Shown in pieces: positions 1-34,449 of a stretch of 34,449 bases of DNA. Source of the DNA: a virus. Location of the stretch: positions 1-34,449 of the IMG/VR virus record IMGVR_UViG_3300032420_000056, one strand, 5' to 3'. Both the position numbers and the translations under genes were made by a program. Every line of letters starts with the position of its first letter. The first letter of the stretch is position 1. The notes beneath the pieces were generated by a model. That model searched no databases, had not been told where the DNA came from, and was given only the letters and a program-made list of their open reading frames with translations.

Positions 1-9
1 CACTAGCCG

Positions 10-44
10 CTACCGAAAGCTACCGAGAAGCTACCGAGAAGCTA
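10..44. repeat. 11-bp direct repeats after the last minor tail gene
   Basis: Three near-identical copies of GCTACCGAGAA (the first reads GCTACCGAAA) run into the TAG stop of the neighbouring minor tail gene. All minus-strand frames soon meet stops, so this is probably the gap before the next gene to the left. Its role is unknown. Confidence 0.6.
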
Positions 45-572
45 GATCGCCGGGGGCGAGACAACAACAACTGTGCCGCCGGGGGTGCCAGCAGGAATGG
101 AACCAATCGAATCGACAACTATCGTGGGCATAGCGTTCGGGTCAGGGTTCGGGTTGTTACTAGCAAATATGTAAGGGTTGATCAGTCTGACAAGTAGCCC
201 TTTCATTGTGTAGTTGAATCGCCACTGATATTTGCGGTTGAACGCGCGTTCATCTGCCGTGAAATCGGTGAACACAACCATGAATTGCCGACCGAAATGA
301 TCAGTGATCAACACGGTTGTTTCGCGCTGCGACCAGGCCAACAAGTCGTTGAACTGTTCACGAGTTTTGATACTGCCCGCGAACTGGAAATCCAGCGGCT
401 GCTCCGGCTTGACGAGCACCCTGCCGCGACCCGGTTGCAATGTGTCCGGCACGGCCTGGATTTGTTTAGGCGGCAGAATACTTGTCATACTGGCCGGATT
501 TTTGGGAAACGTGTAACTGTCCCCCGTGTTCAGGTCTTGGAACTTCCACATGCTTGTCTGGTTGACGTTCAT
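42..572 (-). CDS. minor tail protein with a domain shared with its upstream neighbour
   Basis: This 176-residue protein is the last complete gene at the left edge. Its ATG overlaps the previous TGA (TGATG), so it is probably translationally coupled. Residues about 55-125 (LDFQFAGSIKTREQF... then LITDHFGRQFMVVFTDF... and YQWRFNYTMKGLLV) match the pattern of the C-terminal part of the upstream protein: W/F-F-G-R, L-W-S-Q, LIDH-x-Q-x-V-FT and Y-x-F-x-L. Such small beta-rich proteins after the tape measure usually belong to the distal tail or baseplate. The C-terminus is Pro/Gly/Val-rich. The virion role is inferred from position and the shared domain. Confidence 0.8.
   Translation of the reverse strand: MNVNQTSMWKFQDLNTGDSYTFPKNPASMTSILPPKQIQAVPDTLQPGRGRVLVKPEQPLDFQFAGSIKTREQFNDLLAWSQRETTVLITDHFGRQFMVVFTDFTADERAFNRKYQWRFNYTMKGLLVRLINPYIFASNNPNPDPNAMPTIVVDSIGSIPAGTPGGTVVVVSPPAI
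239..252. repeat. AACGCGCGTT palindrome (14-bp arms)
   Basis: TGAACGCGCGTTCA is a perfect 14-bp palindrome inside the minor tail gene, where it encodes Glu-Arg-Ala-Phe (frame CGC-GCG). It is the leftmost exact copy of the family. Confidence 0.8.
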
Positions 573-1885
573 CAGAGCTGGATCGGCCCCCTAAATATGA
601 GCACGCTGGCTGAATACTGGTGACTCGTGATCGTCCCGTAGTTACGAATCGGGGTCATGTCCAAAGTTGTGAACGCCACAACCCACGCCTGATTCCTGTG
701 ATCAATCAACCAGAACCTTCTGTTGATGCGCGAATACTGGATCAGCTTGTCAATCGTGCCAATGTCATCGAGTCGCCCCGAAAACTTCCATTCAAACGCG
801 CGTTTGCCACCCTCCCACAACACAGCTTGGGAACCTGGCCCCGTTAACGAGTCAACAGCGAACGCCCTAGGTGCCGCAGGTGCCGTGGCGCTTTCAGGAT
901 TACGCGACATGACTAGCTGCGCGATGCCCCCAACAGCAACCGGCAAAGCGTCCTGCAGCACCCACTGGCGCACACCCGTCTGGGCCACTGGAACGGGAAC
1001 CTGATCGGCAGCCAACACAGCAGGACTAGCCAGCGGTGAATTCTCCACCGCCACAGTGACTACGCCCGCAAGCCCGGAACTAGCACCCACGCCCTGCATG
1101 AGATATGTGCCAGCAGCAACAGGCGGCACAGTGAAACTTGTTCCAGCGATGCACCCTGTCTCATCTGTTTGAATCCGAGTGGGAATCAACGGCTTACCTG
1201 TGCCCAGAAGGGTGAAGTCAACGAACTCGTCAGGCTCAAAACCCAACCCCGACACGGTGACAACAGCAGGAGTGCGCGTGACATAGGCCGAAGTTTGACC
1301 AGTGGACATGTCGCCCACGTTCAACGTCGCTAAATAGCCAGCCGACGAGAAAACCCAACTGGCCTCGAAATGTCCACCCGCCCCTGACCCGCCAGGTGAC
1401 CTGACGCGCCACAGCAACACTTCCCCTGGCGACTGGCTGACAGGTAGGCTCACGGAATCCACGTTGCCTGGCAGCGTGACACTCGCGACCGGATCACCCA
1501 AGGAACCATCTTCGGGATCGGGTTCAAACACGTCGAGGACAAGCCCCCACGGCGTTTGAATATCTCCCGCTATCCACGACAAGTCCAATGTCATTGTGCC
1601 CACAGTGGCGCTGCTACTGCTGAACCAGAACGCCCCATCAGGGTTCGCCGGATCAACAGGCGGATCGAGAACCTGATGATTCCCTGTCCCAGATATCGGA
1701 TACGGATAACCACCCGACATGCCAGCCGTGTCCCCTGGCAACACAGGTGCCCCCGGCATCACAGTGACAGACAACTCGGCACCGTCAGCAACAACGGACA
1801 CGGCGTTGGCTTTGAGAGTCCACAACCAGCCGTACTGAAAAATCCCCAAACTGATAAGCGTGGACTCGGCTGCAACTTCAACCAT
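572..1885 (-). CDS. minor tail protein with Ig-like/beta-sandwich middle
   Basis: A 437-residue protein starting at ATG 1885, which shares its A with the preceding TAA (TAATG). A longer reading frame runs upstream to 1981, but it would lie inside the preceding gene, so I rejected it. The middle is rich in Gly, Val, Ser and Thr and resembles Ig-like or bacterial beta-sandwich repeats (TPAVVTVSGLGFEPDEFVDFTLLG and similar). The C-terminal 70 residues (FEWKFSGRLDDIG...LIDHRNQAWVVAFTTLDM...YSASVLIF) resemble the next protein. A distal tail component is likely from context; I recognise no exact family. Confidence 0.75.
   Translation of the reverse strand: MVEVAAESTLISLGIFQYGWLWTLKANAVSVVADGAELSVTVMPGAPVLPGDTAGMSGGYPYPISGTGNHQVLDPPVDPANPDGAFWFSSSSATVGTMTLDLSWIAGDIQTPWGLVLDVFEPDPEDGSLGDPVASVTLPGNVDSVSLPVSQSPGEVLLWRVRSPGGSGAGGHFEASWVFSSAGYLATLNVGDMSTGQTSAYVTRTPAVVTVSGLGFEPDEFVDFTLLGTGKPLIPTRIQTDETGCIAGTSFTVPPVAAGTYLMQGVGASSGLAGVVTVAVENSPLASPAVLAADQVPVPVAQTGVRQWVLQDALPVAVGGIAQLVMSRNPESATAPAAPRAFAVDSLTGPGSQAVLWEGGKRAFEWKFSGRLDDIGTIDKLIQYSRINRRFWLIDHRNQAWVVAFTTLDMTPIRNYGTITSHQYSASVLIFRGPIQL
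793..806. repeat. AACGCGCGTT palindrome
   Basis: CAAACGCGCGTTTG is a perfect 14-bp palindrome. It lies in the shared C-terminal domain of the minor tail protein and encodes Lys-Arg-Ala-Phe. Confidence 0.8.
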
Positions 1886-2316
1886 TACGGAGTCACAGCC
1901 TGCAGCAAACCTTGAGGCGGGAACACGATCTTGAAATCCTGAGCCGCTGCCGCAATATCGGCACCGAAATCCATCCAGCAAATCAACGGGCTGGAATTGT
2001 CGCTACCCGTGTTCACAAAAAACACGGCATGACGCAAAGTTCCTGTCAGATTAGTGAACGTCACATCGGCGGCGTCATACGTCACAGTGTTCGTGTCACC
2101 GCCATAGGTGAGACTTTTACCCGTCAACGACTTGCGTGAATAGTTGCCACCTGACAGTTCAAAGCCAACAACGTCAGACATGAACGTGTTCGTGTCCTGA
2201 TTTGGAACATACGTGTTGTTCAGTAAAGCCACCCGCACATCGTCGGCTACGAAGTCGATCTTCTTAGACAGAATACTGGTCAAGGCTTGTCCGTACAGTC
2301 TGGCAATCGTTGGCAT
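1885..2316 (-). CDS. minor tail / virion-associated protein
   Basis: A 143-residue protein directly downstream of the tape measure gene. ATG 2316 was chosen because TTAGGGATCATC precedes it as a Shine-Dalgarno site; a longer frame would overlap the tape measure end. The sequence runs MPTIARLYGQALTSILSKK, then VRVALLNNTYVPNQD, SGGNYSRKSLTG and a beta-rich tail. I know similar small proteins (LYGQAL...D-VRVALL...Y-P-Q-D...G-Y-R) from actinophage tail regions, where they are structural. The exact role is not visible. Confidence 0.75.
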   Translation of the reverse strand: MPTIARLYGQALTSILSKKIDFVADDVRVALLNNTYVPNQDTNTFMSDVVGFELSGGNYSRKSLTGKSLTYGGDTNTVTYDAADVTFTNLTGTLRHAVFFVNTGSDNSSPLICWMDFGADIAAAAQDFKIVFPPQGLLQAVTP

Positions 2317-2329
2317 GATGATCCCTAAC

Positions 2330-5300
2330 CTAGTTTTTGCGAGGAGCGGCACCGGACGTTTGACTTGCAGTCGGCCCCAAATATGTTGAAAGAATCGAAC
2401 GAACCTCACCCGTGTCAGCGCCATTGACGTAAATGTTCGTCGCCGCCACCGGGGCAGCCGCCGCACTCAAAGAAAGCTGCGTTGAACGCGCGTTAGGATT
2501 CACAGCCGCCCCGAAACCGCCCTGATAATTCGACGCAGCAGCACGCGCCTGCACAACCCTGCGAACCTCATACGGTGTGGGCAGCTTGATGCCACCAATG
2601 TTGAACTGCCCAGACAAAGCATCCTTGGCGGCCTTGAGAGCCAAATCAACCTGATTCAGGTCATCCTGCTGCTGCCTAGTGCGGTGCTTGATAGCAGCAA
2701 ACCTGGCATGCTCAGACTGCAAATACCTGATGTAGCCAGCATGAGACAACTTGCCCAACTGTTCAGCAGTCTGATGATCCCTCATGCGTTGATCGAAAGC
2801 TGTCTGTTCTTTTGTTTGACGGGCCTTACGCAGATTCAACTGATCCTGCAACAACACATCCTCGGCCTGGCCGCGCCTCCTGTCTAGGGCTAACTTCTCT
2901 TTCGCGGCCTTCAATTCGATCTTTGCCACGACCAACGGATCAGTGGTATCAGCCGCGAGCTGCCTACGCAAACTCGTCTGATTAGCAATCGCATCAGACA
3001 ATGTGCGCCTGGCATCGTAATACTGTTTCAACGCCTGGTAATACTCGATACTGTCGCTTTTTGCAGCATTGAGCGCCAGATTTGCATTCGCCAAAGCCGC
3101 CCGTGCTGCAGCAACACTTCCACCCACTTTGGCAGCCGCTGCATCATTCTTTGCCTGAGCCAAAGCCAACGCGTCAGCCTTCGCTTTCTCGGCATCGGCC
3201 TTCGCCTTGTCAGCATCAGACTTCGCTGTGTCCTTTGCGCTTTTCGCCCCTTGATCCATGAACGATTTACTATCATTCGCCCGCGCTAACGCCTCGTCTA
3301 ACTTTTTCTGATTGTTGAGAGCCTCCTTGTATGCCTTCTTGCTGGAACCAGCCGTGGCATTAGCTTTCACGGCAGCCGCACCAGCAGCCGTGTAAGAGCG
3401 ACTCTGACTACGAGAGTTGTAATTGATGAGTTCGTCGGCAGCCAGAACAGCGGCGCGTACCGCCACGGCAGCCCGAGCCGAAGCCGCGTCCTGCACCTTC
3501 TTTAGCCGAAGAGTCTCAGTTAAGTCATCGAGGGCTTTTCTAGCGATCCTAATTTCGGCGGCATTCGCCAAAGACAAAGCCCCAAGAATGACATCCACAT
3601 TCCCCGATGACACGGCTGCCGTAAAAATCTTGTTGTAGATCGCTTGCGCACCAGGCCGATCCCCGTCCTCGGCTGCCACCTTCAACAACAGCGTGAGATC
3701 AGCCACCTTGGATTCAACAAATTTCTTCTTGGCCTCTGCCAAACGTGCCACGTTTAGTGACGTGTCATCCCCTGGCTTCGTGGCAGCAATCACCTGTTCC
3801 AATTGCCTGATTTCTTCTTGATACAGGGCCGGAGTATCAACACTGTCGGTGGACTGCCCTTTCGCCCCCGTGGTGGACTGAATCAGTGCCCCAACAGCCG
3901 TAGCCGTAGCACCATCAATCATCTCCTTAGCGCCCTTGATGTATTTGCTGTAGACAAGCTCGAAATAGGTTTGAAACACTTTCGACAGTTCCGACTGCGC
4001 GGTTGGGTCAAGATCGGGTGCGATTGATTGCGCCATGCTCGTTGCCTGACGCTGAGCAATGGTCTTCATCTGAGCAATAGTCGTGCCAGGGGTCACGTCG
4101 CGGGCGAACTGTTCGGCATCGACGTTCAACCCTTCCTGAATGAGTACCTTGTTTTTTTCTAATTGCTCAAGGACATACTTTCTGTTTTCGGCGCTTCTAT
4201 CTTTTGCGGGGACGGCTCTCGCCTCCGCCTCCTGCCGCGCCCCAGCCGAGCCAGGCGCAGGCGGCTTTCGGCTACTTTTGCCTGGGTACGCTATAGAGTC
4301 CCCGGATAGATCAACGCCACTCAACAAAGTGGTGAGCGCGTCACCAGTCTGATCGAACTGTGTTTGGATTTCCTTTTGAAGGCTTCCAAGCTGCTTGGAA
4401 GCATTCGGGGCGCTTACCGCATTTAGACCGTCTAACGCATCCCCAAGGGCTTTGATTTGCACCCCAGCCGATGCCCCCGAATCCGACATTGCCTGAATGC
4501 TGGCCGTTAACGCGTCTGTTCCCCCAGTGAGAACGACGTTCTGTGACAGGTTCGCCTGCGGATCGCGACGAGCAATCGCTACGTCTGAATCAATCCTGTC
4601 TTGAATCTTGCGATAAATGCCCTCGATTTGCTTGGCTTCTTCCAGGTATAGCTTGCGCGAATCCGAGGCGAGGGTGGCTGAAATACCCTTCTGCTTGGCA
4701 TCCAAGTTGCGGGCCGCTGATTGGATAGCGTCAGCGGCTTCAGTAGCAGAACGGCCCTGCGTTTGACCAGATAACTGTTTCGTTCCCTCTTTGACCTGCT
4801 TGCCGTACTCCCGCTGGTTGTAGAAAATCGACGCACCTGCAATAGTTGCGCCTATCCCCAGAACCCACGGGTTTAACAGACCTGCTAACAACCCACTACT
4901 CCCTGCTAACAACCCACCTGCCGCCCTACCGGCTACCCCTCCCGCCCCTTTTGCAGCCGCAGCCGCAGTCGCAGCCGCACTAGCAGCACTAGCAGCACCA
5001 AGCCCCACAGTGGCTTCCCCTAGTTTGGCTGCCCCCGTAATTTTCCCAGTTGTTGCGATCTCTACAGCAACTAAACGAAGGGCGGAAACTAAGGAAGCCC
5101 CAGCAGCACCGACACCTCTTGCTGTAGCAGTCTCGGCCTCAGCCACACTCGCCGTAGCCGCAGCCCTACTTTTACCGAGATCACCTTCCAAGTTGCCCAC
5201 TCCCCCAGCCGCCGCCGCCGCCGCTGGCAACACCGCCCCAGCCTTAGTAGCCCCAGCCTTAGCGGCCTCTTTAGCCGTGCTTGTAATGCCCTTGAGGCTC

Positions 5301-7879
5301 GCTAACCCACCAATGGCCGCCCACGCTTTTGCCAGGAACCTAAGTTGAACAAGCAACGCAGTCGCGCCAACTATGTAATTTCCGAACGGAACATTCGACT
5401 TCAGTTCATTGAACAATTCCAAAACCTTGTTCAACCCAGACAGTAACTTTTCAACCAAAGCCACCCCGATACCGAAACCGTCAAACAAGTCCGTCTGGCC
5501 CAGGTTGGTTTGCAAAGTCGTGAACTGCCCCGTTATTTGACGCAGATTTCCAGACAAACTTTGAGACAACTTGTCGGCCTGTACGAACCCTCTACCCTGA
5601 TCACCTTTTTCTAGTTTGAATCCAAATACTTTGTCTGGATTGTTCAAAATTGGCAAAAGTTCCCGCACGTTATTTGTGCCACCCAAAGCACTACGAATCA
5701 AACCCTGCAGTTCAGGTGCTGCCGTTCCATAAGCCCGAGCGATGCTCTCAAATTGGTCACGCACACTCGCCGTCGGGTCGATCTGTAAACCTTCCGTCAA
5801 CTGTGAATTGATCTTGTCAATAATTGAACGGCCAGTTGTTCCACCTAATATGGACAGAACACGCGAAAGTCGAGTAGCAATCGTTGCGCCGCTTTGATCA
5901 GTGCGAGCCTGCGCCAAACCAACAGCGGCACCCAACTCAGCCATGCTGAATCCGGCTTCCCTACCTGCCCCCGCAAGGCTGGACAAACCTTGAGAAATCT
6001 CTTTCGTGTTACCGCCGACTTTGGCCTGCACCGTTGTTACAACATCGTTGAACTGATCAAAACCTGATGCCGCACCACCAAAAGCGTTAGCCGTGGCAAG
6101 AATGTTTCCACGAGCGTCTTTCAAATCAGTGTTAGTCAACAACGCCAAACGCGACACCGAATCAGCGAATAGGGTTCCAACTGCCTGTTTGGTGTCCAAC
6201 GAATCAGTGGCCTGCGTGAAAGCACGAATTCCAGCGGCAGCCGTATCAAGCGCCTCGCCAACATTGCTTCCAGCGAACGCTGAAATGTTAGACAACGTGT
6301 TGATGAATGACTGTGAAGCTGTACCCGAAGAACCCAAGGCAAGATCGACATCTCGCAGACTGTCAGACATGTCAGCGATTTCTTTCACCGTGTCCCGAAA
6401 CGCACCCTGCAAAAGCCCCAACGTCGAATAAAGCAACGCGTAGCGCGCCGTTGTACCAGCCGACGCAGCCAAGTTATTGAGAGCCTCCCTAGGATTCTCT
6501 GGCGTAGCCCCGCCACCGATGCCGCGTCCGAAGAAACCACCAGCAGCAGCCTGCCCCAAAGTCTTCTCGCCCTGCACCCTAGGCGGCAACGCGACACCAT
6601 TGGAAGTGTAAAGACGCTCCGTGCGACTGTCCTGAAACACATTGTCCGACAAGTGCTTAAATCGGGGGTCTTTCATTCTGATGGCTAACTCGCGCTGAGC
6701 CTTGTCCAGCTCCTCACCCGAATTAACCAACCGCCTCAAACCCTGCCCGTACTTGGCGAACACCTCCCCCGTGGACTTGTCGCCCCAACCACCGTTAGAC
6801 AACGGAATAGCTGATTTGCGGGACTCAACCCGCGCCTTCAAATCAATAGCTTCAGCAGCCTCCCGATCCTTGGCGAGCTTCGCTTGCCGCTGAGCCGCAG
6901 CATTAGCCTGAGCCGTCTGCCTCTTGATTTCATTCGTCCTAGCCGCTTCGGCCTTATCTGATTCATCCTGCTGCAGCTTTGCCTGCGCTTTCTTGGCTTC
7001 AGCGACAGTCGCGATTTGTCCCGTTGCAGGCACACCCTTATTCGTGACAAGATCACCAGGAGTGGTGATCGACTCGTAAAGTGCCCCGCGCGTGCCAGGC
7101 TTATAAATCGCCCCGCCGTTGATTTCGCCAGCCTCTTTCCTGCGCTGGATAGCCAACATTTCTTGAGCTTCCTTCAGCTTCGTGGAACTAGCCCGAAGCT
7201 CAGTGAACCCATTGTCGGTACGCCTAACAATTCTGTTCAGCCCGTCAACAAACAAATCTGTGCTCTGCGTAAGCCGAGTGAAACCCTCCGGCGTCGAAAT
7301 AGGATCTTTGCTCTGGGCCTTACGCAACGCAGACTCAGACGCACGCACATCCGAAGCGATCTTGACTTCACCGGGGGGAGGCCCGGTGACAAACCCATCT
7401 GAATCTTTCGGGGGCTTACCCAGTGCTTTCTTGAACATTTGATCAAGGCGCTTCTGGGCCTGATCAAACACCTCACCAGCCGCCTGACCAGGAGTGCCAG
7501 GCTGATTCACAGTCCCCACAGAACGCGCTATGTCACGAGTGACCTGCGTTAAAGCTTCCTTCGGAAACGAATACTGCGCCGACAGCGGCAAAGTCGCGCG
7601 CACATTCTCATACGCACCCGTCAAACGGTGAGCCGTTTCACGCTTGAACTGAGCAGGAGTCATGTCAGGCTGAGCAGCCTTCAACTGACGCATTTCCTGA
7701 GTGACACGCTTGATCTCGTCCTGATACTTACGCAGACCAGCCAAATCGAACTGCGCCATGTCAGTTTCGCCACGCGGGCGTTTCAGAATCTGATCAACGC
7801 GCCCCATGCCCGCCTGTAGCTCGGCAATGAGTTGACCAATGTTGGTACTGAAATCAACGATATACCGCTCGTCAGCCAT
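2330..7879 (-). CDS. tape measure protein
   Basis: At 1849 residues this is the largest gene. It follows the tail chaperone as in siphoviruses and sets tail length; at about 1.5 angstrom per residue it suggests a tail near 280 nm. The N-terminal third is Ala/Lys/Gln-rich and probably coiled coil. Residues about 480-780 (LYSTLGLLQGAFRDTVKEIADMS, then NISAFAGSNVGEALD) resemble the TP901-type tape measure core. Hydrophobic stretches lie near residues 826-860 and 993-1021 (SGLLAGLLNPWVLGIGATIAG). Long Ala/Lys helices follow at about 1440-1620. GGCGGGA precedes the ATG. No peptidase or lysozyme motif was noticed. Confidence 0.93.
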   Translation of the reverse strand: MADERYIVDFSTNIGQLIAELQAGMGRVDQILKRPRGETDMAQFDLAGLRKYQDEIKRVTQEMRQLKAAQPDMTPAQFKRETAHRLTGAYENVRATLPLSAQYSFPKEALTQVTRDIARSVGTVNQPGTPGQAAGEVFDQAQKRLDQMFKKALGKPPKDSDGFVTGPPPGEVKIASDVRASESALRKAQSKDPISTPEGFTRLTQSTDLFVDGLNRIVRRTDNGFTELRASSTKLKEAQEMLAIQRRKEAGEINGGAIYKPGTRGALYESITTPGDLVTNKGVPATGQIATVAEAKKAQAKLQQDESDKAEAARTNEIKRQTAQANAAAQRQAKLAKDREAAEAIDLKARVESRKSAIPLSNGGWGDKSTGEVFAKYGQGLRRLVNSGEELDKAQRELAIRMKDPRFKHLSDNVFQDSRTERLYTSNGVALPPRVQGEKTLGQAAAGGFFGRGIGGGATPENPREALNNLAASAGTTARYALLYSTLGLLQGAFRDTVKEIADMSDSLRDVDLALGSSGTASQSFINTLSNISAFAGSNVGEALDTAAAGIRAFTQATDSLDTKQAVGTLFADSVSRLALLTNTDLKDARGNILATANAFGGAASGFDQFNDVVTTVQAKVGGNTKEISQGLSSLAGAGREAGFSMAELGAAVGLAQARTDQSGATIATRLSRVLSILGGTTGRSIIDKINSQLTEGLQIDPTASVRDQFESIARAYGTAAPELQGLIRSALGGTNNVRELLPILNNPDKVFGFKLEKGDQGRGFVQADKLSQSLSGNLRQITGQFTTLQTNLGQTDLFDGFGIGVALVEKLLSGLNKVLELFNELKSNVPFGNYIVGATALLVQLRFLAKAWAAIGGLASLKGITSTAKEAAKAGATKAGAVLPAAAAAAGGVGNLEGDLGKSRAAATASVAEAETATARGVGAAGASLVSALRLVAVEIATTGKITGAAKLGEATVGLGAASAASAAATAAAAAKGAGGVAGRAAGGLLAGSSGLLAGLLNPWVLGIGATIAGASIFYNQREYGKQVKEGTKQLSGQTQGRSATEAADAIQSAARNLDAKQKGISATLASDSRKLYLEEAKQIEGIYRKIQDRIDSDVAIARRDPQANLSQNVVLTGGTDALTASIQAMSDSGASAGVQIKALGDALDGLNAVSAPNASKQLGSLQKEIQTQFDQTGDALTTLLSGVDLSGDSIAYPGKSSRKPPAPGSAGARQEAEARAVPAKDRSAENRKYVLEQLEKNKVLIQEGLNVDAEQFARDVTPGTTIAQMKTIAQRQATSMAQSIAPDLDPTAQSELSKVFQTYFELVYSKYIKGAKEMIDGATATAVGALIQSTTGAKGQSTDSVDTPALYQEEIRQLEQVIAATKPGDDTSLNVARLAEAKKKFVESKVADLTLLLKVAAEDGDRPGAQAIYNKIFTAAVSSGNVDVILGALSLANAAEIRIARKALDDLTETLRLKKVQDAASARAAVAVRAAVLAADELINYNSRSQSRSYTAAGAAAVKANATAGSSKKAYKEALNNQKKLDEALARANDSKSFMDQGAKSAKDTAKSDADKAKADAEKAKADALALAQAKNDAAAAKVGGSVAAARAALANANLALNAAKSDSIEYYQALKQYYDARRTLSDAIANQTSLRRQLAADTTDPLVVAKIELKAAKEKLALDRRRGQAEDVLLQDQLNLRKARQTKEQTAFDQRMRDHQTAEQLGKLSHAGYIRYLQSEHARFAAIKHRTRQQQDDLNQVDLALKAAKDALSGQFNIGGIKLPTPYEVRRVVQARAAASNYQGGFGAAVNPNARSTQLSLSAAAAPVAATNIYVNGADTGEVRSILSTYLGPTASQTSGAAPRKN
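2485..2494. repeat. AACGCGCGTT palindrome
   Basis: An exact 10-bp core copy near the end of the tape measure gene, encoding Asn-Ala-Arg. The flanking arms do not pair. Confidence 0.7.
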
Positions 7880-7913
7880 GACGACAATCCCGCCTGTTGA
7901 AAAACCCGATCAA

Positions 7914-9004
7914 CTATCTCAAGCCTGCAGTTAGCTCGTTCTGCATCATCGGCACGGACTCCATGTCATTACCGTCAGAACCCGAACTAGACCCAGTTCC
8001 GCCAGAACGAATGTCTCTGGACACGCGTTCAAAATGCTCACTCAGCAACTTAGGGTGCAGCCAAATTTCAGGCGGCGGTTGGTGATCACCGGGAAGTTCA
8101 AACCAACCAATAACATCTAAGGCGTGGTTGACAGCCGTGGTAACAGGCCAGGGGGTACATCTGATGTCACCGTTGGGGCAGAAGACTGCGAGCCCGCCTG
8201 CTCGCTTGGCAGAGGCGACGGTTTGGATGAATTCCCCTGCCTGTCCGAGTTTTTTGCTTCTCGTTCCGACACTTCAAGCTCACCCAACTTTTCGTAAATG
8301 ATCTGCTGCAGCCTGTCGGGCAACCCCCTTACCTGGGCCTTCGACTCGAACACGCAAGCCACATGCGAACCACACTGGGTGTGATCCCAAACGCCCTCGT
8401 CTACCGTGCCATCGCATGCCCGAGCAGCGAACATGATCTCAGTCAACTTGTATTCGGCAAGACCTAGTTCTGAACCACGAGTCTCTAACCAAAACCCTTG
8501 AAACCCGCCCCATAGCTCTTCTTCCGAAAGTGCAGCTATGGCTTCACGCTCAGTCAACATGGCGGCTTCAACGCGCGTTGAAATTTCTTCGTCATACTCC
8601 AATTGAGTCCTGTATATGAACTCACGTTCAATCTCAGACTTAGGCTCAGTTACTTCATCAGCGCGTTCCAATACGGCTGCACGCTCACACCATTCATCAG
8701 AATTGCGAACCTCGTCAAATACCTGCAGAAACAGCTTGCCCTGCTCAACCTGTGCCAGTAGATCCACAATCTCAGCCGTACCCGACTCCTCAAACGTGGC
8801 CTTCAACCTAAGGATCTCATCGCTATCAGAATTAGACATCGCCATCACGAACCGTGACCTGGCGACCTGCCCATCGCGCACAGCCTCATCACGCTCAAAA
8901 GCGTTCATCACAGCCAAATACATCACCGTGCCGTCTTCCAAAACGAGTTCTGTCCCCGTCGTGTACAGGTCAGTGATGCGTGAATACTTCTTCAAGTTCA
9001 CCAT
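7914..9004 (-). CDS. tail assembly chaperone fusion (G-T type) made by -1 frameshift
   Basis: The zero frame starts at 9004. At the slippery heptamer (8255 down to 8249, A AAA AAC) a -1 shift opens a frame running to TAG at 7914-7916. The shift would give about 363 residues: 252 shared, then KLGQAGEFIQTVASAKRAG, DVIGWFELPGDHQPPPEIW and HPKLLSEHFERVSRDI. The -1 frame has no stop from the slippery site to the end and its composition looks normal. Paired chaperones of this kind upstream of the tape measure are known from lambda G/GT and most siphoviruses; they help the tape measure recruit tail tube subunits. Only 34 bp separate the stop from the tape measure start. Confidence 0.87.
8117..9004 (-). 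CDS. tail assembly chaperone, unshifted form (G type)
   Basis: A 295-residue acidic protein (MVNLKKYSRITDLY...) lying between the tail tube and tape measure genes. The first 250 residues are Glu-rich and mostly helical. After the slippery site the zero frame becomes low-complexity Ser/Pro/Thr (NSSKPSPLPSEQAGSQSS), as expected of a dispensable tail. AAGGA lies about 11 nt before the ATG. Function is inferred from position, length and the frameshift signal. Confidence 0.85.
   Translation of the reverse strand: MVNLKKYSRITDLYTTGTELVLEDGTVMYLAVMNAFERDEAVRDGQVARSRFVMAMSNSDSDEILRLKATFEESGTAEIVDLLAQVEQGKLFLQVFDEVRNSDEWCERAAVLERADEVTEPKSEIEREFIYRTQLEYDEEISTRVEAAMLTEREAIAALSEEELWGGFQGFWLETRGSELGLAEYKLTEIMFAARACDGTVDEGVWDHTQCGSHVACVFESKAQVRGLPDRLQQIIYEKLGELEVSEREAKNSDRQGNSSKPSPLPSEQAGSQSSAPTVTSDVPPGLLPRLSTTP
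8249..8255 (-). other. -1 ribosomal slippery site A AAA AAC
   Basis: On the minus strand the codons are GAA GCA AAA AAC TCG, giving the heptamer A-AAA-AAC in the correct phase. The P- and A-site tRNAs can re-pair on AAA AAA after a one-base slip. It is the only heptamer of this quality in the overlap between the two frames. Confidence 0.88.
8567..8582. repeat. AACGCGCGTT palindrome (16 bp)
   Basis: TTCAACGCGCGTTGAA, perfect over 16 bp, inside the tail chaperone gene and encoding Ser-Thr-Arg-Val-Glu. It is the second longest member of the family. Confidence 0.85.
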
Positions 9005-9208
9005 CGGAGAGATAGTCCTTCCAGGCGGTATTCAACTGGGGCGGTTCCAGTCACCCACAAACTCGGCCCGCCAGAAACGGGAACAACAAGCGGGCGGGAA
9101 CAGCAAGCAGGGCCGACCCGATGACCAGTGACACCGAGCCGACCCTGCCTGGATTTCCCGAGGAACCGCCCGCCCCTGGGAGTATGAGCTACTACTGCTG
9201 CTGCCCTA
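9005..9208 (-). other. structured gap between tail tube and tail chaperone genes
   Basis: This 204-bp gap has no convincing gene; an 83-codon frame crossing it is Arg/Gly-rich and lacks a Shine-Dalgarno. GGGCGGTTCC (9039-9048) pairs with GGAACCGCCC (9162-9171) as a 10-bp outer stem. Partial repeats GGGTCGGCTC/GGGTCGGCCC and two TGTTCCCG blocks lie inside. There is no T-run, so it is not a simple terminator. It may lower expression after the abundant tail tube protein. Confidence 0.5.
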
Positions 9209-10450
9209 TTACGGGCGGGCACCCTTGTTGACCAACAGCACGCCGCCATCAGACTCGTAATTCAAGTCCAAAGTCAACTTCTGCTGCACGCGGCCCTGGA
9301 AACCAGGCAACGTGAACTTTGCATCCGGCACATGCAACGTCTTCAACACGGCACCAGTCACCGGAGACTTGATCACAATATAGAGCGGAAGCGGAACCCG
9401 CTGCATAGCTCCAATGGCTTCCTGCAAAGTTGCTACACCCGTAATGACCTGCAACTTTTTGAGCAAGTCAGCCGGATTCTTCGGCTTAATCGTGATGGAA
9501 CCATTGACCTCAGGAACATCATAATCCTGCTCAACAATGGTGTGGTTACCCATCTCTTCATCCTTCTCAAGAGTGGCCTTCCAGTCCACGGTTGCCGTCT
9601 GCACGCCAGTCCACAAGAACGCGTCAGTCTTTCCACCGATGTAAACCAAAACATCGCGACCACGCACAGCAGCCGGACGAAGCGCACTAGCGACAGCGTG
9701 ACTGGCTTGCGGATAGTTCGCAACAGCATCACTGGTGTAAGCGACACGAATCTGGTCAGTGACCTTCACCGCCGCCAACACCGTAACGGTGACAGCCTTC
9801 GCGGCAACGCCTGCACCGACAGTCTCGGTGTAGTCCACGCCGTAACGCAGACGTTGACCCGACTTGAGGCTGACTTCCAGCACATACCGGACACCAGTGT
9901 TCGTGTCACCGTTATATGGGAACGCCGGATGAGCCAACACGACAGCCTGATTAGGGGTGTTCGTGCCTGTCGCCATTTCAATGTAGGTGGAGCCAGGGTT
10001 GTAAAACAGGCTGTCACCCTTCAAACTGACGCTCAGGCTCGTGTTGTCGTTGAAGCCAAACTTGTAGGAAAGCGACTCCACAACAAGGTGAGGTGCCAGC
10101 ACAGAGAAAGGCGCGTCATATTTGTTTGCGTCAGACTTGCCCTTCTTGAACTGGCCCGCAACATCGAGCGGCAGACATGTGTTCATGTCGTACTCGTGGC
10201 CGTCAACATCAGTCAGATAGTCGCTGCCAACAAGCAACGATTCCGTCTCCGTTGACACGTCGAACGATTCCAGGGTGTAGCTCAGGTCTGGGGTGTTCAG
10301 AACGGTGCCGACTGACTGGTAGTTACCCAGTTCGTAAATCTTGTCTGTCTGAATGTTGATCTGTCCTGGCCCGCCAGACTGAATGCGGTCGAACAGCACC
10401 TGATTCCCAACAGAGATTAGGTCACCCGACTTGATCGCCAAGGTATTCAC
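9209..10450 (-). CDS. major tail tube protein
   Basis: A 413-residue protein located between the connector genes and the tail chaperone, where the tail tube gene normally sits. It is beta-rich and ends LTLDLNYESDGGVLLVNKGARP. Strand-loop patterns such as GVRYVLEVSLKSGQRLRYGVDYTE and TATVDWKATLEKDEEMGNHTIVE fit a tube protein with an inserted domain, since it is longer than the usual 150-250 residues. It starts with GTG after CGAAAGGGC. A stem-loop lies just upstream of the ribosome binding site. Confidence 0.78.
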   Translation of the reverse strand: MNTLAIKSGDLISVGNQVLFDRIQSGGPGQINIQTDKIYELGNYQSVGTVLNTPDLSYTLESFDVSTETESLLVGSDYLTDVDGHEYDMNTCLPLDVAGQFKKGKSDANKYDAPFSVLAPHLVVESLSYKFGFNDNTSLSVSLKGDSLFYNPGSTYIEMATGTNTPNQAVVLAHPAFPYNGDTNTGVRYVLEVSLKSGQRLRYGVDYTETVGAGVAAKAVTVTVLAAVKVTDQIRVAYTSDAVANYPQASHAVASALRPAAVRGRDVLVYIGGKTDAFLWTGVQTATVDWKATLEKDEEMGNHTIVEQDYDVPEVNGSITIKPKNPADLLKKLQVITGVATLQEAIGAMQRVPLPLYIVIKSPVTGAVLKTLHVPDAKFTLPGFQGRVQQKLTLDLNYESDGGVLLVNKGARP

Positions 10451-10586
10451 GCCCTTTCGTTTCGCCCTGCACAGGTCGCGAAACGCAGGCGGGGCTAGGT
10501 ATCGAGTGGGCGGTTCGCCCTACCTACATGAGTCGGACGGAAGCCAAAATAACAGGGCGTGGGAGCTTCGGAAATGTCAACCGATG
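10451..10586 (-). promoter_or_regulatory. leader region of the tail tube gene
   Basis: This is a 136-bp gap. On the minus strand TTGACA occurs twice, nine bases apart (GTTGACATCGGTTGACATT; the first overlaps the end of the preceding gene). A TGTTATTTT stretch lies 20-22 bp after the second, which is too far for a standard sigma-70 promoter. A short GGGCG/CGCCC hairpin and GGTATCGA on the plus strand at 10498-10505 are also present. I cannot call a definite promoter. Confidence 0.35.
10458..10485 (-). promoter_or_regulatory. stem-loop next to the tail tube ribosome binding site
   Basis: CGTTTCGC (10458-10465) pairs perfectly with GCGAAACG (10478-10485) around a 12-nt loop, ending 7 nt before the GTG. 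It borders the AAAGG of the Shine-Dalgarno. It may set translation or mRNA stability of the tail tube gene; no experiment is implied. Confidence 0.5.
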
Positions 10587-11252
10587 TCAACGGATACGGA
10601 TACCTGGCTGCGACTTGCCGACTAAACCACTGTTATCTAGGTGAACAAACGGAAGCCCGTGCTTGCGGAAATGTGGCTTGTAGAACCTGTTAAAGCCACG
10701 ACCCCTCAACTTGATGTTGGCATCTCTCAAGAAGTACAACCCCGCAGTACCTCTGGTACGAAAAGTCTTAGCTCTTTGTCCATGAGCAAGCGTCACCCAC
10801 AGCGGCCCCTTAGGGCCAATCGGCCCCACCTGCCCGTCTGGCCCTAACAGCAGATTCCTCCGCAACTGTGGCCCGCGCCCAAACTCGATTGCGCGCCAAT
10901 ACTGACTAGGACTGGTTGGTTCCCATCCGGGGCGGGAACGCTTATAAGTAGCTAACACTCTTTCGTCGCCAAATCCCCAACCGGCAGCCGAGTAAGTTGT
11001 CATCCTTGGGTCGCGTAACGCCTTTCTTAGACCCAGATCCGGCGCATAAGCCCGTGCCGCCGCCCTCTTAGAGATCAACTTTCTCATCAGTCCGTCATAG
11101 GCGTACCGCTGCATCGTGGCAGCCATGTCCCTATGTGCATCAAGAGTCGCTTCACGCAGCGAGTTGCCGATCCGGGCACGACCTACGGCTGGGCCATTGC
11201 GGTTGTATTTTACGAACGCAGCTCTGGCAATAGTGACTCTTCCGAATGCCAC
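10587..11252 (-). CDS. neck / minor capsid-like protein (HK97 gp10-like position)
   Basis: This 221-residue, very basic protein (about one residue in five is Arg or Lys) lies between a connector gene and the tail tube gene. The N-terminus (MAFGRVTIARAAFVKYNRNG) leads into a helical part (REATLDAHRDMAATMQRYAYDGLMRKL), then QYWRAIEFGRGPQLRRNLLLGPDG. The EFG motif and the helical start recall HK97-gp10-type head-tail joining proteins. The family assignment is by pattern and position only. GAGGGAAGG precedes the ATG by 11 nt. Confidence 0.55.
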   Translation of the reverse strand: MAFGRVTIARAAFVKYNRNGPAVGRARIGNSLREATLDAHRDMAATMQRYAYDGLMRKLISKRAAARAYAPDLGLRKALRDPRMTTYSAAGWGFGDERVLATYKRSRPGWEPTSPSQYWRAIEFGRGPQLRRNLLLGPDGQVGPIGPKGPLWVTLAHGQRAKTFRTRGTAGLYFLRDANIKLRGRGFNRFYKPHFRKHGLPFVHLDNSGLVGKSQPGIRIR

Positions 11253-11267
11253 AAGAAACCTTCCCTC

Positions 11268-11277
11268 AACGCGCGTT
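11268..11277. repeat. AACGCGCGTT palindrome in an intergenic gap
   Basis: An exact core within the 38-bp gap between two head-tail joining genes. It is the clearest copy lying outside coding sequence. Confidence 0.75.
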
Positions 11278-11290
11278 CAAACAGTCGTGT

Positions 11291-11797
11291 CTAATGAATC
11301 TGGGTAGCAATAGCGTCGATCGTGCGCTCTTCCCACGACTTACCCGCAGCCTGCGCACGCATCGAATACGCATCAACCATGTAAAACAAGTCAGCGCCGC
11401 CCTGCTGCAAATTCAACAACATTTGCCTCTTGCTGACCTGCAACATTCTCAACTGCTCAACAAGCAAACTCGCCGCCTGATCCTCCTCAAACACGGCACC
11501 GCCAGCCTCATACCTGACGTGAGTTTTACGATTCCGAAGCTCAGCAACAATCACCCGAGCATTCGCATACAACAACACAATCGACCGCTCGGCAGCAGTC
11601 ATATCAGGAGTGACAACACCAGCAACCTCCGTGAACCCCGACAACAAAGTGTCCATCTGGGCCTCACCCAAAGCGTCAGCCAACAACAAAGCCAACTCGG
11701 TATCAGTAGTTGTCGGGAACTCTGCAGCAAAAGCGCCAGGCACGGCCAGTAAACGCTTCAAGGCGGGAACAAGGTCTACCAGCGAAGTCGTCGTCAT
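11291..11797 (-). CDS. head-tail connector protein
   Basis: A 168-residue helical protein: MTTTSLVDLVPALKRLLAVPG, then TTDTELALLLADALGEAQMDTLLSG, VVTPDMTAAERSIVLLYANARVI and EQLRMLQVSKRQMLLNLQ. The pattern of an N-terminal segment, LLADALGEA and later AERSIVLLYA resembles the small helical adaptor that docks on the portal. The frame stays open to 11884, but the extra residues overlap the upstream gene and look unnatural, so ATG 11797 was chosen despite a weak Shine-Dalgarno. Confidence 0.6.
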   Translation of the reverse strand: MTTTSLVDLVPALKRLLAVPGAFAAEFPTTTDTELALLLADALGEAQMDTLLSGFTEVAGVVTPDMTAAERSIVLLYANARVIVAELRNRKTHVRYEAGGAVFEEDQAASLLVEQLRMLQVSKRQMLLNLQQGGADLFYMVDAYSMRAQAAGKSWEERTIDAIATQIH

Positions 11798-11846
11798 ACG
11801 CCAGTGTTCGACCCGTTCCCGCCCTGAACTACTGAAATGTATCCTG

Positions 11847-12614
11847 TCAGAGCATGAATCCCTGCAGGCGTTCCCCGGCGTCAATCATTTCCTGAACAAC
11901 CCGCTGAGTACCACCCACCCGATAACGCCTATCTACAAGATCCAACAACGAGTCATAGCGGGACTTACTCGCATGCTTCTCCGACATTGCCAGCAAACGC
12001 CGAACAACAATCTCAGACTCAATATCGTTAATGAACTCAACAAACGTGTCATCGTCGTCCAGTTTCAACACAGACAACAAATCATCATTCGTCATCGACC
12101 CCTGAACTTCATCACCCTGAACACAAATCAACATGCCATTCACGAACGGATCAAACTTGATGCCCTCATCGGGAATCAAATCCTGATTGTAACGCCGCTC
12201 CTCGACTGAAATCTGCAAGCGCCGCCCTGCACCCTTACCCCCGACGCGCTTGGCTTTCCAACCCCCATTGAGCGTGTCACGGACATGAATATAGACAGTG
12301 GCCTCAGTGACGGCTTCCCAAATCTCAACGACACGCATCTCCGAAAAGACTCCACGCTCGTCCTTGATTTCAGGCTGGAGCTGAACAGGCTGCTCGGGCT
12401 GCTCGACAGCTTGCTGCTTACGAGGACGGCCCCGCTTAGCGGGCGCAGGTGACTCAGGTGACTCAGGTGACTCAGACTCAGTGACCCCAGTGACAGGACT
12501 GGCCTGCCCAGACGAAGCGGCAGCGAGGGCGACATCACCGGCATCAGGCGGCGGGGACTGAATATCATGCGCCAACTCCTGCTCGACAACAGTTCCAGAC
12601 GTAGTGACAGACAT
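11847..12614 (-). CDS. unknown head-region protein with an AT-hook-like motif
   Basis: A 255-residue protein directly downstream of the major capsid gene. Residues 1-85 are disordered, with ESPESPESP repeats and KRGRPRK (60-66), the core of an AT-hook. Residues 95-255 form an ordered acidic domain (VVEIWEAVTEATVYIHVRDTL... to VVQEMIDAGERLQGF). AGGAG lies 8 nt before ATG 12614, which rules out the longer frame to 12767. I do not recognise the family; a head-associated role is inferred. The repeat is made of 9-bp GTGACTCAG units. Confidence 0.7.
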   Translation of the reverse strand: MSVTTSGTVVEQELAHDIQSPPPDAGDVALAAASSGQASPVTGVTESESPESPESPAPAKRGRPRKQQAVEQPEQPVQLQPEIKDERGVFSEMRVVEIWEAVTEATVYIHVRDTLNGGWKAKRVGGKGAGRRLQISVEERRYNQDLIPDEGIKFDPFVNGMLICVQGDEVQGSMTNDDLLSVLKLDDDDTFVEFINDIESEIVVRRLLAMSEKHASKSRYDSLLDLVDRRYRVGGTQRVVQEMIDAGERLQGFML

Positions 12615-12797
12615 GGGCTTGCTCCTAACAATTGGGCTAACAGGCGGTTGATCTAACACACAACTACTCGATACCCACTTAACGAAAACAGGCCCGGTGC
12701 GCAACCCGGCACGTTCAAAGCCCCCCTCACGACAACTCGCAAGAGGGGCTTTGAACGTGCGTTTCAACTGTCAATGAAACCCGAGAAGTAGATTTCT
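12615..12797 (-). promoter_or_regulatory. capsid downstream gap with long inverted repeat
   Basis: This 183-bp gap follows the major capsid gene. GCACGTTCAAAGCCCC (12709-12724) pairs perfectly with its complement at 12745-12760 around a 20-nt loop, a 16-bp stem. No T-run follows it on the minus strand, so it is not a canonical intrinsic terminator; it could shield the capsid mRNA 3' end. One arm overlaps the palindrome variant AACGTGCGTT (12754-12763). TGGGTATCGA lies at 12677-12668, 54 nt before the next start codon. Confidence 0.6.
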
Positions 12798-13766
12798 CTA
12801 CGGCGTTACCGTGCTATCGACAATGCGACGAGACTGTTCAGGCTTGTTGATAAGTCCACCAACATCACAACGAGTACGCGAATGGTAGTAATCCACCGTG
12901 TCCTCAATCCAAGTCTTCGTCAAAAGCCCACCGAAGCGAACAAACTTGCCGACAGTGCCACCGAACACCCAAAGCTCATTCGCAGGCAAGAACGAAAGAC
13001 CATCCTCATCCGCATAATGCTGCAAGCTCACAATGTTGGCACCGCGATAAGTACCCAGACGACCCTTCATGCGGATCTCTTCCAAAGCTTCCCAACCAAA
13101 ACCGGGGAAGTCCGAAATCTGATCCACAACGGCAGCCCGACCAATGATGGTCACAGGCACATTCTGGACACCATCGGGACGAATCGCATCCTTGACATCG
13201 CGAATCGCTGCATCAACAACAGTCTTCGTGATGCCAGCGACACCAACATGGTTAGGTGAACCAACCGGAACAGCGGCCTGCAACATCGAGAAAACGCGAC
13301 GATTGACCTCCGCTTCCAGACGGGCCTGACCAAGAGACACAATGTCAGAAATCGCTGTGGCGAAACCTGCACGCATCTTGTCTTCAAACTCCGAAACGTG
13401 GAACCCGAGAGTGTCCCGAGGAACTTCCCACTTCTCAGTGGTCAGTTGGCTCTCGTTGATGTAGCCACCGCGAGCGGTGTGATACACCTTCAAGCCACGA
13501 CGTTCAGTCAGGTGAACCCGATCAAACTCACCCACGCGCTCGGTGAGAATCCAGTCCGAGAAACTATTCCCGAACGTGAACCCGTAGTCCAAGAAACTCG
13601 ACACGTCCTGGGCCACCTGGCGGTGAAACGCCGGGTTGTCCCATTCCTTGCGGGCTTCCTCATTGAGCTTGTTAGCAAGCTCAATCTGCTCAGTAGACTC
13701 GGCCTGCCCAAAGGCGTTCGCCTTCCGTGACATTGCCATGAACGGCTTTGCAAATGTTGCGGTCAT
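12798..13766 (-). CDS. major capsid protein
   Basis: A 322-residue protein with the length, position (after scaffold and decoration genes) and composition of an HK97-fold shell protein. Helical N-terminus (EQIELANKLNEEARKEWDN), E-loop-like region (YHTARGGYINESQLTTEKWEVPRDTLGFHVSEFEDKMRAG), spine-helix-like FATAISDIVSLGQARLEAEVNRRVFSMLQAAV and a beta-rich C-terminal half. Shine-Dalgarno AGGAGGT lies 5 nt before the ATG, among the strongest in the window, fitting high expression. The fold is inferred without a search. Confidence 0.85.
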   Translation of the reverse strand: MTATFAKPFMAMSRKANAFGQAESTEQIELANKLNEEARKEWDNPAFHRQVAQDVSSFLDYGFTFGNSFSDWILTERVGEFDRVHLTERRGLKVYHTARGGYINESQLTTEKWEVPRDTLGFHVSEFEDKMRAGFATAISDIVSLGQARLEAEVNRRVFSMLQAAVPVGSPNHVGVAGITKTVVDAAIRDVKDAIRPDGVQNVPVTIIGRAAVVDQISDFPGFGWEALEEIRMKGRLGTYRGANIVSLQHYADEDGLSFLPANELWVFGGTVGKFVRFGGLLTKTWIEDTVDYYHSRTRCDVGGLINKPEQSRRIVDSTVTP

Positions 13767-13776
13767 CTCACACCTC

Positions 13777-14307
13777 CTAGGCAGTCAGAACCGCGTCAAC
13801 GCGGTTCGTAATCGGATTGACATCTAGGACTCGCGCAAGAACGCCAGCACCAGTTCCCTTAGCGAACTTGGCACCATCCCAAACAAGATCGTCACCGGCA
13901 ACAAGCCCGGCGATAGCCACCATCTCGCGGGCCGGAATGTTCCGACCGTCAATGCGAGTGATTGCTGCGTTGTTGCGAACCCAAAACTTGACGCCAGCGC
14001 CACCAGTGATGACAGCCAAGCGGGCGTTGTGCCCGATGCCCATCTGGTAACTGTCAAGCAGGTTCGCATCGCTTTGATAAATTGAACGATCCCACTCAAG
14101 TTCCTGAACGAGAAGCCCAACAACCCCAGGAACAGGAGCAGCATTAGCCGCTGCCTGCTTCATAAGGCCATCGTTAGCGTTGTCGATTTCAACGACGCTG
14201 CCAAGAAGGAAAGTGCCCAGGGCAGGAACTGCGTAACCGCCCTCAGACCAGCGCATGCTTTCGTTGGAACGGGTGAATCCAAAGTTGTAACCATAATCGC
14301 TTGCCAT
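13777..14307 (-). CDS. head decoration / capsid-associated protein
   Basis: This 176-residue protein lies between scaffold and major capsid genes. It is compact and beta-rich, with SEGGYAVPALGTFLLGSVVEIDNAN, VPGVVGLLVQELEWDRS and IPAREMVAIAGLVAGDDLVWDG, reminiscent of small trimeric capsid cement proteins. AGGAGGG lies 7 nt before the ATG. Its last codons contain a palindrome-like GAACCGCGT/ACGCGGTTC (13786-13805). The function is inferred from position and pattern. Confidence 0.6.
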   Translation of the reverse strand: MASDYGYNFGFTRSNESMRWSEGGYAVPALGTFLLGSVVEIDNANDGLMKQAAANAAPVPGVVGLLVQELEWDRSIYQSDANLLDSYQMGIGHNARLAVITGGAGVKFWVRNNAAITRIDGRNIPAREMVAIAGLVAGDDLVWDGAKFAKGTGAGVLARVLDVNPITNRVDAVLTA

Positions 14308-14322
14308 GATCTTCCCTCCTCT

Positions 14323-15015
14323 CTACTTCTCAGAACCGATGAAGGAACCGAGGAACTGACCGATGGTTGAGCCTGATTCAGCAGATGCCTCTTCGGGCTT
14401 AGGTATTGCGTTACCGCCGAAAGCCGCAGTCTCGCGGCCAGCGGGAGCAGCAGCTTCTTGATGCTTGCCAGCTTGCTCAGAACCCGCAACAGCAGGTGCC
14501 GTAGCAACAAGGTCAGCGATATTGGCGTTGAAGGACTCGTCGTCCATCTCAGCCCAACGCTGTGCCCGCTCAGCCGTGAAGTAAGAGTCAGGCAGATGGT
14601 TCGCCTTCTCCTTCATGGCCGCAACGCGCTCTTCCCTGCGTGCTTCGATCTCTTCCTTGTTGGCAAGTTCTTGCTTAAAGTCAGCAAGATCCTTTTCGGC
14701 GGTTTCTGCTCGTTGAACAGCGGTCGCCTTCCCTGCCTCTGTCACGTCCAGCGCCGCCTGCAACTGGGCCTTTTCAGCCTCAAGCCCAGTCACCTTCCCG
14801 GTAACAGTGGCGGTTTCCCGCTTGACTGCATCGGTAAGCAGCGCCAAGTGTTCGTCCTCCGTGAAGGTTCTTACAGTGATGTCGGCCACGGCGGATTCCT
14901 CCTTCGCATTCTGTGTGGATGATTCGGCTGAACACATGCCGCATTCATGTACGACACCGGCAGGGATTTGTCCCAGCAAGGTGTCGTGCATCTGCTGCAC
15001 AGTGGAGTCCGCCAT
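14323..15015 (-). CDS. capsid scaffold protein
   Basis: A scaffold by position and sequence: an acidic coiled-coil middle (TDAVKRETATVTGKVTGLEAEKAQLQ... to ADFKQELANKEEIEARREERVAAMK), a disordered Ala/Gly/Pro region and a short C-terminal segment (GSTIGQFLGSFIGSEK) that may contact the shell. The ATG at 15015 gives 230 residues but lacks a Shine-Dalgarno. An internal GTG at 14889 follows AAGGAGG with ideal spacing and gives 188 residues (VADITVRTFTED...). The N-terminal extension has a normal-looking coding pattern and a CGMC cysteine pair, so two products are possible. Confidence 0.8.
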   Translation of the reverse strand: MADSTVQQMHDTLLGQIPAGVVHECGMCSAESSTQNAKEESAVADITVRTFTEDEHLALLTDAVKRETATVTGKVTGLEAEKAQLQAALDVTEAGKATAVQRAETAEKDLADFKQELANKEEIEARREERVAAMKEKANHLPDSYFTAERAQRWAEMDDESFNANIADLVATAPAVAGSEQAGKHQEAAAPAGRETAAFGGNAIPKPEEASAESGSTIGQFLGSFIGSEK

Positions 15016-15075
15016 AACGGCTACACAGTCGGAACGAAGTGAAAATAAATAGCTTGAGAATTGGATTAGCGAAAA

Positions 15076-16011
15076 TCAGCCAAGGCTAAGACCGTAAGCG
15101 ACAACGCTTCCCATGAGCATTTCCCACTCAGAATCGCCCGTTCCTGCCAGCGCAGCGGAAGCGGCCTCGGCTGCCATTGGGCCAGCCTTCGACATGACAA
15201 TCGCGTTGGCCTCTTTCCAGCCAGGCTCAGCCGGTGGAACAACAACAGCGCCTCCGAGGAAACTTGGATTGACCATTCTTCGGGTACTTGAACGCGTGTT
15301 TATATGCTCACATGCCATGCCGAACTGGGCATCCATGTAGTTGAACGTCTGCTCACAGCCATTCGGGCCAGTGCATTGCACGGCCTCACTGACGCACTCC
15401 ATGCTCAAATTCAGCTTGCCCGTTTCTGAGGCCATGTCCAGCACGGCTGACTCGTCAGGCCAAATCCATTCCCATACTGAAGCCAATGTCGTGATGTGGG
15501 GATCAATCGGGGCAGCCGCCATTTGATTCCCAACGAACTGATCGGTGATACCGGAAGTCAAATGGGCATCAGCAATACTACCGATGATCTTGTGTGATTG
15601 ATGAATCCAGTTCAACGGGCCATGCTTGACGCCCATGTGACCGAACTGCAAGTCACCCGTTGTCCAACTGGCACCGTTCTCGTTAGGTGCCCCTGAGCCA
15701 ACGAACCTTCCAGCCACCCATTTGAAATACGGGTTCGACTGAGCCTGCTCCTGCCACTTGGCAGAAATATCCAAAGGGAGTTCCCTGGCAAGATCGAACC
15801 CATATTTCAAATGGGTGGCTGGGCCAGTAAACACGACACGGCCAGCGATCTCAGTGATGAACGAACCCGTACCGGCAGGCCCAGCCTGCACACTCGGGGC
15901 GCTCACACGGGCCTGCTCAGGTAACGCATACCGCAATCGCAGCCTGCGTTCTAATTCCAAATCCCAACCCTTGTTCAAAATTGTTTCGCTGCTCAAGTCA
16001 ACAACAGGCAT
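15076..16011 (-). CDS. probable capsid maturation protease
   Basis: A 311-residue protein between portal and scaffold genes, the usual place for the head protease. The segment FVGSGAPNENGASWTTGDLQ, then HGPLNWIHQSHKIIGSIADAHL, resembles actinophage head-maturation proteases, in which PNxNGxxW and a conserved N-W-x-H block occur. His residues at HMGVKHG and WIHQSHK are candidate catalytic residues. A Cys-rich stretch (MECVSEAVQCTGPNGCEQT) is unusual. The family call is from memory of pattern, not a search. Confidence 0.55.
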   Translation of the reverse strand: MPVVDLSSETILNKGWDLELERRLRLRYALPEQARVSAPSVQAGPAGTGSFITEIAGRVVFTGPATHLKYGFDLARELPLDISAKWQEQAQSNPYFKWVAGRFVGSGAPNENGASWTTGDLQFGHMGVKHGPLNWIHQSHKIIGSIADAHLTSGITDQFVGNQMAAAPIDPHITTLASVWEWIWPDESAVLDMASETGKLNLSMECVSEAVQCTGPNGCEQTFNYMDAQFGMACEHINTRSSTRRMVNPSFLGGAVVVPPAEPGWKEANAIVMSKAGPMAAEAASAALAGTGDSEWEMLMGSVVAYGLSLG

Positions 16012-16015
16012 ATCC

Positions 16016-16231
16016 CTATTTCCCTTCGGCTGGAATCTCGTAACTGTCGATCACCACTGGTGGCCTGGCTGCACGAACCCACTTGGAGGCTTTCTTACGC
16101 GCCCGCTTCTCGTTACGCGCGGCACCTTCGCGAAGCTTCGTGCCGTTCACGTCGTACACGGTGACCCATAAACCCCACCAGGGGCCACTCTCGATCTCGA
16201 CCCGGTAACTGGAACCCATCGTGGTCACCAT
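16016..16231 (-). CDS. small basic protein between portal and protease
   Basis: A 71-residue protein beginning MVTTMGSSYRVEIESGPWWGLWVTVYDVNGTKL. It has a beta-hairpin-like N-terminal half with several Trp residues and a basic helix (RNEKRARKKASKWVRAAR). The start is set at ATG 16231, just after the portal TGA; TTG 16237 is an alternative. I do not recognise it. Four bases separate its stop from the protease start, so it is part of the head operon. Confidence 0.6.
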   Translation of the reverse strand: MVTTMGSSYRVEIESGPWWGLWVTVYDVNGTKLREGAARNEKRARKKASKWVRAARPPVVIDSYEIPAEGK

Positions 16232-16233
16232 GA

Positions 16234-18147
16234 TCAAATCTTCTTCTGCGGAGTCGTGTTGCCCGATGCCGACTTCGGCTCAGCCGTGCTTGGATCGTTC
16301 TTCGATGTTCCGCCGCCAACCGGCCTACCGCCATTGGCACCGTTCGCTTGACGGGAACCCGCATCACCGGAACCGGAACCGGAACCGGACTGGCCCGCTG
16401 GCTGATCCGGCTGACCCATCTGATTGTTCACAGGACTGGCATACGGCACCCGCGTCTTGAACACGTCGTCGTACATTTCGGCTTCCAGTTCCATTCGCAT
16501 AGCCTCAGTGGACTCATTCAAGCCAACAGATTCAAGCATCGTCTCCCGTGACATTTCCCGCTGAGTGCGAAGGCTCAACATGGCCTGCATCATTTGGGCA
16601 TCGAAGCCAAGGTTCACATTTCTAGGCGTGAACACCAGATTGGGTTCCTCATCAAACAGGCCAACATTGTTTGGATGATTCACAACATCGTGAGACATCA
16701 TGCGCTCAATGAAACGCTTCATCATGTGCCTGCGATTCTCCATGCCGCGAGCTACCGCATACGAAATCGTCACGTTCGTTTCATTACGCTGACCGCGACC
16801 ACCCAGACTCAAAGTACCCAGCAGCCTAGACATGAGTCGGGTATCAATCACGTCATATTTGTCCTGCTGCAAGGTCAAATCAATTTTGGGTGCCACGATT
16901 TCTACAGACAGTCGATGATCGGAAATGATCACAGGTAGGCGCGCCATTACTTTGTAATTGGTTTGCAGGTTCATCATTTCCTGCCGCGTGGCTGGCTTAT
17001 CCTTATCACCCTTTTTGATCAACAGAATGTAGTTAGCAGACCCAACTAGCGCGGCCCTGTCACTGGCGAGTAGCTGACGTTTCATGTCGAGTAGCTGGAA
17101 ACATGACTTGAGCCTGACGTGAGCGAAACGCTCATAGTCTGATCTGGTCAACGTGTGCCGCCTGACATACAGCGGATTCAATTCCAGCAACTTGTCAGGA
17201 TCAACACCTAGCCGTTGAACACGCAACGACTCGTCATAGGACAACTCAGCCAACCCCGTGAACATTTGACTCACGGTGATGTCTACCTTTTCGCCGTTCA
17301 AGACAGAGTTGAAATTGTTGATCTCGTGATCAGTGGCCTGCAAAGCCAACACTTCATCGTTGAGAGGCCCAGCCAACACGGGCACGATCCGCGCCGAATC
17401 CAGCAGCCTCACGCGCACGGGGGCGAAAATCCTGTAAGTCTTCTTACGCTTCTTGCCCTTAACGGCCCTGCCCTGATTGTCTAAGACGGGAACAAACGTC
17501 TCGTTGCCGAAGGCGTCAACCTGCTTCTCGCGAGGCGTTGGCCCCTTCCCGCGAACCGTGTACTCGCGGTACTCCCATTGCTCAGCCGTCACGAACTGGG
17601 AATACACAAACAGCTCGCGCCACTGTGCCCTGAGAAGACCGTCTAGGTCTAACTCGCCAGCCATTTGATTGAACACGTCCGTTATGTCAGCGTCAGCGGA
17701 TTCCCACTTGACCCCTTGGAACGCGAAACCTTCCGTTGTTTCAGCGACACCTGAAACAATATCGTCAGTATCTAGGGCCAGCTTCGCTGCACGGAACTCC
17801 GAATAGGTGTTGTTCGGTGGCGTGTAGGCCGTCCTGTCGAACATGTTCGACTGGTTACCGTGCGATGGGCCGTAGGAACTTCTCGCCGTCTCACGGCCCA
17901 TGCCCGCCCATTTGGTGAGTTCCCGCTGCAGCACGGCCATCTGTTTACTTTCCATCAACTGATCAATGGCAATGTCTGTTTCGTTGATTACTTCAAAGTT
18001 GCCACTGGCGTTCTCCGTGTACGTTTCGGAACGCACCTCATCGGGGTCGTCCTGGGCCTGTGCAAACTGCAACGCCTGTTCTAAACGCGCGTTCAAGTCA
18101 TCACTAAGGATCGCTTCTTCACTCAACGGGATATCTGATTCGCTCAT
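16234..18147 (-). CDS. portal protein
   Basis: A 637-residue protein following the terminase. Its ATGA overlap with the preceding small gene indicates coupling. Portal-like features are an N-terminal acidic region, a core with YSEFRAAKLALDTDDIVSGVAETTEGFAFQGVKWE and RLLDSARIVPVLAGPLNDEVLAL, a helical stem region (QEMMNLQTNYKVMARLPVIISD), and a disordered Gly/Ser/Pro-rich C-terminus. The C-terminus includes SGSGSGSGDAGSRQANGANGG and may contact the head interior. It forms the dodecameric ring at the capsid vertex through which DNA passes. Confidence 0.85.
   Translation of the reverse strand: MSESDIPLSEEAILSDDLNARLEQALQFAQAQDDPDEVRSETYTENASGNFEVINETDIAIDQLMESKQMAVLQRELTKWAGMGRETARSSYGPSHGNQSNMFDRTAYTPPNNTYSEFRAAKLALDTDDIVSGVAETTEGFAFQGVKWESADADITDVFNQMAGELDLDGLLRAQWRELFVYSQFVTAEQWEYREYTVRGKGPTPREKQVDAFGNETFVPVLDNQGRAVKGKKRKKTYRIFAPVRVRLLDSARIVPVLAGPLNDEVLALQATDHEINNFNSVLNGEKVDITVSQMFTGLAELSYDESLRVQRLGVDPDKLLELNPLYVRRHTLTRSDYERFAHVRLKSCFQLLDMKRQLLASDRAALVGSANYILLIKKGDKDKPATRQEMMNLQTNYKVMARLPVIISDHRLSVEIVAPKIDLTLQQDKYDVIDTRLMSRLLGTLSLGGRGQRNETNVTISYAVARGMENRRHMMKRFIERMMSHDVVNHPNNVGLFDEEPNLVFTPRNVNLGFDAQMMQAMLSLRTQREMSRETMLESVGLNESTEAMRMELEAEMYDDVFKTRVPYASPVNNQMGQPDQPAGQSGSGSGSGDAGSRQANGANGGRPVGGGTSKNDPSTAEPKSASGNTTPQKKI
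18084..18093. repeat. AACGCGCGTT palindrome
   Basis: Exact core close to the start of the portal gene, encoding Asn-Ala-Arg (LNARLEQAL). The adjacent flanks are A and C and do not pair. Confidence 0.7.
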
Positions 18148-18578
18148 TTTAAGAGATCCAAATCTTGTCGGCGTAGCTCAACTAAACGACTAGCGATCTT
18201 GTACTGCCTGTCCAACTCAACTAACAACGGCGCACATTGCAGCGTGCGTATCTGCTTGAACTGCCGATCCCGCGTCTCAGCCCTATGAAGCAACAAGCTC
18301 AACTCCGTCAACCGGGCTGAAATAGCAGCAACCTGCCGCATCACAAGATCCGGCTCCTGCTCCCAAAAGCCCTTGATCATGTCGGCCATCATGTCTAGCT
18401 CATCCTCAACATCAGACCTACATGCGAGCCGATCAGCCGCCGACTGAGCGACAACGACAGGGATCGCCCCAGACACGAACCCTGTCTGCCTATTACCCTC
18501 AACCCGAAACGAACGCTTCGGAACTTCTTTCTGCTCACCCGAACTATCTGGAACTACATCTTCGGTACCACTGGACAT
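18144..18578 (-). CDS. hypothetical helical protein between terminase and portal
   Basis: A 144-residue protein. The N-terminal third is polar and disordered; the rest is a likely antiparallel helical or coiled-coil protein (VEDELDMMADMIKGFWEQEPDLVMRQVAAISARLTELSLLLHRAE...). ATG 18578 was preferred over TTG 18605, which would overlap the terminase end. It overlaps the portal start by four bases. I do not recognise it; a packaging accessory role is possible from position. Confidence 0.65.
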   Translation of the reverse strand: MSSGTEDVVPDSSGEQKEVPKRSFRVEGNRQTGFVSGAIPVVVAQSAADRLACRSDVEDELDMMADMIKGFWEQEPDLVMRQVAAISARLTELSLLLHRAETRDRQFKQIRTLQCAPLLVELDRQYKIASRLVELRRQDLDLLK

Positions 18579-18591
18579 GTGTAGTAACTCG

Positions 18592-20226
18592 TCACAGCCC
18601 CACAAAAATGTCTACAACGTCTTCCTGACAGTCCTCCTTCTTGGCGAGCATCGCCGTCAAGGCGGCAAGACGCTTCGCGGCAATGAAAGCCTTCGCACCG
18701 TCCAACGTGTGAAAGCTGCCGCCAGTGAACTTTTTTCTACCGTAAGGATCGCCGGAAGACTTGATAGTTGAATAGCTTTGACCCTGCCATTCGAGCAACA
18801 ACTCTCTATCAAATGGCAACAGGAACCTATTCGCGTCAATGATTTCACGAAGGCAATCAGTCGCATACTCGATCACGGGACGGGAAATGATCAAATCTTT
18901 CAACTCTTCCCCAGCCGCTAACGGCCTATCCTCCAAAGCCACCGGCTGCTTCTCCGAAAAGTGAAACCCAACAACACGAACTGATCCATGTTCACGAACC
19001 AAGTTGTCCCACAAGCCATGACCCATGCCAGTGCGGTCAATGCCAAATGTCTGCAGTTTGGAACCATAAAACTCGAACAGATGATCCACGATAAGTTTTT
19101 GATCCACCTGCGAAATGCGCTGCAAGTTGACCCGCAACAACAAATCCAGGTGCTCATCTTTGGACTTAGCGCGCTGTCCGAAGATGAGAATCTCCGAAGG
19201 GTCAGACGTGCCACCAACATCCATGCCACCGTAGTAGGCCGAGTAGCCGTTAGGACTTCCCGACCAACCAGTCTTGTGACTGCCGGGAATATGGAGCAAG
19301 CTAACAGGATCGACATCCCCGTTATAGAGATCCTCGAACTGTATGTGTGGCCCGTAGTAAACGTCAGTGTTGTACTCCGAACCGGAATCCTGATCTATGT
19401 TCTTCATAAATCTGGACAACACAAAAACTGGCGAACTGGCATCCCCATGTTCACCATAAATGTTCCTGCGGTAATTGGGTGCCTGTCGCGACCCCCCGTA
19501 GAGGCCGATTTTTTCATCGCGTTCTTCCGCATTCCAGGTGGGACGGTTCATTGCCATTGGTGTGTGCAAAGTCCACTGTTCGGAGTCGCCCCCATCGGTG
19601 ATCTCGTAAAACCTGTCACGCACACCACGGGGCACTCCGTGTACCCGCCAGGTGGCCCCTTTTTGGAATCTATTGAGGCATTCGACTGCCTCCGAAAAAC
19701 CTATATCGGGATAATCTTGCAGTTCGTCTATCTCCATCCAAATCACATGCTGGCCTTTACAGCCCTTGCCTGAAATTCCGGGCAACCTGGACACGATCTT
19801 GGCCCCATTGGTGAACTTCACTTCCCAGTGTGGCTGCCTGGTGAATCCATCCGACTTGGCCGACTTGGGTAGCAGTTCGCGGGTAATCCATACGCCTTTG
19901 AGGCGGTCTTCGATGGCCGACGTGAGCGGCTTCAAGTGGTTGAGTTCCGGTGCGGTGAGCAACATGTCTTGCCCTGGAAAGTTCAGCGCGAAAGCGCAGC
20001 AACGCATCTGGATGCTCACCGATTTGCCGACGCTTCGCCCGCCTCTGGTTACCTGATATGTGTCTTTGCAGTTGTACATTTCCCACTGATAGTCGTATAG
20101 GCGGTAAACACCCGAATCGTTTGTGTGGTCTTCCCACAGGAACTCGGCCATGTCGATACCTGTCTCGTCGGACAGGATCGCCCACAGGTATCTTTCATCT
20201 TCGTCAAGATCCCTAATGATGCTCAA
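18592..20226 (-). CDS. terL: terminase large subunit
   Basis: The 544-residue packaging motor ATPase and nuclease. Walker A is RGGRSVGKS at residues 61-69; Walker B with the catalytic acid is VIWMEIDE at 161-168. The nuclease domain shows MDVGGTSDPS (335-344), TFGIDRTGMG (394-402, Asp397) and HTLDGAK (506-512, Asp509), three acidic positions of the RNase H fold. It starts with TTG after a perfect GGAGG at 7 nt spacing. It packages DNA into the prohead through the portal encoded just downstream. Confidence 0.95.
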   Translation of the reverse strand: MSIIRDLDEDERYLWAILSDETGIDMAEFLWEDHTNDSGVYRLYDYQWEMYNCKDTYQVTRGGRSVGKSVSIQMRCCAFALNFPGQDMLLTAPELNHLKPLTSAIEDRLKGVWITRELLPKSAKSDGFTRQPHWEVKFTNGAKIVSRLPGISGKGCKGQHVIWMEIDELQDYPDIGFSEAVECLNRFQKGATWRVHGVPRGVRDRFYEITDGGDSEQWTLHTPMAMNRPTWNAEERDEKIGLYGGSRQAPNYRRNIYGEHGDASSPVFVLSRFMKNIDQDSGSEYNTDVYYGPHIQFEDLYNGDVDPVSLLHIPGSHKTGWSGSPNGYSAYYGGMDVGGTSDPSEILIFGQRAKSKDEHLDLLLRVNLQRISQVDQKLIVDHLFEFYGSKLQTFGIDRTGMGHGLWDNLVREHGSVRVVGFHFSEKQPVALEDRPLAAGEELKDLIISRPVIEYATDCLREIIDANRFLLPFDRELLLEWQGQSYSTIKSSGDPYGRKKFTGGSFHTLDGAKAFIAAKRLAALTAMLAKKEDCQEDVVDIFVGL

Positions 20227-20252
20227 AGCTGGGCCTCCAATTAGGCGCTGGA

Positions 20253-20783
20253 CTAACCGATAGGAACTGGGCGACTGTTTGTCATGGCAGCCATGCGTTT
20301 CACGAGATCAACTGACCTGTCAGGATTAGACCTGAGCACTTCAGATACGAGGCTGCCGAACTTGAGTGCCCGCCATTCAGCGAAGAAAGCTGGACTAACA
20401 TCTGCCGCCCTGGCAATCGCTTCGATTGTTTCCAAGCTGGGCTGCAAATCGCCGGACAGAAACTTGGACACTTGAGACTGTGACATGGGAACCTTCACGG
20501 CAAACGCGCGTTGAGATTCCTGCGTTTCAAGTACCTTCTTGAATGCCTCAGGGAATGTGCCCGTATCGAACCTTTCAGGGAACAGCAATTCCCATAGCTG
20601 CTCAAAGCCCATACTTTTCGGGTTGGGCCTGCGTCCAGTTTTGCCTTCACGGTCACCGTTTTGGACGACCTTGCAAATGTCTTTGATGATCCTGAACATG
20701 ACATCTGGATCGTCTTCCATCGCTGCTTGCCAGTGTTCGATTCCTTGCGCTTCTACAGCTAACTCGTACTCTGCTTCACTCAT
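20253..20783 (-). CDS. XRE-type helix-turn-helix protein, possible small terminase or regulator
   Basis: A 176-residue protein with a Cro/C1-type HTH at about residues 90-135 (RAFAVKVPMSQSQVSKFLSGDLQPSLETIEAIARAADVSP). An N-terminal helical part contains MFRIIKDICKVVQNGDREGKTG. The ATG overlaps the upstream TGA (ATGA), and the gene is 26 bp before the large terminase. That position suggests a DNA-recognising small terminase or an autoregulator of the packaging operon. XRE proteins of this length are common in actinobacteria. The function is undecided. Confidence 0.7.
   Translation of the reverse strand: MSEAEYELAVEAQGIEHWQAAMEDDPDVMFRIIKDICKVVQNGDREGKTGRRPNPKSMGFEQLWELLFPERFDTGTFPEAFKKVLETQESQRAFAVKVPMSQSQVSKFLSGDLQPSLETIEAIARAADVSPAFFAEWRALKFGSLVSEVLRSNPDRSVDLVKRMAAMTNSRPVPIG
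20503..20512. repeat. AACGCGCGTT palindrome
   Basis: Exact core within the HTH protein gene, just before the HTH coding part; it encodes Gln-Arg-Ala-Phe. The flanks do not extend the palindrome. Confidence 0.7.
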
Positions 20784-21544
20784 GGCTGCTGCCACATGCG
20801 CTGTGTGTTCTGAATGAAGTGTTGATCTATGTCCGCATAGGCGGGGATGACAATATCTCGCAACCATTCAACGATTTGCTGCTCATTCTCGAAGCCGGAC
20901 TTTTTACGCTCGTCTTCGTCTGACCTGTAAAACGTGCCGACAGTGGCGGAGATTTCGTTCATCAGCACCAGTGAGCCTCGCAGTTGTTCTTCTCTGGAAT
21001 ACCCGAACTCTTTGGCTCGCCGTTTCAGGTCAATCCACATGTCAGCCACGGAGCTACCGCTGGCGTCTCTGACTTTGCGAGACATGCCCATTTGGTCTTT
21101 AAGCCTGTTGACTTGTTCGTTGGCGAATTTCAGTTTCGCTGCCACGTCGTATTCGTCAATGAGTGTGCCTTCGTAGTCCAGGCCACTTGTGATCCACTGA
21201 TTCCACCTGTAGATCAACAGTTCTTGCTGTAGCAACCTGTCGAGGTCTTGCATGTCGGTGTTCTCTGTAAACCTGAGTTCGGCTAGGTACTTGTCGCGGC
21301 TGCTGTTGAATTGGACGACTTCGCGTACATCGAGCAATGTGACTGTGCCGCCTGATGTCAGGTTGGCTACGAGGGCCAGGTTGATTGGCTTGTTGGCGTG
21401 GGCACCTGGCCTGTTGTTGGGGTGCAGCAACATGGGATCTACTTGTTGCCGTGGGCCTCTTGTTGCTCCTCGGGCGCGTTTCTTGGGAGCCGGTTTCGTT
21501 TCTGGGTTTGAACCCGCGTTCAAATCGTCTGGTGTGTCAGCCAT
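20780..21544 (-). CDS. hypothetical coiled-coil protein upstream of terminase, candidate small terminase
   Basis: A 254-residue protein. The N-terminus is basic and disordered (KPAPKKRARGATRGPRQQ), a possible DNA-contact tail. Helices follow (DMQDLDRLLQQELLIYRWNQW, DVAAKLKFANEQVNRLKDQMG), ending in EQQIVEWLRDIVIPAYADIDQHF. AGGAG lies 6 nt before ATG 21544, so the longer frame was rejected. Position and helical oligomer-like composition would fit a small terminase, in competition with the HTH protein next to it. No family recognised. Confidence 0.65.
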   Translation of the reverse strand: MADTPDDLNAGSNPETKPAPKKRARGATRGPRQQVDPMLLHPNNRPGAHANKPINLALVANLTSGGTVTLLDVREVVQFNSSRDKYLAELRFTENTDMQDLDRLLQQELLIYRWNQWITSGLDYEGTLIDEYDVAAKLKFANEQVNRLKDQMGMSRKVRDASGSSVADMWIDLKRRAKEFGYSREEQLRGSLVLMNEISATVGTFYRSDEDERKKSGFENEQQIVEWLRDIVIPAYADIDQHFIQNTQRMWQQP

Positions 21545-21655
21545 GCTGTGCTCCTGCTGGTCACTGAACCTTGGGTCAAGCACAGTCCTGCCCTATTGCG
21601 GGACTATCCGCCTATTCATTCATAGCGGGAATCGTTTTGCTAGTTTGGCGCGCGC
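21545..21655 (-). other. short gap with GGCGCGCGCC palindrome
   Basis: This 111-bp gap lies between the resolvase and the packaging genes. GGCGCGCGCC (21647-21656) abuts the resolvase stop. No clear promoter or terminator is visible. The palindrome variant AACCCGCGTT (21511-21520) lies just beyond it in the next gene. Confidence 0.4.
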
Positions 21656-22120
21656 CTAGATCAACTCAATTTCAATCTCAGTAAACGCATCCTCCCCCGG
21701 CTGGCAGTACGTTTTCATGGCCGTGACACACACAACCCTGGCATCGTCCTCCCACACACCAGCCTGAGTAACCGCATCGCCAACTGCCCTAAGACACTTG
21801 TCAATGTCAGGCTTACTCGATGGATACTCGGGTGCAGCATCCCGCAACAGGTGAGCGTTCCTCCCCGTCCGGTAATGGGACTTGGGGCGCTGGAATCCGA
21901 ACACAACCCTCAACGTCACGCCACCCGTCAACACTGGCTGACCAGACAGGCACGGCCTGCATTCAGGCAACCTTAGGAACGCTGCCTGGATTTGATCCCG
22001 GTACACGCGCAACTGGCTGTGTTTCGCTTCAAACATGACAACTCGGCCCGTGTGCTTATTCAACATGGCGTTCTTAGAGCCCTGTGGTTGTGGCTCACCA
22101 ATGACCCGCACCCGCAGCAT
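21656..22120 (-). CDS. rusA: RusA-family Holliday junction resolvase
   Basis: A 154-residue protein with the RusA signature: N-terminal VIGEPQPQGSKNAM, then SSKPDIDKCLRAVGDAVTQAGVWEDDARVV. Conserved acids are Asp105, Asp107, Asp115 and the Asp125/Asp126 pair. RusA dimers cut four-way junctions; phages use them to resolve recombination or packaging intermediates. A position just ahead of terminase suggests clearing branches before packaging. ATG 22120 lies 17 bp after the preceding stop; the longer frame runs into the neighbouring gene. Confidence 0.9.
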   Translation of the reverse strand: MLRVRVIGEPQPQGSKNAMLNKHTGRVVMFEAKHSQLRVYRDQIQAAFLRLPECRPCLSGQPVLTGGVTLRVVFGFQRPKSHYRTGRNAHLLRDAAPEYPSSKPDIDKCLRAVGDAVTQAGVWEDDARVVCVTAMKTYCQPGEDAFTEIEIELI

Positions 22121-22137
22121 GTTGATCTTGCAGCCCG

Positions 22138-22548
22138 CTAGTTGGCTGAACCTTGCAGAATCGCGAGATCGTGGGCCATCTTTTCGGCCAATGCTTGAAC
22201 GCATTCGTCATCCATCCAAGCATCAGCAACTATCCCGCCACCAACGATGCACAACTGGCAAGAGCCGCTGCCAATCACGCACACAACGACTTTGCCAACA
22301 TGGGTAGCCAAGTCTTCCCTGATTAACGCTGAACCAGCTAACAGCACTTGTAGCTTCTGCAAATCTTCGTGGCTGAGTCTCGCTGACGCTTGGTTAACAA
22401 CATGGTCGCAACTGATCTTTATTTCGAGCAACCCAGTGATGAACTCATCCTGTTCGTCTGGCGGATACATTGACAGGAACAGTTCCTTCTGCCGCTCCAC
22501 GCAACAATGCTCAGGGAGAACTTTGTCGCATTCCTCTTCAGTAGCCAT
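22138..22548 (-). CDS. hypothetical protein with cysteine-rich ends
   Basis: A 136-residue acidic protein: MATEEECDKVLPEHCCVERQKELFLSMYPPDEQDEFITGLLEI, then a helix-rich middle and a hydrophobic Gly-rich segment (VVVCVIGSGSCQLCIVGGGIV). CxxC-like spacing (CQLC) and the Cys-Cys pair could bind metal, but this is weak. GTG 22566 would add six residues (MDDESN). I do not recognise it. It lies between tail fibre genes and the resolvase. Confidence 0.6.
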   Translation of the reverse strand: MATEEECDKVLPEHCCVERQKELFLSMYPPDEQDEFITGLLEIKISCDHVVNQASARLSHEDLQKLQVLLAGSALIREDLATHVGKVVVCVIGSGSCQLCIVGGGIVADAWMDDECVQALAEKMAHDLAILQGSAN

Positions 22549-22607
22549 GTTGGACTCGTCGTCCACGAATCGAACAGAACAGATTCAATACCTATCCCAA
22601 GAAATGC

Positions 22608-22946
22608 CTAGGTCGTCCAAGTTCTCACCCACGACGTTGCCCTGTGAGTCTTACTGCCCTTCACTGGCCTGACCTTGACGATCGCCGTGACGCTCGCGTA
22701 ACCCCCGCCATGAACACGCGCTCGTACATGGCGCACCCAGCCAGACAGGTCAGTGTTCGACCTGTAAGCCACGGTTGACCACGAACTGTAGGTCACGCCC
22801 TGATCGGTTTCCACCGACAGGATCTCGCAACCTTTACCCGCTTTGATCTTCGCAATAAGGGTGTCGCCTTTGCGGATTATCCGGTGACGGCTCGGCTTAG
22901 CAACAACATGAACAGCACACGGTGGCGCAGGTGCTGTAGCGAACAT
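22608..22946 (-). CDS. small beta-rich basic protein coupled to the upstream tail protein
   Basis: A 112-residue protein: MFATAPAPPCAVHVVAKPSRHRIIRKGDTLIAKIKAGKGCEILSVETDQG, then WVRHVRARVHGGGYASVTAIVKVRPV. ATG 22946 shares its A with the upstream TGA (TGATG). The predicted beta-sandwich pattern (KGDTLIAKIKAGKG; ASVTAIVKV) resembles the last domain of the upstream fibre (EGEYLITGRVRVKVVSYEG; KVKAGGKLVIRGS), suggesting a small virion accessory. Confidence 0.6.
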   Translation of the reverse strand: MFATAPAPPCAVHVVAKPSRHRIIRKGDTLIAKIKAGKGCEILSVETDQGVTYSSWSTVAYRSNTDLSGWVRHVRARVHGGGYASVTAIVKVRPVKGSKTHRATSWVRTWTT

Positions 22947-24847
22947 CAAGCCACCTCCACGATGCTCAGCGAACCCGTCCAGCCTTGCGAGCCACGAATG
23001 ACCAGCTTGCCACCTGCTTTGACCTTCATCTCAACGTCTTTCCAGCCACCCTTAGCGGGGGTCGTTTTAGTAGATACGAGTGTGCCTTCGTAGGACACCA
23101 CCTTCACACGGACACGGCCAGTGATCAAATACTCACCTTCGGGAAGATTCAGCGTGTAAGTGTTCTCTGGCGATTCACCAATCGGGTCGCTTTGGTGATC
23201 CGCCGTGATGATCCACTCTTCGCCTTGGACTGTTTCGCCTTGGGCTGTTTCGTCTTGGACTGTCTCATCACCCTCATCTTGCATTTCTGCCCCATCAGAC
23301 CGACGGAACACAGCCCTGCCACCAACGGGATGCACCTCATTGACCAACGCGATGGTCTCCTCGGCGCTTAGATCGCTGCCGTCACGCGCTACCTGCCATG
23401 TGGGTATTTTCCACGAATTGTTTACCCACATCGCCCCATCATGGGAACGGTAACCAAGACTAGGTATCGGCTGGCCGGGTGCAGCGATAAGCCCACCAGA
23501 CCCGCGCCAGAAACCGGCAGTAAGAATGTGCAGACGTGCGCCAACAGCACCAGCGTTGCGACGCACCAGCACACGAGCAGAAACCGTCCCAGCCGGGGCC
23601 ACACCCGTAACCACCGCAGTAACAGCGCCCGTACCCACCGCTGCGGCAGTCGTCATTTCCACGTTAAGCGCCACGCCAACGGAGTTGTGCCAAGTAATAG
23701 CTAACGAGTACGTTTCCCCGCTGGCAGTAGACGACTTCACCGTGGCCGAGAAAGTGTACGGTTCCCCCGCCGTCACAGGGATGCGCGCTGACGGGCTGGC
23801 CATCTGGATGCCCGTGCTTACCGTGGCAATGGACACCGTTTTGTCAGCGGCCATCCACGACACAACAGCACCCGGCGTGGTGGGATCTGCGATCCATGTA
23901 CCAGCAGTCGCAGGGAATACGTAATCCTCCACCTTCAACATGTTGCCGACACCTGCCGTGGCGGCATTAACACGGGCATCACTCAGTGCGTCCAGCAGCG
24001 CCTTAACAGGGCCAGGAGTGGCCAAATCCTCCTGTGTGATAAGTGGATCGGCGTCGCCGTGAGTCACAACAGCCGGTCGGTACACGTTTTTGCCACCGAC
24101 GATGTTTATGACGCCGACAAGATTGAGGCCACCGTAAGCTACCCCTTGCCCGTTGATCCGAGCAGGAAGGTGAAGCCCTGTGTTCAGTTCAATAAAATCT
24201 GCCGCGAGGGTCTGGGTGCGGTCATCAAGCTTGGCGTAAAGACTCAAGTCGCCACCGGCAACGATCTCATCCTGGAACGCCACAACACGGTTATCCCCAT
24301 TGTCGGACGAAAAGTGAATAACACCGTCACTTGCATTGAGGCCGATGCCGTTGACAACGCCGTTTGAATCCTCAGAAATAAGACTCAAGTAACCATCAGG
24401 GCCGACCCACTCGAAAGTGTTAGTGTTAACTCTTTCGCCGTCAAAAGCGACATTCTTGAAAATCACTTTGCCGTTACTAAATAGGGCTAAAGATTCCGTG
24501 CCTTCGCCGTTGGCAGCTACTGCCCGCTCGCTGAACAAGACTTCATCGGAAGCAAAACGAGTGGTGCTGTCGAGTTCGACTCCGGCCTCACTACGAGTGA
24601 TGACAACAGATTGCACTTCGGTAAAGGTGTTCTCTTCGCCTTTTTGGGCATAGCCCGTCAAATCACCGACCTGGGCAATAATGGCGTCGATCTGCGCCTG
24701 CGTGAGCGTTCCACCGGCAGCAGCAGCAATCGCATCAGTCAGTAGCTTCTCCGTCTCGGTATCACTGTAATACCCGACAAGGCCATTCGTGAAAGCCGAA
24801 GCCCTAGGGTACGTCTGAATCGGAGGCGTGCGATCCGGTGCTGGCAT
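22946..24847 (-). CDS. tail fibre / receptor-binding-region protein
   Basis: A 633-residue protein. Residues 1-70 contain a trimerising-type helix (TEKLLTDAIAAAAGGTLTQAQIDAIIAQVGDLTGYA). A beta-helix-like middle (FASDEVLFSERAVAANGEGTESLALFSNGKVIFKN... SLISEDSNGVV) follows. Residues about 335-480 resemble a carbohydrate-binding jelly-roll (VTAGEPYTFSATVKSSTASGETYSLAITWHN, then GAVGARLHILTAGFWRG). Near residue 540 a 15-bp repeat gives DETVQDETAQGETVQGE. AGGAG lies 9 nt before the ATG. A structural fibre role is well supported by composition; the receptor is unknown. Confidence 0.75.
   Translation of the reverse strand: MPAPDRTPPIQTYPRASAFTNGLVGYYSDTETEKLLTDAIAAAAGGTLTQAQIDAIIAQVGDLTGYAQKGEENTFTEVQSVVITRSEAGVELDSTTRFASDEVLFSERAVAANGEGTESLALFSNGKVIFKNVAFDGERVNTNTFEWVGPDGYLSLISEDSNGVVNGIGLNASDGVIHFSSDNGDNRVVAFQDEIVAGGDLSLYAKLDDRTQTLAADFIELNTGLHLPARINGQGVAYGGLNLVGVINIVGGKNVYRPAVVTHGDADPLITQEDLATPGPVKALLDALSDARVNAATAGVGNMLKVEDYVFPATAGTWIADPTTPGAVVSWMAADKTVSIATVSTGIQMASPSARIPVTAGEPYTFSATVKSSTASGETYSLAITWHNSVGVALNVEMTTAAAVGTGAVTAVVTGVAPAGTVSARVLVRRNAGAVGARLHILTAGFWRGSGGLIAAPGQPIPSLGYRSHDGAMWVNNSWKIPTWQVARDGSDLSAEETIALVNEVHPVGGRAVFRRSDGAEMQDEGDETVQDETAQGETVQGEEWIITADHQSDPIGESPENTYTLNLPEGEYLITGRVRVKVVSYEGTLVSTKTTPAKGGWKDVEMKVKAGGKLVIRGSQGWTGSLSIVEVA
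23218..23276. repeat. 15-bp tandem repeat within tail fibre gene
   Basis: Diverged copies of a TTGGACTGTTTCGCC-like unit encode the acidic repeats DETVQ-DETAQ-GETVQ. All length steps keep the reading frame. Confidence 0.6.
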
Positions 24848-24884
24848 AATGTTGGCTCCTAATTAGCTGACGGGTGACAAGGAT

Positions 24885-25562
24885 CTATTTGGCGAGCAGG
24901 GGGATCAAGTATTCGACGCCATCCACAACAACGGGGAAAGCGGCAACGATTTCTGGCTGAACAAACGTCACCCCATCAGGGGCAAGACCAATCGGAGCGC
25001 CGCCCGTCTGGGAAGTCACCGGAGGATCGGCATGTGTGAGCGGGTTCGCCGCACTGGATTCAGCAGGCGGCAATGCTGCAACAGCAGCAGCAACAGCAGC
25101 AGTCAACTGTGCCTGAGTGACACCGCCACCTGCACCTGTGGCGGCTAGTTCGCCCACTTTGGCCCACAGGGTTCCGTTCCAGAACCAGCTAGTGCCGTCC
25201 TCTAGGAATGCAAACGCCGTGCCGGGAAGGTTACTCAATGGCAGGAACTCGTCCAATGTGGCAACACCAGTGGAGTACATCCCAACGAACACAGGTCTGC
25301 GTTCCACGAGATCGGTGCGTCGTTGCAGGTCTTGGATGGCCAAGTTCATGTCTTGTAGCGTTACCGGGTTAGTAATAGACCCGGTTCCCGGTGGGCGCAG
25401 CCAGGTGAAGACGGGTGGGCCTCCACGCGTGACTCGGGCGATAGCTATACCGTCTCCCGTGCTTTCTCCTGTGCTTTCCATTTCAGCTACTTCCGGCTCA
25501 ACTACTGGCGTTTCAACGCGCGTTGAAACCTGCTCACTCGCTGACTTCTTCTTGGCTGCCAC
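24885..25562 (-). CDS. modular tail-associated protein with C-terminal PVVV-G-Y-IP domain
   Basis: A 225-residue protein starting at GTG after GGAAAGG. The N-terminus is basic then acidic (MAAKKKSASEQVSTRVETPVVEPEVAEME). A small domain contains LEDGTSWFWNGTLWAKVGE, a W-NG-W motif shared with the two fibre proteins upstream. An Ala-rich helix follows (VTQAQLTAAVAAAVAALPP). The C-terminus FVQPEIVAAFPVVVDGVEYLIPLLAK recurs in a neighbouring gene and in the remnant beside the IS element. Likely a tail-tip or fibre accessory. Confidence 0.65.
   Translation of the reverse strand: MAAKKKSASEQVSTRVETPVVEPEVAEMESTGESTGDGIAIARVTRGGPPVFTWLRPPGTGSITNPVTLQDMNLAIQDLQRRTDLVERRPVFVGMYSTGVATLDEFLPLSNLPGTAFAFLEDGTSWFWNGTLWAKVGELAATGAGGGVTQAQLTAAVAAAVAALPPAESSAANPLTHADPPVTSQTGGAPIGLAPDGVTFVQPEIVAAFPVVVDGVEYLIPLLAK
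25510..25529. repeat. longest AACGCGCGTT palindrome (20 bp)
   Basis: GTTTCAACGCGCGTTGAAAC is perfect over 20 bp and encodes Ser-Thr-Arg-Val-Glu near the start of the gene. It is the best candidate for the full-length site of the family. Confidence 0.88.
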
Positions 25563-25564
25563 GG

Positions 25565-26086
25565 CTACCTTTCCTCTTGAACTTCTGACTGATCTTCAAC
25601 CGGGTAAAAAAAACGAATCTCCACACCGTTCTCGTCATACATGGCCCGAGGCGTGACAACTGCTGGCACAACCCACACATCACCAACATGATTCGCAATC
25701 GGCTCAACAGAAGAATGAAACGCAGTAACGAACCCATCAAGCCTGTCGGCCAACGAGGTATGAATCTGGGTGCTACTCACCCTGGCATCAACAACCTCAT
25801 TGATGATCAACGCTAGAGCTTTGACGATTCGGTTGTGATCCTCTGTATGGCCTGGATCACCAACCAAATGATCGTCATAAGGAATCTCGACACCGTTACC
25901 GGCAATCGGAAAGGCAAGCGCGGCCAACTCGTCAACAAGTTCAGCGAACGCAACAGGATTAGCGATCTGTGACATGCCGATCTGTGACATGCCGATCTGT
26001 GACATGCCGATCTGTGACATGCCGATCTGTGACATGCCGATCTGTTGCTCGCTTTGCTTACCGGCTAATGGCCGCGCTTTACCCAT
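25565..26086 (-). CDS. hypothetical tail-region protein with MSQIG repeats
   Basis: A 173-residue protein. After MGKARPLAGKQSEQQ, five exact IGMSQ repeats precede an ordered domain: ANPVAFAELVDELAALAFPIAG, DDHLVGDPGHTEDHNRIVKALALIINEV. A C-terminal part follows (VWVVPAVVTPRAMYDENGVEIRFFYP). The H-x9-H-T-E-D-H-N segment is striking and recalls phage tail proteins with GDPGHTxDHN motifs. I infer a virion role. The GTG of the next gene is 2 bp beyond its stop. Confidence 0.65.
   Translation of the reverse strand: MGKARPLAGKQSEQQIGMSQIGMSQIGMSQIGMSQIGMSQIANPVAFAELVDELAALAFPIAGNGVEIPYDDHLVGDPGHTEDHNRIVKALALIINEVVDARVSSTQIHTSLADRLDGFVTAFHSSVEPIANHVGDVWVVPAVVTPRAMYDENGVEIRFFYPVEDQSEVQEER
25964..26045. 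repeat. 15-bp tandem repeat, five perfect copies
   Basis: GATCTGTGACATGCC occurs five times without a mismatch (25964-26038), followed by a 7-bp partial copy. It encodes MSQIG repeats. Perfect identity implies recent expansion or ongoing copy-number change. Confidence 0.92.
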
Positions 26087-26103
26087 GACAAATACCTGAC
26101 GTA

Positions 26104-26454
26104 CTACTTCTTGGCCGCAGACTTCTTATTGGCCGCAGGCTTCTTCTCAGCAGCATCAGAATCAGCAGCAGCATCAGCATCAGAATCAGCAGCAGCAGAA
26201 TCAGCAGCAGCATCAGAATCAGCAGCATCAGAATCAGCAGCAGACCCGGAATCCCCTTCGGGATTTACACCTGCAGGTGCAGCACCTTCAATGTTGAAAG
26301 TGAATCCACGCTTCTGCACGAATCCTGGCGCATCTCCCTCTTCTTCTGACTTACCCGCATCAACAACATCGGCGCCATCTTTCTCAACCGGGGCTTCTGG
26401 GGCTTCTGAAACTTCTGGGAGTTCTTGCGTGACATCTTCCGATTCGTCCAACAT
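26104..26454 (-). CDS. acidic, low-complexity protein with histone-like Lys/Ala tail
   Basis: A 116-residue protein with start ATG 26454 after GGAGAGG. The N-terminal half is acidic (MLDESEDVTQELPEVSEAPEAPVEKDGADVVD). FVQKRGFTFNIEGAAPAG forms a short ordered-looking core. Then come ADSDAADSDAAADS repeats and a basic end, EKKPAANKKSAAKK. The repeat DNA is GCATCAGAATCAGCA-like and probably unstable. I do not recognise it; the basic tail resembles the N-terminus of a nearby gene (MAAKKKSAS). Confidence 0.6.
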   Translation of the reverse strand: MLDESEDVTQELPEVSEAPEAPVEKDGADVVDAGKSEEEGDAPGFVQKRGFTFNIEGAAPAGVNPEGDSGSAADSDAADSDAAADSAAADSDADAAADSDAAEKKPAANKKSAAKK

Positions 26455-26536
26455 GACTGAACACCTCTCCAATTAGCAGACGCGTCTTCGCCCACTCTCC
26501 CCTTATTCATCGGGCAGAAGCCAGCGAAATCAGTCC
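26455..26536 (-). other. short gap upstream of the low-complexity gene
   Basis: Between the remnant stop and the next start lie about 80 bp with the GGAGAGG ribosome binding site. No terminator or promoter is evident. Confidence 0.4.
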
Positions 26537-26602
26537 CTACTCAGACACGGTGGGCAGAAAATACTTGCGACCATTAACGACCACCGGCATCACACCCGTA
26601 AA
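26537..26602 (-). pseudogene. 3' remnant of a tail gene next to the IS right end
   Basis: Twenty-one codons and a TAG stop read FTGVMPVVVNGRKYFLPTVSE. This matches the C-terminal motif of the gene upstream of the IS element (VGAIAVVVNGKVHYIPTL) and of the 24.9-25.6 kb gene (VAAFPVVVDGVEYLIPLL). The frame has no start and continues into the IS end, so the 5' part seems lost. Because the gene upstream of the IS still has its own intact motif, the remnant probably derives from a second, paralogous copy. Confidence 0.7.
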
Positions 26603-26606
26603 CCTA

Positions 26607-26627
26607 CCCCACGGATAAATCCGGGGG
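26607..26627 (-). ncRNA. IS right-end hairpin, probable 3' scaffold of the TnpB guide RNA
   Basis: In IS605-group elements the right end is transcribed with tnpB as the omega (re) RNA, and the flanking DNA beyond the end serves as guide. Here the hairpin starts about 10 nt after the tnpB stop, and the following bases (TTTACGGGTGTGATGCCGGT) would be the guide. Only the hairpin is seen; the RNA is inferred. Confidence 0.5.
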
Positions 26628-26636
26628 CTTTCTAGC

Positions 26637-27749
26637 TCAACTAGCAAGGTCCAACTCACCCGAAGGGAGCGAACCTTGTCTTACGGTCTCAGCACTAGCC
26701 AGGAGGGTTTCACCCTGGGCGAGAATCACTCTCGCAGCGTTGCGGTCACGTCCTTCGATCAAACCGCAGGACTCGCACACAAAAGTTCTTTCAGACAGGC
26801 TCAAGCGGTTCTTGGCTCTCGTTCCGCAACTCGAACACGTCATCGTTGTGTAGGCGGGCGGCACTATCACCACGATTCGGCCAGCCCGCTCGGCACGAGA
26901 AATCAGTTCAGTCTTGGTAATACCAATCGCGTTGTCGGCGGCCTTGCGCGCCATCGTGGACTTGGTAAGAAACTTCGGTTTGAAGTCCTCCACGGCGATC
27001 ACATCATTGTTGGCGACAACTTTCTTAGCCCACACGCGGGTCGTGTGCAGTCGTTGTCTAGCGACTTTCTTGTGCGTTCGGGCGGTTTGCAGTTTCGCGT
27101 GCTTGTACCGACGCGACCCCGCCTGGCCGCGAGACGGAGCGCGACGCGCCATACGGCGCTGATACTTAGCCAACTCTTTCGCCGCTTTGAGGCCGTAGAC
27201 GGGGGATTCCAGATCGTAGGCAGGGTCGGATGCGGTAGCAATGGTGGACACGCCCCAGTCGATACCGACGCTGTTCCCGGTAGCGGGGAGCTGTTCGTCC
27301 TCGACCTCGACAACGAAACTGGCGTACCAATGCCCGAGCGAGTCTCGGTAGACGCGGACGCTGGATGGTTCGTTGGGAAGTTCTCGATGCCACACGACGG
27401 GGATCGCCGGGCACTTCGCCAACCTGAGCCGACCCTCACGGATCGAGAATCCGTTAGCCGAGTAGGCGATGGACGGCAGCGAGTGTTTCTTCTTGATCTG
27501 GCGTGCAGTCTTGGGTTTGAAGTTGTAGATGACGGCGGATTGCGGGTCTTGCCCACCTTCTCTCAGCCACGAGTTAGCGGCGCGGGCAGCGGTCAGATCG
27601 GTTCCTTTGAGCAGGCGTCGGCTGCGGTCTTTCTTCGCGGCGACGAGTTCGTTCCACAACCAGCGGGTGCGGCCCCAGTCAGCGAGCAGCACACGTTCCG
27701 CCTGCACGCCGGGGCGCAGACGGTAGTTGTAGCGGACTGTGGTGCTCAT
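26637..27749 (-). CDS. tnpB: TnpB RNA-guided nuclease
   Basis: A 370-residue protein with an intact RuvC-like active site: Asp164 (VGIDWGVST), Glu254 (VIAVEDFKPKF) and Asp335 (IEGRDRNAARVIL). The zinc ribbon has Cys305/Cys308 and Cys325/Cys328 (CSSC...CESC). TnpB is the ancestor-like relative of Cas12, guided by RNA from the element end. The start at ATG 27749 follows GTAGGT and excludes 19 extra residues belonging to the left end. No frameshift or stop is seen, so it is probably active or recently acquired. Confidence 0.94.
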   Translation of the reverse strand: MSTTVRYNYRLRPGVQAERVLLADWGRTRWLWNELVAAKKDRSRRLLKGTDLTAARAANSWLREGGQDPQSAVIYNFKPKTARQIKKKHSLPSIAYSANGFSIREGRLRLAKCPAIPVVWHRELPNEPSSVRVYRDSLGHWYASFVVEVEDEQLPATGNSVGIDWGVSTIATASDPAYDLESPVYGLKAAKELAKYQRRMARRAPSRGQAGSRRYKHAKLQTARTHKKVARQRLHTTRVWAKKVVANNDVIAVEDFKPKFLTKSTMARKAADNAIGITKTELISRAERAGRIVVIVPPAYTTMTCSSCGTRAKNRLSLSERTFVCESCGLIEGRDRNAARVILAQGETLLASAETVRQGSLPSGELDLAS

Positions 27750-27798
27750 ACCTACAACTATAAGGCACTCCCTTAATCTCAGTATGGCGCTCAACTCT

Positions 27799-28299
27799 TC
27801 ATTCATCGGTTTGTGTTTTCAGAGTCGGAATGTAATGAACTTTTCCGTTCACAACTACGGCTATCGCACCAACAATTTCCGGCTGGGTGAAGGTTTCCCC
27901 ATCCTCTGACACGCCAACATCAACGCCGGTGGCCTGCCTGCCAGTAGCCAACATAAGCGTAGGTGGATCGCTGTCATCGGCACCAGGGCCGAGTTCAAGG
28001 ATCGCCGCCAACACACCCTCAAGAACGTTTTCGACTGCCCGCAACCGGCCCTCCACCGAATCCTTAGGAGGATTAGCGAACAACTCTTCCATAATGGCGA
28101 CTTCGGCTGCCAATTGAGCGGCCTCATGCTCAATCACCCACACCACCGCAGAACCCAAAAACATCAATCCCTCTTCGTGTGCGAAGGAATGGAATGGGTG
28201 ATCCTCCGACTGGGCGGAAACAATCATTTCAGGGACGTTAGACAGGCAGACCGAAGTCGAGGTGCTGCCGTAGTGAACGTAGAGGACGACATCATTCAT
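27799..28299 (-). CDS. tail accessory protein downstream of receptor-binding protein
   Basis: A 166-residue acidic protein starting at an ATGA overlap with the fibre gene. The N-terminal half (MNDVVLYVHYGSTSTSVCLSNVPEMIVS) leads to a helical stretch (EAAQLAAEVAIMEELF, RLRAVENVLEGVLAAILELG). The C-terminal motif GVSEDGETFTQPEIVGAIAVVVNGKVHYIPTL parallels the 24.9-25.6 kb gene. The C-terminal six residues (KTQTDE) adjoin the IS left end. A fibre chaperone or capping role is possible but unproven. Confidence 0.65.
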   Translation of the reverse strand: MNDVVLYVHYGSTSTSVCLSNVPEMIVSAQSEDHPFHSFAHEEGLMFLGSAVVWVIEHEAAQLAAEVAIMEELFANPPKDSVEGRLRAVENVLEGVLAAILELGPGADDSDPPTLMLATGRQATGVDVGVSEDGETFTQPEIVGAIAVVVNGKVHYIPTLKTQTDE

Positions 28300-29534
28300 C
28301 TGGGCTCAGCCTCAATTTCGTAAAAGACGTTGACTCCGTGTTGTAAAACGCCGCTAGAGCCGCTGAATGCGTTCTGCGTGTCCCAGTCACGCAGAAGCAT
28401 GGTGAACACAGTTCCCGACTTTGTGGAGACGTGGACTTTAGGCCCACCGCCGATGCCAACGGCGACAGCGATGCCACCGGGGACAGCGATGCCGAAAGTG
28501 AAATAGGCAAGCCCTAAATCGTCTGGCAACAGCAGCGCCGATGACGTGTAGCTCACGAATCGTTTGATGCTATGACGAAAGGTGCTGTCAAAGGAACGCA
28601 TGACTTGTGCTATCGGCCAACTGAAATATCCGCCGTTTGCGGTCGTCATGTTGATCGGAACAACGCCAGGCTTGTCGCGGTAGTAGCGGCGCTGACAGCG
28701 GGCCAGATTTGTCACCCGATCCTCTTTCGGCATCGTGTCCAAATCCACATCACCGTCGCACAAGAACGCGCCATTGATGATGCTGTTCGCGTCCGAAGCT
28801 TTCATGTGAATTGAAAGCGTCCAAGTGAACTCGGAAGCGTTATACAACGCTGGTGCTTCCCACACCGTGCCGTCGCCCCACGTCGGGGCAGGCCCACCAA
28901 ACGGCCTGATCGCCGGGAACACGAACCGCAAAGCGTCCTTAACCTTCGACGGTTTAGCGATGCCCGTGAGCAGCTTCGTGCGCACAGGTGCGGCACCTTT
29001 CTTCCACGTCAACGTCAAATAAACGGCGTCGATTGCCAGAGCAGTGAACCCTGGGCCTACCCCGTGCAGAAACAGTGTGAAAGGGGAATAGTCAGCCATC
29101 GGCTGATCGGTGTGAGACATTGTTTGTTGCAGGCGGCATTGACCAAAAGCCTGCAATCCGCCGAACCCGCTCTGGCCCATGGTGGGTAACGCCGCCACGC
29201 CTAGGGTTTGGACTTGCCACCCGTCAGCGGTGTAATTCTGCCCAACCGGGAAAGTTAAGGGAATCTGGGCTGCAGAGAAACCGTTGCCGCGCTGCCACAC
29301 CGAGAAATCGCCATTGACCAGCACATTGCCTCGCGTCAGGGCATGGATTCTATGCGCGTCAACGTAGATGAGTGAATCTGATCCCAGTTTCGCCATATTG
29401 CCAGCATCGGCAGACACAGCGGATGGGCCAGGCGGGCCAGTCAGGCCGGTCAAACCAGTCAGGCCAGTCGCGCCAGGCGCGCCTTGAAGATCAAGCCACT
29501 GGGTTCCGTTCCAGTAACGATTCAAACCTGCCAC
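28296..29534 (-). CDS. receptor-binding tail fibre protein
   Basis: A 412-residue protein starting at GTG after AGGAGA. The N-terminus is RYWNGTQWLDLQGAPGATG and a short collagen-like run. A NVLVNGDFSVWQRGNGFSA...YTADGWQVQ block follows near residue 70, the hallmark of many phage fibre domains. Later comes ARCQRRYYRDKPG (near residue 285), another recurrent fibre motif, and a beta-rich C-terminus (FTFGIAVPGGIAVAVGIGGGP). It is likely the adhesin that touches the host surface. Confidence 0.8.
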   Translation of the reverse strand: MAGLNRYWNGTQWLDLQGAPGATGLTGLTGLTGPPGPSAVSADAGNMAKLGSDSLIYVDAHRIHALTRGNVLVNGDFSVWQRGNGFSAAQIPLTFPVGQNYTADGWQVQTLGVAALPTMGQSGFGGLQAFGQCRLQQTMSHTDQPMADYSPFTLFLHGVGPGFTALAIDAVYLTLTWKKGAAPVRTKLLTGIAKPSKVKDALRFVFPAIRPFGGPAPTWGDGTVWEAPALYNASEFTWTLSIHMKASDANSIINGAFLCDGDVDLDTMPKEDRVTNLARCQRRYYRDKPGVVPINMTTANGGYFSWPIAQVMRSFDSTFRHSIKRFVSYTSSALLLPDDLGLAYFTFGIAVPGGIAVAVGIGGGPKVHVSTKSGTVFTMLLRDWDTQNAFSGSSGVLQHGVNVFYEIEAEPR

Positions 29535-29622
29535 GGGTATCTCTCCTGACTCGCGTTCTCCCGTTCTCCCTGTCCACCTGACTCTCGGGACGCGCCGACC
29601 CGGAACGCCCCAAACTTGCAGG

Positions 29623-30564
29623 CTAAGGAAGAATCCAGAAATCGCCAGGATTCATACCCACCGGAGGGAGCGCCGACTGGAACACCTGAATCGAATTACC
29701 ATCCGCACCGGGAGTACCAGGCGTACCGGCAGTACCGGCAGTACCAACCATGCCCGCTAAAAACTGTGCCTGAGTACCAACATTCCCGGCATCAAGCCAC
29801 AACTGATACGCCGACTTGCCATCAGTACCATCCCCGCCAGGAATACCAGGCGTACCCACTGTGCCAGGGTCACCCTTGTCGCCCTTAGGGCCGCGAACGG
29901 GGCCAACATTCGTCCAACCACCCACGCCGTTAGAAATGATTCCATCACCAACAGCGGCAGGCCCAGCCGCAGAAGCAGGAACACCAACAGGCAGCGGAGT
30001 TCCAAGCAAAAACATGTCACCTGGCCGCAAAGGTGTCGCATCAGGTCGCTGCGTAGGAAGCGTAGTCGCCGCCTGACCCTGAATGGAAACACCCGTCCCG
30101 TCCTTGCCGTCTGCACCGTCTGCACCGTCTGCACCGTTCGTGCCAGGAGTACCGGGAGTACCCGCAGCACCATCAGTACCATCAGTACCCGCTGTGCCAG
30201 GGTCGCCTTTCGGGCCTTTCATGTTCCCGCGAAGAGTCCAACTAATCGGATCAGTCTTCTCATACACGTTGCCAGTCGTGAAATCGAGAGCCTTATCGCC
30301 AGGGACACCATCACCCAGCAGCGGCACACCATTGGAGAAGAACCACGTCGAACCGTCAACACCAGCCGAACCGGGGAGTCCCTGCAAACTCACCCACGCC
30401 GTGCCGTCATAAAACCTGTAATCCGATGCTGCCCGCAAACCTGGCATAGCGACAGGGGCTGCACGGTTGACAAGGTTCTGATCGTTACTCGGCTTACTCG
30501 GCTTGCTCGGCTTACTGCTACCAGTGCTACCAGTGCTACCAGTGCTGCCAGTGTTACCAGCCAT
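29623..30564 (-). CDS. collagen-like tail fibre protein
   Basis: A 313-residue protein with Gly-X-Y repeats at about residues 115-160 (GPKGDPGTAGTDGTDGAAG) and 222-250 (GPKGDKGDPGTVGTPG), plus a shorter block near 272-292. An N-terminal GSTGSTGSTGSSKPSKPSKPS linker precedes YRFYDGTAWVSLQGLPGSAG, a motif shared with the next fibre protein. The C-terminus (SIQVFQSALPPVGMNPGDFWILP) is a small capping-type domain. AGGGAG precedes the ATG. Collagen-like trimers form elongated fibres in many actinophages. Confidence 0.85.
   Translation of the reverse strand: MAGNTGSTGSTGSTGSSKPSKPSKPSNDQNLVNRAAPVAMPGLRAASDYRFYDGTAWVSLQGLPGSAGVDGSTWFFSNGVPLLGDGVPGDKALDFTTGNVYEKTDPISWTLRGNMKGPKGDPGTAGTDGTDGAAGTPGTPGTNGADGADGADGKDGTGVSIQGQAATTLPTQRPDATPLRPGDMFLLGTPLPVGVPASAAGPAAVGDGIISNGVGGWTNVGPVRGPKGDKGDPGTVGTPGIPGGDGTDGKSAYQLWLDAGNVGTQAQFLAGMVGTAGTAGTPGTPGADGNSIQVFQSALPPVGMNPGDFWILP
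30485..30556. repeat. 9-bp tandem repeats in the fibre N-terminal linker
   Basis: GCTACCAGT units encode GSTGSTGSTGS. An adjacent GGCTTACTC unit encodes the SKPSKPSKPS repeats. The Ser-Lys-Pro series also occurs in the N-terminal part of the sigma factor, an odd similarity between unrelated proteins. Confidence 0.8.
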
Positions 30565-30601
30565 GACGACGACTCCCTGTATCTAGTAGAACTAGCAAAA
30601 A

Positions 30602-31153
30602 CTAGTGATAGGGCTCCGTGTAGCCCTGCGTGTAACCAGTCACTAAATCGACCTCGCGAGGAATAAACTCACACACAGCCACACCGGCAACCACCCGCCA
30701 AGTACGCTGATCCACCTGACCAGCAGTCGGTGGAACATCAACACCGACCTCTTCAAACTCAATCAACGCATCAACAGGAACACCAGTAACTAAGTGCGTG
30801 TAATCCCGCAACGGAATGATCACATCCATTGCGTCCCTGATGTCATCACAAATAGCTACAGCCGTACTCAAATCCTGCCCAAACACATCGCAATAGAAAT
30901 CAATACTCCCACCCGTCAACCCCGCCCCCATTTCAAGATCCATAAACGGGCGTTCCTCACCCATCGTCACCGCGACACAGTTCAACGCAGGAACGACACC
31001 ACCCTCAATCGGCTGAATGTCCAACATTGTCACCGGCACAGCATTGAACGGGGGCGTGCCACCCATCCAGCCAGCCAACCCCAAAGCAGCCCGAACATGC
31101 TGATAAATCGTTTGATGAACGTGACGCTGTTGATGCCTGATAACTCCCGGCAT
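30602..31153 (-). CDS. candidate tail terminator / tail completion protein
   Basis: A 183-residue protein: MPGVIRHQQRHVHQTIYQHVRAALGLAGW, then LNCVAVTMGEERPFMDLEMGAGLTGGSIDFYCDVFGQDLSTAVAICDDIRDAMDVIIPLRDY, and a closing strand region (WRVVAGVAVCEFI). An N-terminal helix, a strand with D-F-Y-C-D-V, a helix and a final strand resembles gpU-like tail terminators. No such gene was recognised at the usual place before the tail tube. GGAGGGAGG precedes the ATG. This is inference from fold pattern. Confidence 0.5.
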   Translation of the reverse strand: MPGVIRHQQRHVHQTIYQHVRAALGLAGWMGGTPPFNAVPVTMLDIQPIEGGVVPALNCVAVTMGEERPFMDLEMGAGLTGGSIDFYCDVFGQDLSTAVAICDDIRDAMDVIIPLRDYTHLVTGVPVDALIEFEEVGVDVPPTAGQVDQRTWRVVAGVAVCEFIPREVDLVTGYTQGYTEPYH

Positions 31154-31183
31154 GTCGAACCTCCCTCCTGCTCAGCTAACTGG

Positions 31184-31213
31184 TTTACGTTTCCGTTTCC
31201 GTTTACGTTTCCG
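31184..31213. repeat. 6-bp tandem repeat spanning the stop codon
   Basis: On the minus strand GGAAAC/GTAAAC units repeat five times across the stop of the upstream gene (ending SET, then TAA and codons for TETET before another TAA). One base change in a repeat unit creates the stop, so the C-terminus is variable by mutation. Confidence 0.6.
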
Positions 31214-31883
31214 AAACGGCAACAAAAATCATCGCGTACACACCCACATCGAACAAGCCACCGGGAGGCTCAGTGCGCCGGTACTCGTAAGTGTCCCCAC
31301 CTAGCGTGACAGCGACACAATCCTTCACCAGTTCCCATTCCTGATCCAACAAAGTGATCTTCAAATCGGTGGCTGCCATCAAACCGAAAGGCGTTGGACG
31401 CGCGTTCACATCAACAAATGCAACCCCACACACAACCTGGACAGCAGGCCGACTGACAACGGCGGCTGCAACATTCGGATTGAACGGGACGTGATCCCCA
31501 GCGGCAGGAGTGACGTTTGTGAGTTCGTCTGCGAAATGGAACCACGGCCCACCTGATTGAACATCGGCTGCCATGTGAAACGTGAACCTGATGGCGGCAC
31601 GAAACTTATCCGCGTTGAAGGGTTGATAGGTGCCAGCCATGTTCAACCAATCGGCTCCCAGCACCCCAGAAGGGATTCCTGCAAAAGGGCAGTCCTCTTC
31701 ATTGAGGCCCCCAAAGGATGTCTGGGTAGTGGCAGTTGAGTGACATGGTTGGGTGAGAATGTTCCTTTTGGAGTATTCGACGTTGCCGATCAAGGTGATA
31801 AATGTCTTTTGGGCCGCAGGCCCGTGAGGGCGAAGCCCGATTACATATACCCCCTTCTTTGCCTTTGTGAGCCGAAGGCTCAT
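31203..31883 (-). CDS. hypothetical structural protein with uncertain start
   Basis: Up to 226 residues. The C-terminal 140 residues look genuine: DKFRAAIRFTFHMAADVQSGG, PFNPNVAAAVVSRPAVQVVCGVAFVDVN, then LKITLLDQEWELVKDCVAVTLGG. The CVAVTxG phrase also occurs in the downstream terminator-like protein. The first 30 codons are made of hairpin DNA (encoding GLRPHGPAAQ), and ATG 31883 sits against a hairpin, so the true start may be downstream. ATG 31639 (MAGTYQPFNADKF) is one alternative. The role is unknown. Confidence 0.55.
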   Translation of the reverse strand: MSLRLTKAKKGVYVIGLRPHGPAAQKTFITLIGNVEYSKRNILTQPCHSTATTQTSFGGLNEEDCPFAGIPSGVLGADWLNMAGTYQPFNADKFRAAIRFTFHMAADVQSGGPWFHFADELTNVTPAAGDHVPFNPNVAAAVVSRPAVQVVCGVAFVDVNARPTPFGLMAATDLKITLLDQEWELVKDCVAVTLGGDTYEYRRTEPPGGLFDVGVYAMIFVAVSET

Positions 31884-31983
31884 GCCCCTAGTGTTCCTTC
31901 ACTTTGCAGCGATTTCTTCGCAGGCGGGAACGCGCCCCAGGGGGGCGCTCCACTTCGCTCCTGTCTCGCGCCCTTTCGGGCGC
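31811..31983 (-). ncRNA. cluster of five short stable hairpins
   Basis: On the minus strand the hairpins are GCGCCC-GAAA-GGGCGC (31983-31968), GCGCCCC-CCT-GGGGCGC (31948-31932), GAGCC-TTC-GGCTC (31881-31869), GGGC-TTC-GCCC (31838-31828) and GGGCC-TGC-GGCCC (31823-31811). Read as minus-strand RNA the first has a GNRA loop and the third a C-UUCG-G-type tip. On the plus strand the first is followed by a C-rich stretch and TTTTTT, so plus-strand termination is also possible. The RNA is inferred, not identified. Confidence 0.45.
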
Positions 31984-32032
31984 TCCCCGCCTCGCCTTTT
32001 TTAAGTCCCAAACGGGCCAAGTCGGATGAACT

Positions 32033-32320
32033 TCAGACGTGATCGGATATTCCAGAAATGTTTGAATCGGATATTCCAGAAATGTTTGAAATGTTTGAAT
32101 TGTTGGACTCCACCCCTGCCATGATCAACTGGGTGTTCGCTCCTACGATTCTACCCACCAGAAACGGGTACTTCATGGTCGAGTTGACTCGTAACCATGC
32201 GCCAGTGGGCTCTTTAATTCTCACTACGCCACACACACGCAAGTACCCGCGTGAACCATCCCTGGTTGGTGATCTAAAGGAGACAGGTCGGTCTGCCTCA
32301 CGACGGGAGGGGTATTTGTT
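32033..32320 (-). CDS. open frame continuing past an in-frame TAA
   Basis: This frame lies directly after the TAA of the 40-codon gene and stays open for 95 codons: NKYPSRREADRPVSFRSPTRDG, RVCGVVRIKEPTGAWLRVNSTMKYPFLVGRIVGANTQLIMAGVE, then NISGISDS repeats. It reads like a normal protein. The only non-ATG start is TTG 32242 (69 residues), without a Shine-Dalgarno. Stop readthrough, a nonsense mutation in one longer gene, or an independent TTG start are all possible. I do not recognise the family. Confidence 0.45.
   Translation of the reverse strand, partial: NKYPSRREADRPVSFRSPTRDGSRGYLRVCGVVRIKEPTGAWLRVNSTMKYPFLVGRIVGANTQLIMAGVESNNSNISNISGISDSNISGISDHV
32042..32098. repeat. 24-bp tandem repeat, two copies plus partial
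   Basis: ATCGGATATTCCAGAAATGTTTGA occurs at 32042-32065 and 32066-32089, followed by a 9-bp partial copy. In the minus frame it encodes SNISGISD twice. Confidence 0.9.
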
Positions 32321-32443
32321 TTAAGTCGCCTTACCTCCGACTATGGAAAATTCTCTCGCGATTTTCGTTGCGCCAGGTCTTTCAGCCACCCGAGTTGCTA
32401 TACCATTCAATTGTGTTGTTGTTTTTTCGGATACCAACACCAT
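32321..32443 (-). CDS. 40-residue protein with hairpin-buried start
   Basis: MVLVSEKTTTQLNGIATRVAERPGATKIAREFSIVGGKAT, ending in TAA. CAGGAG lies 6 nt before ATG 32443, so this start was chosen over a longer frame overlapping the sigma factor gene. The Shine-Dalgarno and the first two bases of the ATG are paired in a strong hairpin. The frame continues in phase beyond the stop. Function unknown; the small helical composition would fit a regulator. Confidence 0.5.
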   Translation of the reverse strand: MVLVSEKTTTQLNGIATRVAERPGATKIAREFSIVGGKAT

Positions 32444-32476
32444 ACGCGGCTCCTGCCTCCGGGCAGGGCCGCGTAT
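32442..32476 (-). promoter_or_regulatory. RBS-sequestering hairpin
   Basis: The minus-strand stem ATACGCGGC-CCTGCC pairs with GGCAGG-A-GCCGCGTAT around the loop CGGA, giving 15 base pairs with one bulged A. The pairing buries AGGAG and the A and U of the start codon. A plus-strand terminator reading is possible (GTACTTTTC follows) but poorer. Control by a protein, a ligand, temperature or translation is inferred only. Confidence 0.65.
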
Positions 32477-32577
32477 GTACTTTTCGGGGAACTTTTTTCG
32501 ATACCCAAGTAAAGAGTTAGGGACTCCCGCCGAAACCTTCGCTTGAACGCGCGTTTGCAGGTCAGCTCTAGCAGGTC
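32444..32577 (-). other. leader between sigma factor and small gene
   Basis: This gap of about 134 bp contains GCAGGTC at 32558-32564 and 32571-32577, with a third copy at 32581-32587 inside the sigma gene end. It also holds the palindrome core at 32546-32555 and TGGGTATCGA at 32507-32498, 55 nt before the small gene. No standard -10/-35 pair was found. Confidence 0.45.
32546..32555. repeat. AACGCGCGTT palindrome in the post-sigma leader
   Basis: Exact core in the gap just after the sigma factor stop, next to the GCAGGTC repeats. It is the rightmost exact copy in the window. Confidence 0.75.
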
Positions 32578-33549
32578 TCAGCAGGTCAGGGCTAGACGTT
32601 CCCGCAACATCAACGCCGCGCGGGCATGAAGAGCACACGCCAAAGACTCCCGCAAACCCAACACCCGAGCAATGTCCCGCATCTTCATGCCCTGAACATA
32701 GTAAAAAAACACAATCGCCTTATGTACAGGCGGCAAACATTGAGCAGCCCCAGCCAAAGCGGCACAAGCGCGAGACATTTCCACAGACAAAGCAAAATCT
32801 GTACTCCCAGCATCAGCAACATCAAGAGACACGCCCGACTCGGACACGGCATCCAAACTCACGGAACTCTTATTCGCAGCCGACTTCGCTTGCGCCGTCA
32901 ACAAAGCCTCCACAGTGATACCCATCCGGTCAGCGACCTGCAGCGAACTAGGCTCCCTGCCAAGCTCACGCACCAAATCGTCATGCGCGACCTTCATCTC
33001 GCGGAGCCTGGCCCACACCCGCCTGGGCATCCATTCCTGTTGCCGTATGTGATCCAGCATGGCCCCGCGTACACGCACTGAAGCGTAAGCCTCAAACTTC
33101 ACACCCCTGTCAAGTTCAAACCTGTCAATTGCTTCAACTAGACCGAACTGCCCGTAGGAGAACAAATCATCAACCTCGAAATGGTTCGGAAGTTTCTGCA
33201 CAACCGAGTAGGCAACCTTTTTGACGAGTGGCTGATAGTGGACGAGGAGGGCGTCTCTGACGTGTACTGACCTGCAGGCGATGTAGGTTTCCCACACATC
33301 GCTCACGAGTACACCGTTGATGGTGGCTTCTGGTTTGCTGGGTTTACTGGGTGTGCTGGGTGTGCTGGGTTTGCTGCTGGGATGCGTAGCAACATCTGCT
33401 TCCAAAATTTCCGGACGGCGATCTTGGGCTGGGAGTTGGGCTGGGAGTTGGGCGGTTTCAAGCAGCATTCGGGAACCCCTACTGGTTGGCTGAAAACTGA
33501 ACTGAACATGATCATTCAACCAATAGGGGCACGTCGATGTGCCATGCAT
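32578..33549 (-). CDS. sigma-28 / WhiG-FliA family RNA polymerase sigma factor
   Basis: 323 residues from ATG 33549, or 296 from ATG 33468, which has AGGGG 8 nt upstream and may be the true start. The N-terminal 75 residues are low complexity (LPAQLPAQ, SKPSTPSTPSKPSKP). Region 2 spans about 85-173 with EVDDLFSYGQFGLVEAIDRFE and FEAYASVRVRGAMLDHIRQQEW. Region 3 spans about 175-225 and region 4 about 255-323, with the HTH MRDIARVLGLRESLACALHARAA. It would redirect host RNA polymerase to phage promoters, perhaps of the structural operon downstream. Promoter specificity is unknown. Confidence 0.93.
   Translation of the reverse strand: MHGTSTCPYWLNDHVQFSFQPTSRGSRMLLETAQLPAQLPAQDRRPEILEADVATHPSSKPSTPSTPSKPSKPEATINGVLVSDVWETYIACRSVHVRDALLVHYQPLVKKVAYSVVQKLPNHFEVDDLFSYGQFGLVEAIDRFELDRGVKFEAYASVRVRGAMLDHIRQQEWMPRRVWARLREMKVAHDDLVRELGREPSSLQVADRMGITVEALLTAQAKSAANKSSVSLDAVSESGVSLDVADAGSTDFALSVEMSRACAALAGAAQCLPPVHKAIVFFYYVQGMKMRDIARVLGLRESLACALHARAALMLRERLALTC
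33330..33455. repeat. tandem repeats in the sigma factor N-terminal linker
   Basis: Units of GGGTGTGCTGG type (33345-33375) encode SKPSTPSTPSKPSKP, and a 12-bp TGGGCTGGGAGT unit (33426-33452) encodes QLPAQLPAQ. The repeats lie outside the sigma domains. Confidence 0.7.
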
Positions 33550-33566
33550 GCACCCAAACGTGAAAG

Positions 33567-33830
33567 CTATTCCGAAGCAGAATCCGAAGCAGAATCCCGC
33601 TGCCCAGGAACAGAAGGAGGCTCGTAAGCCTTCTCCGTGATCAACACAACCTTGCCCGCCTCAATCACAGTCACCTTGGTTCCATCACTCAACTCAATCG
33701 TCACCTCACGACCAGCACCCACGGCACGCTCAGCCACCACCACGCCAACAGCACCGTCATACATGCCGCCGATCACAGTCGTCTTCGGTTTACTGCCAAG
33801 CTCACGGAAACTCGCATCAGATTTACCCAT
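33567..33830 (-). CDS. small beta-rich protein, SH3/KOW-like
   Basis: An 87-residue protein: a polar start (MGKSDASFRELGSKPK), a core TTVIGGMYDGAVGVVVAERAVGAGREVTIELSDGTKVTVIEAGKVVLITEKAYEPP, and a Ser/Asp tail (RDSASDSASE). The core has the pattern of a KOW or SH3-like barrel (G-x-YDGAVGVVV...VTIELSDG), seen in transcription and translation factors. It lies 17 bp before the sigma factor and after a terminator, so it may share a promoter with it. Family unconfirmed. Confidence 0.65.
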   Translation of the reverse strand: MGKSDASFRELGSKPKTTVIGGMYDGAVGVVVAERAVGAGREVTIELSDGTKVTVIEAGKVVLITEKAYEPPSVPGQRDSASDSASE

Positions 33831-33853
33831 GCCCGACTACTCGAACCCCGAGC

Positions 33854-33917
33854 AAACAAAAAGCCACAGGCAGGCATCCAGCGCGACGGGGGGGAAGCGC
33901 GAACACCTGCCTGTGGC
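33854..33917 (-). terminator. intrinsic terminator
   Basis: GCCACAGGCAGG (33863-33874) pairs perfectly with CCTGCCTGTGGC (33906-33917), a 12-bp stem with a 31-nt loop that can form an inner GCGC pairing. On the minus strand it is followed at once by TTTTTGTTT. It separates the acidic-protein transcript from the sigma factor block. Confidence 0.85.
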
Positions 33918-33937
33918 AGTCAAAGAGGGGTGAACCT

Positions 33938-34066
33938 TCAATCCCCAGTGCTGGCAGCGGCAGGGCCGTCAGAAGGATGCCAACCCCGCCGCCTCCCAGC
34001 AACCGCAGCCCGCTTAACGGCTATGTCAACAACATCAGCATCCTCAGGGCTGGCGTTATCGACCAC
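33938..34066 (-). CDS. small basic protein overlapping the acidic protein gene
   Basis: A 42-residue frame from GTG 34066: MVDNASPEDADVVDIAVKRAAVAGRRRGWHPSDGPAAASTGD. The GTG overlaps the preceding TAA in another frame (GTGGTCGATAA), allowing coupled translation. No Shine-Dalgarno is visible, and the frame continues upstream in the +1 phase. It ends about 20 bp before the terminator. A frameshifted C-terminus of the upstream gene is an alternative. Confidence 0.4.
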   Translation of the reverse strand: MVDNASPEDADVVDIAVKRAAVAGRRRGWHPSDGPAAASTGD

Positions 34067-34448
34067 CGGAGGAAGAGGTGGCTTGTTCGGCACCCTCGCC
34101 ACCCATCTGATCGACGGCAGGCTTCTCCGTGGACACGGCAGCAGCGCCACCATGACCACCCTCAGGCTCACCAGGGGCAGAAGAACCAATCTCACCCAGG
34201 GCACCAGGGCCGAGAACGCGAGTCACGTCCTCTTCGCCAGACTCTTCGACAGACTCGCCTTCGGGCTTCTCACCTTCTACTGGCTCAGTCACATCTGGCT
34301 CAGTCACGCCCGCCTCAGTCACTTCTGGCTCAGTCACATCTGGCTCAGTCACATCTGGCTCAACGACTGGCTCAACGACTGGCTCAACGACTGGCTCAGT
34401 CACTTCCGGCTCAGTCACTTCCGGCTCAACAGCATTCCTTCTAGCCAC
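34056..34448 (-). CDS. acidic repeat protein, probably truncated by the window edge
   Basis: At least 130 residues. The first 55 are EPEVTEPEVTEP and EPVVEPVVEP repeats, then an acidic Gly/Glu/Ser tail (GALGEIGSSAPGEPEGGHGG). The first codon in view is GTG at 34448, one base from the edge, so the true start may lie outside. The DNA repeat is a 12-bp unit (TGGCTCAGTCAC / TGGCTCAACGAC). Disordered and probably extended; no function can be assigned. Confidence 0.55.
   Translation of the reverse strand: MARRNAVEPEVTEPEVTEPVVEPVVEPVVEPDVTEPDVTEPEVTEAGVTEPDVTEPVEGEKPEGESVEESGEEDVTRVLGPGALGEIGSSAPGEPEGGHGGAAAVSTEKPAVDQMGGEGAEQATSSSGGR
34261..34440. repeat. 12-15 bp tandem repeat array
   Basis: About ten units of TGGCTCAGTCACATC or TGGCTCAACGAC encode alternating TEPDV and EPVV blocks. 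Nearly identical neighbours suggest recent expansion. Confidence 0.85.
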
Positions 34449-34449
34449 A

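What the first reader, a model, noticed from the sequence alone, without database searches (positions are those of the whole stretch)
26537..27795. TnpB-only element inside the tail fibre cluster with intact nuclease residues
The RuvC triad and zinc ribbon are intact, and the right-end hairpin and an adjacent presumptive guide are present. The guide flank matches a tail-gene remnant, so the guide would target phage genomes that still have the intact paralogue. This could favour spread of the element among co-infecting relatives.
Basis: partly seen in the sequence, partly recalled or inferred. Interest (0 to 1): 0.6.

Follow-up and report, generated by a model that had tools for sequence, protein, structure and literature searches.

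The report
Phage TnpB nuclease with tail-gene guide
A phage genome carries a stranded transposon gene for an intact-looking RNA-guided DNA cutter whose guide spells the end of a broken tail gene; it is an ordinary TnpB element in itself, but in two other phage groups the same kind of element carries guides that match sister phages, so it may help the element spread between phages.

Summary
tnpB (26637-27749, minus) is intact: RuvC D164/E254/D335 and four zinc cysteines are invariant with relatives 52-59% identical. A covariance model of the omegaRNA built only from 24 relatives finds the window copy full length (26598-26745, 111 bits, E about 1e-24). The flank after it encodes TGVMPVVVNGRKYFLPTVSE*, clearly the C-terminus of a paralogue of two tail-cluster genes in the window. 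Corrections: no tnpA, no left-end hairpin and no TAM remain, and the left flank is a different, complete gene, so the element is a stranded tnpB+omegaRNA. Its right end has one odd base (TTTAC; all relatives end in A). The family TAM is TCAT/TCAC, shown by empty sites in three genera. It is met elsewhere: Propionibacterium phages Anatole/B3/E6 share an identical element and sisters PFR1/PFR2 have TTCAT plus 17 guide bases; for mycobacteriophages Lizziana and Kimberlium (the latter in the tail module), checked sister phages have TTTAC plus 30/30 or 28/28 guide bases. Verdict: new member of a known kind; a homing-type role is plausible but unproven here.

The parts
26637..27749 (-). tnpB, 370 aa RNA-guided nuclease (RuvC D164, E254, D335; zinc ribbon C305, C308, C325, C328)
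26598..26745 (-). omegaRNA scaffold overlapping the tnpB 3' end
   Evidence: covariance model R1 built without the window: 111 bits, E 9.5e-25, positions 1-148 of 148; covariation
26607..26627 (-). right-end hairpin CCCCCGGATTTATCCGTGGGG
26598..26602 (-). right-end terminus TTTAC; relatives end TTAA/TCAA, so the last base (C at 26598) departs
26578..26597 (-). presumptive 20-nt guide GGGTGTGATGCCGGTGGTCG
   Evidence: position fixed by the RE alignment and by empty sites of relatives
26537..26599 (-). tail-gene remnant TGVMPVVVNGRKYFLPTVSE*
27757..27762 (-). possible -10 box TATAGT of tnpB, at the same place in relatives
   Evidence: alignment by eye only
27799..28299 (-). left-flank gene, 166 aa, with its own complete C-terminus PEIVGAIAVVVNGKVHYIPTLKTQTDE
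24885..25562 (-). second intact paralogue with C-terminus PEIVAAFPVVVDGVEYLIPLLAK

Best explanation
This is a stranded, non-autonomous IS200/IS605-type element reduced to tnpB plus its omegaRNA. Shown: intact nuclease residues, a conserved and covarying omegaRNA, a guide copied from the 3' end of a tail gene, and no left end or tnpA. Inferred: TnpB processes the 3' end of its transcript into an omegaRNA carrying GGGTGTGATGCCGGTGGTCG and cuts DNA holding TCAC/TCAT followed by that sequence, which means co-infecting sister phages whose tail gene is uninterrupted. Repair from the tnpB-bearing genome would then copy the element across, or the cut competitor would be lost. The element is therefore kept and spread by cutting rather than by transposition.
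For: Nuclease residues. OmegaRNA model hit and covariation. Guide position and TAM from empty sites in three genera. Remnant homology. Absence of tnpA and left-end hairpin. Precedents: the Propionibacterium element is 1203/1203 nt identical in Anatole, B3 and E6 while the adjoining left 150 nt of Anatole and E6 are 59% identical; tnpB-less PFR1/PFR2 keep TTCAT plus 17 guide matches, and Doucette keeps the protospacer but has TTCCT as TAM. Mycobacteriophage element at two sites, with TTTAC plus 30/30 (Saal, Ruby, Daenerys) or 28/28 (Blexus, BuzzLyseyear, Rita, Pippy) in sister phages. A TnpB gene drive has been shown in plasmids (PMC11870625).
Against: No empty site or guide match was found for this phage. 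The last base of the right end is changed and makes TTAC, one base from the family TAM TCAC, which could invite self-cutting or mean the copy is decaying. The left side is rearranged, so the insertion itself cannot be rebuilt. The guide matches in other phages are what any precise insertion leaves behind, so they show opportunity rather than cutting. No expression or cleavage data.
Confidence: 0.55

Rival explanations
1. A dying remnant: a transposon hit the tail cluster, lost its left end and tnpA by deletion, and sits there without activity; the guide is only a scar of the insertion.
For: No left end, no tnpA, left flank unrelated to the right flank, last RE base changed.
Against: The reading frame, all catalytic and zinc residues and the whole omegaRNA fold are intact, which is unexpected for a long-unselected gene; but a recent arrival would look the same.
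Confidence: 0.33
2. Domesticated RNA-guided regulator or accessory (TldR-like) that controls a host or phage gene.
For: Some phage TnpB derivatives are nuclease-dead regulators (PMC13418256).
Against: The RuvC triad is complete and the guide corresponds to the adjoining tail-gene remnant.
Confidence: 0.04
3. Ordinary IS upkeep: TnpB cuts the healed donor site after excision so that the element is restored from a sister copy.
For: Accepted role of TnpB in complete IS200/IS605 elements (established knowledge, not tested here).
Against: This copy has no left end and no tnpA in the window, so TnpA-driven excision is unlikely.
Confidence: 0.08

Closest known systems
IS1341-type (tnpB-only) element of Propionibacterium phages Anatole, B3, E1, E6
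   Same: 56% identical TnpB, same omegaRNA fold and RE, no left-end hairpin seen, sits inside a phage gene, guide taken from the interrupted gene
   Different: The left flank still has TAM TTCAT and sister phages with the empty site are known; RE ends TTAA
TnpB element of mycobacteriophages Lizziana, Kimberlium, WillSterrel
   Same: Phage-borne TnpB-only element; one copy lies at the minor tail/tape measure junction; guide matches sister phages; omegaRNA model R1 matches
   Different: About 30% identical TnpB, intact left-end hairpin, TAM TTTAC
Actinobacterial IS605 elements (Rhodococcus, Nocardia, Plantactinospora, Catellatospora)
   Same: 52-59% identical TnpB, RE and omegaRNA
   Different: Many have a divergent tnpA or a left-end hairpin, and a clean TCAT/TCAC TAM
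ISDra2 TnpB (8bf8, 8h1j)
   Same: RuvC triad, zinc ribbon, guide after the RE
   Different: Distant (E 9e-25); TAM TTGAT according to general knowledge

Membership tests
TnpB (OrfB_IS605) RNA-guided nuclease | RuvC D/E/D triad | tested here: met
   D164, E254, D335 invariant; aligned to 8bf8
TnpB (OrfB_IS605) RNA-guided nuclease | Four-cysteine zinc ribbon | tested here: met
   C305, C308, C325, C328; Cas12f1-like_TNB 1.2e-16
TnpB (OrfB_IS605) RNA-guided nuclease | omegaRNA overlapping the gene end and RE | tested here: met
TnpB (OrfB_IS605) RNA-guided nuclease | RNA-guided cleavage next to a TAM | not testable with these tools
   needs expression and an interference assay
Complete IS200/IS605 element | Y1 transposase tnpA | tested here: not met
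   PF01797 absent from the window record; the controls ring
Complete IS200/IS605 element | Left-end hairpin | tested here: not met
   only the RE hairpin is found in the window; no hairpin seen upstream of tnpB
Complete IS200/IS605 element | TAM in the left flank and RE ending in TYAA | tested here: not met
   no TCAY near the tnpB start; RE ends TTTAC
IS1341-type tnpB-only element | tnpB with RE but no tnpA | tested here: met
TldR nuclease-dead regulator | Lost RuvC residues | tested here: not met
Homing/gene-drive use of TnpB | Uninterrupted target with TAM in a co-occurring sister genome | tested here: inconclusive
   no record covers the locus; met for Propionibacterium phages and mycobacteriophages

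The most novel reading that the evidence does not exclude
Phage-borne TnpB-only elements work as RNA-guided homing elements: each insertion reprograms the nuclease against the intact site of sister phages, and co-infection spreads the element, with target phages escaping by TAM mutation (as TTCCT in phage Doucette might be). The window element would be one more case, aimed at a tail gene.
Probability: 0.4. Interest if true: 0.65.

Novelty: new member of a known kind. Interest (0 to 1): 0.42.

Why it matters
TnpB is widespread yet its benefit in elements that cannot move is debated. If stranded tnpB copies in phages are kept because they cut sister phages, that would explain their persistence and make a TnpB gene drive, so far shown on plasmids, testable with cultured phages that already exist.

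Tried and rejected
Left copy of the guide: the Propionibacterium elements have an 8-nt repeat (CTGCGGCC) at both junctions, and the window has GGGAGTG upstream of tnpB versus guide GGGTGTG. A test over 80 loci showed no general enrichment, and L002 has GAGTGCTGTATAGTT where the window has GAGTGCCTTATAGTT, so this is probably element promoter sequence; rejected. Guide 18-mer hits in two viral contigs: unrelated contexts, chance. Resident paralogues as targets: too many mismatches, no TAM. Other self-targets with TCAY in the window: best 9/16. Rfam: no match. Neighbouring tail proteins as bait for relatives: none. No structure was predicted, because sequence alignment to solved TnpB already fixed the active site.

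Full report
What is there. The window is a 34,449-base linear IMG/VR virus record. On its minus strand, in a cluster of tail-like genes, lies tnpB at 26637-27749, 370 aa; the frame stays open to an ATG at 27806, which overlaps the stop of the preceding gene. Pfam and PHROG assign it to OrfB_IS605/TnpB. In an alignment with 13 relatives the RuvC residues D164, E254, D335 and cysteines 305, 308, 325, 328 are invariant, and the protein aligns with ISDra2 TnpB over these sites.

The guide RNA. The family's right end was defined from about 80 actinobacterial loci: a GC-rich hairpin followed by a short spacer ending TTAA or TCAA, then unrelated flank. Twenty-four relatives and the window give an omegaRNA alignment with 42 consensus pairs, 25 of which change on both sides; 93.5% of cells pair versus 34-46% when partners are slid, and no shuffle reaches the values. 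A covariance model built without the window finds the window copy over its full length at 26598-26745 with 111 bits, E 9.5e-25. The guide therefore begins at 26597.

One oddity. Every relative ends in A; the window ends TTTAC (note that the tally used a pattern that required TYAA or CTAA, whereas one search was read without that filter). The simplest reading is one substitution at 26598. It makes the right end resemble the family TAM (TTAC against TCAC) and equals the TTTAC TAM of the mycobacteriophage element, so self-cutting or a loss of normal end recognition is possible. Not resolved.

The flank. The sequence after the right end encodes TGVMPVVVNGRKYFLPTVSE and a stop (26537-26599). It matches the C-termini of the genes at 27799-28299 and 24885-25562 with BLOSUM scores 49 and 42, far above all other 20-mers of the window; the motif occurs three times in the window and in none of the other phage loci scanned. 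If the original TAM was TCAC, the empty site would read xTC ACG GGT GTG, placing a hydrophobic residue where the paralogues have Ile; this is inference.

The missing half. The preceding gene, 27799-28299, has its own complete C-terminus, so it is not the left half of the interrupted gene. Upstream of tnpB there is no left-end hairpin, no TCAT/TCAC near the start, and no Y1 transposase in the record. The promoter region resembles that of relatives whose tnpA diverges from tnpB, for example L002, so the likely history is insertion of an IS605-type element followed by loss of tnpA, the left end and the 5' part of the target gene. Mycobacteriophage Lizziana also shows a rearranged left flank beside the same kind of element.

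TAM and guide rule. Joining the flanks of three relatives and searching their genera gave uninterrupted sites: GCGTCAT|CTCAACCCC in a Rhodococcus-group genome, GTTCAT|TCCGCTC in the Plantactinospora genus and TGTCAT|TGCCTTC in the Catellatospora genus. So in this family the element sits 3' of TCAT/TCAC and the RE flank is the target sequence.

Is there a target phage? For this phage, none was found. An 18-mer of the guide occurs in two viral contigs in unrelated contexts; a degenerate peptide pattern gives none; neighbouring tail proteins have no relatives in viral contigs or phage records nor in records sharing the terminase. One record with an identical terminase is too short to reach the site. 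The resident paralogues match the guide at 13/20 and 10/20 without TAM, so the phage would not cut these.

The idea in other phages. The closest phage relatives are in Propionibacterium freudenreichii phages (56% aa). The stretch from the tnpB promoter to the RE is 1203/1203 identical between Anatolevirus (Anatole, B3) and Doucettevirus E6, whose left 150 nt are only 59% identical. Its guide is CTGCGGCCTCGATGACATGCGG. PFR1/PFR2 have the uninterrupted gene with TTCAT plus 17 matching bases; Doucette has the same protospacer but TTCCT. The authors of these genomes noted an IS1341-type transposase and could not find its ends (PMC5831693); the RE, the TAM and the empty sites given here supply the right end and the insertion point. 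In mycobacteriophages one 1331-nt element occurs at two sites (99.5% identical): in Lizziana, and in Kimberlium at the junction of minor tail and tape measure genes. Saal, Ruby and Daenerys carry TTTAC plus 30/30 guide bases for the first site; Blexus, BuzzLyseyear, Rita and Pippy carry TTTAC plus 28/28 for the second, and 346 records hold the flank. These matches show that sister phages are cuttable in principle. They do not show cutting, because any precise insertion leaves such a match behind; the identical Propionibacterium element on differing flanks is the better hint of transfer.

Mechanism and comparison. A TnpB gene drive has been demonstrated for insertion sequences on plasmids (PMC11870625), and nuclease-dead TldR regulators are known from phages (PMC13418256). 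The window element has an intact nuclease site, which speaks against TldR; it lacks what a complete IS200/IS605 element needs, so it is filed as an IS1341-type tnpB-only element. The best account is an RNA-guided nuclease kept by cutting uninterrupted sister genomes, at 0.55; a dying remnant is the main rival at 0.33.

Verdict. Observation confirmed, interpretation partly supported, new member of a known kind, interest 0.42. The most useful outcome is that cultured mycobacteriophages and Propionibacterium phages offer a direct test of the homing idea.

Noticed in passing
window 25963-26045: Perfect 15-nt tandem repeat (CGATCTGTGACATGC) encoding repeated IGMSQ near the start of the 173-aa gene 25565-26086; its length could vary between phages.
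   Followed up: no
window 26148-26252: Low-complexity repeat coding for Ser/Asp/Ala runs in the 122-aa gene just downstream of the remnant.
   Followed up: no
window 32578-33549: Phage-encoded RNA polymerase sigma factor (PHROG 351, E 3e-25).
   Followed up: no
L084, L085, L131, L132, L133: Propionibacterium phages: identical tnpB in two phage genera, 8-nt repeat at both junctions, a gap of about 34 nt starting roughly 22 nt into the guide flank relative to PFR1, and a TAM change (TTCCT) in Doucette.
   Followed up: partly
L134, L135, L136-L142: Mycobacteriophage TnpB element at two sites, with exact TTTAC plus guide matches in tnpB-less sister phages; Lizziana's left flank is rearranged.
   Followed up: partly
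L089: IMG/VR record IMGVR_UViG_3300009083_000051 encodes a terminase 100% identical to the window's; otherwise this phage lineage is known only through distant relatives such as Caudovirales GX15bay.
   Followed up: partly
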